Below, in pieces: positions 1 through 45,429 of a stretch of DNA of 45,429 nt. Position 1 is the first letter of the stretch, and every line of letters begins with the position of its first letter. Source of the DNA: a virus. Position numbers and translations under genes: made by a program. The notes beneath the pieces were generated by a model. That model did no database searches, was not told where the DNA came from, and saw only the letters and a program-made list of their open reading frames with translations. The stretch is taken from the IMG/VR virus record IMGVR_UViG_3300027852_000065, positions 1 through 45,429 of that record. One strand, written 5' to 3'.

Positions 1-375
1 AAGAAATTTACCTTTGAAGGTTAGGTACTTAGCTAAAGGTGGCACTAGTTGGAAAGGTAATCTGTAACCTGGATACCATTTACCACCTCTTTCTGCTACT
101 AACTTTCCAACAATAGTTCTCCAAGTAGGAATTGAGACCATGTTACATCGAGCAATAACAACCCTTTTTCCCTCATAGGCTTCAAACAAGTTCTGCTGTT
201 TGTTTGTCCATAAAGCCTCAAAAGTTGCGCCACTACTGTTCAAGATAAGTCCTGCATGAGAGTAGGTAGACTTACCATCGCGAGAGACGACTGTCTGAAC
301 AGTATTAATGGCTCGACCAAGGGCCATAGGATTTCGAGTAGCAAATTGATCTCCTACTTGAAGTCTATAGGGCTC
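1..375. repeat. Left copy of imperfect terminal direct repeat
   Basis: These 375 bases align without gaps to 45055-45429. By hand count about 65 positions differ (about 83% identity). The first 42 bases are identical and the differences cluster in the middle. The repeat lies inside the hydrolase gene that runs off both ends of the window. It could be the overlap of a circular genome assembled from two strains, a true diverged terminal redundancy, or a tandem gene duplication. The sequence alone does not decide. Confidence 0.85.
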
Positions 376-423
376 AGGCTGTAATTCTGACACACTTGGC
401 ATTCCTATTGAGTTAATTGTCAT
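1..423 (-). CDS. Permuted papain-like (YiiX/NlpC-P60-type) hydrolase, C-terminus cut by window end
   Basis: This is the N-terminal 141 codons of a gene that runs off the left edge. A GD pair near residue 24 and a YSHAG motif about 35 residues later form the first half of the permuted NlpC/P60 (YiiX/YaeF-like) pattern, in which the catalytic Cys follows later. The Cys is not in this fragment, but the paralogous copy at the right end shows it as VCSEL. Such enzymes cleave amide or ester bonds in cell-wall peptides or lipids, so a lysis or wall-degrading role is a reasonable inference. The ATG overlaps the stop of the preceding gene (ATGA), which supports this start. It shares about 85% of residues with the right-end copy. 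Confidence 0.7.
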   Translation of the reverse strand, partial: MTINSIGMPSVSELQPEPYRLQVGDQFATRNPMALGRAINTVQTVVSRDGKSTYSHAGLILNSSGATFEALWTNKQQNLFEAYEGKRVVIARCNMVSIPTWRTIVGKLVAERGGKWYPGYRLPFQLVPPLAKYLTFKGKFL

Positions 424-740
424 TTTAAGTCTCCTTTGTAAACCATAGGCTGAACACAAATTGCTGTATTATAAATATCCTGCTCTTTTTTGATAGCTAT
501 ATCTAGAGTTTTTAATTTTTGCTCTTTCCATTTTTCTACTTCTTCTGGATCAAAAATAAGACTCAGGCGTTCGCAGGCTACTAAAACTTCAGCTAGTTTT
601 TCCTCAGCAAAAGTCCTAGTATCCTGTAATTTGTTAAGCTCCAAAGCGAGTTTAAGGCAACTATTTAAGGTCTCCTTTATTACGTGTTCTCCCCAAAATT
701 TATTTGCTTGATAATAAATCTGCTCTTCTTTTAAGTCCAT
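420..740 (-). CDS. MazG-like all-alpha protein, probably catalytically dead
   Basis: A 106-residue helical protein. Its layout follows small phage MazG-like nucleotide pyrophosphohydrolases: an FWGEH start, a helix carrying the first acidic motif, an EExLAEVLVACERL helix, then a KLKTLDIAI tail. The metal-binding EExxE of the family appears to be replaced by NSCLK, and the later ExxD by KLAE, so NTP hydrolysis is doubtful. This is my own alignment from memory of the family. The gene is translationally coupled to the hydrolase gene by an ATGA overlap and sits last but one in the early operon. It could instead be an unrelated helical protein. Confidence 0.45.
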   Translation of the reverse strand: MDLKEEQIYYQANKFWGEHVIKETLNSCLKLALELNKLQDTRTFAEEKLAEVLVACERLSLIFDPEEVEKWKEQKLKTLDIAIKKEQDIYNTAICVQPMVYKGDLK

Positions 741-752
741 TTTAAGTCTCCT

Positions 753-1121
753 TTATAGTTGTTTTCTTTTGATTCTATCGATAATTGAGTCTAAAAAAAC
801 CTCACCGTCAATATGGGCCTCAGTTTGGTTAGCGCATATAGTATTAATTTCCTCTTTGACAAAACCTAAAATACTATCTTTTATGTTTCCTTTGACTGTT
901 CTTATTTCTTGATACCTTCCATAACCTAAGTGAACTCGATCTGAAAATGGCATATCTGTAAATAATTCGAAAACAAGCTCTTTACATAATTTCTCGACAA
1001 TAGGATAAATATCAACTTTAAGCTCGGCTTTAAGTTCAGATTTAAGCTTCGATTTAAATTGCTGTTCTATCCTTACTCTTTCTGCTTGTTCTTCTTCTTT
1101 CCGTCTTTTTCTTAAGCCCAT
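753..1121 (-). CDS. Hypothetical protein with charged coiled-coil N-terminus
   Basis: 122 residues, not recognised. The first 45 residues are very rich in Lys, Arg and Glu and look like a coiled coil or a long basic helix (EEEQAERVRIEQQFKSK and a KSELKAELK repeat). The rest is mixed helical with no clear motif. A good SD (GGAGG) precedes the ATG. It lies between the helicase-like gene and the MazG-like gene in the same direction with gaps of about 12 bases, so it belongs to the replication operon. No function can be assigned. Confidence 0.7.
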   Translation of the reverse strand: MGLRKRRKEEEQAERVRIEQQFKSKLKSELKAELKVDIYPIVEKLCKELVFELFTDMPFSDRVHLGYGRYQEIRTVKGNIKDSILGFVKEEINTICANQTEAHIDGEVFLDSIIDRIKRKQL

Positions 1122-1135
1122 TTTAAACCTCCTTT

Positions 1136-2317
1136 TTACTTACCAGTCCAGGTAAAAATCCTTTGACCCTTCTCAGTCACCCTCTCTTTTATTGTTCCCA
1201 TCTTGCTAAGTGTCTCAAGAATCTCATCCATCACAGACAACTCAATGTTTCTAAAGTTAAGTTTTAGTAGTTGTTCTAAACTCAGTTTCCCACTAGTCTT
1301 AAGTTGTGTTAGTACCCTTTCTATCTTCACGGCATTCACGGCTTCTCCATGACCACCAAAAGCGTCTGAGGTTGTCTCTAAGGCGTCTTCAACTAAAGTG
1401 ATAGCTCTCGCTAAATCGTCTATTGTCAAGATCAACTCATTTGAGTAAGCCACCCTTAAAGCCATAGCAGTTTTAAGTGAGTTTATGTGTAACCTTTCAA
1501 GTGAGCCATGTAGTCTTTCATCTTTTGTCTTCTTTATTTTATCCTTAATTGTAGCGTACCAGTCACCAAAATAAGCTTCTGTTCCTTTACCCCAACTGAA
1601 AGGACCTTTCAACATAGCTATAGCGTTAAGATCGTGAAGTAATAATTTTCTTAATTCCTCATCAGGTTCTGGAGGAATAGCTATCCATTTATACTTCTCA
1701 TAACCATAAAGAATTACAAATCTCGTCGTAAAACCTCCTCCTATAGCTTCAGGTGGAAGGTTCATTGAGAACCAAGTAGGTGTCGTGGCTATAAAGCAAG
1801 TAACACAGACGCCTCGAACAAAATCTTGACCCTCGCCTGATGTTTTATAATCCCATTGATCTGCTGAATCATAAAGATCTGTAAGAACTTCAATCATAGC
1901 TTTAGGATCAATGGCTAAAAGTGAGCTCATTTCTTTTGATACAATAGCTAAAGGGGCTTGTACCATGTTTTTTCCCTCAAGTTCAAAGCTCTGTGTCTTA
2001 GAAACAGCGACAAGTTCTTTTGTCAACGCCCTTTTGGAACTCGAATCTACTGCTGTTGGTATTTCTATCTCCTGCAAGAGCTTTTTAGCTAAAGAAGCAG
2101 GAGAACCTTTTCTGCATTTACCTGGTGGAGCTACGATTAACACATAGAGATTAGGGTATAAATTATCTAAACCATAAGGCAACCAAACTCGCCTTTGCAA
2201 CGTTGAGCTTAGGGTGAATAGGCCACTCCACATCCAAAAGTGCCTTGGTGACTCTGTCTCTTCCACAAATTCGGCCAGACTCTCTAACCAATTTTCCAGC
2301 TTTCTCGAATTTTGCAT
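1136..2317 (-). CDS. Helicase/primase-type ATPase with atypical P-loop (DUF3987-like)
   Basis: 393 residues. The N-terminal part contains LYVLIVAPPGKCRKGSP at about residues 57-73. This sits where a Walker A loop is expected but lacks the normal GK[ST] ending. APLAIVSKEMSSLL (about 123-136) resembles a Walker B strand and CFIATTPTWF a sensor strand. The C-terminal 60 residues look like a winged helix. The arrangement recalls DUF3987-type phage replication ATPases that act as helicases next to a family A polymerase. The gene starts at an ATG overlapping the polymerase stop (TAATG), so the two are translationally coupled and probably work together at the fork. Exact family membership is uncertain. 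Confidence 0.6.
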   Translation of the reverse strand: MQNSRKLENWLESLAEFVEETESPRHFWMWSGLFTLSSTLQRRVWLPYGLDNLYPNLYVLIVAPPGKCRKGSPASLAKKLLQEIEIPTAVDSSSKRALTKELVAVSKTQSFELEGKNMVQAPLAIVSKEMSSLLAIDPKAMIEVLTDLYDSADQWDYKTSGEGQDFVRGVCVTCFIATTPTWFSMNLPPEAIGGGFTTRFVILYGYEKYKWIAIPPEPDEELRKLLLHDLNAIAMLKGPFSWGKGTEAYFGDWYATIKDKIKKTKDERLHGSLERLHINSLKTAMALRVAYSNELILTIDDLARAITLVEDALETTSDAFGGHGEAVNAVKIERVLTQLKTSGKLSLEQLLKLNFRNIELSVMDEILETLSKMGTIKERVTEKGQRIFTWTGK

Positions 2318-4791
2318 TATTCATTTATCTCCTCCAAGTCGCCCCAGGAAGGACCAGTTTTAAAATCGCAAGGAATAATAAGTTCTCTTCCGTGTATCTG
2401 CAGAGGAATAGAAAGCCTCTTTCTTATGTCTTTTATAGCCCTTGGGATATCTTCCTTCTTCAGTTGAACTATAACCTCATCGTGAACATTAAGAAGAGGG
2501 TTAACGTAATCCATCTTGGCGTGAATCTTTTGGATACCTTCTTCAAGAATCTCTCCTACTGTGCTTTGAGGTACAAAGGCTACACCACTAGCAAAGAGAC
2601 TTTGATCTAGTCGGCCTCTAAAGACTCTTTTTCTTTTAAAAGGCTCGGGTGTTATAAGCGTCCTTGTCCTTTTCAAAGTTCCTATTGTTTTCTGCTGCCA
2701 ATTATGTATCATAGGACTCTTCATTTTGCGTGCTGTAAGCATTTGTTTACAAACCTTCTCTTCGAGATAAACTTCTTGGCGAACCAAAATAGTCTGTAAC
2801 ATTCTGTGCCCCATGAGATAATTAGAGGCATGAACAATAGTTTTAGCCAGATCTCTAAAAAACTTTAGTGGATGTTTTTGGCTGGTGAAAGGATCTCTAT
2901 AAAGCTCTGTCTTTACATATTCCCGTTCTCCTGGAATACCAAATATACTTTTAGCGTTTTCCCAGTGACAATCTTTGCCAACTAAAAAATCGTTTATTTG
3001 CTTTATATCCTCAGCTAGCCAAGCTACGACCATAGCTTCTGCTTGAGCCAAGTCGCAGGCTAAAAGAACTAAACCAGGATCAGGAACAAAAAGCTTCCTC
3101 ACCATCCTTCCTTCTTCGGTTCTTACAGGAATAGCCTGGAGATTACCCCCACCTCCAAAGTGACTTTTAGAGGAGTTCAAGCGAAAAGTTGAGACAAGAG
3201 AATAAGAAGTCCTAGCCCTATTGTCTTCTCCGAGTTCCATAGAAGCATAGGTCTGAGATAGCTTACTAAACTTTCTATAATCTAGCAAAGCTTTAAGAAT
3301 CTTATTATCAGGGAAGGCTCTTTTAAGTTTATTCAAAGCGTCTCTATCTGTTGAAGGTTTTTTTGTCTTATGATGATACTGAATAGGCATACCTAAATAG
3401 CCATAGATTAAACGGTTTACTTGTTGAGAAGAGTTAAGGTTTATATCCATTAAGCCTGGTCCAGATTCGTCATTAAAACTTTCTTTGATAGTCCTTTCTG
3501 CCTCAGCCGCTCTTGAATCAAATTCAGCTTGTAATTTAGCTTTATTCTCCTTGTCTATTTTAACCCCTCTAATTTCCATACCGAGTCTACTACCTAACTG
3601 ATCCATTGTCCTTCTATAGCCCAACCATGTCGACTCTTCTTTGGCTATATTCTTAACGATAGACCAAAGCTCGGCTGTTACACAACAGTCTTTGCCGTTA
3701 TAGAGAAACTCAGCCTCATCACTAACCCCAGTAGTCATGCTTATTTTTCGTTCGTCTTTATAATAAGGCTCCCATGTATATAGAGAAGTAAGCATATTTA
3801 AAGACTTGTACATAAAAGGATAAGAGGCATGATGACAAAGCATTGTATCTTCGACACTGCCAGGAGCACAAACTAGATTATAATATCTTCCAAGTACGCC
3901 AAGGTCATAAGCGGCGTTGTGAAATACTTTCTGGACTGAAGGATTTCGAAAGAGCAAACTTATCTCGTACAGAATCTTTGCCTCTTCTTTAGAAGACCAA
4001 CAGAACTTTCTATCCTTCAAGAACGGAATCACAAAACCTTCTAAAGGATTTGAAGCAAAACCTATACACCATAGGATGGGTCCAGCGTGAGTTACTACAG
4101 TCTCAATATCACAAGCGACCATAGGGGCATGGCCATAAGTTCGGAGTTGACTTACCACCTCTTCGCAGGTTGGATTAATAACATGCGATCTTTCTAAACT
4201 AGGAACCTTTCCTACCTTACTTAAATAGTCAATTCTCTGTAGGTCTAAAAGAAAGACAGGCATGATATTGTCTTGCTGCTTTTTCTTTTCTCCCATCAAA
4301 GCTTGTCGAGGCTCTTGTTGTAACCTCATGACATGGCTAGGGTGGTATGTGGGATAAACAAGAAAACCTTCAGCCAGAGTACAGGGAAGAACAGTGCCTC
4401 GCCATTTGTTTATCCTTTTTCTTCCCGTCAAAACTTTCATAGCTGTAGCACCTAAAGCGCATATAACTTTTGGGCCATCTTCAAGACGGATCTGCTCTAA
4501 CCATTCTCGCAGAGCTTCTATATGCTCCTGACCTTCTGCCGTTGGTTGGGTCCCCTGATAGTAATACTTAACACTATTCTTTGGGGGCCGTTGAGAAAAA
4601 ACATTTGTTATCAAACAATCACTTCTATTTATTCCAACATTCTTAAGACAGCTATTTAAAAGTCTGCCTGCACCCCCCTTAAAAGGCTCAAGTGCCTCGT
4701 CTTCTTCTGCTCCTGGGGCTTCGCCAATAAAAAGAAGCCTAGCATCAAGAGGCCCCATAGGAGGAACAATACTACTTGTTAGTCTTTGCAT
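2317..4791 (-). CDS. polA: Uracil-DNA glycosylase / DNA polymerase I fusion
   Basis: 824 residues with three modules. Residues 1-200 match family 4 uracil-DNA glycosylase: GEAPG at 23-27, a PFKGGAGRLL segment, and YHPSH near 150. The usual N-terminal CxxC of the Fe-S cluster is absent. Residues about 220-400 are a 3'-5' exonuclease with CDIET, HNAAYD and a final acidic motif. Residues about 400-824 are a family A polymerase: motif A DLAQAEAM, motif B R-x3-K-x3-H-x3-Y, and motif C VHDE. Position 762 (E. coli numbering) is His rather than Phe/Tyr/Leu. The protein should be the replicative polymerase, with a built-in uracil-recognition domain. The SD AGGAG stands 6 bases before the ATG. Confidence 0.9.
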   Translation of the reverse strand: MQRLTSSIVPPMGPLDARLLFIGEAPGAEEDEALEPFKGGAGRLLNSCLKNVGINRSDCLITNVFSQRPPKNSVKYYYQGTQPTAEGQEHIEALREWLEQIRLEDGPKVICALGATAMKVLTGRKRINKWRGTVLPCTLAEGFLVYPTYHPSHVMRLQQEPRQALMGEKKKQQDNIMPVFLLDLQRIDYLSKVGKVPSLERSHVINPTCEEVVSQLRTYGHAPMVACDIETVVTHAGPILWCIGFASNPLEGFVIPFLKDRKFCWSSKEEAKILYEISLLFRNPSVQKVFHNAAYDLGVLGRYYNLVCAPGSVEDTMLCHHASYPFMYKSLNMLTSLYTWEPYYKDERKISMTTGVSDEAEFLYNGKDCCVTAELWSIVKNIAKEESTWLGYRRTMDQLGSRLGMEIRGVKIDKENKAKLQAEFDSRAAEAERTIKESFNDESGPGLMDINLNSSQQVNRLIYGYLGMPIQYHHKTKKPSTDRDALNKLKRAFPDNKILKALLDYRKFSKLSQTYASMELGEDNRARTSYSLVSTFRLNSSKSHFGGGGNLQAIPVRTEEGRMVRKLFVPDPGLVLLACDLAQAEAMVVAWLAEDIKQINDFLVGKDCHWENAKSIFGIPGEREYVKTELYRDPFTSQKHPLKFFRDLAKTIVHASNYLMGHRMLQTILVRQEVYLEEKVCKQMLTARKMKSPMIHNWQQKTIGTLKRTRTLITPEPFKRKRVFRGRLDQSLFASGVAFVPQSTVGEILEEGIQKIHAKMDYVNPLLNVHDEVIVQLKKEDIPRAIKDIRKRLSIPLQIHGRELIIPCDFKTGPSWGDLEEINE

Positions 4792-4800
4792 AAGAATCTC

Positions 4801-5058
4801 CTAATTAATATCAGCTATAATAGCTAGACACACGTAATCTTTACTCAAACCATCAGAACCAGATAAGATGTATGTAATCAAATAATCTGGGATTGGAAAT
4901 GAATCGATATAAGTATTATAATTTTCGTCATCTAAAGATAGGAACCTGATTTTATCTCCTACCTGAAAATCCCTATCATTTTTTCTGACCTCAAAAGTTT
5001 TTTTACCTTCAAGGATATGACCTAAATAATATGGCCTTATTCTAAGTTGGTGTAACAT
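4801..5058 (-). CDS. ASCH/PUA-like protein, DUF3850 type
   Basis: 85 residues. The order LRIRPYYLGHILEGKKTFEVRKNDR, with DFQVGD and IRFL following, is the signature of the DUF3850/ASCH-type PUA-like fold, a small beta-barrel thought to bind RNA or modified bases. The usual length is 70-90 residues, so this looks intact. An AGGAGG SD lies directly in front of the ATG. That SD is the outer arm of the palindrome at 5070-5092, so this gene probably responds to whatever reads that site. It follows the exonuclease cluster and precedes the polymerase by 9 bases. Confidence 0.75.
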   Translation of the reverse strand: MLHQLRIRPYYLGHILEGKKTFEVRKNDRDFQVGDKIRFLSLDDENYNTYIDSFPIPDYLITYILSGSDGLSKDYVCLAIIADIN

Positions 5059-5069
5059 TTCGACCTCCT

Positions 5070-5092
5070 AAATGGTTACAATGTGTGTATTT
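5070..5092. promoter_or_regulatory. 23-bp palindrome, site 1 (upstream of DUF3850 gene)
   Basis: Half-site AAAT-N4-ACA, central A, then TGT-N4-ATTT. It overlaps the end of the preceding gene and ends 11 bases before the ATG of the minus-strand gene 4801-5058. The flanking CCTCCT (plus strand) is the SD of that gene. Confidence 0.8.
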
Positions 5093-5477
5093 GGCTCTTA
5101 AAGTTTTTAAACGAGCTTATTAGTTTTCTTGTCTTCTTCCAAAAAGTTACCTCCTCTAATTCTCGAATCCTTTTTCTCAGTTTTGCGTTTTCTTTATAGT
5201 CACTTTCCCGCCGTTTTTCTTGGCGTCTAAAAACTTCGAATGGTAATCCTAAAGCTTGTTGTGTTTGTCTGTCCCATCCAATTCTAACTTCTATTCCGTT
5301 ATAATTAACAAAACGTCTCCCTTGAACAGCCTCAGTAGTAACTTCTAAAATCTCCTTTCCAGTGTTATATTTCCCTATTACTGGGGCGATGTCTCGATAA
5401 TATATAGGTTGTTGCAATACTCTATATTTTTGGTTATCGTGAGTTTCTATTACTTTTATGCTATGGACAATTAACAT
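5076..5477 (-). CDS. Hypothetical protein with C-terminal coiled coil
   Basis: 133 residues, not recognised. The N-terminal 75 residues look like beta strands (MLIVHSIKVIETHDNQKYRVL and IEVRIGWDRQ). Residues 85-115 are charged and heptad-like (RRQEKRRESDYKENAKLRKR). A GGAGG-type SD lies upstream. The stop codon falls within palindrome site 1, so the regulatory site has been built into the end of this gene. No function is proposed. Confidence 0.65.
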   Translation of the reverse strand: MLIVHSIKVIETHDNQKYRVLQQPIYYRDIAPVIGKYNTGKEILEVTTEAVQGRRFVNYNGIEVRIGWDRQTQQALGLPFEVFRRQEKRRESDYKENAKLRKRIRELEEVTFWKKTRKLISSFKNFKSQIHTL

Positions 5478-5488
5478 ATATTCACCTC

Positions 5489-6034
5489 CTAAAAGGTCAT
5501 TTGGCTCTTTATCTTTTTCCAGATCTCATAAGTGACTTCTACATCAGCAAGAGCATCATGCCAATTGATCGTTGAGGTATCTATACCAAATCGCTCTGCC
5601 ATAGCCTTAAGCTTTAGCCATTTACCTGACTTTAGGTAAAGGCCACCTAAGTGCATAACATCTACAAGCTGACAAAAAACAGGTAACTTATATTTTCCTG
5701 GAACGTATTTGCACATCCAGTGAGTGAATATAGGGTAGTCAAAATTAATACTATTGTAACCAATAAGTCTTGCTGGTTGATACTGCTTAAGCATATATTT
5801 AAAGTGTTCTGCTATACTTTTAGGGTCTTTACCTTGAGTTCTTTTCACCTCATCTGTAATCCCATGAACTCGCTCAGCTATTGGGTGTGTAGGTGTACTA
5901 AACTCTTTTAAGTAATCAGATCCTTTTGCAAGAACCATTCCTTTATCATTAGCTATCAAGAATGCTATTTGCACAGGTAAATCTACAAGAAGGTCTACTC
6001 CAGTTGTTTCAAGGTCGAATACTATATCGTACAT
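5489..6034 (-). CDS. DnaQ-like 3'-5' exonuclease (DEDDh)
   Basis: 181 residues, typical for a stand-alone DnaQ-fold exonuclease. Exo I is FDLETTG at residues 6-12. Exo II is in the GYNSINFDYPIF region near 91-102 (N..FD). Exo III is HDALADV near 159-165, whose His marks the DEDDh class. The predicted activity is 3'-5' removal of nucleotides from DNA or RNA. The polymerase fusion already has its own exonuclease domain, so this enzyme more likely serves repair, recombination or RNA turnover. Its start overlaps the upstream DUF1937-like gene by 26 bases. Confidence 0.85.
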   Translation of the reverse strand: MYDIVFDLETTGVDLLVDLPVQIAFLIANDKGMVLAKGSDYLKEFSTPTHPIAERVHGITDEVKRTQGKDPKSIAEHFKYMLKQYQPARLIGYNSINFDYPIFTHWMCKYVPGKYKLPVFCQLVDVMHLGGLYLKSGKWLKLKAMAERFGIDTSTINWHDALADVEVTYEIWKKIKSQMTF

Positions 6035-6389
6035 TTTGAGTGTCCTCCGTCTCCTCTAGAATAGTAACATAAATAACACTAAGGTTGAGTAATTGAGCTC
6101 TTTTAAGTTCTTGCCTTATTCCGTCGCTTTGTTTCCAGCCAGGCAATAAAAGAACTTCCATATTCTCCATGCGACCAAGAAAAGCGAAGTTTGCTTGGGC
6201 AAAAACAGAAAAATCAACTTCCATCTTATATTCTCTAGCCATAGGATGATAGTAGATAATAGGAGAAAAGTAAACAACATCTCTTTTAAGTGCTAAGTAG
6301 ACAAATTTCCTTACTCGCTCATATCTTTCCTGCATAACAACCTCAGAAACGTGCGTATAAGGTGAGGCTAAATAGGTTATCTCTCTCAT
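6009..6389 (-). CDS. Nucleoside 2-deoxyribosyltransferase-like protein (DUF1937)
   Basis: 126 residues. The N-terminal YLASPYTH, the mid-protein SPIIYYHPMA, and the late LLPGWKQSDGIRQELKRAQ follow the DUF1937 / nucleoside deoxyribosyltransferase-like pattern: a Rossmann-like fold with a GW.xS.G..xE substrate loop. In phages such enzymes are linked to nucleotide salvage or base exchange. The gene overlaps the methyltransferase stop by 4 bases upstream and the exonuclease start downstream, indicating coupled translation. The last 15 residues look like a tail outside the domain. Confidence 0.75.
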   Translation of the reverse strand: MREITYLASPYTHVSEVVMQERYERVRKFVYLALKRDVVYFSPIIYYHPMAREYKMEVDFSVFAQANFAFLGRMENMEVLLLPGWKQSDGIRQELKRAQLLNLSVIYVTILEETEDTQNVRYSIRP

Positions 6390-7945
6390 TTCTCATTCTC
6401 CTCGTAATAGGTTTTAGCAAACTCCAACATATCTTCTTGGTCCTCTGGAAAGCTTCTCCAATGTTTTGACCATTCAGGGGTGCTCGGAATAAGCTCTTTA
6501 AAATCTCCTTTTTCCTTCTTTGGAAAAGTAAAAGCTGTTTTATCATTAAGTAAATTATGATAACCCATAACAAGATTGGCTAGAGCCAGATTACAATGAT
6601 CTTCACTCATTTCTATTCCTGTCCATTCGAGAGCTAACTCTCTTTGAAGAACCTCTATAGCCACACCAAGCATCCCACTACCTATCATAGGGTCAAGGAC
6701 TTTATCTCCAGGCATAGCAGATCTTTGTAGTAGCTTTAAATATAGATCAGGATGTTTAGCTGTCGGATGGCTTTGCTTAAGTTTAGCTGTCATCATAGGA
6801 GTGATAATCATATCTGCCACACCTTTCTCAGCTAATACCTTTTTACCTTTCCTGGCATAGGCTATAGGTTCATAGGATCTTCCTGGTTCCAAGTCCGTCT
6901 GTCTTTGCGTATGAGCTCCTTTCTTGTGCCAGATTGTAGGTATTCGAGAAACCTGAAATCCTGTTGCCTCTAAGGCGTCATAGACTACCTGGATTCTTGT
7001 AATAGGGAAAAAGACATACAAATGAGAATGTGTGGCCATTTTACTGTATATAAGTTTAAATTGATTCAACAAGAAAATCTCAAATTCCTGTGCCGTCATA
7101 GCTTCGTCATTTATAGCGTTCTTATTTGCCCTATCTCTAGCCATCCTATCATAGTCCACTCCCCAAGGAGGGTCGAAAAAGACTATATCAAAAGATTCAT
7201 CAGGAAATGTTGGAAGAATATCTTCCATTGTCCCATTTATTAAATGTTTTTTATATTCTTCAAGTTGTGTATCTAACATACTTTCGGCTGTTACCTCAAC
7301 CTTTTCTGTCTTTTCTTTCTCTTGAATTCTTTCTGTTGCTTCGTCTAATCTTTGCTTTCTGATAAAATTTTCATTTAATCTCTTAACAATTTTCTTTGCC
7401 TCAGCCTCGGTGCTGGCTTCCTTTACTTCGTCATAACTCTCAGCAAATACCGAGAGTTCTATGGCCTGCGAAACCTTACTCGGGCTAAAATTAACCAGTT
7501 CTGCCGTATCTTTTATGCCATGACCACCAGTTCTACCTTTCCCTGCCACTCCCTTCTGTTCTTGTTTTAAAGCATGCAATTTACGTATAGCGTTGTTTTG
7601 CTCTAACCAAGAAAGATCGACCCTATGAGTATTCTCTTCAAGTTGAATCTCCTCTAAAATTATCGGATCTGTTTCATGCTCTAGCATAAAGAGAAACTCT
7701 TGACCTAATAAGCTACAGGCTCGAAGTCGCCTTTCTCCAAAAACAAGAATCAGCTTATCCCCATCTTTACAGCAGACACCAGGAGACTTTTGACCTTTGT
7801 CTTTTATAGAATCAGCCAGTCTTCTAATCTCCTTTGAACTAAATTCTCGCCTTTGTCTGCCTTCTAGAACAGTTATATTTTCTGGGCTACTGGAATATAC
7901 CTTATTAGTCTCCTTCAAAAGTTCTTGGTTCTCTACTTCTGTCAT
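6386..7945 (-). CDS. ParB-like / DNA methyltransferase fusion
   Basis: 519 residues. Residues about 25-180 are a ParB/Spo0J-type domain: a partition-like LADSIKDKGQKSP segment, VFGERRLRA, and a helix-turn-helix AELVNFSPSKVSQAIEL. Residues about 235-480 are an amino-methyltransferase of the beta order: DPPW (motif IV, near 258) comes before DPMIGSGMLGVA (SAM-binding motif I, near 423). DPPW methylases act on exocyclic N4-cytosine or N6-adenine. The ParB part probably gives DNA sequence targeting. No restriction partner is visible, so an orphan methylase protecting phage DNA is the best reading. Confidence 0.88.
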   Translation of the reverse strand: MTEVENQELLKETNKVYSSSPENITVLEGRQRREFSSKEIRRLADSIKDKGQKSPGVCCKDGDKLILVFGERRLRACSLLGQEFLFMLEHETDPIILEEIQLEENTHRVDLSWLEQNNAIRKLHALKQEQKGVAGKGRTGGHGIKDTAELVNFSPSKVSQAIELSVFAESYDEVKEASTEAEAKKIVKRLNENFIRKQRLDEATERIQEKEKTEKVEVTAESMLDTQLEEYKKHLINGTMEDILPTFPDESFDIVFFDPPWGVDYDRMARDRANKNAINDEAMTAQEFEIFLLNQFKLIYSKMATHSHLYVFFPITRIQVVYDALEATGFQVSRIPTIWHKKGAHTQRQTDLEPGRSYEPIAYARKGKKVLAEKGVADMIITPMMTAKLKQSHPTAKHPDLYLKLLQRSAMPGDKVLDPMIGSGMLGVAIEVLQRELALEWTGIEMSEDHCNLALANLVMGYHNLLNDKTAFTFPKKEKGDFKELIPSTPEWSKHWRSFPEDQEDMLEFAKTYYEENEK

Positions 7946-8220
7946 TTCTTTTCTCCTGATGTGATAGACTTTAGTTTGTCTACACTCACGCCTAATTCTT
8001 GGGCTAGTTCAGTTAGAGCTAACTGCTTAATTTTAGTTAACTTTTTCTGAGTTAATTTAGCTTCCCCTCTTTTCTTTAAAGGTTTCCTCGACCTTGAGGC
8101 TCTCCAATCAATTAAAAGTTTTGTCACTCTTTCTCGTTCAGGCATCACAATTTGCTCAACTATCTCCTCCAAAGTTAAGTCACTTGGATTTGGTTTAAGC
8201 ATTCTTTTTAAGCTGTCCAT
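7942..8220 (-). CDS. Hypothetical basic helical protein
   Basis: 92 residues, very rich in Lys and Arg in the centre (WRASRSRKPLKKRGEAK), with a C-terminal LTELAQELGVSVDKLKSI that resembles one helix-turn-helix. It overlaps the ParB-methyltransferase start by 4 bases, so the two are translated together. It may be a DNA-binding accessory of that enzyme. That is inference from context only. Confidence 0.6.
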   Translation of the reverse strand: MDSLKRMLKPNPSDLTLEEIVEQIVMPERERVTKLLIDWRASRSRKPLKKRGEAKLTQKKLTKIKQLALTELAQELGVSVDKLKSITSGEKK

Positions 8221-8223
8221 TAG

Positions 8224-8424
8224 TTACCCGCCTTTTCCGTAAAGTTCAAGAGCTGTCTCTCTTATAAGGTCAATAAAACAAGCTTTTTGATCAGATAATT
8301 CAATAGCCAACTCAACTAAACGAAGTAAAACCAGTTTTTGTTCTCCTTTTTGTGAGAATCTTCGATAGAATTCCTCGTATAAACCCAAAGGAACTCTAAT
8401 TTGTATTATTTTTTCTTTAGACAT
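8224..8424 (-). CDS. Putative ribbon-helix-helix regulator
   Basis: 66 residues from an ATG at 8424 preceded by AAGGAAAG. The frame is open further upstream but only to a TTG without SD, so the shorter form is chosen. KEKIIQIRVPLGLYEEFYRRF at residues 3-23 fits a ribbon-helix-helix: a short beta strand followed by helix A, with a second helix LVLLRLVELAIEL. Such small dimers bind palindromic operators. It is therefore a candidate reader of the repeated palindromes in this genome, but nothing here proves that. A perfect 14-bp hairpin lies directly upstream. Confidence 0.5.
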   Translation of the reverse strand: MSKEKIIQIRVPLGLYEEFYRRFSQKGEQKLVLLRLVELAIELSDQKACFIDLIRETALELYGKGG

Positions 8425-8436
8425 TTGACTTTCCTT

Positions 8437-8477
8437 GAAAGAAGACAAGAAAGGATCTCCCCCTCTTGTCTTCTTTC
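8437..8477. promoter_or_regulatory. Perfect 14-bp inverted repeat (hairpin) upstream of RHH gene
   Basis: GAAAGAAGACAAGA at 8437-8450 and its exact complement at 8464-8477 enclose a 13-base loop. It lies between the SSB-like stop and the RHH start codon, 13 bases from the latter. On the minus transcript there is no U-run after the stem, so an attenuator, processing site or operator is more likely than a simple terminator. On the plus strand a T-rich run follows. Confidence 0.75.
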
Positions 8478-8491
8478 TTTTAAAAATTATG

Positions 8492-8959
8492 TTATTCGAT
8501 TGCTTTGAAGATCCCAAAGGGAGATATATTATTTACTAGAGCATTCGACCTAGAATCTATCTCCTGAAGAACATAGCCTTGACCCCGAAGATTCTCACTT
8601 AAGATTATATCCGTGCCTTCTACGGAACCTCCAAAGGCTGTAACAAACTTTGCGATGGCTTCTATTTTTTTATCTGAGATCTTGTTACCTCTCATATCTC
8701 TTTTATTCTCGTCAGCCAAAGTAGGCCAGCCAAAATATAGTGTGAACCACCTGCCGGCAAATTCAGGATCATCACTTTCAGTTTTAACAGACACCAACAA
8801 ATTATAACCTGCACCTTCTTCTTCAGTTAGACCCGCCTCCATCTTTTTATTGGGCTTAAGCACAGGTTCCTTGATGATAACACAATTATAAAAGTCCTCC
8901 GGCAATAGTACTGCTTCCTCAATGCTGTCCGCATCCTTGGGTAAAGTAAATACAGTCAT
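8492..8959 (-). CDS. Putative ssDNA-binding protein (DUF669/OB-fold like)
   Basis: 155 residues. The beta-rich middle part (YNLLVSVKTESDDPEFAGRWFTLYFGWPTL) and KIEAIAKFVTAFGG followed by LRGQGYVLQEID resemble the SSB-like / DUF669 proteins that phages encode beside Sak4-type recombinases. The location, next to the Sak4 gene cluster, supports this. A binding role for ssDNA during annealing or replication is inferred. A clear SD (GAGGAG) precedes the ATG, and palindrome site 2 lies 35 bases upstream. Confidence 0.5.
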   Translation of the reverse strand: MTVFTLPKDADSIEEAVLLPEDFYNCVIIKEPVLKPNKKMEAGLTEEEGAGYNLLVSVKTESDDPEFAGRWFTLYFGWPTLADENKRDMRGNKISDKKIEAIAKFVTAFGGSVEGTDIILSENLRGQGYVLQEIDSRSNALVNNISPFGIFKAIE

Positions 8960-8994
8960 TTTAAACTCCTCTGTTTAAAGGTTAATAAACTCGC

Positions 8995-9017
8995 AAATGG
9001 TTACAATGTGTTGATTT
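8995..9017. promoter_or_regulatory. 23-bp palindrome, site 2 (upstream of SSB-like gene)
   Basis: AAATG-GTT-ACAATGT-GTT-GATTT, flanked by AAACTC on the left and AAGTTT on the right, which extends the symmetry. It stands 35 bases before the ATG at 8959 on the minus strand, farther than in most other sites. Confidence 0.8.
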
Positions 9018-9085
9018 AAAAGTTTACATGATATCACCTCCTATTCTTTTTTAATTCTCGCCAAAGCATCAGTCCACGCCACATC

Positions 9086-9281
9086 ACCTATGCTGTAGCT
9101 TACATTACCTTTATTTTAAGATACATTGCCTTTACATTGCTTTGCATGACCTTAACTGGGCTTTACTTCAGTATGCTTCACCATGCCTTTACAGGACGTT
9201 ACTGTACTTTAAGCTACCTTTACAACGCATCACAGAGCCTTTGCAACACCCTTCTTAACTTTGGCTACGCACAGCTTAACT
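9086..9281 (-). repeat. Degenerate 10-11-bp tandem repeats (TGTAAAGG-like)
   Basis: Read on the minus strand, this stretch after the stop at 9282 is built of imperfect units such as TGTAAAGGCA, TGGTGAAGCA and TGCAAAGCAA, about a dozen with 10-11-base spacing. All minus frames carry stops, so it is not a clear gene. The last 16 codons before 9041 (ending GDVAWTDALARIKKE) look protein-like but lack a start. The region could be a structured or bent DNA segment, or the decayed end of a repeat-coding gene. Confidence 0.6.
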
Positions 9282-9926
9282 TTACTCTTGCTCATCATCT
9301 AATACTTCAAACCTACCGTAGCCACCACTACCTCGCCATTGACCAAGTCCTACAAAAGTGCCGTAATATAAGATTTCTTTTAATACCTTCCAAGTAAGAC
9401 CTTTGCTATTTTTAATAAGCTCTATATCAAAAATAATAACTCTTCCAGCTTTTACATGATCACTTTTAAGCAAGGCAACTCTTGGGCCTTTTGGTGTTAT
9501 AGTACGAATAGGCCTAGTAAGCTCACCATCTGGTTTTTGAAGATAAGTATTAGTATCTTCATCACTAAAACGTAACTTTCGTGGCTTAACAAAAACCAAA
9601 AGATCTATCCATTTTTTATATGCGACAATTTTGTTTATAGCTCCTGATGCCATAGCAACTTCACAACCACATTTCAGAAATCCTCGGAGCATATAGTCAT
9701 AAATAAAAATACCTTGCTCATCCGAATGAAATCCTGTAGCTCCCTTCTCTCCCGTATCTTCTACAGTTTCCATCTCTTCTTTTAGCTTCTCTACATCCAA
9801 GTTATCCTCTTCTTTTAGATGCTTAGACAGAACGAACTTCCTATAAACTTCAGCATCTTTGGTTACAGTCCCTAAAAGATCCTCAGTTAATTTTATTGCA
9901 AACTTCTTACGCTCTGTTTTTATCAT
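9282..9926 (-). CDS. Conserved-looking phage protein with C-terminal Gly-rich loop
   Basis: 214 residues. N-terminal KKFAIKLTEDLLGTVTKD and a mid-part DLLVFVKPRKL look beta-rich. The C-terminus reads VGLGQWRGSGGYGRFEVL: a G-x-G-x6-G-x-G-x-F pattern like the glycine-rich loop that ends ferredoxin-like RAMP domains. One Cys pair (CGC) occurs near residue 92. The start overlaps the Sak4-like gene by 20 bases, so the two are co-translated and a role in recombination or processing of nucleic acid is likely by context. I do not claim it is a Cas protein. Confidence 0.6.
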   Translation of the reverse strand: MIKTERKKFAIKLTEDLLGTVTKDAEVYRKFVLSKHLKEEDNLDVEKLKEEMETVEDTGEKGATGFHSDEQGIFIYDYMLRGFLKCGCEVAMASGAINKIVAYKKWIDLLVFVKPRKLRFSDEDTNTYLQKPDGELTRPIRTITPKGPRVALLKSDHVKAGRVIIFDIELIKNSKGLTWKVLKEILYYGTFVGLGQWRGSGGYGRFEVLDDEQE

Positions 9927-10716
9927 TTTTAGTCCCTTTCGTCTTAAATCGTTTTTCCCAAAGAAGCCTGAATCCTGCTGGCTCTTTATTTAAATCTACT
10001 CTAATAGGATCATTCCAATTTTTTCCTTGACTATTCAAAGTACTTTTTAAAAAATCCCATTTGCCTGTGCCAGAAGTATTCCAAAAATACTCTGTCTTTT
10101 TATCCTCACTGTCTTTTCTCCAACAAAAATAGCTCTCATTGAACCAATTAGGTATATCCGTCCTCATTTTTCCTGTAGCCTTCGGCAGATATTTAAGTCC
10201 GCCCATCTCTTCATCCTCTATGATCTCTAAGTGCATAGCAAGACCATAGTGAATAGGGAGACTTATATAAGACTTAATATGATCGGCTACTTTTACCATT
10301 TGAGGTAGATAATGTTGCATTGCTGGAACACCACCGAGACCTCTTTTAGGGTCCAGCAACAAACACCAACGCATACAGATAGATAAGAGACTCGACAAGC
10401 CATCTTCAATAACAGAGTCATAATCGAAAGTCTTGTCTTTTACCTTCTTAACTATCTCTTTCCTTATTTCTTCAGCCATTGTCCAGGCTTTAGGTGACAA
10501 AGGGTCTGGATGCTCGCAAGGAAGGACATCTACATTAGGATAGCCTTCATACGTCTCTTTTCGTCCATCATAATCTATGACAAGTATATTTCCAGGCATA
10601 GTTGTAAAACCTGTTGACTTACCTGATCCTGAAGGACCTGTTAAGGCTACTTTGATTTTGTAATTCTCAGATAGTTTTAAATCTTTTGCTGGTATAGCAT
10701 TTGCTAGATGGTCCAT
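9907..10716 (-). CDS. Sak4-like RecA-fold ATPase (AAA_24), single-strand annealing
   Basis: 269 residues. Walker A GPSGSGKS at 27-34, then ILVIDYDGR near 44-52. YDSVIEDGLSSL at about 100-110 serves as Walker B. HYGLAMHLEI and PKATGKM provide the later conserved strands of the PF13479 / Sak4 group. These ATPases promote single-strand annealing together with a phage SSB. The SSB-like gene two positions downstream fits this. The ATG at 10716 has a GGAG-type SD (AAAGGAGAAATAAAA). The gene continues into the next one with a 20-base overlap. Confidence 0.8.
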   Translation of the reverse strand: MDHLANAIPAKDLKLSENYKIKVALTGPSGSGKSTGFTTMPGNILVIDYDGRKETYEGYPNVDVLPCEHPDPLSPKAWTMAEEIRKEIVKKVKDKTFDYDSVIEDGLSSLLSICMRWCLLLDPKRGLGGVPAMQHYLPQMVKVADHIKSYISLPIHYGLAMHLEIIEDEEMGGLKYLPKATGKMRTDIPNWFNESYFCWRKDSEDKKTEYFWNTSGTGKWDFLKSTLNSQGKNWNDPIRVDLNKEPAGFRLLWEKRFKTKGTKNDKNRA

Positions 10717-10785
10717 GTTTTTATTTCTCCTTTTTAGAAGCTATGTCTTGCCTCAATTTCAAAGCTAAAATAGGGTGACAGAAAA

Positions 10786-10887
10786 TTAAGTCTTGTCCAT
10801 TTTAGGTCTTAATAAAGAAGTTGAGTTTAAAGTTTCTCGCATCATCTTCGTTGTATCTAATATCGTTTGGTAATTAAGATTAGACAT
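10786..10887 (-). CDS. 33-residue hypothetical peptide
   Basis: A short open frame starting MSNLNYQTILDTTKM and ending LLRPKMDKT. It is preceded by a strong AAAGGAGGTG SD 8 bases before the ATG, and begins 3 bases after the stop of the zinc-finger miniprotein. The SD and tight spacing are the only support. No function is proposed. Confidence 0.45.
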   Translation of the reverse strand: MSNLNYQTILDTTKMMRETLNSTSLLRPKMDKT

Positions 10888-10890
10888 CTG

Positions 10891-11067
10891 CTATTCACCT
10901 CCTTTTAACCTTTCTTGAGAAGGCGACAATATTAGTCCGCTACCCCCACAGACTCTACAAGTATAAGGCCCTGTGTTACTGCTTATCCATGTCTCCTGGT
11001 CCCCTGCCACTCCTGGAGGCTTTGACACAAGTCCTGTACCGTCACAAACTGGGCATTTTTGATACAT
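10891..11067 (-). CDS. DnaJ-type zinc-finger miniprotein
   Basis: 58 residues. Two CxxCxGxG motifs, CPVCDGTG (5-12) and CRVCGGSG (37-44), are separated by 24 residues. This is the zinc-centre pattern of DnaJ central domains, reduced to one zinc site. Phages often carry such free zinc miniproteins of unknown role. They may bind unfolded proteins, other replication proteins or nucleic acid. The start overlaps the AAATTA end of the preceding broken frame. It lies in the operon just upstream of the Sak4-like gene. Confidence 0.75.
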   Translation of the reverse strand: MYQKCPVCDGTGLVSKPPGVAGDQETWISSNTGPYTCRVCGGSGLILSPSQERLKGGE

Positions 11068-11069
11068 TT

Positions 11070-11191
11070 TTAATTTCCTTTCTCTTCTAATATTTCTCTT
11101 AGTGCATTTGCCAAAGCTTCTATTGCCGCCGCCTGATAACCAAAAAGTTCGGCTACATTTCTACCGTTAAATTGTTTACCGTATCGTCCAT
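11070..11191 (-). pseudogene. Small gene apparently broken by a frameshift
   Basis: An ATG at 11191, with a GGAGAGG SD directly after palindrome site 3, opens only 12 codons (MDDTVNNLTVEM). A second frame with clear protein character, GRYGKQFNGRNVAEL then FGYQAAAIEALANALREI, runs to the stop at 11070 but has no start codon. The 122-base length is not a multiple of three. The gene would be intact (about 40 residues) with a one-base correction. A sequencing error, a real decay or a programmed frameshift are all possible. Confidence 0.4.
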
Positions 11192-11202
11192 TTTCCTCTC
11201 CT

Positions 11203-11225
11203 AAATGGTTACATTGTGGCGATTT
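11203..11225. promoter_or_regulatory. 23-bp palindrome, site 3
   Basis: AAATG-GTT-ACATTGT-GGC-GATTT. On the minus strand it ends 11 bases before the ATG at 11191, and the SD GGAGAGG fills the gap. GC-rich element B ends about 20 bases upstream. Confidence 0.8.
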
Positions 11226-11244
11226 AACAGTTTTATGTTATGCC

Positions 11245-11391
11245 GCTCCTCGCCTACCGAGCCTTTTTACCCCCGTTTCTCGTTTAGCCTCAACCGAGCT
11301 TCTCCCTTGAAGGCGGAGAGGAGGCCTCGGGCGTGGTTACGTCTCCGGCCTTGCGTCCGCAGCAAGCTGCGTCCGCTCGCCCTTTTTATAC
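11245..11391 (-). repeat. GC-rich interspersed element, copy B
   Basis: It begins directly after the stop of the zinc-ribbon gene (11386) and is far richer in G and C than its surroundings. On the minus strand it carries a GCAGCTTGCTGC hairpin, then the shared core GACGTAACCACGC, CCTTCAAGGGA and AAGCTCGGTTG. Copies A (11610-11740, opposite orientation) and C (inside terL, 21371-21505) share these blocks in the same order. Stops occur in its frames, so it is probably non-coding here. Confidence 0.75.
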
Positions 11392-11565
11392 ACTATTTCC
11401 TCTTCGGGTATTATATATCTCGTCTCCGCATACAGGGCATATTGCCTTAAAAAGGTATGAGCCGTCTCTTAGATCGAGTGTTACTTGTACATCCTCCGAG
11501 GGCAACAAACGAAATCCAGAGTCTTCACATTTGTCACAATACAGGTTATAAAACTGAACCTCCAT
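11386..11565 (-). CDS. Zinc-ribbon miniprotein
   Basis: 59 residues from the ATG at 11565, which has a TAGGAGGTG SD. The open frame reaches further upstream, but that part is only read-through of the palindrome and GC-rich element A. Cysteine pairs YCDKC (8-12) and CPVC (44-47) are spaced as in a zinc ribbon. The final residues are DEIYNTRRGNSV. This gene is enclosed by GC-rich elements A and B in inverted orientation. The role is unknown; binding of nucleic acid or a protein partner is typical for the class. Confidence 0.65.
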   Translation of the reverse strand: MEVQFYNLYCDKCEDSGFRLLPSEDVQVTLDLRDGSYLFKAICPVCGDEIYNTRRGNSV

Positions 11566-11578
11566 AATCACACCTCCT

Positions 11579-11601
11579 AAATCGTTACATTGTGGGTATT
11601 T
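11579..11601. promoter_or_regulatory. 23-bp palindrome, site 4
   Basis: AAATC-GTT-ACATTGT-GGG-TATTT. On the minus strand it ends 13 bases before the ATG of the zinc-ribbon gene, and the SD AGGAGG lies in between. Element A starts 9 bases beyond its other end. Confidence 0.8.
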
Positions 11602-11609
11602 AACTCGTT

Positions 11610-11740
11610 TTGCCTGTCGAGCGGCGGAAGGTGCTTCAGCGCCGACCGACGCCAGACGCAACCACCCTCGGAACCCTCCTCCCTTAAAGGGAAAAGCTCG
11701 GTCTGCGGTTACAGGCAAGCCGAGGGTTAAACAGCTCGGT
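11610..11740 (+). repeat. GC-rich interspersed element, copy A
   Basis: It is bounded by an 8-bp inverted repeat, TTGCCTGT at 11610-11617 and ACAGGCAA at 11711-11718. A further similar stretch (CCGAGGGTTAAACAGCTCGG) extends to about 11740. The core AGACGCAACCACCC, CTCCTCCCTTAAAGGGA and AAGCTCGGT aligns closely with copy B and in part with copy C. Orientation is opposite to B. No convincing open frame is present. Confidence 0.75.
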
Positions 11741-11747
11741 TGTTGGA

Positions 11748-12026
11748 TCAGGACAGGTCAAGAAGGCTAGCGTTACTAATAGCTATATCTAAAGTCTTTA
11801 ATGTCTTTACAAGTTCATTAACTTTTAAGCAAAGTTGTGTATAGGTATAACTTTCTCCTAAGGTTGTTACCTTTGTAATGGTTGCTGCATAGTCGATTGC
11901 TGGGATCTTCTGGCCTATCTCTAGTTTATCTGGAGCTTTACCATTGACAGATCTTAGTATCTCGTTGGCCTCGTCTTTAGTTGCAGAAATCAGGCAACCT
12001 TTGTTCGTTTTTGCTATAATTTCCAT
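11748..12026 (-). CDS. Hypothetical protein
   Basis: 92 residues, not recognised. The beta-like N-terminus (MEIIAKTNKGCLISATKDEA) and a C-terminal helix end in KTLKTLDIAI, the same eight-residue LKTLDIAI found at the end of the MazG-like protein at 420-740. The SD AAAGGAG lies upstream of the ATG. Palindrome site 5 stands 33 bases before it. GC-rich element A follows its stop. Confidence 0.65.
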   Translation of the reverse strand: MEIIAKTNKGCLISATKDEANEILRSVNGKAPDKLEIGQKIPAIDYAATITKVTTLGESYTYTQLCLKVNELVKTLKTLDIAISNASLLDLS

Positions 12027-12059
12027 TCTATTTCTCCTTTTTTGTGTGTATTAACTCTT

Positions 12060-12082
12060 AAATGGTTACATTGTGTGTATTT
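12060..12082. promoter_or_regulatory. 23-bp palindrome, site 5 (longest arms)
   Basis: AAATG-GTT-ACATTGT-GTG-TATTT, with the outer symmetry extended to AACTCTTAAAT on one side and ATTTAAGAGTT on the other: 11 perfectly paired bases. It lies between the minus genes 11748-12026 and 12104-12412. Confidence 0.85.
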
Positions 12083-12103
12083 AAGAGTTTTCATAGATTA
12101 ATC

Positions 12104-12412
12104 TTAGCTTGTTAAAATAGCGTAAAGGATTATAGAAAAGGCTATAATAACGGCCCCTAGAATAATTGCCTCTACTACCGTAGGTGTGGTTACAATCTTG
12201 AGGATATTAGCCATTTTAGTGTCTCCTTTAGTCTCTTTTTTCTCCACAAGAGCTTCAAATTTATTTTGGACTTCTTCTATATCTTCACCAGTTAAATAAG
12301 CTATGTGATCTCTTAAAGCAATTAGTTCTGATTGAACATAAATACGTTTAGATATGGGTAATTTTAATAATGTTATATAACTTATTTCTAACTTTTCTAA
12401 AGATTCAGGCAT
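12104..12412 (-). CDS. Membrane-anchored small protein with possible internal start
   Basis: 102 residues. The first 65 are helical and charged (ELIALRDHIAYLTGEDIEEV). The last 30 form one transmembrane segment (EAIILGAVIIAFSIILYAIL). An in-frame ATG at 12214 is preceded by AAAGGAGACACTAAA, a good SD, so a separate 36-residue membrane peptide may also be made. A small holin-like or superinfection-type role is possible, but its position among early genes argues against a late lysis function. Confidence 0.6.
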   Translation of the reverse strand: MPESLEKLEISYITLLKLPISKRIYVQSELIALRDHIAYLTGEDIEEVQNKFEALVEKKETKGDTKMANILKIVTTPTVVEAIILGAVIIAFSIILYAILTS

Positions 12413-12426
12413 TTTAAATCTCCTCT

Positions 12427-13341
12427 CTAAACTACCTTATCTGAGTCTCTTTCCCAGGGAGTCCATTTATCTCTCCAGGTATAGAATTGTGAAAAGTCAT
12501 ATTCAGAATCATCTGAATTTTCAGGATCTATTCCTGATAGACAAAGTGTCAGGTAAGGACAAGGTGACTTACCTATACCACCTGAGCATTGCATATAGAC
12601 ACGTTCACCTATCTTAGGCCACGTCCAGTGACTCCATTGATTTCTTAATGAATCAGCTATAAGAATAGTATCTTTTATAAAAGATTCTACATAATGATCT
12701 TCACGCTCTTCAAGCTGTCTATGATACATGGCTGAAGGCTCTTTGCGTTTACGCTTCGAGCATATGTTCATAAGAATTCCGAAAGGTTTTTCGTTTAAGA
12801 GCTGCCATAAACCCCAATAATAGCCTGTTACTTGTGAGGCTGTCTTCCATTGCTCCAGGTAAGAGGTTGTTATATAGTTTCCTGTTGTTTTGTCTTCTCG
12901 GCTTAGGATGCCATAACCAGGCCATTCTATATAGGCATCTAAAGCCCCACCATAGTTAATAGATGTTCCTGGAATAGGGAAAAGAAAACCAAGTTCGTAA
13001 CCCACCTGGTTCCAAGGATCGAGACCCTCATATTCTTTGACATAGCCTTTAAAGAGTGTTTCCAGGTTATCCCAATTATTTACCTTGTCCTCATCCATAA
13101 AAGGACTTTGTTCCCATTCTTTTAAGCCCGCTTGAAGGGACTCTTCAGGTGACTTGCCCTCATGCCAGTTCGATATGACTATCCCCCAGGCTCTGCCCCA
13201 AGAAAAGTAAGCTGGTTCAGTGGCGGGTGTTAGGCCTCTTAAAAACCAGTAAGCTGAACGCTGACAAGAACAATACTGACTTATGATAGTGTTATCAAAG
13301 TTTTCTGGAGGTCCATTTTTATAAAAATCTTGGTTGTTCAT
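12427..13341 (-). CDS. RecB/Cas4-type PD-(D/E)XK nuclease, probable Fe-S exonuclease
   Basis: 304 residues. QYCSCQRSAYW at residues 22-32 and the late CSGGIGKSPCPYLTLC provide the Cys set that binds an Fe-S cluster in Cas4/AddB-like nucleases. GGALDAYIEW near 131-140 and ILSREDKTT about 10 residues later are the D...(D/E)XK catalytic core. SYLEQWKTASQVTGYYWGL follows as the helical Q-x-x-x-Y motif IV. The expected activity is single-strand-dependent exonuclease, giving substrate for the Sak4-like annealing system downstream. It probably takes the place of a lambda-type exonuclease. Confidence 0.8.
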   Translation of the reverse strand: MNNQDFYKNGPPENFDNTIISQYCSCQRSAYWFLRGLTPATEPAYFSWGRAWGIVISNWHEGKSPEESLQAGLKEWEQSPFMDEDKVNNWDNLETLFKGYVKEYEGLDPWNQVGYELGFLFPIPGTSINYGGALDAYIEWPGYGILSREDKTTGNYITTSYLEQWKTASQVTGYYWGLWQLLNEKPFGILMNICSKRKRKEPSAMYHRQLEEREDHYVESFIKDTILIADSLRNQWSHWTWPKIGERVYMQCSGGIGKSPCPYLTLCLSGIDPENSDDSEYDFSQFYTWRDKWTPWERDSDKVV

Positions 13342-13354
13342 TTTATTCTCCTTT

Positions 13355-13843
13355 CTAAGAACATTGCCAGATCATTTCTGGTTCTTCTACAGTAATTACC
13401 TTCTGTCCCTTTATGATTCTTCCTGTATTAACCCTTTTACAAAAGTTTAAGTCGGGTAGTAATTCTATTACGAGATAGAAAGTCTCTTCAAACAGATATT
13501 TCTTTACTAAGACGTTAGAACTATCTGCGGCTTCAAAAAAACAATTAAGTTTAGGGAAAGCTTCTTCTAGTTCTTCTAAGAAGAGTAAAAATTTAGTTAA
13601 TGTAAGCTCTTTAGATTGTTTTAGATCCAAGCATATAAAATTGGTGCTGTATATATTGGGAAGAATCTGAAGGTGTTCGTCTCCCCAAAACGCTTTGGCG
13701 AACTTTGCCATAGGTATGAAGTACTCTAAACAGGTTATGAACTGTTCTCGGTCTTGTTCATATCTATCTAAGAAACGCTCATAATCCTCTAGATAAGGTG
13801 CCCAATCTTCTCGATTCTCTTCAAGATGTTCCATGAACTCCAT
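13355..13843 (-). CDS. Hypothetical protein
   Basis: 162 residues from the ATG at 13843, which has a GAGGAG SD 7 bases away. The longer frame to 13939 overlaps the preceding gene and has no SD. The protein is acidic and helical (EHLEENREDWAPYLEDYERF), with a C-terminal beta-like part (YLVIELLPDLNF, KVITVEE). Not recognised. It lies directly upstream of the nuclease gene, 13 bases away. Confidence 0.65.
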   Translation of the reverse strand: MEFMEHLEENREDWAPYLEDYERFLDRYEQDREQFITCLEYFIPMAKFAKAFWGDEHLQILPNIYSTNFICLDLKQSKELTLTKFLLFLEELEEAFPKLNCFFEAADSSNVLVKKYLFEETFYLVIELLPDLNFCKRVNTGRIIKGQKVITVEEPEMIWQCS

Positions 13844-13844
13844 G

Positions 13845-14045
13845 TTATTTCTCCTCTCTTGTCGAAGGGTTTTGTTGACAGAAATGACAAGAAAAGCTAG
13901 TCCAATCTTCTCTTGCAGCGAGCATAAGGCATGATTCATACATAGGACAATCCATGTTTCTGTGGTGATCGTCCCAGAAAAAGATTGATAAGGGTAGCCA
14001 AGGTACAGGGTTGAAAGGCTTGTTAAGGTGGGCTTGTTTTGACAT
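13845..14045 (-). CDS. Zinc-finger phage miniprotein
   Basis: 66 residues with a clear AAAGGAG SD. The C-terminal half reads HRNMDCPMYESCLMLAA followed by REDWTSFSCHFCQ. This is the pattern C-x5-C-x(14-15)-C-x2-C after an N-R-x-x-x-C lead, which I recognise as a frequent small zinc-binding phage protein of unknown role. Its last codons nearly touch the next gene's start. It may be a transcription or host-takeover factor, by analogy only. Confidence 0.7.
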   Translation of the reverse strand: MSKQAHLNKPFNPVPWLPLSIFFWDDHHRNMDCPMYESCLMLAAREDWTSFSCHFCQQNPSTREEK

Positions 14046-14065
14046 GGTTAAGCTCCTTTCTTAGG

Positions 14066-14437
14066 TTAGAGTTGGCAGGTTAATGTTCCTAATTCCAGAA
14101 GGTTGATCTTTTTTGCTGTATAGACATTGTAAAGAAAGTCTTGAGGAAAACGTTCTGACTTGGCTTGTTTGAGCCAGTCAGTTTTTGGTATCCTGCCTCG
14201 ACTTGGTTTAGGACTTTTGTGTAATGGCCCCTCAAGGTTGAAAGGCTTGTGAGATATTGTTAGACAATTTCCTCGCCGTTTTAAGGAGAAATAATGGCGC
14301 AAGCCTGTTTGCCATAGAAATGTGTGTATATAAGCTCGTGTATCTATAGCCTCTTGAAGCGTTCCGGTTAATTTGATTGACTTTTCTTTAGGTAGGTTTT
14401 CTAGATTCTGGTAAAGCTTTGCATAGGTAGGTTTCAT
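14066..14437 (-). CDS. Hypothetical basic protein
   Basis: 123 residues with a GAAAGGAGATC SD. It is basic in the middle (HKSPKPSRGRIPKTDW). Two regular helices lie near the N-terminus, YAKLYQNLENL and TLQEAIDTRAYIHTF. Not recognised. DNA binding would fit the charge but is not shown. Confidence 0.6.
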   Translation of the reverse strand: MKPTYAKLYQNLENLPKEKSIKLTGTLQEAIDTRAYIHTFLWQTGLRHYFSLKRRGNCLTISHKPFNLEGPLHKSPKPSRGRIPKTDWLKQAKSERFPQDFLYNVYTAKKINLLELGTLTCQL

Positions 14438-14451
14438 TTGATCTCCTTTCG

Positions 14452-14532
14452 TTAGTTTATCTCGGTGAGTAGAAAATAGACCCCAATGGTTAGTCCTATT
14501 AATAATAGATTAGATAAAAGTTCCTCTAACAT
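14452..14532 (-). CDS. 26-residue single-span membrane peptide
   Basis: MLEELLSNLLLIGLTIGVYF followed by LLTEIN. The whole peptide is one hydrophobic helix with acidic ends. A GAGG SD lies 7 bases before the ATG, within the end of the upstream gene, and the following gene starts 15 bases after the stop. The spacing fits a real gene, but the length makes this tentative. Confidence 0.45.
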   Translation of the reverse strand: MLEELLSNLLLIGLTIGVYFLLTEIN

Positions 14533-14534
14533 AC

Positions 14535-14993
14535 TTATGCCTCGGATGGAAAAAGTGGATTCGTGTCATTTTCTGTATCAATACCTAATACCCTGGCAAC
14601 CTCTTTTTGGGCTTTTATAGCTTGCTCGAACGTTAAGTTCCCTAATCTAGCTTGATTTCGTATGAACGTCAGTGGATGCTTTTCGTCGATGCAGGCTTTA
14701 ATGAAACGGTCTACTATCCCGTCCTCCGCCTGGGTAGGACTTATTCTTGATGCTACGATGTCTTGGAAAGTTTCTTTGCGCTGAACTTCTAAGTCGTTGT
14801 GTTTGAGTCTTAAAACATAAAGATGCTTTATGCCTACGCCATTCAGGTAGGAATAAAACAAGCGTCTTAGTTTGGTCATTTTCTCTGTTGAGCCTTGGTA
14901 AAATAAGGATTCACCAGGCTGCATTTCTTTGATTTCCTCAAAAAGTTCTTCGTGCTCTTCGAGCAATTCATCTGTCAAACGCTGATAGGTCAT
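14535..14993 (-). CDS. Hypothetical protein
   Basis: 152 residues, acidic at the N-terminus (LLEEHEELFEEIKEM), with a GGGAG SD. The middle part contains beta-like IKHLYVLRLKHNDLEV. The C-terminal helix TFEQAIKAQKEVARVLG may bind a partner. Not recognised. It is embedded in the small-gene early operon. Confidence 0.65.
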   Translation of the reverse strand: MTYQRLTDELLEEHEELFEEIKEMQPGESLFYQGSTEKMTKLRRLFYSYLNGVGIKHLYVLRLKHNDLEVQRKETFQDIVASRISPTQAEDGIVDRFIKACIDEKHPLTFIRNQARLGNLTFEQAIKAQKEVARVLGIDTENDTNPLFPSEA

Positions 14994-15014
14994 GACTTGA
15001 CTCCCTTCGGATTT

Positions 15015-15434
15015 TTAAAAGTGACTATAGATTAAATATTTAATCTTAGGCAAGTTAGGTAGCTTTTTCAATTTTGCGCTGCCCTCACACGAAAGATGAA
15101 TACAATTAGGTAGATCTGGTATATGTATTAGATTACGACAATTCTTAATGTAAATATTCTCTCCTTTAGGGAGTTCTGGTAAATGTGTTAAATTTGGCCA
15201 ATAACTACAATCTAATGTCACACAATCTGGCAATACTTTGGGCAACCATTGCTCTAATATACCTCGTGAGACACACCAACTAAAATTAGCTAATAAAACA
15301 TTATCGAAACTTTTCCTGGATCTTGCTCTGGTTAATTTTCTATACTCTGTTTCACAGGCATCTTTGTCTCGGCATGCTTCAATAATTTGTCTTCGATTCT
15401 TCCAGGCTTCTGTAATTCGGATAGGTTTGGTCAT
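15015..15434 (-). CDS. Leucine-rich-repeat-like protein (LPx type)
   Basis: 139 residues. After a helical basic N-terminus, the C-terminal 75 residues form three to four short repeats ending in LP, such as LTHLPELPKGENIYIKNC, LIHIPDLPNCIHLSC and LKKLPNLPKIKYL. This is the compact bacterial LRR pattern of about 20 residues, known from effector proteins and some phage or prophage proteins. It should bind a protein partner. An early anti-host or anti-defence function is possible but inferred only from position. Confidence 0.6.
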   Translation of the reverse strand: MTKPIRITEAWKNRRQIIEACRDKDACETEYRKLTRARSRKSFDNVLLANFSWCVSRGILEQWLPKVLPDCVTLDCSYWPNLTHLPELPKGENIYIKNCRNLIHIPDLPNCIHLSCEGSAKLKKLPNLPKIKYLIYSHF

Positions 15435-15446
15435 GATAGGTTCCTT

Positions 15447-15701
15447 TTAAGTGTGTATTTCGTAGCCATTTTCCCAAACTAATTGGGGATTAGCAAATAT
15501 TAACGAATCCCCCTCATTTTCTGCGATTAACCTGTCCTGACTTTTGTTCCAATACCAGCCTTCTTCAGTTTTGATATATCGAGTCAAGAGTGGCTCGGCT
15601 GTTTTTAAAAGCATACTGATCAATAGCCCATCTTTGGTAATTGAACCTTCTAAAATGATGTCATCTTTTGTGAAAAGGGCATCTATCCAGTATTTATCCA
15701 T
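15447..15701 (-). CDS. Hypothetical protein, first gene of the second early operon
   Basis: 84 residues with beta-like segments (DDIILEGSITKDGLLISMLL, GDSLIFANPQLVW) and a good GAGAGGAG SD 6 bases from the ATG. It lies about 45 bases downstream of the consensus promoter at 15753-15781, so it should be among the first proteins made. Not recognised. Confidence 0.7.
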   Translation of the reverse strand: MDKYWIDALFTKDDIILEGSITKDGLLISMLLKTAEPLLTRYIKTEEGWYWNKSQDRLIAENEGDSLIFANPQLVWENGYEIHT

Positions 15702-15752
15702 ATTGACTCCTCTCTTTCTGATTTCTGGTGGGTCAATTAAATAATGTTACGC

Positions 15753-15781
15753 ATGTTAACACGTCCATGTGGTGATGTCAA
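15753..15781 (-). promoter_or_regulatory. Sigma70-type promoter for main early operon
   Basis: On the minus strand, TTGACA (15776-15781) and TAACAT (15753-15758) are separated by exactly 17 bases. The -35 is perfect and the -10 matches 4 of 6. It faces the gene at 15447-15701, and no minus gene lies between. Confidence 0.7.
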
Positions 15782-15919
15782 CCTTTTGAGGCTGTTTTGG
15801 TTCATTAGTTTGGGCTTGCCCAAGATGGTTTTGGGATCACGATCCGCTCCCGCATATGGGTAACATGGGACACGAAAGGATGAAATATTTCACGAAACCC
15901 CAGAGTATAGGTGGCCTTC

Positions 15920-16120
15920 TTTTTTATTTTGATTTGTTCTTCAGTTTGTTTGTTCTTTTCTGATTGTTTCATGTTTTGAGTTTGTTTGTTGTTTGTAGTT
16001 TGTTTGTTGTTCTTTTCTTATAAAAAAAATATTTTTAAAATAAGAAATAAGAAATAAGAGAAAAAGAAACTAAAACTCAAAAACAATTTAAAACTAAAAC
16101 CAAAACACAAAAACAAAAAG
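15920..16120. other. Strand-biased T-rich/A-rich tract in 750-bp gene-free region, origin candidate
   Basis: The whole 15745-16495 stretch has no convincing gene. Its centre is a T/G-rich half with three exact copies of AGTTTGTTTGTT (15943, 15979, 15997), then a very AT-rich switch point near 16020-16040. An A-rich half follows with AAATAAG repeats and an imperfect inverted match to the first half. Easily melted, repeat-bearing DNA between divergent blocks is typical of replication origins. The region also holds the terminator at 16120 and palindrome site 6. Confidence 0.45.
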
Positions 16121-16145
16121 AAGCCCCCTTATACGGAGGGGTTTC
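16120..16145 (-). terminator. Probable intrinsic terminator of first early unit
   Basis: The stem CCCCT...AGGGG around a 7-base loop is followed on the minus strand by GCTTCTTTTTG, a U-rich tail. On the plus strand it is followed by GTTTCG. It would stop minus transcripts coming from 17347-16496 before the A/T-rich tract. Confidence 0.55.
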
Positions 16146-16251
16146 GTTAAATATTTCGTGCTTTCGTGTTCGTCGTTGCCCATATTTCATAAACCCAACC
16201 AATTCTACGTGAGGCCCCGGCCCCGCCCTGAATCAGTACGGTATAACTCTT

Positions 16252-16274
16252 AAATGGCCACAATGTACGCATTT
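16252..16274. promoter_or_regulatory. 23-bp palindrome, site 6 (orphan)
   Basis: AAATG-GCC-ACAATGT-ACG-CATTT with ACTCTT and GCGAGC flanks. Unlike the others, no start codon follows on either strand. It lies between the terminator and the cassette 16452-17070, in the gene-free region. Confidence 0.75.
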
Positions 16275-16451
16275 GCGAGCTTTTTTGTGGGCCATGTTTC
16301 GGTGTTTTTTGGTCGTGTTTTGGTGTGTGTTGTTTGCCCATTCAAAGGGGTCATGAAGGGGTCAAACAATGCCGTGACGGCCATTAAAATCAAAACGGAT
16401 ACCATGACATGGGTCACAATATCCGATTGATTGTGGTGCTTTTTTACTCTT

Positions 16452-16480
16452 CTTCACGTTCCTTGTCAATTCGGGTCAGT
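16452..16480 (-). repeat. 29-bp inverted repeat, left copy
   Basis: The reverse complement of this segment matches 17042-17070 at 25 of 29 positions (shared blocks ACTGACCC, AATTG, CAA, GAACGTGA). The pair encloses exactly one gene, 16496-17014. Both copies contain TTGACA on the minus strand. Confidence 0.8.
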
Positions 16481-16495
16481 TCTTCGGTTTACGGT

Positions 16496-17014
16496 TTAGG
16501 CTTGCATTGCAGCTATTCTGGCTTTCAGTTCTTCTACGGATTCTACGCCTTGGTCTTTCATGAGTTGGTCCAGGTAACCGGCCTTTGTATCCTTGAGCTT
16601 CCTGGCTGCTGCGCGTTCTGAGTTGGCTGCGGGTGTGAAATGCAATTCACCTTCGATTAGACCTGTTTTTGTGCGACAATACTCTACGTCATTCGGATCT
16701 TGGCCATTTTTGACCTCTTCACGAGTCGTTTCGATGACTTTGTTGACACCATAAGCCAACTGCTTCAAACCTTTGCGTAGGATTTCCTCCACTGTCCTAT
16801 TATAGATACTTTTGGCTTCTTCATCATTAGCAGGAACGGGAAGTTGAATAGTAAATTTGTCTTTGCTATTCATCAAGTTATAGGAACTGGGTTCCCGTGC
16901 GCCTACGAAATCAGGGAAAATGTTCAGGTTGATTGGTTCCAGGGTTACGGCTTTCTTGGTTTCAGGTTGAGTTGTGTCCTCCGCCGATGTTGCCTCTTTT
17001 CTGTCTTTTTTCAT
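16496..17014 (-). CDS. Hypothetical protein inside an inverted-repeat cassette
   Basis: 172 residues, not recognised. It has a disordered charged N-terminus (KKDRKEATSAEDTTQPETKK), then a mixed middle part (NRTVEEILRKGLKQLAYG) and a C-terminal helix ending VEELKARIAAMQA. It starts at an ATG preceded by AAAGGA, with promoter-like TTGACA/CATAAT about 20 bases upstream. Its G/C content looks somewhat higher than that of the neighbouring early genes, and the 29-bp inverted repeats flank it on both sides. It may therefore have arrived as a unit. Confidence 0.65.
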   Translation of the reverse strand: MKKDRKEATSAEDTTQPETKKAVTLEPINLNIFPDFVGAREPSSYNLMNSKDKFTIQLPVPANDEEAKSIYNRTVEEILRKGLKQLAYGVNKVIETTREEVKNGQDPNDVEYCRTKTGLIEGELHFTPAANSERAAARKLKDTKAGYLDQLMKDQGVESVEELKARIAAMQA

Positions 17015-17031
17015 AATATTATGTCCTTTCT

Positions 17032-17059
17032 ATTATGAAAAACTGACCCAAATTGTCAA
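17032..17059 (-). promoter_or_regulatory. Sigma70-type promoter upstream of cassette gene
   Basis: On the minus strand, TTGACA at 17054-17059 and CATAAT at 17032-17037 are separated by 16 bases. Transcription would start near 17025, just upstream of the SD. The -35 lies within the right 29-bp inverted repeat. Confidence 0.55.
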
Positions 17060-17070
17060 AGAACGTGATG
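17042..17070 (+). repeat. 29-bp inverted repeat, right copy
   Basis: ACTGACCCAAATTG, then TCAAAGAACGTGATG. It pairs with 16452-16480 (25 of 29 identical after reverse complement). It lies between the genes 17084-17347 and 16496-17014. Confidence 0.8.
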
Positions 17071-17083
17071 TGAATTGGTACTT

Positions 17084-17347
17084 TTAGCTGACTTCTTCCA
17101 TTCTTTTTACGGCTGTTCCAGGATCTTCGCCATTTTCGATGGCATCTATGGCCCTTAAGCCCTTGTATTTTTCTATTGGTTCGTCACTATTGGCCCAGCA
17201 CAAGGCTTTAAGGTAATTTACCGTATTTAAACAGTTTTTGGGTTTATTATATTCCAAGATTTTTCGTAACTCTTTTAAACCTGGAATATTCTTTTGTAAA
17301 TTAGTTTCCCCTAACTTTTGGCGGTCTCGCCTTTCTTTTATTCCCAT
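17084..17347 (-). CDS. Hypothetical protein, first minus-strand gene
   Basis: 87 residues with a GAAAGGG SD 6 bases from the ATG. It has a basic N-terminus (MGIKERRDRQKLGETN) and helical remainder ending ENGEDPGTAVKRMEEV. Not recognised. It stands closest to the divergent control region and downstream of a plausible promoter (17379-17408), so an immediate-early regulator is possible. No DNA-binding motif is clear. Confidence 0.65.
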   Translation of the reverse strand: MGIKERRDRQKLGETNLQKNIPGLKELRKILEYNKPKNCLNTVNYLKALCWANSDEPIEKYKGLRAIDAIENGEDPGTAVKRMEEVS

Positions 17348-17378
17348 ATCAACCCTTTCGTTTATTGTGTGAATTGTT

Positions 17379-17408
17379 AATATATATGTATTGCATCACT
17401 CATGCCAA
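17379..17408 (-). promoter_or_regulatory. Possible leftward early promoter
   Basis: On the minus strand, TTGGCA (17403-17408) and TATATT (17379-17384) are separated by 18 bases and placed about 30 bases before the first minus gene. The match is fair, not perfect. Confidence 0.4.
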
Positions 17409-17516
17409 AGGGCCAATATATTACGTTTATTTTTAAATGGTTTTGTTCAATGATATTGGTTACTTACAGGTGTGTAGTATTTGCCATTATTTTGTGGATG
17501 GGCCGATGGTCTATAA

Positions 17517-17534
17517 AGTACAGGATATTGTACC
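17517..17534. promoter_or_regulatory. Palindromic operator, copy 1 (GTACA...TTGTACC)
   Basis: AGTACAGGATATTGTACC: a weaker version of the perfect palindrome at 17582. It stands in the 470-base divergent intergenic region 17348-17818. That region also holds G-runs (17641-17676) with a GGGGGAAGAACCCCC hairpin, but no gene. Confidence 0.65.
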
Positions 17535-17581
17535 TTTTTTAGGGCATGCATGGAAAATGTAATAATATTAATGACTTACAC

Positions 17582-17599
17582 GGTACAATATTTTGTACC
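17582..17599. promoter_or_regulatory. Palindromic operator, copy 2 (perfect)
   Basis: GGTACAA-TATT-TTGTACC: seven perfectly paired bases on each side of a 4-base centre. It is 65 bases from copy 1. Confidence 0.75.
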
Positions 17600-17601
17600 C
17601 T

Positions 17602-17619
17602 GATACAATATCTTGTACC
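17602..17619. promoter_or_regulatory. Palindromic operator, copy 3
   Basis: GATACAA-TATC-TTGTACC, one mismatch between arms. Its centre is 20 bases from that of copy 2 (two helical turns), so two dimers could bind side by side on the same DNA face. Confidence 0.7.
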
Positions 17620-17780
17620 TCGGTTTAATTGGTTTAAAATGGGTGTTGGGGGGATTGACTCGTTCGGGGGTGGGGGAAGAACCCCCAAAAATACGCACAT
17701 CATATTTTGACATCCAACCTCGTTTAAAGACATAATTCTTAGTTGAGCAGATTCAATGTGGTGAAACCGAACACGGGGGC

Positions 17781-17809
17781 TTGACTCCAGACTTCATCCA
17801 TTATATAAT
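17781..17809 (+). promoter_or_regulatory. Consensus sigma70 promoter for the late block
   Basis: TTGACT (17781-17786), a 17-base spacer and a perfect TATAAT (17804-17809). The expected transcription start, 6-9 bases after the -10, falls at or just before the ATG at 17819, so the first mRNA would be leaderless. Confidence 0.8.
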
Positions 17810-17818
17810 AAACGCAAG

Positions 17819-19282
17819 ATGAACAAAATAACCAAAAAGTTTTTCCTCCAAGATCAAATAGCCTCAGCTTTAGGGCATTTGCCCAAGGGTCTAAGAAAGC
17901 CAGCCGGGGCAATTGCCTCTATAGGTCTTGTGGGTCCGGTTATTGCCCAAAGATCTTTCGAGCATGGGGCTCAGTTATTAAAAGACCTGGTTCATGTTAT
18001 GGACAAGCCACCTTCTCGATACACTCTAGAAGATATAGAGAAGACTATGGCCTTAACGGGTCTAGGAGTAGGTCTAGGTGCTCCAGCCGGTCTACCCGCA
18101 GGAGCTGAGGGCGCAGGCATCTTACGAGGCATGTCTAAGACCAAGGCTCGTGAGGTCAGAAGTCTAATGCGAACAGAGGCTAAAAGCAGAGGCCCTCTAA
18201 CAACAACCTCCTCAGATCCAAATTGGTTTTCTCAAATTCTCCGGGGCACCTGGTTCCACGGCAGAGGCACTTATCCTAAAGAAGGCAAAACCTTCAAAGG
18301 TTCTCGGGAACAATCCCGTAACTTAGGTGAACCTACAGGGATTTCATTAACGGCTGACGCAGAGAAAAGTACTTCTTTTCTACACCTCTCTAAGCCCAAG
18401 GAGAAGATTCGAAATGACTTAATAGCTCAGCGACAGAAAGTGTTGCTGGAACTTGTAAGAGAGGGGGAATCTCCAAAACTACGTAAAAAATACAACACTT
18501 TAGTAGATGCTCAAAAAAAACTAGAACAAGCCACATACAAACCAGGACGAGTTCTTCCAGAATATAAAGGAATTCCTGAAGACAAAATCCTCCAAGGATG
18601 GAAGGGTGGGAGAGACGAAAAGATTCTCCGAGATACTTATGCCGAAACCTTTGAGAAGTTGTTTCCGAAAGATGTGTTTGAAGAAGTCAAGGTAGGATTA
18701 AAGGCAAAAGGGGAAGTTGTTTCTACTTTCTTGAGAGGACAAATTGGAAACAATCCGGAGCTTAGAAAAGTTTTTAATGAGTCATTAACAGCTAATCTAC
18801 AAAAAAAAGGCTACAAAGGACTGCTTTATTCTCCGAAGCGCCTCAATGAGTATGAGTTAAAAATCTTTGATCCCGCTGATGTGCGGATGTTAGACAGACG
18901 AGAAGTACTCTCGCCCGTTTCTTCAATACGTAAGTTTGATATACAAAAGTCAAAGACCCCGCAAATGCGGCTTTGGAAGAGTCAAGTAGACGAATCTAGC
19001 GCATCTTTAAAAGATATTTATAAGGATATAGATCTAGGGGATCTTTTACTTAAAAGCGAGGCTCGGGCAAAACAACCCACAGGTGAGTCTTTAGCCTCTT
19101 CTTTTAATAGGAGTTACTCAGGTAACGCCCTCAAATTCGATGGCAAATACCCTGATTTTGATGTCTATCAGTTTACGCCTCAGTCAGGGAAGATGAAAGG
19201 TGTGACTTTTGTTACCAAGGAATTGACCGAGGAAGCCCTTGAAGCGGGCTATCAGCGTAAGCTTAAGGAGTTTGGTATTTAA
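17819..19282 (+). CDS. Putative ADP-ribosyltransferase-like protein, first late gene
   Basis: 487 residues. Residues about 143-180 (TWFHGRGTYPKEGKTF, then GISLTADAEKSTSF) and about 330-358 (KKGYKGLLYSPKRL, NEYELKIFDPADVRML) follow the order of ART-like domains in phage polyvalent proteins: a YHGT-like start, a G[IL]SLT.D...A strand, and a GY.G(I/L)-(x)-E-Y-x-x-F-(D)-P end. Between them is a Lys-rich helical insert. The N-terminus has a Gly/Ala-rich, weakly hydrophobic stretch. There is no SD before the ATG, and the promoter at 17781-17809 predicts a leaderless mRNA. It may be packaged and delivered with DNA to modify host proteins. Family assignment is by pattern only. Confidence 0.5.
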   Translation: MNKITKKFFLQDQIASALGHLPKGLRKPAGAIASIGLVGPVIAQRSFEHGAQLLKDLVHVMDKPPSRYTLEDIEKTMALTGLGVGLGAPAGLPAGAEGAGILRGMSKTKAREVRSLMRTEAKSRGPLTTTSSDPNWFSQILRGTWFHGRGTYPKEGKTFKGSREQSRNLGEPTGISLTADAEKSTSFLHLSKPKEKIRNDLIAQRQKVLLELVREGESPKLRKKYNTLVDAQKKLEQATYKPGRVLPEYKGIPEDKILQGWKGGRDEKILRDTYAETFEKLFPKDVFEEVKVGLKAKGEVVSTFLRGQIGNNPELRKVFNESLTANLQKKGYKGLLYSPKRLNEYELKIFDPADVRMLDRREVLSPVSSIRKFDIQKSKTPQMRLWKSQVDESSASLKDIYKDIDLGDLLLKSEARAKQPTGESLASSFNRSYSGNALKFDGKYPDFDVYQFTPQSGKMKGVTFVTKELTEEALEAGYQRKLKEFGI

Positions 19283-19291
19283 AAAGCTCCT

Positions 19292-19314
19292 AAATGCGCA
19301 CAATGTAACGATTT
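19292..19314. promoter_or_regulatory. 23-bp palindrome, site 7 (upstream of terminase small subunit)
   Basis: AAATG-CGC-ACAATGT-AAC-GATTT, 23 bases before the ATG at 19338, with a separate AAAGGAC SD in between. It lies just after the ART-like gene's stop. Confidence 0.8.
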
Positions 19315-19337
19315 AAAAGAACCAAAGGACAAGACTC

Positions 19338-19808
19338 ATGGGCGTGATACCAACAGGCAAGTCACCAACAATAGGGCATTTATGGCCTCACCACAGGAGC
19401 ATGGCCCGGACCCTGGTCTCGGGTGGGGCTAGACCTAAAGACTTAGCGGCTCTATTTGGTATAACCCCGAGTCAAGTCACCAGGATAACAAATAGCCCTC
19501 TTTTTCTAGCTGAGGTAGCTCGTTTAGAGCTAGGCGCTGAAAACGAAATGTCAGACATAGCTCGAGACATGAAACTCCTGAGTCAAAAGGCTGTTGAAAT
19601 CATAGACGAGGACATGCACTCAAGCGAGACAGACAAGCACCTAAGAAACCAGACAGCCTTTGGGGTTTTGAAACTTACGGCAAACAAGGTAGCCTCGTCG
19701 AACCTACATCTCCATCAGCATATTCACGAGAAAGTTGAGAATATGGATGAGAGCGATCTTTACAAAGACGTCTTAGACCTGATAGAAGACACTGGAGAGG
19801 TAGTTTAA
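19338..19808 (+). CDS. terS: Terminase small subunit (putative)
   Basis: 156 residues. A helix-turn-helix PKDLAALFGITPSQVTRITN at about 38-57 is followed by long helices (ENEMSDIARDMKLLSQKAVE), typical for TerS: an N-terminal DNA-binding domain and a central oligomerisation core. It recognises packaging sites and stimulates TerL. It lies 238 bases before terL, with one tiny gene between. The family is very variable, so the call rests on the HTH, the helical core and the position. Confidence 0.7.
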   Translation: MGVIPTGKSPTIGHLWPHHRSMARTLVSGGARPKDLAALFGITPSQVTRITNSPLFLAEVARLELGAENEMSDIARDMKLLSQKAVEIIDEDMHSSETDKHLRNQTAFGVLKLTANKVASSNLHLHQHIHEKVENMDESDLYKDVLDLIEDTGEVV

Positions 19809-19810
19809 AA

Positions 19811-20044
19811 ATGTTGATGTACGAAACAAAAATAATTAAACAGGAGCATTTTATCAATATGGTTTGTGATAGATGTAAAAAGAAAATCGTGAGTGATAGG
19901 GAAATCTCTGAAGCTTATACTATCGAATTTATGGGAGGTATTAATTCGGTTTTCGGTGAGGATGTTTTTGTCAGATGTGACCTATGCCAACAGTGTCTCA
20001 AAACCTTGATATGGGACTTCTGCACCTGTAAAGTGGTACGTTAA
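19811..20044 (+). CDS. Zinc-ribbon protein between terminase genes
   Basis: 77 residues (a second ATG six bases later would give 75). VCDRCKKKI near residue 18 and CDLCQQCL near 56 provide two CxxC pairs of a zinc ribbon, with EFMGGINSVFGEDVFV between as beta strands. It starts 2 bases after the TerS stop and ends 2 bases before the TerL start, so all three are co-translated. Its role in packaging is unknown. Confidence 0.7.
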   Translation: MLMYETKIIKQEHFINMVCDRCKKKIVSDREISEAYTIEFMGGINSVFGEDVFVRCDLCQQCLKTLIWDFCTCKVVR

Positions 20045-20046
20045 GG

Positions 20047-22053
20047 ATGGACTACCCTAAGAACATGACAGCAAACCTTGTTTGGCGAAGGAAGCTTCTT
20101 CTTAAAGCCGCTCAAGATGCGGAGTTCAGGGCTAAGCTGACTCGTCTCTATCATGAGGATATTCTATTTGCCTTCAATGCTTTTTACTATACCTTAGATG
20201 TCAGAAAGAGACCAGATCACAATATACCTTTCTGCACCTATGCTTATCAGGACAAAGCCATCTTAACCATTCAGCAGCACATAAAAGAAGGTCGAGATCT
20301 TCTCATAGAAAAATCTCGTGATATGGGTGCTACATGGATGATCTTAGCTTGTATCTTTCACTCCTGGCATGCCCCTGAAGGTGGTGGGGATTTCTTACTG
20401 GGTTCTAGGAAAGAAGACTATGTAGATAAGAAAGGAGATATGCGAACGCACTTTGCTAAGGTCAGGTATCTTTATAAGAGACTTCCTGTTTGGCTCAGGC
20501 CGGCAGGCTTTAACCAGCGTGCTCATGACACCTTCATGAAGTTTCAGAATCCAGTTACAGGTTCCTCGGTGACAGGTGAGAGTAACAACCCCAATTTTTC
20601 TACCCAGGGTCGTTATGCCGCTATCATGTATGACGAGTTTGCTAAGTGGGAGAACAGCGATGAAGCAGCTTGGACGGCGGGTGGTGACGCTACACCATGC
20701 CGGATAGCCCTAAGTACGCCTTTCGGAGCGGGCGGTCAATACTATTCCCTGGCCATAGGTAAGAAGCTTAAGGTGCTTAGGCTTCATTGGAGCCTACATC
20801 CTGAGAAGGCTTTGGGTCTTTCTTGTGTTTGGCCCCCGCCCAATGAGGAGACAAAGAATGAGTTGGGGGATAGATGGAGGCCCAAGGTAAGGCTTACGTC
20901 CCCTTGGTACGACCGAGAGTGTAACAGAAGAACGGCTAAAGAGGTTAAACAAGAGTTAGATATAGATTATTTGGGCTCGGGTGATCCTGTCTTTGATGGG
21001 AGAGCATGGGACAATCTCATGCTTTATCATGAATTAGAGGATAAGCCGAAAGCACTTGGTAGGCTTAGGGTTGAGGACTTCGGGGTAAGCTGGGTGTCGG
21101 AAGATGAGGGCTTTGATTTTGCGGGAACCCTGATGGTCTATGAATCTTATAATCCTAAGGCCTACTATTGTGCTGGCGTAGATGTAGTAGAAGGTGTCGA
21201 AAACGGCGACTACGCCACCATAGTTATCTACAATAGGATAACAAAAGACGTCGACGCCTTCTACTACTCTAGAATAGACGAGCTTGGATTGGCCAAGGTA
21301 ATTAAAATTATAGATAGACTCTACGGTGGGACCGGGTTCGATGACTCGGTCTATGCGGACAGCCCTACTAGTGCGACGGACGGCTTGCCGGCCGGTGCGC
21401 CGAGCGAAGGCCGTGGAAGACCCACCCACGCTCACGTAGACTCCTCCTTCAAGGGACCTGGCTCGGTTGGTCTTGAGGGGCTCCAGGCCGAGGCGTCCAG
21501 GGCAACGGCAGGTGATCCAGGCGAAGAAAAAGGCCCTTGGTGGGGTATAGAGACGACAGGACCAGGATTGTCTACGTTTGATAAAGTGCAAGAGTTAGAT
21601 ATAAATAATCTGTTTATGGCCCCAAGATTTGATGTGGTAAAGGGGGGTGTGAGCTACAAGAAAGGTTGGAGAACAGATACTAATTCTAGAAATGAGCTTG
21701 TTTCAGGAGTTCGAGAATGGCTAAATGATGGTGCGGGGAAGTTAAACTCAGGAAGACTTTGCGGCGAGCTTATGACTTTTGTGCGAAGTAAGACAGGTAA
21801 GCCTCAAGCTAAGAGTGGTTGTCATGACGATGCCGTTATGGCCTTTGGTATAGCTATTCAAGTAGACCAGATTGTCCCGTTAGATGAAGAAGAAGTGAGG
21901 ATGGCTGTAGCACAAATGAGGGATTTTGTACAGACTCCTTTGGAGGACGTTAGATTAGACGAAGTATCTAAGACAGATGAAGATTATTGTATGGATACAG
22001 TGTTACAAAGGATCGCCTCAAAAGTAGATGAGACCTTTTTTGATATGTATTAA
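20047..22053 (+). CDS. terL: Terminase large subunit with GC-rich in-frame insertion
   Basis: 668 residues. The ATPase domain has the Walker A variant EKSRDMGATW (about 90-99) and Walker B IMYDEFAKWE (about 197-206). The RNase H-fold nuclease has GVDVVEGVENGDYATIV (about 378-394) and the final HDDAVMAFGIA (about 597-607). It pumps DNA into the capsid and cuts it. Residues about 429-497 (21331-21537) interrupt the nuclease between LYGG and WWGIE. This segment is rich in Gly, Pro and Ser, coded by strikingly GC-rich DNA, and contains element C. It has no stop, so it is either translated or removed by splicing or bypassing. Confidence 0.9.
   Translation: MDYPKNMTANLVWRRKLLLKAAQDAEFRAKLTRLYHEDILFAFNAFYYTLDVRKRPDHNIPFCTYAYQDKAILTIQQHIKEGRDLLIEKSRDMGATWMILACIFHSWHAPEGGGDFLLGSRKEDYVDKKGDMRTHFAKVRYLYKRLPVWLRPAGFNQRAHDTFMKFQNPVTGSSVTGESNNPNFSTQGRYAAIMYDEFAKWENSDEAAWTAGGDATPCRIALSTPFGAGGQYYSLAIGKKLKVLRLHWSLHPEKALGLSCVWPPPNEETKNELGDRWRPKVRLTSPWYDRECNRRTAKEVKQELDIDYLGSGDPVFDGRAWDNLMLYHELEDKPKALGRLRVEDFGVSWVSEDEGFDFAGTLMVYESYNPKAYYCAGVDVVEGVENGDYATIVIYNRITKDVDAFYYSRIDELGLAKVIKIIDRLYGGTGFDDSVYADSPTSATDGLPAGAPSEGRGRPTHAHVDSSFKGPGSVGLEGLQAEASRATAGDPGEEKGPWWGIETTGPGLSTFDKVQELDINNLFMAPRFDVVKGGVSYKKGWRTDTNSRNELVSGVREWLNDGAGKLNSGRLCGELMTFVRSKTGKPQAKSGCHDDAVMAFGIAIQVDQIVPLDEEEVRMAVAQMRDFVQTPLEDVRLDEVSKTDEDYCMDTVLQRIASKVDETFFDMY
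21371..21505 (+). repeat. GC-rich interspersed element, copy C, inside terL
   Basis: It shares with copy B the ordered blocks GCGA-GGAC, CTTGC, GAAGGCCG/CAAGGCCG, CCACGC, CCTTCAAGGGA and GCTCGGTTG. Flanking terL sequence has normal composition. The exact ends are uncertain; the protein-level interruption spans 21331-21537. Confidence 0.7.
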
Positions 22054-22062
22054 GGAGTTAGT

Positions 22063-22443
22063 ATGGACACTTTTGGCAAAGAAGAAGAGCTAAAGAGAAC
22101 ATATAAAAAGTCTAATCTGGACTATTTTGGTGAAGAACCTCCGGAGAAGAGGAAGGATGGTTTTGGCGGTTTTATTCAAGGAATAGTAGACTATTGGGGA
22201 GAGGATAATTTTATTAAGTCTACTTGGCGGGCTGTTTTTGGTGAAGTTGGACAAGAATCAAGTGAGCCTTCTATTTCAGATGTCTCTGAGTCGGATAAAC
22301 CGGCTTTTTATGGGGATAGCCAAGAGCAGCCTGCTCCTGGAGTAGTTCCTTTTAAAACACCTGGTGGTGAGAGGTATACATTACCTAGTTACCTTAGTCC
22401 CGAGAATAGAAATGAACTTCGAGACATTATGGAAAATAGATAG
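22063..22443 (+). CDS. Hypothetical acidic protein
   Basis: 126 residues with an AAGGAG SD. It is rich in Glu, Asp, Ser and Pro (GQESSEPSISDVSESDKPAF) and probably largely disordered, with a short helical centre IQGIVDYWGEDNFIKSTWRA. It lies between terL and portal. It may assist head assembly, but I do not recognise it. Confidence 0.65.
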   Translation: MDTFGKEEELKRTYKKSNLDYFGEEPPEKRKDGFGGFIQGIVDYWGEDNFIKSTWRAVFGEVGQESSEPSISDVSESDKPAFYGDSQEQPAPGVVPFKTPGGERYTLPSYLSPENRNELRDIMENR

Positions 22444-22452
22444 GAGAGGGTT

Positions 22453-22767
22453 ATGTTTAGGCGAGGGATAAAAAAAGAGCTCGAAGGACTTAGAAATCTA
22501 GTGGATACTTTGTTGGCTGAACAGAAGATTTGGAATAGCCAGGCCACTGTTATCTCCGTTTTAGAGAGACTTCTCGAGCGAAGAGAAACTGTAATTGAAA
22601 AGTTAACAGAAAAGCTTATGGCTAAAGACTTCAAAGAGTTGAAGACTTACGAAGATCCAGGAGATATGAGTCAGGTTACCTCTTTTTCTCTACCTTCTGC
22701 GGATGAATTAGAGACTTTTGCTGGTGAGTCAATACCCCAAGAGTTACTTGATGGGAAAGACTCTTAA
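22453..22767 (+). CDS. Hypothetical coiled-coil protein
   Basis: 104 residues with a strong GGAGAGG SD. Residues 5-65 form a long amphipathic helix (LEGLRNLVDTLLAEQK, VISVLERLLERRETV) and the tail is acidic. Its TAA stop is the first three bases of palindrome site 8. It is probably a small head-assembly or chaperone-like protein. Function not known. Confidence 0.65.
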   Translation: MFRRGIKKELEGLRNLVDTLLAEQKIWNSQATVISVLERLLERRETVIEKLTEKLMAKDFKELKTYEDPGDMSQVTSFSLPSADELETFAGESIPQELLDGKDS

Positions 22768-22788
22768 ATGCGTACAATGTGTTCATTT
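22766..22788. promoter_or_regulatory. 23-bp palindrome, site 8 (upstream of portal)
   Basis: AAATG-CGT-ACAATGT-GTT-CATTT with perfect outer half-sites, ending 11 bases before the portal ATG. The arm continues into the SD (ACGAGGA). Confidence 0.85.
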
Positions 22789-22799
22789 ACGAGGATTTT

Positions 22800-24719
22800 A
22801 TGGGTGAAGTAGACAGAAGTGCGGCAGCTAAAAGGTTTTTAGAAAAAGGGCAAAAGAACCCTAAAGACGCTCTTTGGAGCTTTTTGGATGAGAAGTATAA
22901 GATTGGTTGTGATCTTAGAAGACCTTTTGAGCAAAGATGGTTGATTAACCTGAGTTTTTTGGCTGGTAAACAATATGTTTTCTATAACACAAGTGCCCAG
23001 GTTATTCAGTATCTATTGCCTCGACAGGGTAAGATCTGGGTGGTAGATAATATATTGTTGCCTAGATATCAGAGACAGATTTCAAGGCTTATTCGTAATC
23101 AGCCTATTATGAGTGTTGTACCTGAATCTACGGATGAGGAAGATATTGAAGCAGCTAAAGTGGGAGATAAGTTACTGAAGCATTTGTGGCGACAACTCCA
23201 GTTTAAGAAGTCTCTTAGACAGTTGGGAGGCTGGATATATAGTTGCGGGAACGGATTTCTGGATGACCGTTGGAATCCTATGAAGGGACCGACTCGACTG
23301 GATACTAAAACCAATGAGTTAAAGTATCTGGGCGATGTAGATGTAGGTGTATGGTCGCCTCTGGAAATTTTGGTTCCCGCAGCCGGTTTAGGTGATACGG
23401 ATTTACATAGCTTTCCTTGGTTAATAAAGGCTAAATATAGGAGTTTAGATTGGTTTAAAAAGACTTTTCCTAAAAGAGGCGGGGAAGTTGATTCGGAAGA
23501 AAGGCCCTTGGCTGCTCCAGATGTTTCCTTTGTACTAGGGCAGACGGCATCTATGGAAACAGGCAAACTTGACGGGGCTGTTTGTAAGGAGCTTTATGTT
23601 CAACCTTGTAGCGATTTTCCTAGGGGAAAGTTTATTACAGGAGCTGGTGGCGTTATTCTTCAACAATCAGATTTTCCTTTTAATGAATTTAATCTAGAAC
23701 AGTTTAAAGATATTGAGGTTCCAGGTATTTTCTGGGGTATGGCTACAGTTGAGAGTGCTATTTGGCTGCAGAAGATTCGAAATAAGACTCTGGGGAATAT
23801 CGTTGAATTTAATAAGAATATAGCCAAGGGTAAGTTGTTGGCCCCTCGGGGGAGTCGGATGGAGGCCTTGCCTGACGATAGTTTTGGGCAAGTGATCTAT
23901 TTTACTCCAAGGTTGGGTTATAAGCCCGAGTGGATGAGACTTCAAAGTCTCCCTAGGACTTATGAACTTGCTATGCAATATGTGCAAGAAAGTATGATGC
24001 AACTTTACTCACAGCACGAGGTAAGTGTTGGGACTAATAAGTCAGATATAAGAAGTGGTGAAATGGTACAGTTGCTTCTTGAGCAGGATGATCAGGGGAA
24101 CATTCCTACTCATGCTATTTTTGAGGAGAGTCTCGAAGCTGTTATGAAGAGGGTTCTTAGACGGATTCAAAAAGGTTATTCTAGTGAGCGGATGTTGAAG
24201 ATTCAGGGAAGTGACGGTGAATTTGAGATTGTTAGTTTTAAAGGGGCGGATCTGCGAAATAATACTGATGTGAGTGTTAAGAAGGAGAGCAGTATTCCTG
24301 GATCTAGGGTGGCTAAACAGGCTCAAGTGTTACAGAGGTTTGAGAAAGGATTGTATGGTGATCCTGCTGATCCTGAAGTTCGCAGGCATATTATGACTAT
24401 GCTTGATGATGCTGTTGTACAAGATATTTATGGTGATACTTTTCTGGATGAAAAGAACTCGAAGTTAGAGAATAAAGCTATGATGTCTCAGCCAGGAGTT
24501 ACTTATTTAGTTAATTCTTATGATTTTCATCCACTTCACGTGAAGGAACATAATAGGTTTAGGAAATTGAGAGAGTATCAACAAATGAAAGTGAAAAATA
24601 GGAAATTGTTTTTAATGCTTGAGGCTACTTTTGAGAATCATATAGCAATGCACGTGAAATTTATAATGGAAGCTCAAGCTAATGCGGCTAGAGCTGAGGA
24701 GGGGAAGGGTGGAAGATAA
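22800..24719 (+). CDS. Portal protein
   Basis: 639 residues from the ATG at 22800 with a GAGG SD. A GTG at 22779 lies inside the palindrome and is not preferred. Length and layout fit podovirus-type portals: the N-terminal WLINLSFLAGKQYVFYN, the wing part WGMATVESAIWLQKIRNKTL, the stem and loop helices near SDIRSGEMVQLLLEQD, and a long C-terminal helical barrel HVKEHNRFRKLREYQQMK. Twelve copies would form the DNA channel and bind terminase, adaptor and scaffold. Neighbours (terL, scaffold, capsid) agree. Confidence 0.85.
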   Translation: MGEVDRSAAAKRFLEKGQKNPKDALWSFLDEKYKIGCDLRRPFEQRWLINLSFLAGKQYVFYNTSAQVIQYLLPRQGKIWVVDNILLPRYQRQISRLIRNQPIMSVVPESTDEEDIEAAKVGDKLLKHLWRQLQFKKSLRQLGGWIYSCGNGFLDDRWNPMKGPTRLDTKTNELKYLGDVDVGVWSPLEILVPAAGLGDTDLHSFPWLIKAKYRSLDWFKKTFPKRGGEVDSEERPLAAPDVSFVLGQTASMETGKLDGAVCKELYVQPCSDFPRGKFITGAGGVILQQSDFPFNEFNLEQFKDIEVPGIFWGMATVESAIWLQKIRNKTLGNIVEFNKNIAKGKLLAPRGSRMEALPDDSFGQVIYFTPRLGYKPEWMRLQSLPRTYELAMQYVQESMMQLYSQHEVSVGTNKSDIRSGEMVQLLLEQDDQGNIPTHAIFEESLEAVMKRVLRRIQKGYSSERMLKIQGSDGEFEIVSFKGADLRNNTDVSVKKESSIPGSRVAKQAQVLQRFEKGLYGDPADPEVRRHIMTMLDDAVVQDIYGDTFLDEKNSKLENKAMMSQPGVTYLVNSYDFHPLHVKEHNRFRKLREYQQMKVKNRKLFLMLEATFENHIAMHVKFIMEAQANAARAEEGKGGR

Positions 24720-25014
24720 GGTAGAGGAAAAAGAGAGTGCTACAGGTCTTGTTGTCCCTGTAGGGAATGCTTGGAACACTTTTATAGGTAGGCTATTGTT
24801 AGCTAAAAGAGCCTGGGAAAGTTATGAAAGACAGGTAGATGCTTTGGGGTTAGAGGAAGTAGAAGATTTTTCTGTTGGGTTACAGAATGTTATAGCTAAT
24901 TATAGGGAGCAAAAGTTCGAGATTATGCTTCCTAGATTTGTGGATTATTGGCGTGGGGCTGGTGGTCTAGAGGAAATGAAACTGAGTAAAGAAGATATTC
25001 TTGAGGAGGTTTAG
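24709..25014 (+). CDS. Hypothetical protein between portal and scaffold
   Basis: 101 residues from a GTG at 24709, which has GAGGAGGGG just upstream. An ATG at 24682 lies deeper in the portal gene and has a weaker SD. Helical (NTFIGRLLLAKRAWESYERQ, VGLQNVIANYREQKFEIML). It overlaps the portal end by 11 bases. Not recognised. Confidence 0.6.
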   Translation: MEDKVEEKESATGLVVPVGNAWNTFIGRLLLAKRAWESYERQVDALGLEEVEDFSVGLQNVIANYREQKFEIMLPRFVDYWRGAGGLEEMKLSKEDILEEV

Positions 25015-25016
25015 TG

Positions 25017-25856
25017 ATGGGTGAGGAAAACAGTTCTGGCAAGTCTGACGAGACTAAAGCCGGAGAGGGAACCTTAACGGTCGGTGAAAAGACTTATGGA
25101 GTTAAGGATGTTGAGAACCTTATAGCAATGCAAGCAAGTGCTACAGAAAAGACTCAGACTGTAGCTGAGATATTGGGGGCAGCGGAGAAGTATAAGATCT
25201 CTCCTGCTGAGTATCTTAGTCAATCTGAGGGAGCATTTGCTGTAATCTCGCAATTAATTGATGAGGGAGTGATTGATCAGCAAGGAAATATTGTGAAGAA
25301 AGCTGAGTCTGGTGGAGAGCAAAAGGGTAAGTCTGTAGAAGAGTTGATAGCTTCGCTTCAAGGGGGAAAGACTCAAGAGGGTCAAAGTGAGTTTACTTCG
25401 GAGGATAAAATGTTAGGTGTGGTAAATAAAGCACTCAAATCTTTTGAGGATGGGATCAGTAAAAGACTTGAAGGGATAGAGAACACTCAATCTGACCAGA
25501 TAAGACTTAATGTTCAAGATAGACTTAAGTTAAAACACAAAGACTTGACTGATGAGGACGTCTCAAAAGTTTTCGGTCTTGCCATGAATGATAGAAAAAA
25601 GAGTGTGTGGCAACATGCCGAAGATATTGCAAAGGAGAGAGAAGGAAGAAAAGCTGACTTACGGAAAGGTTTTGCGGAAGAGTTTGGTGTGAATTTGGAG
25701 GAGTTTGACCGTAATAAACTTAAAGAGCAGGACGCTAAAGGTGGTGCGTCTGCTGTCTTTCCGGGTAAAAAGTTTAGCTTTAGACAAAAAGGAGAAGGTT
25801 TTGTGTCACCCAGTGAGGCTGCTGGCGAGTTCATGGAGCATGCTTCTAAAGGGTAG
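25017..25856 (+). CDS. Putative scaffolding protein
   Basis: 279 residues from the ATG at 25017 with GAGGAGG 7 bases upstream. Charged and largely helical with no catalytic motif. The acidic Gly/Ser N-terminus is followed by helices, and the C-terminus is basic (FPGKKFSFRQKGE), as expected of a scaffold that binds capsid through a basic end. Its place directly before the major capsid gene is the main support. It should guide procapsid assembly and then leave. Confidence 0.65.
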   Translation: MGEENSSGKSDETKAGEGTLTVGEKTYGVKDVENLIAMQASATEKTQTVAEILGAAEKYKISPAEYLSQSEGAFAVISQLIDEGVIDQQGNIVKKAESGGEQKGKSVEELIASLQGGKTQEGQSEFTSEDKMLGVVNKALKSFEDGISKRLEGIENTQSDQIRLNVQDRLKLKHKDLTDEDVSKVFGLAMNDRKKSVWQHAEDIAKEREGRKADLRKGFAEEFGVNLEEFDRNKLKEQDAKGGASAVFPGKKFSFRQKGEGFVSPSEAAGEFMEHASKG

Positions 25857-25865
25857 GAGTAAATT

Positions 25866-27221
25866 ATGGCTTATGCAACTTTAGCAACTTATGACGATGT
25901 TTTGAAGTATTTTTATCTTCCGGCTATTCAAGAGTCTTTGAATCATGATACTTTTTTAAAGGACAAGCTTGAGGCGAATGAGACTGATATTAGCGGTAAA
26001 GACGCTAAGATTGAGATTCATAAAGGAAGAAGTACGGGTACAGGTTCGAGGGCAGATGGTGGAGCTCTTCCAACGGCTACTTATCAGGAATATACCTTGG
26101 CAACTGTGCCTATGAAGTATCACTATGGTACAATTAGACTTACTGGTCCGAATATAGCTGCAACTAGAGATAGTCGAGGAGCTTATATTAAGGCTTTGGA
26201 CTCTGAAGTTAAAGGAATTGTTCGAGATCTAAGTAAAGAAATTAATAGGCAGCTTTGGGGTTGTGGTTATAGCGTTTTGGGTCGCTGGTATAGTGGCGGT
26301 ACGACTTCCATGATCGTGCAGAAAAAATATACAGGTAATGCCGCTGGAGTTACTAATGGTTTTGGGAGTACTTTTGGGGGGAAGTATGTGAAGGAGAGGG
26401 GTGACGCTGTTCCAATTACTCTTTCTAGTATGAGTAGCTCTTCTTCGGCGAGTTTTACTGTAGAGGCTGATAGTTATGCCGTTACAGCAGTGACTGAAGG
26501 TACTGCTTATGATACTTTGACCCTTAGTGAGTTAAGTGTCAGTGAAGCCGCAGGGACCTTTATGGCTCGACCAGCTGGTTTAGGGGCTTATGCAGCTAGT
26601 GGTGCCCATAGGTATGAGATGATGGGCCTTCGTGGTATTGTTACTAATGAGGATCTTGATGAAATCGCCATGAATGATGGAACAGATACTGGCGGTCAAT
26701 ATAATGATCCCTTGCAAAGTGTTGCTGTTAGTGGTAATAGTTTCTGGCAGGCAATCGTTAATGCGCATAGTTCGGGACGTTATGGGGGTCAGAGGGCCTT
26801 GACGCTTAGACTTATGCAAACTATGTTTGATGACGTAGAGGAGGCGGCGGGTAAGGATTATGGCCCTGACGCTATTATAACTACTAGAGCTCTTCGGAGA
26901 GAGTATCTGGAGAGGTGTCGAGCAGATAGGATTCAGGTTAATACTATGTCTCTTGACGGTGGCTGGAAGGCCCTTGATTATAATGGAGTTCCTTTTCTTG
27001 TAGATAGTGACGCTATTGATGGTGAGATTTATTTTCTTACCCTTAAGGATCTTTCTGTTTATAGGATGAGTGACTTTGACTGGATGAACAAAGACGGGGC
27101 CGTGTTGGCGAGAGTCTCTGGTTATGATGCCTATACAGCTGTTTTATTTAGGTATGCTGAGTTAGGCTGTACTTCTAGAAATTTCCAGGGTGTTCTTTGT
27201 GACTTGGCTTATCAACTATAG
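25866..27221 (+). CDS. Major capsid protein
   Basis: 451 residues with a GGAG SD. The N-terminal arm (DDVLKYFYLPAIQESLNHDTFL), a GTGSRADGGALPTATYQEY loop, and TVPMKYHYGTIRLTGPNIAA with SEVKGIVRDLSKEINRQLWG (a spine helix) match the layout of HK97-fold capsid proteins of podovirus-like phages. The later part has LMQTMFDDVEEA and PFLVDSDAIDG. It forms the icosahedral shell. Residues about 150-230 (TTSMIVQ...TFMARPAG) appear beta-rich and could be an inserted surface domain. Confidence 0.8.
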   Translation: MAYATLATYDDVLKYFYLPAIQESLNHDTFLKDKLEANETDISGKDAKIEIHKGRSTGTGSRADGGALPTATYQEYTLATVPMKYHYGTIRLTGPNIAATRDSRGAYIKALDSEVKGIVRDLSKEINRQLWGCGYSVLGRWYSGGTTSMIVQKKYTGNAAGVTNGFGSTFGGKYVKERGDAVPITLSSMSSSSSASFTVEADSYAVTAVTEGTAYDTLTLSELSVSEAAGTFMARPAGLGAYAASGAHRYEMMGLRGIVTNEDLDEIAMNDGTDTGGQYNDPLQSVAVSGNSFWQAIVNAHSSGRYGGQRALTLRLMQTMFDDVEEAAGKDYGPDAIITTRALRREYLERCRADRIQVNTMSLDGGWKALDYNGVPFLVDSDAIDGEIYFLTLKDLSVYRMSDFDWMNKDGAVLARVSGYDAYTAVLFRYAELGCTSRNFQGVLCDLAYQL

Positions 27222-27232
27222 GAGGTGTGATT

Positions 27233-27832
27233 ATGAATCACGATCATAATACAGCCTGGAAAAGGCGGACTGTCTTTCTTCCTGTAGGGGACATGAGTGG
27301 TCTTAGCGTGGATAGGACGGCTTCTTTGGCCGCAGGGGCTCCGGTTTATCAGGATCTTGTAGCTGCCTCTGAGTTATCTGGTTTAGCTATAGCTGCGGCT
27401 GGAGACGAGATTAATACACTTTGGAAGATTCCTTGGGATTTTGACAGAGATAAACCTATGTGGGCTAGGATAATTTTTAGCCATACAGCAGCAACGACAG
27501 ATAATCCGGATTGGGTGATTAGTGTGAAAGCAGTTTCTTTGGGTCAAGCTTTGAGTGACCCAGCTTCTTCTGCTGATGTGACTCTAACTTTTGCGGCCAA
27601 AGCTGTGACGGCTGTAGCTAACGCTATTGATGCCACAGATTGGAAAAAAGGTGACATTCAAGAGGCTCTTGTCGCTGCCGATTATGCCTTGTTACTTTGT
27701 ATTGAGTGCAATGGCTTAGGTAGTGCTAGTGCTAATGAGCTTAGTTTGATTGGTGTAGAGTTGGCCTATACTGTTGATGCTATGACAATGGCCGAGAGGG
27801 AGACAACAAGAGACGATCCTGATAACACTTAA
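27233..27832 (+). CDS. Putative head decoration or head-fibre protein
   Basis: 199 residues from the ATG at 27233 with TAGGAGG upstream. Ala/Thr-rich with beta-strand patterns (PMWARIIFSHTAAT, WVISVKAVSL, LSLIGVELAYTVDAM), like beta-sandwich proteins that sit on capsid surfaces. It lies 11 bases after the capsid gene, the usual place for a decoration protein. It could also be a head-tail connector accessory. Confidence 0.5.
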   Translation: MNHDHNTAWKRRTVFLPVGDMSGLSVDRTASLAAGAPVYQDLVAASELSGLAIAAAGDEINTLWKIPWDFDRDKPMWARIIFSHTAATTDNPDWVISVKAVSLGQALSDPASSADVTLTFAAKAVTAVANAIDATDWKKGDIQEALVAADYALLLCIECNGLGSASANELSLIGVELAYTVDAMTMAERETTRDDPDNT

Positions 27833-27842
27833 CCGAGTATTC

Positions 27843-27905
27843 ATGGGGTAAAGGTGGGCTGGGATTTTCTAACCTCTCGGGAGATTCTACTCACTTTTAT
27901 CCCAT
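27843..27905 (+). promoter_or_regulatory. RNA stem-loop between capsid cluster and next genes
   Basis: ATGGGGTAAAGGTG (27843-27856) pairs with CACTTTTATCCCAT (27892-27905) over 14 bases, counting two G-U pairs. The 35-base loop contains a small TCTCGGGAGA hairpin. No U-run follows, so a processing site, attenuator or mRNA-stability element after the capsid genes is more likely than a plain terminator. Confidence 0.65.
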
Positions 27906-27926
27906 CAAAAAAGAGAGGGAGAAAAA

Positions 27927-28697
27927 ATGAGTTTATATGAGGAGATAAAAAGTGTTGATATTGTGACTCCTATTTTACAAGAGCTAGAAACAGGGGAATT
28001 GCTTGTTACTAAAGAAGGGAAATTAGAGCTTGGGAAACTTAGACTCTCTTCAACAAATGTGCCTTATGTTTTTACAGGTAAAGAAGATAGACACTGCCGC
28101 CTTTGGTCTAAGTTCTATTTTCATAAATATGGTATTATCCCTAAACCTTGTTTTAATTGTTGGAAAGTAGTAGTTAAACCTAGAACTTTCGAAGAGCTTT
28201 TTAAGCTTATGGGATTACAACAAAAATTAGGTTTGCACGCTAAATGTGGGATAGAGATGAGGCCTTATAATTCCTACAAAGGGCCTTATGCTGGTTATTT
28301 TTACGGACCTATGGGTGTTGAAGAGCCTTATGAAGAAGGCTTAGCTTTGTTAGGTCTAGTCAGAGATACGGTTGCAGACAGTGTGGATAGAGACATTCCT
28401 GTAATTTTAAAAAGAGCTTGTACTGAGATGGAAAATGCTGGAGGTCCTTCAGACGGTTGGATCTATTCGAAAGAGCAGGAGAAATTTGAAGAGCTTTTGA
28501 ATAGTATTTTTAAAATTGAGGCTATTGATTTATACCAGGCTCCCTTTGTGATAAATTATATTATTAGACTTTGGATTGAGCATGGTTTTAGGGTAGGAGA
28601 CAAATCTATAGAGAAATATGTGGAAAAGTTTCCCGAGAGTTTTGGCATAACTAAAACTATCACTTATGAAGAGGAGTCGAAAATTGTCTATCCCTAA
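27927..28697 (+). CDS. Hypothetical virion-region protein with Cys motifs
   Basis: 256 residues with a GAGAGGGAG SD. KPCFNCWKVVVKPR near residue 72 and HAKCGIEMRPYNSYK near 108 contain Cys residues that may bind metal. GPYAGYFYGPMG follows. The C-terminal half is helical (FVINYIIRLWIEHGF). Not recognised. It is the first gene after the stem-loop and before the adaptor genes. Confidence 0.65.
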   Translation: MSLYEEIKSVDIVTPILQELETGELLVTKEGKLELGKLRLSSTNVPYVFTGKEDRHCRLWSKFYFHKYGIIPKPCFNCWKVVVKPRTFEELFKLMGLQQKLGLHAKCGIEMRPYNSYKGPYAGYFYGPMGVEEPYEEGLALLGLVRDTVADSVDRDIPVILKRACTEMENAGGPSDGWIYSKEQEKFEELLNSIFKIEAIDLYQAPFVINYIIRLWIEHGFRVGDKSIEKYVEKFPESFGITKTITYEEESKIVYP

Positions 28698-29193
28698 ATT
28701 TAATGACTATAGAGCATCTAGGGATGGGGTAATGGTGGCTGATGTTGGCTTTAAGAAACAGCTTTGGGCACTTGATCCTGAACTAGACGTGGTGTGGGAC
28801 TGGGGAGCGGGTAAGTGGGAGATTTGGAAGTTCCCCGGACAAGTGAAGTCAAAAGTTAAAGATATTAATGATCCTAGAGCTACGCACGTGATGACTGTGC
28901 AAACACAGCAACGAGATTTTAGAGAGCTTGGGGCTGATATTTTATTGAGTCTTCAGAAAGGCGATACTAGAAAATACTCGTTAAAACAGCTGGTTGATTA
29001 TTTTGATAAGATGGACGATAACATAGAGAGGTCTAAAAGAAAAGACTTTGCTAACCTTATGGAAAGTATTAATATAGAAACAGAGTGGTTTACAAGAGGC
29101 TTAAGGTTAACTGTTCCAAGACGCTTTATGGGTGGTTTAGTCTTGGATGGACCTAAGAAAAGTGTGAAGATGGGGAGAGCGATCAATGGCTGA
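28684..29193 (+). CDS. Hypothetical protein
   Basis: 169 residues if it begins at TTG 28684, which has GAGGAG 8 bases upstream. An in-frame ATG at 28666 lacks an SD and would add six residues. It starts within the end of the preceding gene. Trp-rich (KQLWALDPELDVVWDWGAGK), then helical (SLKQLVDYFDKMDDNIERSK) and a basic end. Not recognised. Probably made with its neighbours as head/tail assembly proteins. Confidence 0.6.
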   Translation: MSIPKFNDYRASRDGVMVADVGFKKQLWALDPELDVVWDWGAGKWEIWKFPGQVKSKVKDINDPRATHVMTVQTQQRDFRELGADILLSLQKGDTRKYSLKQLVDYFDKMDDNIERSKRKDFANLMESINIETEWFTRGLRLTVPRRFMGGLVLDGPKKSVKMGRAING

Positions 29194-39600: not shown

Positions 39601-39708
39601 TTTATTCCTGGGGGATTACAAGCTTCTCAGATGATTAGAGGAGCTAAGAAAGATGGCATGGAAGGGTTTGCAAGATCAATAACTGGTTACCATTTAGGGG
39701 AAGATTAG
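36622..39708 (+). CDS. Large internal virion / ejection protein
   Basis: 1028 residues. An N-terminal Ala/Gly segment with weak hydrophobic stretches (GKALHLGIDVATLGGIGLAG) is followed by long helical regions. The last 350 residues (LGALGFKPFSAIKNAFQSLV, GMFMFQGTDQFSRHWTAGAA, TIFQTWWMNYLAGLEKWFF) are amphipathic and resemble the C-terminal parts of large phage internal proteins that enter the host envelope with the DNA. No enzymatic motif is obvious. It is the largest gene here. Confidence 0.55.
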   Translation: MPIENAVPTDDDLREHVPLDAPAEATSLSGAEATFAQSTPTGYAAARTAADFLPLLWAMFPSGRERFANLSPGGKALHLGIDVATLGGIGLAGKSLKVLLRTIKNSEKLGFNVAKKKGILDSLANLEKELPVKFELGTPATRLKDKYKLTDAEVDAVMEKKLPKAMWQPSGRGDALRPLPPRKKLQNMFTKKGNLTKGVSDDLEYWKSTPPVEQARDFYSKQWKKTLKEDYGSKGVVLDPDRLFAYQAEKYFGETGKDLTFKNIGARDMAALWKGLLEDRRDMLKVLDIGYKYVTPTIFLPSRKVYGAGEIAHGTYTQWKKTSKLFENENKYLGECFSKLHHKFAKAGLVSIKVAKGDKEKIKLLASPDSWREYGKLAVKLDDMAASGVDNLERIKVLASASDEAQKFYGAHREWHDDLYKQFFAEKAIQVFELEGINSRGLTSLNKLLVGPKGKPGVLKALDDIVGSEGDYKLKSMGIEKLLGTLREVAEPQWFTGLGPKGFLKKKEALAKKFQTGRKGSLGEFPSYTENYSIRLDRHNKGQVLSRAGALKNSKNASFVKARLTDPSATRVVDASSLLETRARAQARELTVRPYLKESNEFFSKLPEGYKNYYDHWVSRMLGETSVVDHHMAQWLTSTVGKTERWFGKEGVWDAHRVRDLGKRVNDMVYLGALGFKPFSAIKNAFQSLVTVPTDLGGVKDFYWLAKGINFMSKKANRKYAESMGIIREYAPEIYNNPQTVRVGTKFLGKELPQMQTVRDAGMFMFQGTDQFSRHWTAGAAISKWEHHAKKFLVPGNMRTKQFADKMKFHGRDSWVRKDLEEILFKIPKDSTNSAVIKPALEEVKKLFVNDVVADTQWLYGLADAPMISQRFGVISKTGTIFQTWWMNYLAGLEKWFFRTDLNNWEKINRGFTWMSSSALAYYGMIYGTGFTPRQAQTTVGFGPMPEGFSEFSIPPTVAPLYHAIDTVASIGKLEDPDTVKRKLNSLWRSTEIFIPGGLQASQMIRGAKKDGMEGFARSITGYHLGED

Positions 39709-39717
39709 GAGGAAAAA

Positions 39718-40074
39718 ATGTACGTAGATCTTTACAGAGAAAAAGCTTTAACAGCCGCAGGTGGAATTATCTATTCTGATACACTAGACATCGGTGCTTA
39801 TAATTTGAAGATTTGGCGATTCGCACTTTTTCATACTCACGCAGGAACCTCATCAACACTTACAATAGGACTTCAATATTCTCCAGATAATGGAATTACT
39901 TGGGTAAATGGTATGACAGTACTTAGTGCTGGTGCCGTAGGAACAGGAATAGTAAACGTGGGCGAAACCTCTACAGTAGTAATTGTACCTTACGCTATGC
40001 CCTTTATGCGTTTTAGTTTTGACGCCGGAACGGCAGATATAACTTCTTTTACTGCCGTGTTGGGTTTGTTCTAG
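39718..40074 (+). CDS. Small beta-rich tail protein
   Basis: 118 residues with GGAGG SD. Beta-strand alternation and a repeated Gly/Thr style (TLTIGLQYSPDNGITWVNGM) suggest a small sandwich protein. First of five similar small proteins (with 40111, 40592, 41073, 41457) before the fibre, perhaps tail-spike hub or head-fibre parts. Not recognised. Confidence 0.6.
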   Translation: MYVDLYREKALTAAGGIIYSDTLDIGAYNLKIWRFALFHTHAGTSSTLTIGLQYSPDNGITWVNGMTVLSAGAVGTGIVNVGETSTVVIVPYAMPFMRFSFDAGTADITSFTAVLGLF

Positions 40075-40076
40075 TC

Positions 40077-40099
40077 AAATGGTTACAATGTACGCATTT
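40077..40099. promoter_or_regulatory. 23-bp palindrome, site 11
   Basis: AAATG-GTT-ACAATGT-ACG-CATTT with perfect outer halves, followed by AGGAG (the SD). It ends 11 bases before the GTG start at 40111. Confidence 0.85.
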
Positions 40100-40110
40100 A
40101 GGAGTTTATT

Positions 40111-40440
40111 GTGTGGGCATCTTTATTTACGAATAAAGCTATAGCAGATGGGGAAACTTATTGGACAGAACCAGTTATTCTTAGTGATGGAATGGACGTT
40201 CACGCTTATGAATACTGTTTAGAAGGTGTAGGGACAATTACTATTACTCCTTATACTTCTATAAGTGGTTTATCCTGGGTTTCTAATGGCTTAACTTCAG
40301 TCGGTATTGGGGCCTCATCTGGGCCAGATAGTGATGGGAAAGACATAGTTCCTTTGAGGTTAAAGCCTGGGGATCAAATAAAATTTAAAATTGTTGCCAC
40401 AGGAATATCAACGTTAACACTTTGGTTTGACCAAAAGTAG
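40111..40440 (+). CDS. Small beta-rich tail protein (GTG start)
   Basis: 109 residues from GTG with AGGAG 8 bases upstream, the SD being part of the palindrome flank. Beta pattern throughout (ITITPYTSISGLSWVSNGL, IKFKIVATGISTLTLWF), similar in style to the product of 39718-40074. Probably a structural protein made from its own control site. Confidence 0.6.
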   Translation: MWASLFTNKAIADGETYWTEPVILSDGMDVHAYEYCLEGVGTITITPYTSISGLSWVSNGLTSVGIGASSGPDSDGKDIVPLRLKPGDQIKFKIVATGISTLTLWFDQK

Positions 40441-40451
40441 AGGAGAGGGAA

Positions 40452-40589
40452 ATGTTTATTCAAGAAGAAGATAGGAAAAAAAGAAGAAAAGAAGACAGAA
40501 ATTGTTTCCTTTTCGGTTTTCTTTGCGGCATCCTTTTATGGGGTGCTTTTATATCAGGGCAATTTTTCCTCCTGCCTCTTTGGAGATAA
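40452..40589 (+). CDS. 45-residue membrane protein, holin candidate
   Basis: MFIQEEDRKKRRKEDRN, then one hydrophobic span CFLFGFLCGILLWGAFISGQ and FFLLPLW. A strong GAGGAGAGGGA SD precedes the ATG. The next gene starts 2 bases after the stop. A strongly basic N-terminus followed by one span is compatible with a class III holin or a small inner-membrane protein. Another reading of this stretch in a different frame is rejected because the following gene has its own SD. Confidence 0.55.
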   Translation: MFIQEEDRKKRRKEDRNCFLFGFLCGILLWGAFISGQFFLLPLWR

Positions 40590-40591
40590 GA

Positions 40592-40960
40592 ATGGCTTGG
40601 AGACCTGATACAGGAAATCCTATTGCGCTTTTTCTTAAAGCAACAGGACAAGCGGAAGGGGATTTACATTTATCTTATGTTGACTGGAATGTTAGTAAGG
40701 CATTAATATCTACTATTAGTGTTGTTACATCTTCCACAGATTGGGACTTGTATTTATTGCAGAATGATAATGGCTTTGTTGCAGATGATGCTGCTATTCC
40801 TAAGATAATGGTCATGCGTTCAGGTGAAGGTGACGCTAATATTTATTTAAGTTTACCTTATGAGGACGAAGATGCCAGTAATGAGGTACACTTGTATTAC
40901 TTGGATAACTCAGGGACAAATACGGTCGATATTTATATAAGAGGAACAGAGTTAATATAA
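40592..40960 (+). CDS. Small beta-rich tail protein
   Basis: 122 residues from the ATG at 40592, just after TTTGGAGATAAGA (SD). The frame is open upstream to 40502, but that part covers the membrane-protein gene in another frame and is rejected. Beta-strand pattern with Asp/Ser/Thr loops (VVTSSTDWDLYLLQNDNGFV). Likely a structural protein. Not recognised. Confidence 0.6.
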   Translation: MAWRPDTGNPIALFLKATGQAEGDLHLSYVDWNVSKALISTISVVTSSTDWDLYLLQNDNGFVADDAAIPKIMVMRSGEGDANIYLSLPYEDEDASNEVHLYYLDNSGTNTVDIYIRGTELI

Positions 40961-40984
40961 TAACCTATAACAAAGGAGAGCGAA

Positions 40985-41092
40985 ATGAATAAAGAAAAGA
41001 AAAAGTCTGTAGTTTTAAAAGTACAAAATGTGAAAGGAGCCGTAAACCTAAACATAAAAGGAGATAAGAAAAATGGCAAAGACCGTACATAA
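40985..41092 (+). CDS. 35-residue Lys-rich peptide
   Basis: MNKEKKKSVVLKVQNVKGAV, then NLNIKGDKKNGKDRT. An AAAGGAGAG SD precedes the ATG at the usual distance. The end overlaps the next gene's start by 20 bases, and the SD for that gene lies within it. The overlap and SD support a real gene that couples translation. Function unknown. Confidence 0.45.
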   Translation: MNKEKKKSVVLKVQNVKGAVNLNIKGDKKNGKDRT

Positions 41093-41441
41093 TGATGTTT
41101 TAGATGATGCTTTAGATAGAGTAGCAACAGCTACAAGGTTAGATGTTTGTAGTGACGCTGGTACACCTACAGATCTTACTAATACATTAGCGAATGTAAC
41201 TCTTACTGCTGGTGATGGTAATGGTGATTATACTATTGGAGAAGGCGATACTAATGGACGTAAAATAGCTGTAGCTGAACAAGCTGATATATCTATTACA
41301 GATACAGGTACAGCCTTGCACATTGTATTGTCCTTGAGTGGTACTATTCTTTTAACAACTACCTGTACTTCGCAAGCCTTGACATCTGGGGGAACTGTAA
41401 CTGTTCCAACCTTTGATTATGAACTTGCAGATCCGACTTAA
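41073..41441 (+). CDS. Putative minor structural protein
   Basis: 122 residues with GGAG SD. A short helix (VLDDALDRVATATRLDVCSD) then Thr/Gly-rich beta strands (TLTAGDGNGDYTIGEGDTNG, LSLSGTILLTTTC). This layout is frequent in small phage tail or head-fibre proteins. No enzymatic motif. Confidence 0.6.
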   Translation: MAKTVHNDVLDDALDRVATATRLDVCSDAGTPTDLTNTLANVTLTAGDGNGDYTIGEGDTNGRKIAVAEQADISITDTGTALHIVLSLSGTILLTTTCTSQALTSGGTVTVPTFDYELADPT

Positions 41442-41456
41442 CGGGAGAATAAGAAG

Positions 41457-41960
41457 ATGGCGACAGGATATGTTCAATTTCAGCCACAATCGGCTTTGCT
41501 GCCTATATCTAGTTTCCCAATTTTAAAACGTCACGCTTCAAGCGGAACAGGGTTGCCTGAAGTATGGATACTAGAGTTTGCGAATGCTGTATCAAATATA
41601 ACCTTTTTCCAGTTTATCGTGCCGGGAAATTTTGCGTCTGCCCCTCATGTTAAGATTTACTGGATGGCAAGTACAGCTACCGCAAATGAGTGCCGGTGGG
41701 AGATTGCGTTTATGTGTGCCTCTGACGACGCAGATGATCTCGATACCGCTGCTTGTGATACTGAGATTGCAGTTGATGACACGGCTCCATCAGCGGCAGG
41801 AGAATGGAGTGTGGCTGATGCTACTATGACCTCCAATGATTCAATGGCTGCGGGTGATGTAGCTGTAATAAGAGTAGAGCGGGCTGGGGCTCATGCCAAT
41901 GACGATCTAGCGGATGTGGCTCAAATGATTATGGTGGTTTTTGAGTATACCACAACATAG
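41457..41960 (+). CDS. Putative structural (beta-sandwich) protein
   Basis: 167 residues. Beta pattern (EVWILEFANAVSNITFFQFI, HVKIYWMASTATANECRWEI), acidic loops (SDDADDLDTAACDTEIAVDD) and the end MIMVVFEYTTT resemble jelly-roll-like phage tail proteins. In the same run as the LamG fibre protein. Not recognised more exactly. Confidence 0.6.
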   Translation: MATGYVQFQPQSALLPISSFPILKRHASSGTGLPEVWILEFANAVSNITFFQFIVPGNFASAPHVKIYWMASTATANECRWEIAFMCASDDADDLDTAACDTEIAVDDTAPSAAGEWSVADATMTSNDSMAAGDVAVIRVERAGAHANDDLADVAQMIMVVFEYTTT

Positions 41961-41969
41961 GGGTTTACG

Positions 41970-42308
41970 ATGGCTGATAGTAATATTGAAATTTACACCC
42001 TGCAAATAAAAAGAATTGTCCATGCCCTCAAGAACCTTGACGAGGGTATAGATCAATGTAAAGAGTTTAGCACAATACACTCTATAGATTCTAAATTAGG
42101 TGTCTCTGCAAATCTTCCCAAGGATTTTGTAGCAACTGATTATGGCGACATTACCATGTTACAAGATGACATTAAGGCTTTACTTTTAAAGTACGGTATT
42201 TTTCAGCAAAAGTTTGAAGCTTTTAATGAGCCGAACATACTTGATCCCTTGAATATGCTTGGAAAAAAATTCTGGATGCAGGGAACTGAGAAGCAGGTGA
42301 CTCGATAA
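41970..42308 (+). CDS. Hypothetical helical protein before the fibre
   Basis: 112 residues, helical N-terminus (YTLQIKRIVHALKNLDEGID) and mixed C-terminus. Its stop is directly followed by the ATG of the fibre gene, so the two are translated together. It may be a fibre-assembly or connector protein. The SD (GGGG) is weak. Confidence 0.6.
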   Translation: MADSNIEIYTLQIKRIVHALKNLDEGIDQCKEFSTIHSIDSKLGVSANLPKDFVATDYGDITMLQDDIKALLLKYGIFQQKFEAFNEPNILDPLNMLGKKFWMQGTEKQVTR

Positions 42309-43949
42309 ATGGCTGTTTTATGTGACGCAAATACTGAGTATATTGCTCTAGCGGATAACGCTAAGTGGACGGTTACGCCTGTTGATGATGATAAAGCGGT
42401 TTCTCTTTGGTATAAGACATCCTCTATTCCAAATGCTGACAACGAATACCAAAGTCTATTCCTTTTAAATCAAGGCTCAGGCAATAAGTTTCACTTGCTT
42501 TTGATTAATAATTCCGGCACAAATCTATTGCTGATTATGCTAAGAGATTCCAGTTGGGCTGGGCTTGGGTATATGTATTGTCCCTGGTCTCTATCTGTAG
42601 ATACTTGGTATCATATAGTTTTTAATAGTGGGGCGGATAATGCCTGTGATATTTACATTGATGGTGTGTCACAAAGCCTGACATATACAAGCTGGGATGA
42701 TAACACAGAAATAGATCCAACCATCCGACGCTTCGGAGGTGATGATAGTGCTATACATGACGACGTAACCATTGCTCATTTTGCCTGGTGGGACGCTAAA
42801 TTATCTCAAGATGAGGTAGATCTACTTCGATGGCATCCTCAATGGTGCATGGGTCACTCCAATCTTTTAGCCTATTTTCCACTTGACGAACTGAGCGGCA
42901 CAACCGCAAGAGATCATAGCGCCTCAAGTGGCCAGACAGCTACAGATGGTACTCTAACAAATAGTCCGACTTGGGTTGATGGTCCTCCGGTCACTAAACA
43001 AAGTGCTAGTTTGTTTGTTGAGTATATTGTGGTAAGTGGTAATACTTTAGTTGTAGCGTCTGCTGACAGTGCGGGAATCCTTGATAATATAACTCTCACG
43101 CAAGCCCATACTTTAGTTGCTCAGGCTTTACTATCTTCAGGAGCGTTAGACAATGTAGCATTGACTCAGAAAAATATTTTAGAGATACAGTCTTTAAATA
43201 ACTCTGGACTTTTAGATAATATTACCTTAACTCAGGCACATGCTCTCGCGGTCCAGGCATTAACTGGGACAGGGACTCTTGATAATGTATCTCTTGTTCA
43301 AAAGCATATTTTAGCAATACAAGCTTTAATGAGTTCCGGGACTTTAGATAATACAACTTTAACCCAAGCTCATACTCTTGCGGTTCAAGCCTTAGCTGGA
43401 GCAGGAACACTCGATAATGTATCTTTGTCTACAATTCTTGCTATAGCTGAGATGCTCTCTAATGGGGTTATAGACAACATAACTCTCACACAAAAACACG
43501 TTTTAGTTATCCAAGAGGCGCTATCCTCAGGGTCTCTCGACAATGTCACATTAAGTTTGTCAACATTATTAATTATAGCCAGTCTAACAAGTGCGGGGTC
43601 TCTCGATAATGTAGCCTTAGTCCAAAAACATGTCTTAATTTTGCAGGAATTAATATCGACTGGAACTCTCGACAACATAGCATTAGTTCAAAAACACGTC
43701 TTAATCGTGGAAGCTTTACTATCGGCGGGGTCTCTTGAGAATGTAGTATTGACATTAGGAACTCTTTTAGTAGTACAAAAATTAGCATCTTCTGGGGTTC
43801 TAGACAATGTAACACTAACACAAAAACATATTTTAGCTATACAAGAGGCTTTGTCTTCTGGGTCCCTCGATGATATAATATTATCTGGAATAGACGTTTC
43901 TAACGCTGATCTTGAAGATATTTTAAATTGGCTAAAACACAGAGCATAA
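42309..43949 (+). CDS. Tail fibre with LamG-like domain and twelve 22-residue repeats
   Basis: 546 residues. Residues about 25-205 are a concanavalin/LamG-like sandwich: AVSLWYKTSSIPNADNEYQS, DTWYHIVFNSGADNACDIYI, FAWWDAKLSQDEVDLLRWHP, LLAYFPLDELSG. It is probably the sugar-binding part. From 43080 to 43865 come twelve units, eleven of 22 and one of 20 residues, with pattern LDNVTLTQKHxLxIQxLxSSG, which should form a regular beta-rich shaft or stalk. The C-terminus is short (ADLEDILNWLKHRA). A receptor-binding role is inferred. Confidence 0.75.
   Translation: MAVLCDANTEYIALADNAKWTVTPVDDDKAVSLWYKTSSIPNADNEYQSLFLLNQGSGNKFHLLLINNSGTNLLLIMLRDSSWAGLGYMYCPWSLSVDTWYHIVFNSGADNACDIYIDGVSQSLTYTSWDDNTEIDPTIRRFGGDDSAIHDDVTIAHFAWWDAKLSQDEVDLLRWHPQWCMGHSNLLAYFPLDELSGTTARDHSASSGQTATDGTLTNSPTWVDGPPVTKQSASLFVEYIVVSGNTLVVASADSAGILDNITLTQAHTLVAQALLSSGALDNVALTQKNILEIQSLNNSGLLDNITLTQAHALAVQALTGTGTLDNVSLVQKHILAIQALMSSGTLDNTTLTQAHTLAVQALAGAGTLDNVSLSTILAIAEMLSNGVIDNITLTQKHVLVIQEALSSGSLDNVTLSLSTLLIIASLTSAGSLDNVALVQKHVLILQELISTGTLDNIALVQKHVLIVEALLSAGSLENVVLTLGTLLVVQKLASSGVLDNVTLTQKHILAIQEALSSGSLDDIILSGIDVSNADLEDILNWLKHRA
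43080..43880 (+). repeat. 66-bp coding tandem repeats in fibre gene
   Basis: Twelve imperfect units read as LDN(V/I)xLTQ... with strong conservation of LDN and less of the rest. One unit (starting at LDNVSLSTILAIAEM) lacks two codons. The unit length and frame are otherwise constant, so copies can expand or contract without breaking the gene. Confidence 0.85.
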
Positions 43950-43967
43950 TTTAGAGGAGGATTAATT

Positions 43968-44345
43968 ATGAGGAATTTATTTTATTTTTTAGTTGGGTTT
44001 TGTTTGGCGGCTTTACTTTTACCTGCGCTGAGCTTTGGCGATGACCTACAGTGGGACGCATGTACAGACGCAACAGGGTACAATGTCTATTACACGTCAG
44101 ATGACACAAACTATATCCATTACGACAACGGAAACCAGACAATATGCGAAGATATTGATAATACACTTAATCTTCCCTATGGTGTAGAAGTAACTTTCCA
44201 TGTCATGAGCTATAATTTAGCTGGTGAAGCCGGGCCAAGCAATACGGTTACTTACACCAGGACCGCTTATGTCCCGCCCGAGAACAATTTACCGCCTATT
44301 GTTATTAATGTTCCAGGGCCTGTGACTATTACTATTAATCAATGA
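43968..44345 (+). CDS. Secreted protein with signal peptide and FN3-like domain
   Basis: 125 residues with GAGGAGG SD. Residues 1-24 (MRNLFYFLVGFCLAALLLPA and LSFG) are a signal peptide with a likely cut after LSFG. The mature part begins DDLQWDACTDATGYNVYYTS and reads as a fibronectin-type III domain (GVEVTFHVMSYNLAGEAGPS). A Pro-rich tail follows. A secreted phage protein of this kind might bind the cell envelope, block re-infection or join a spanin-like complex. The mechanism is unknown. Confidence 0.65.
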   Translation: MRNLFYFLVGFCLAALLLPALSFGDDLQWDACTDATGYNVYYTSDDTNYIHYDNGNQTICEDIDNTLNLPYGVEVTFHVMSYNLAGEAGPSNTVTYTRTAYVPPENNLPPIVINVPGPVTITINQ

Positions 44346-44352
44346 GGAAAAA

Positions 44353-44508
44353 ATGCTAAGAAAAGACGAAGAGGAACTTGTTGATACTGTAAGGAACTCG
44401 ACTATGATCTTGCGCCGAATCTGTTTTACTTTCGTCAAAGACGTAAAAGAGTACTTAAAAAAGATAGAAGAAGCCGTAAATTCCATTACTGTTGACGACG
44501 GAGATTGA
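44353..44508 (+). CDS. 51-residue hypothetical protein
   Basis: MLRKDEEELVDTVRNSTMIL, then RRICFTFVKDVKEYLKKIEE and AVNSITVDDGD. Mostly one charged helix. A TGAGGAAAA SD lies just before the ATG. It begins 8 bases after the FN3 gene and ends one base before the next gene's ATG. Probably part of the exit module, function unknown. Confidence 0.5.
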   Translation: MLRKDEEELVDTVRNSTMILRRICFTFVKDVKEYLKKIEEAVNSITVDDGD

Positions 44509-44509
44509 C

Positions 44510-44794
44510 ATGTTAGAAAAGGTTCTCACTTGGACACTTACAGTAGGCGGTTTTGGGCTTGTTACTTGGACAGTACGCTATTGGATGATCAAAGTTTCGG
44601 ATAAACATGACGCTTTAGAGAAAAGAATACAAAGTCTTTTCGAGCTAATTTTAAAAGATTATACTACAACAAAGAAGTGTGACGAAAGAGAGGAATGGAT
44701 AATTAAAAATGAGGAAAGATTAGAAGAGATAGAAAAATGGAGATCCTATTTAGAGGGTCTAACAAACGGAAAAACTAAAGGGAGGATTGGTTAA
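44510..44794 (+). CDS. Membrane protein with coiled coil, lysis-module candidate
   Basis: 94 residues from the ATG at 44510 (SD ACGGAG). The upstream TTG in frame is less likely. Residues 4-28 span the membrane (VLTWTLTVGGFGLVTWTVRY). The rest is a charged coiled coil (ALEKRIQSLFELILKDY, CDEREEWIIKNEERLEEIEK). Layout resembles i-spanin or holin-associated phage proteins. It precedes the terminator and lies beside the permuted papain-like hydrolase on the other strand, which is consistent with a lysis cassette. Confidence 0.6.
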   Translation: MLEKVLTWTLTVGGFGLVTWTVRYWMIKVSDKHDALEKRIQSLFELILKDYTTTKKCDEREEWIIKNEERLEEIEKWRSYLEGLTNGKTKGRIG

Positions 44795-44802
44795 TACTAA
44801 AA

Positions 44803-44851
44803 ATCTAGATACTAGAGTTTTAACGTCAAGTCTAGTATCTAGATCTTTTTT
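44803..44851. terminator. Bidirectional intrinsic terminator
   Basis: ATCTAGATACTAGA (44803-44816) and its exact complement (44831-44844) form a 14-bp stem with a 14-base loop. On the plus strand it is followed by CTTTTTTAC, and on the minus strand by TTTTTAG. It separates the converging late transcript and the minus-strand hydrolase gene. Confidence 0.85.
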
Positions 44852-45429
44852 ACTTGAGGTCGAACAATTCTTTATGCAAAAACCCTTCAAATATAATCTC
44901 CCAGTTCTTCCACCTGTGCCATTCATCACTTAATGTATCTGGAGTTGTTCCAGTGTACCACTTATGTCTGGGCCAACAATAACCACCGGAGTCTTTACGT
45001 CCTACTTTTAAGTAAGCAGTATAAGAAGCCAGAGCTACAAGCTCAGAGCAGACAAGAAATTTACCTTTGAAGGTTAGGTACTTAGCTAAAGGTGGTATTA
45101 GTTGAAAAGGTAATCTGTAACCTGGATACCATTTCCCTTCTCTCTCCCGAACTAATTCGTCAATAATCCCCCTCCAGGTAGGAACCGAGACCATATTACA
45201 CCGAGCAATAACAACCCTCTTCCCCTCATAAGCCTCAAATAGATTTTGTCGTTTGTTGGTCCAGAGGGCCTCGAAAGTAGTTCCCTCTCTGTCCAAAATA
45301 ATCCCTGCGTGAGAGTAGGTGGATTTACCATCTCTAGAGATGACCGTCTGAACAGCATTAATGGCTCGACCTAAAGCCATAGGATTTCTAGTAGCAAATT
45401 GATCCCCTACTTGGAGTCTATAGGGCTCA
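44850..45429 (-). CDS. Permuted papain-like (YiiX/NlpC-P60-type) hydrolase, N-terminus cut by window end
   Basis: 193 codons visible; the frame is open to the right edge, so the internal ATG at 45380 is not the start. The left-end copy indicates about 16 further residues. GDQF, then YSHAGIIL (catalytic His) and the later FLVCSELVALA (catalytic Cys) give the permuted NlpC/P60 order His-before-Cys. The last third is Trp-rich (PRHKWYTGTTPDTLSDEWHR). Probably a cell-wall or lipid amidase/esterase used for lysis or entry. It ends at the bidirectional terminator. Confidence 0.75.
   Translation of the reverse strand, partial: EPYRLQVGDQFATRNPMALGRAINAVQTVISRDGKSTYSHAGIILDREGTTFEALWTNKRQNLFEAYEGKRVVIARCNMVSVPTWRGIIDELVREREGKWYPGYRLPFQLIPPLAKYLTFKGKFLVCSELVALASYTAYLKVGRKDSGGYCWPRHKWYTGTTPDTLSDEWHRWKNWEIIFEGFLHKELFDLK
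45055..45429. repeat. Right copy of imperfect terminal direct repeat
   Basis: It pairs with 1-375 in the same orientation, same length, no gaps, about 83% identity. At protein level about 16 of 110 residues differ, many of them conservative. Confidence 0.85.

Follow-up and report, generated by a model that had tools for sequence, protein, structure and literature searches.

Phage genomes are under strong pressure toward compactness, and to our knowledge short non-coding insertion elements have rarely been described in them, the mycobacteriophage mobile elements (MPMEs) being the clear precedent. The locus described here raises the question of whether a phage carries dispersed copies of such an element. 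An earlier note had drawn attention to two GC-rich stretches facing opposite ways around a small gene, and to a third copy within terL, which encodes the large terminase subunit. The window, meaning the whole virus record of 45,429 bases, is a tailed phage from environmental DNA; it is a bacterial virus, with genes for a P22-type portal, TerL, a major head protein and a Sak4-like annealing protein. Two composite proteins are encoded on its minus strand: a DNA polymerase A bearing an N-terminal uracil-DNA glycosylase domain (2317-4791), and a ParB N-terminal-like domain joined to an N6/N4 DNA methylase (6386-7945). No near relative was found among GenBank phages. IMG/VR holds a clear family of the phage with 44-62% TerL identity, and long synteny in several records; these TerL relatives were retrieved by alignment query, single-sequence searches with TerL and the head protein having returned none. 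Among genome bins, the best match is to a Nitrospirae contig (L129), itself possibly a mis-binned phage.

A 120-bp scan of the 45 kb revealed exactly three GC outliers, with 60-69% GC against 40%, at 11241-11400 (0.63), 11601-11760 (0.62) and 21321-21580 (0.69; window mean 0.40). The copies A, B and C located in these islands, with their parts and the genes that separate or contain them, are as follows.

11236-11386, minus strand: copy A, occupying the whole interval that runs from the stop codon of gene 11386-11565 to the operator-like site beyond it, recognised as a GC island and by homology to B and C
11260-11344, minus strand: shared core of copy A (AGACGTAACCAC ... CCTTCAAGGGA ... GCTCGGT ... 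GCT)
11353-11376, minus strand: hairpin H1 of copy A, with stems of 3 bp and 5 bp separated by a GA/GA internal loop, and a CUUG loop at the tip
11386-11565, minus strand: orphan gene of 59 amino acids between A and B, with only weak zinc-ribbon-like matches
11604-11747, plus strand: copy B, occupying the whole interval from operator-like site 11576-11604 up to the stop codon that ends gene 11748-12026, recognised as a GC island and by homology
11625-11648, plus strand: hairpin H1 of copy B, of like shape, with a UUCA loop
11654-11736, plus strand: shared core of copy B
20047-22053, plus strand: terL, 668 amino acids, whose nuclease domain hosts copy C; assigned from PHROG terminase matches and the IMG/VR relatives
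about 21331-21513, plus strand: copy C, a 183-bp in-frame insertion encoding 61 amino acids (TerL residues 429-489), missing in close TerL relatives and homologous to A and B; its edges are uncertain by a few codons
21371-21400, plus strand: H1-like hairpin of copy C, placed as in A and B, with a CUUG loop, weak (pair probability about 0.37)
21418-21503, plus strand: shared core of copy C

Alignment of A with B in opposite orientation extends over 91 bp at 73% identity (E 7e-10), with a score of 57 against 16.6 +/- 2.5 in dinucleotide-preserving shuffles, and the blocks that the earlier note had listed (AGACGYAACCAC, CCTTMAAGGGA and AAGCTCGGT) do recur in the same order in both. With +1/-1 scoring, A and C score 28 (shuffles 11.6 +/- 1.9) and B and C score 26 (shuffles 11.0 +/- 1.8), and all three pairs score above their 1000 shuffles; the third copy inside terL is real. 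The top score to the copies elsewhere in the window is 20. Because composition-matched shuffles are exceeded and the rest of the window falls far below, the shared blocks are not a by-product of GC composition, of the kind that random GC-rich sequences might share. A, B and C are nonetheless mutually diverged by 27-40%. A covariance model of A and B (R1) proposed a fourth copy at 45198-45315 on the minus strand (21.8 bits), which was rejected as ordinary coding DNA: it lies within the conserved gene 44850-45380, for which nine relatives show no insertion and none resembles A. This stretch scores 121 against A (shuffled best 82 +/- 7), and since A is the only copy that matches it well, the similarity is likely due to chance.

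Copy C offers the most direct view of an insertion event. TerL residues 429-489 have no counterpart in any of the 29 distinct relatives (44-62% identity), in which the site is thus empty and does not hold conserved coding sequence, while the flanks (LYGG before, DPGEEKGPWWGIETTGPGL after) align closely; without copy C, the TerL loop would have its usual length of about nine residues. The insert has a GC content of 0.67 and keeps the reading frame. In an unbiased screen for inserts that took in 20 window genes, of which 19 could be aligned with sufficient relatives, nucleotides 21331-21513 were the sole window-specific stretch of more than 12 residues, the only other of at least 12 being one of exactly 12 amino acids in gene 17819-19282. 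By profile, the homology of C to A and B runs from about 21361 to 21527 and coincides with the insert. In an AlphaFold2 model based on the TerL alignment, residues 432-493 have pLDDT below 50, and lie between a confident helix (412-427) and a strand (498-502) that ends at the invariant IETT glutamate. The model is only moderate overall (mean pLDDT 65.5), so it backs, but falls short of proving, the view that copy C encodes a disordered TerL loop.

The conserved features of the copies are a hairpin and the core. The 5' parts of A and B align without gaps in MAFFT, and all eight H1 pairs are kept, five of them with changes on both sides; when the partner strand was slid by 1-3 columns as a control, pairing fell to 13-56%. 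The H1 regions (51-54 nt) fold better than shuffles (z -2.4 for A and -2.7 for B), while whole-element folding energies are ordinary. Stems that change while pairing is kept point to present or past selection on the fold, whether in RNA or in single-stranded DNA; this pattern, from one comparison of two sequences, would be hard to obtain without it. A long helix closing the core (P2) pairs in 76% of cells and does not beat shuffles, and hence no claim is made for it. No gene and no terminator was found inside A, B or C. Read in the frame used by TerL, B contains no stop and A is interrupted once, close to its 3' end. All that the peptides have in common is H-x-R ... K-G, with 1-nt indels downstream, and this is too little to separate peptide from DNA conservation. 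A conserved sense or antisense peptide was likewise considered and set aside, since open frames are present and do not by themselves establish coding.

On balance, A, B and C are probably diverged copies of one GC-rich non-coding insertion element of about 145-185 bp that is moved in trans. Their occurrence at three loci and in both orientations, the lack of a gene, the hairpin and core, and the tolerated positions together fit a non-autonomous element, and an element without a gene of its own would have to be moved by an enzyme acting in trans. It is tempting to suggest that the element is built around the conserved hairpin and core, and that an enzyme supplied by the host or by a co-resident element reads either the structure or the core. 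Copies would then persist where harm is least: A and B exactly in the space that separates a stop codon from the operator-like site beyond it, and C in frame in a TerL loop, where the protein would tolerate a disordered segment of 61 residues. The divergence of 27-40% does not have the look of a recent burst from one master in the phage. Taken with the uniformly high GC, it suggests that the copies came separately from a diverse, foreign GC-rich family.

The earlier note had described copy A as bounded by 8-bp inverted ends, which was not borne out, the longest inverted match being 5 bp (P about 0.67). Across A, B and C there are no terminal inverted repeats above chance (longest matches 4-6 bp, P 0.28-1.0), nor target duplications above chance (direct matches 4-6 bp, P 0.41-1.0), the edges being placed only to within a few bases. 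A scan of roughly 30 proteins of the window identified no transposase, RAYT, TnpB, reverse transcriptase or homing nuclease. The BLASTN and covariance searches proposed in the earlier note were carried out, and at the sensitivity used gave no kin in phages or in the bacterial genomes searched. Blastn of the elements against GenBank phages and PLSDB plasmids found none, and B and C gave only chance-level short matches, and no similarity to MPME sequences, among 50,697 phage records. Exact block patterns found no kin of A, B and C in IMG/VR or in one genome per GTDB species. The A+B+C profile, applied to all retrieved relatives, and the covariance model, applied to relatives, found no further copies. 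With the covariance model nothing rose above chance in 77 Nitrospirota genomes, 285 Omnitrophota genomes and 331 genomes from the phylum to which a deltaproteobacterial bin belongs. An origin in Nitrospirota or in the last phylum was accordingly rejected, as was one in Omnitrophota, where four matches (E 0.003-0.009) among the 285 genomes are the expected number and lack H1; pattern matches in viral contigs L008-L012 and L213-L225 were also put down to chance. Exact patterns are blunt for copies diverged by 27-40%, so that absence elsewhere is only partly covered and sensitivity bounds each of these negatives. With no copy in any other genome searched, movement between genomes was not observed.

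These searches bear directly on the strongest alternative, namely that a diverse, GC-rich repeat family of the host, similar to REP/BIME, was the source of A, B and C, each a fragment captured through illegitimate or Sak4-mediated recombination; the family would be mobile in the host and the phage merely its recipient. The high GC of the copies in a phage of 40% GC and their strong divergence fit separate captures, the phage has its own gene for a Sak4-like annealing protein, and a close relative carries an unrelated GC-rich inverted pair of its own. On the other hand, neither some 700 genomes from three phyla nor the GTDB-wide pattern scan yielded a host copy, and to catch one family three times would require that it be abundant. 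We consider this explanation rather unlikely. Of the earlier suggestion of a small mobile or host-derived element entering phage genes, what the in-frame position of C, the 29 empty relatives and the shuffles uphold is a small interspersed element that enters such genes. Its mobility as such is only probable, and the searched genomes and the GTDB scan lend host origin no support.

The pair in the close relative (contig L033) consists of a GC-rich island (up to 0.71) with an inverted partial copy, 846-916 and 1097-1167, 75% complementary, lying between that phage's own operator-like palindromic sites (AATGTTTCATTnnATGAAACATT) and without sequence similarity to A-C. Another relative (contig L041) has two GC-rich islands (0.66), at 6381-6545 and 7961-8085, with GGCCAAAGGCC and hairpin motifs; they are not clearly similar to one another or to A-C. 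There are thus hints that such inserts recur within the phage group with unrelated sequences. A bolder proposal, which we regard as unlikely, is that the copies belong to a new class of structured elements that pass from phage to phage, are recognised by hairpin shape over sequence and enter essential genes in frame, relatives carrying analogues of unrelated sequence such as the L033 pair.

The setting of A and B invites a different explanation. Each occupies the gap from a stop codon to the next operator-like site of about 25 bp, of the form TAAAT-n-GTTACATTGTG-n-ATTTA. Operator- or promoter-like sites (TAAATGGTTACATTGTGnnnATTTAA) occur at 5064-5092, 8989-9025, 11200-11228, 11576-11604, 12059-12091, 16242-16274, 19291-19315 and 29487-29518, on both strands, close to where a number of early and late genes begin, and probably serve a phage regulator as its binding site. 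Synteny is best in two relatives, where about 0.4 and 0.2 kb separate the orthologues of 9907-10716 and 12427-13341, compared with 1.7 kb in the window. No relatives of the small genes next to A and B were found in those two phages, and since this entire module of small genes is lacking there, no exact empty site can be named for A or B. The gene between them, described in the earlier note as a zinc-ribbon gene, is present, with zinc-ribbon-like matches that are only weak, and it is no part of the element. A and B might be functional structured RNAs, for 3'-UTR processing, attenuation or regulator binding, that the phage has kept, with C a stray copy in terL. Such a role would agree with the H1 covariation, the stable-type tetraloops, the GA internal loops and the placement between stop codon and operator-like site. 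However, A and B are opposite in orientation relative to transcripts, just two of the operator-like sites have an element, no terminator-like site is present, and the third copy lies within coding sequence; nor does Rfam yield any family or intron match at gathering score, the best being Fibro-purF at 18.3 bits against a cut-off of 60. A dedicated RNA function therefore appears improbable.

Still less credible is that C is removed at the level of RNA, translation or protein, by self-splicing, translational bypass or protein splicing, and that TerL is made without it. A structured element in an essential gene might lead one to expect this, and a foreign loop near the catalytic centre would seem costly; but C is open and in frame over 183 bp, which removal would make needless, it resembles no intron in Rfam, whether of group I, group II or another type, it is too short for an intein, and A and B lie in non-coding DNA. 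That the regions are nothing more than normal coding or intergenic DNA, or arose in assembly, and are alike in composition only, might be entertained for short regions in a metagenomic record, and is highly implausible given the shuffle controls, the empty sites in 29 relatives, the intact reading frame, and the occurrence of the copies at three independent positions, each with its own flanks.

If A, B and C are copies of a trans-moved insertion element, as we favour, several known systems offer comparison. REP and BIME elements, which are associated with RAYT transposases, are small hairpin elements that often occur as inverted pairs in the 3' region of genes. The copies resemble them in being small hairpin elements, with an inverted pair lying 3' of genes, and differ in having about four times the length of a REP, in the lack of a RAYT among the phage proteins scanned, and in the location of one copy inside a gene. 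The GC clusters of yeast mitochondria are structured, GC-rich inserts of an AT-rich genome that occur in intergenic positions and also within a gene whose reading frame they keep; unlike the present copies, they are organellar, shorter and present in hundreds. Miniature elements of the MITE type are likewise short, non-coding, multi-copy, probably trans-moved and mostly intergenic (PMC10969869), and the three copies, with no gene inside, similarly lack a transposase of their own. Terminal inverted repeats, target duplications and a parent transposon were, however, not detected, and as the first two were looked for and not found, the copies are not classed as MITEs.

A close parallel in anatomy, as the earlier note had proposed, is with the Rickettsia palindromic elements (RPEs), which are interspersed, hairpin-forming elements of about 150 bp found between genes and, tolerated, in frame within protein genes (PMC10969869). 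The likeness extends to size, interspersion, the hairpin, intergenic and in-frame sites and an apparently tolerated insert, and is strengthened by copy C, whose insertion keeps the reading frame and whose site is empty in 29 relatives. The copies differ from RPEs in being phage-borne, GC-rich relative to their genome and only three in number, and in having no whole-element palindrome, no proven conserved peptide and no known sequence family. As the likeness is one of anatomy, and the peptide similarity is too slight to decide on a shared peptide, they are not classed as RPEs. MPME1 measures 439 bp; its copies are identical, its left inverted repeat is defined, and 6 bp are added at its target (PMC3029335). 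Like MPME1 and MPME2, the copies are very small, phage-borne and recognised by empty sites in relatives (PMC3029335); unlike those of MPME1, they are diverged, measure about 145-185 bp and have no end repeats above chance.

If the trans-moved element is real, its in-frame entry into an essential phage gene would extend to viruses the idea, developed for RPEs, that such elements are a source of new protein segments. It would also provide a concrete system in which to look for the agent that mobilises elements of this kind, and to ask how a nuclease that acts in DNA packaging may tolerate a foreign loop of 61 residues about nine residues before a conserved strand of its catalytic domain.

Follow-up and report, generated by a model that had tools for sequence, protein, structure and literature searches.

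A small GC-rich repeat probably inserted in frame in the terminase large subunit gene of a 45-kb phage

The window analysed here is an entire IMG/VR record (G000, 45,429 bases, mean GC 40%) of a phage whose genes include a polA fused to a uracil-DNA-glycosylase-like domain, a primase, a Sak4-like annealing protein, a terminase, a portal and a capsid. The terminase large subunit (TerL) gene is found on the plus strand at 20047-22053 and its 668 codons contain zero internal stops, in agreement with an earlier note on this DNA in which the TerL frame had been read straight through a GC-rich element. The 668-residue product matches PHROG phrog_2 (terminase, E 7.5e-16) as well as about 45 TerL relatives of 39-62% identity gathered by two IMG/VR profile scans, and D379 of DVVEG (codon 21181-21183), E502 of GIETTGPG (21550-21552) and D594-D595 of HDDAVM (21826-21831), all on the plus strand, are together with their motifs invariant across the TerL alignment. 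Judging by TerL nucleases in general, D379 is probably the first of the catalytic acids in the RNase H-fold nuclease. An AlphaFold model, for which the input consisted only of window and locus sequences, has a mean pLDDT of 75.5, and when it is used in a Foldseek search T4 gp17 is the top match (3ezk, E 6.6e-17) and several phage terminase nuclease domains rank high. Family match, conserved residues and predicted fold thus all identify the protein as a TerL consisting of an ATPase and an RNase H-fold nuclease.

Just upstream of E502 the gene contains an in-frame insertion of 61 codons (21331-21513, plus strand, aa 429-489), which is missing in all relatives. These borders were set by alignment of TerL homologues, as the earlier note had proposed, and correspond to a net excess of about 61 residues or 183 nt (TGFDDSVYADSPT...SRATAG). 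The note had correctly placed an insertion here, but its estimate of about 69 residues (21331-21537) ran about 24 nt too far, since the residues DPGEEKGP look like a native loop tail of about 8 residues. The loop from '...LY' to 'PW.GIETTGPG' could be counted in 43 of the 45 relatives, leaving out L038, which is without the helix side, and the frame-broken L154, and it comprises 2-15 residues in all 43 (for instance YSHGTGEDQGPW in L035) versus 70 in the window; distant TerL proteins furthermore suggested zero native residues between 'LYGG' and 'WWGIE'. The possibility raised in the note that close relatives might all carry the segment as a native loop is hence contradicted by 43 short-looped proteins out of 43, and among the relatives examined the insertion appears to be private to this phage.

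The foreign composition and low complexity that had been remarked upon are likewise borne out. The GC content of 21331-21537 is 65% versus 45% in the rest of the TerL gene and is raised at all three codon positions, with a GC3 of 62% versus 43%, no other stretch of the window is as GC-rich as the insertion (69% over 100 nt), and the encoded peptide, exemplified by GPGSVGLEGLQAEASR, is rich in Gly, Ala, Ser and Pro. In the AlphaFold model the insert (434-493) has pLDDT values below 50, while helix 412-425 before it and strand 498-502, which ends in E502, after it are both intact, and the model therefore suggests a disordered loop with a helix on one side and a strand on the other in an otherwise confident nuclease fold. 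The insertion does fall in the nuclease by chain position, as had been claimed, but no catalytic segment is replaced by it. It is open throughout its 61 codons with the frame kept, and since its net length is a multiple of three and no stop occurs, it would be translated as part of TerL. The open frame alone is weak evidence, since 15% of shuffled 69-codon stretches with the same composition contain no stop. In a different loop of another TerL relative (L034, 6926-6990) there is a GC-rich in-frame insertion of 18 aa (70% versus 48% GC) bordered by CTTCCCCGAC direct repeats, and because this insert is independent, the TerL lineage takes such in-frame inserts more than once.

Two other GC-rich stretches of the window, 11230-11443 and 11568-11779, align with the insertion, the first by its minus strand and the second, like the insertion, by its plus strand. 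They contain element A (11248-11390, minus strand) and element B (11611-11748, plus strand), and element C (21370-21517, plus strand) is the part of the insertion that is homologous to both, with a homology among the three that spans the entire core. A and B are intergenic and homologous over their full length, with 72.5% identity over 91 nt; A has the sense (minus) orientation of the surrounding small genes, and B is inverted relative to A and situated on the far side of a 59-codon Cys-rich ORF (11389-11565, minus strand, stop codon 11386-11388). Neither this ORF nor the other small genes around A and B were found in relatives, and the region that separates the Sak4-like gene from the exonuclease gene and holds A and B seems to have gained sequence recently, being 1,710 bases long in the window versus about 170 to 1,180 in five relatives. 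With one scoring scheme the local alignments score 95 for A-B, 73 for A-C and 58 for B-C, values reached by none of 2,000 dinucleotide shuffles. For a more stringent control, 1,742 GC-rich stretches of 207 nt were taken from other loci and aligned on both strands with A and with B, amounting to 3,484 comparisons each, and the maxima were 54 for A and 46 for B, such that not one of the 3,484 reaches the score obtained with C. The view of the earlier note, in which C is one copy of a dispersed element, is accordingly upheld, and a covariance model recognizes exactly three copies in the window, namely A, B and C, and no fourth.

The same controls argue against an explanation without any mobile repeat, according to which the loop grew by slippage or illegitimate recombination and the resulting GC-rich linker resembles A and B by composition only, since composition-matched sequences never attain the A-C or B-C scores. 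GC-rich loops do arise elsewhere, as in the L034 insert with its direct repeats, and neither A nor B has anything that corresponds to the leftmost 39 nt of the insertion, but we nonetheless regard such an origin as very improbable. The right end of C, for its part, lies within 4 nt of the right border of the insertion. The copies are only about 70% alike without any near-identical pair and so give no sign of recent movement; C is the most diverged of the three, since a leave-one-out profile of A and B finds it only at E 0.0033, tied with one unrelated place (45200-45291). Divergence to about 70% is in tension with an insert composition that is still foreign.

As for the structure of the element, 14 of the 31 consensus pairs are changed on both sides (6.0 expected, none of 500 shuffles), although this count comes from three sequences only and from a structure derived from these. 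The consensus pairs are kept in 29 of 31 cases in A and 28 of 31 in B versus 23 of 31 in C, which breaks 8 and has a weak consensus fold of -6.8 kcal/mol. A and B are plausibly structured, but for C this is uncertain, and a better-than-chance fold of C itself was rejected, since it does not surpass that of shuffled sequence (MFE -95 kcal/mol for 231 nt, z 0.27). A conserved peptide was likewise rejected, since the mismatches among A, B and C show no third-codon-position bias and since their indels are not multiples of three and break the frame. The compensatory changes might be taken to mean that the element has been put to use, either as a functional TerL loop with a regulatory or protein-binding role or as a signal at the nucleic-acid level, for example for the start of packaging, in which case A and B would be related signals. 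In some phages packaging does start from a site within the terminase gene, and the high GC of the insert has not been ameliorated. This notion is however in poor agreement with the broken pairs and weak consensus fold of C, with the fact that every relative manages without the element, and with the distance of A and B from TerL, and since the consensus structure is furthermore built from the very sequences it is meant to explain, we consider a dedicated function unlikely.

A different proposal, the second branch of the earlier note, is that the insertion acts as a mini-intron, degenerate ribozyme or bypassing element and is lost before translation or in its course, such that the mature TerL loop would be normal. 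It stems from the GC-rich and strongly foldable nature of the DNA, and the occurrence of the element outside genes as well would fit a non-coding origin, but we found no support for splicing or bypass. The fold is, as mentioned, no better than shuffled, Rfam at gathering score detects no group I or II intron core in the whole window and no family over C even at E 3, searches of the window, A/B and C against Rfam yield nothing above chance, and the 183-207 nt in question are below the size of self-splicing introns, which are longer. Like T4 gene 60 and the Magnusiomyces byp elements the insertion is extra DNA within a coding gene, but the gene 60 gap contains stops, changes the frame and is bypassed between matched GGA take-off and landing codons with a stop right after take-off (PMC5009743), whereas the insertion is in frame and open and its border codons (GGG and CCT/TGG) are unmatched. 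Furthermore, removal would turn the 61-codon open frame into an unneeded coincidence (about 15% stop-free times one third for length), and excising a segment that is in frame and stop-free would bring no visible gain, so that we assign this proposal a very low likelihood. TerL inteins, for instance that of phage ctLwi270 (MW202554), are similar in being extra in-frame sequence within a terminase gene, but at 61 residues the insert (TGFDDSV...ATAGDPGEEKGPWW) is too short and has neither a Cys/Ser start nor a His-Asn end, which confirms that intein end motifs are not visible. The ctLwi270 TerL itself (L018:2400-5100, minus strand) has a long intein-like block that starts with CSRPDMRVLLPD and ends with VVSGYLSRNCQQ, and it is annotated as two terminase genes.

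Since the record is a metagenome contig, it should also be considered that the segment may have been joined from another molecule during assembly. The junctions occur in no second record, and the ends of the contig (1-376 and 45054-45429), direct 376-nt copies in a gapless end-to-end alignment, are only 82.7% identical, compared to 94-100% for the end repeats of relatives read whole, which probably reflects two strains mixed in the assembly. An artefact would however have had to hit a loop of variable length, keep the frame with 61 stop-free codons, and involve a sequence homologous to two other places on the same contig, and this makes a chimera highly improbable.

We therefore favor, with a probability of roughly two in three, the explanation that a small dispersed GC-rich repeat landed in a tolerant surface loop of TerL and is translated with it. 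The repeat would be a hairpin-forming sequence with a core of about 140-150 nt, present in three diverged copies in the phage genome, one of which would have entered TerL in the surface loop of variable length between the helix (aa 412-425) and the E502 strand. With a net length that is a multiple of three and without stops it would be transcribed and translated within TerL, giving a flexible loop of 61 residues by which neither the fold nor the catalytic residues would be disturbed; the two remaining copies, A and B, sit between genes. What we infer is that transposition or copying spread the repeat, that TerL remains active with the inserted loop and that its RNA is not processed. The first branch of the earlier note, a tolerated translated insertion, is in line with an insertion that is phage-specific and in frame, occupies a loop of variable length, and leaves the conserved residues intact and the predicted fold normal, and the dispersal of the copies on both strands, in coding as well as intergenic DNA, likewise speaks for a repeat.

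Most known cases of small repeats within protein genes come from Rickettsia and its relatives, and in the palindromic elements of Rickettsia and Wolbachia surface positions tolerate the extra peptide. The phage element is reminiscent of these in being a short hairpin-forming dispersed repeat found between genes and in frame within one. Rickettsia palindromic elements measure about 150 bp and are often in frame inside genes (PMC10969869). Of the features by which such elements are recognized, several copies in and between genes are present here, albeit three only, and an in-frame insertion with empty sites in relatives is present in one case, whereas a conserved peptide frame is lacking; members of the rickettsial families are numerous and conserve a peptide, while the present three diverged copies reside in one 45-kb phage and have frame-breaking indels. 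We make no claim of membership in the rickettsial families, but offer the tentative suggestion, which we think rather doubtful, that this is a phage-borne family of mobile repeats, small and structured, which can insert in frame into essential structural genes and would be the viral equivalent of the Rickettsia palindromic elements, with the TerL copy being both a nucleic-acid structure and a translated linker. Compared to the rickettsial in-frame repeats, the novelty would lie in the phage setting, the essential packaging enzyme, the few diverged copies and the absence of a conserved peptide. With 43 relatives that show the empty site, the TerL copy in any case provides a natural experiment in which one can ask how foreign sequence is accommodated by an essential enzyme and if viral genomes are a place where such repeats move, and it cautions that GC-rich low-complexity segments of viral proteins need not be native domains.

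The element also resembles bacterial MITEs and REP-type repeats, being small, non-autonomous, gene-less, present on both strands and mostly intergenic. Unlike for MITEs, no terminal inverted repeats were seen and no target duplication was found: the borders of C share no 6-mer, although such sharing is seen for 50% of random border pairs, and the GGTGGG pair at 21325 and 21539 was rejected as a duplication, since the spacing of 214 is not divisible by three and joining would lead the frame into a stop. We know of no transposase related to the element, and a tRNA-derived origin was rejected as no tRNA was found. The mycobacteriophage mobile elements (MPMEs) exceed the present repeat in length and contain a small gene, which sets it apart from them. 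What the putative mobile repeat has in common with MPMEs is that these, too, are small mobile elements in phage genomes (PMC3029335).

Beyond the window, the covariance model detects no copy in 706 kb of relatives' DNA, and pattern scans of IMG/VR and bacterial genomes give chance matches only. Among single candidates, L004-L006 were rejected as unrelated sequence without the second block, L119 as a match inside a coding gene and L007 as matching only 27 profile positions. Distant BLAST searches, C and B against phages and A against plasmids, return nothing or chance matches of 26-37 nt, and there is no significant homology between A/B/C and other GC-rich stretches of relatives, including L108:15287-15502.

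Some further features of the genome deserve mention. An imperfect, AT-rich inverted repeat with 68.7% self-complementarity occupies about 330 nt at 15854-16185, with a similar one in the relative G004 (L108:6175-6406), and this is possibly an origin or terminator region. The minus strand at 15015-15434 encodes a small protein with a leucine-rich-repeat-like pattern (LPELPKGENIYIKNCRNLIHIPDLPN...), which is unusual in phage, and the protein encoded at 42309-43949 contains, at 43068-43883, diverged tandem repeats of the LDNVTLTQKHILAIQ type with a spacing of 66 nt and multiples thereof. The dyad AAAT-N4-ACAWTGT-N4-ATTT occurs in eleven exact 23-nt copies (at 5070, 8995, 11203, 11579, 12060, 16252, 19292, 22766, 29488, 34869 and 40077), nearly all of them in gaps just upstream of gene starts and on both strands, and these are probably an operator set for a phage regulator. 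It is absent at up to one mismatch from six relatives read whole, and a stricter form was not found in IMG/VR. Dispersed dyads of other sequence occur in at least two relatives, ATTGATTCAWWWWWTGAATCAAT in G002 (L104/L105) and GTTCAAAWTTTGAAC in G001 (L101-L103), and the operator family seems to be replaced from one related phage to another.
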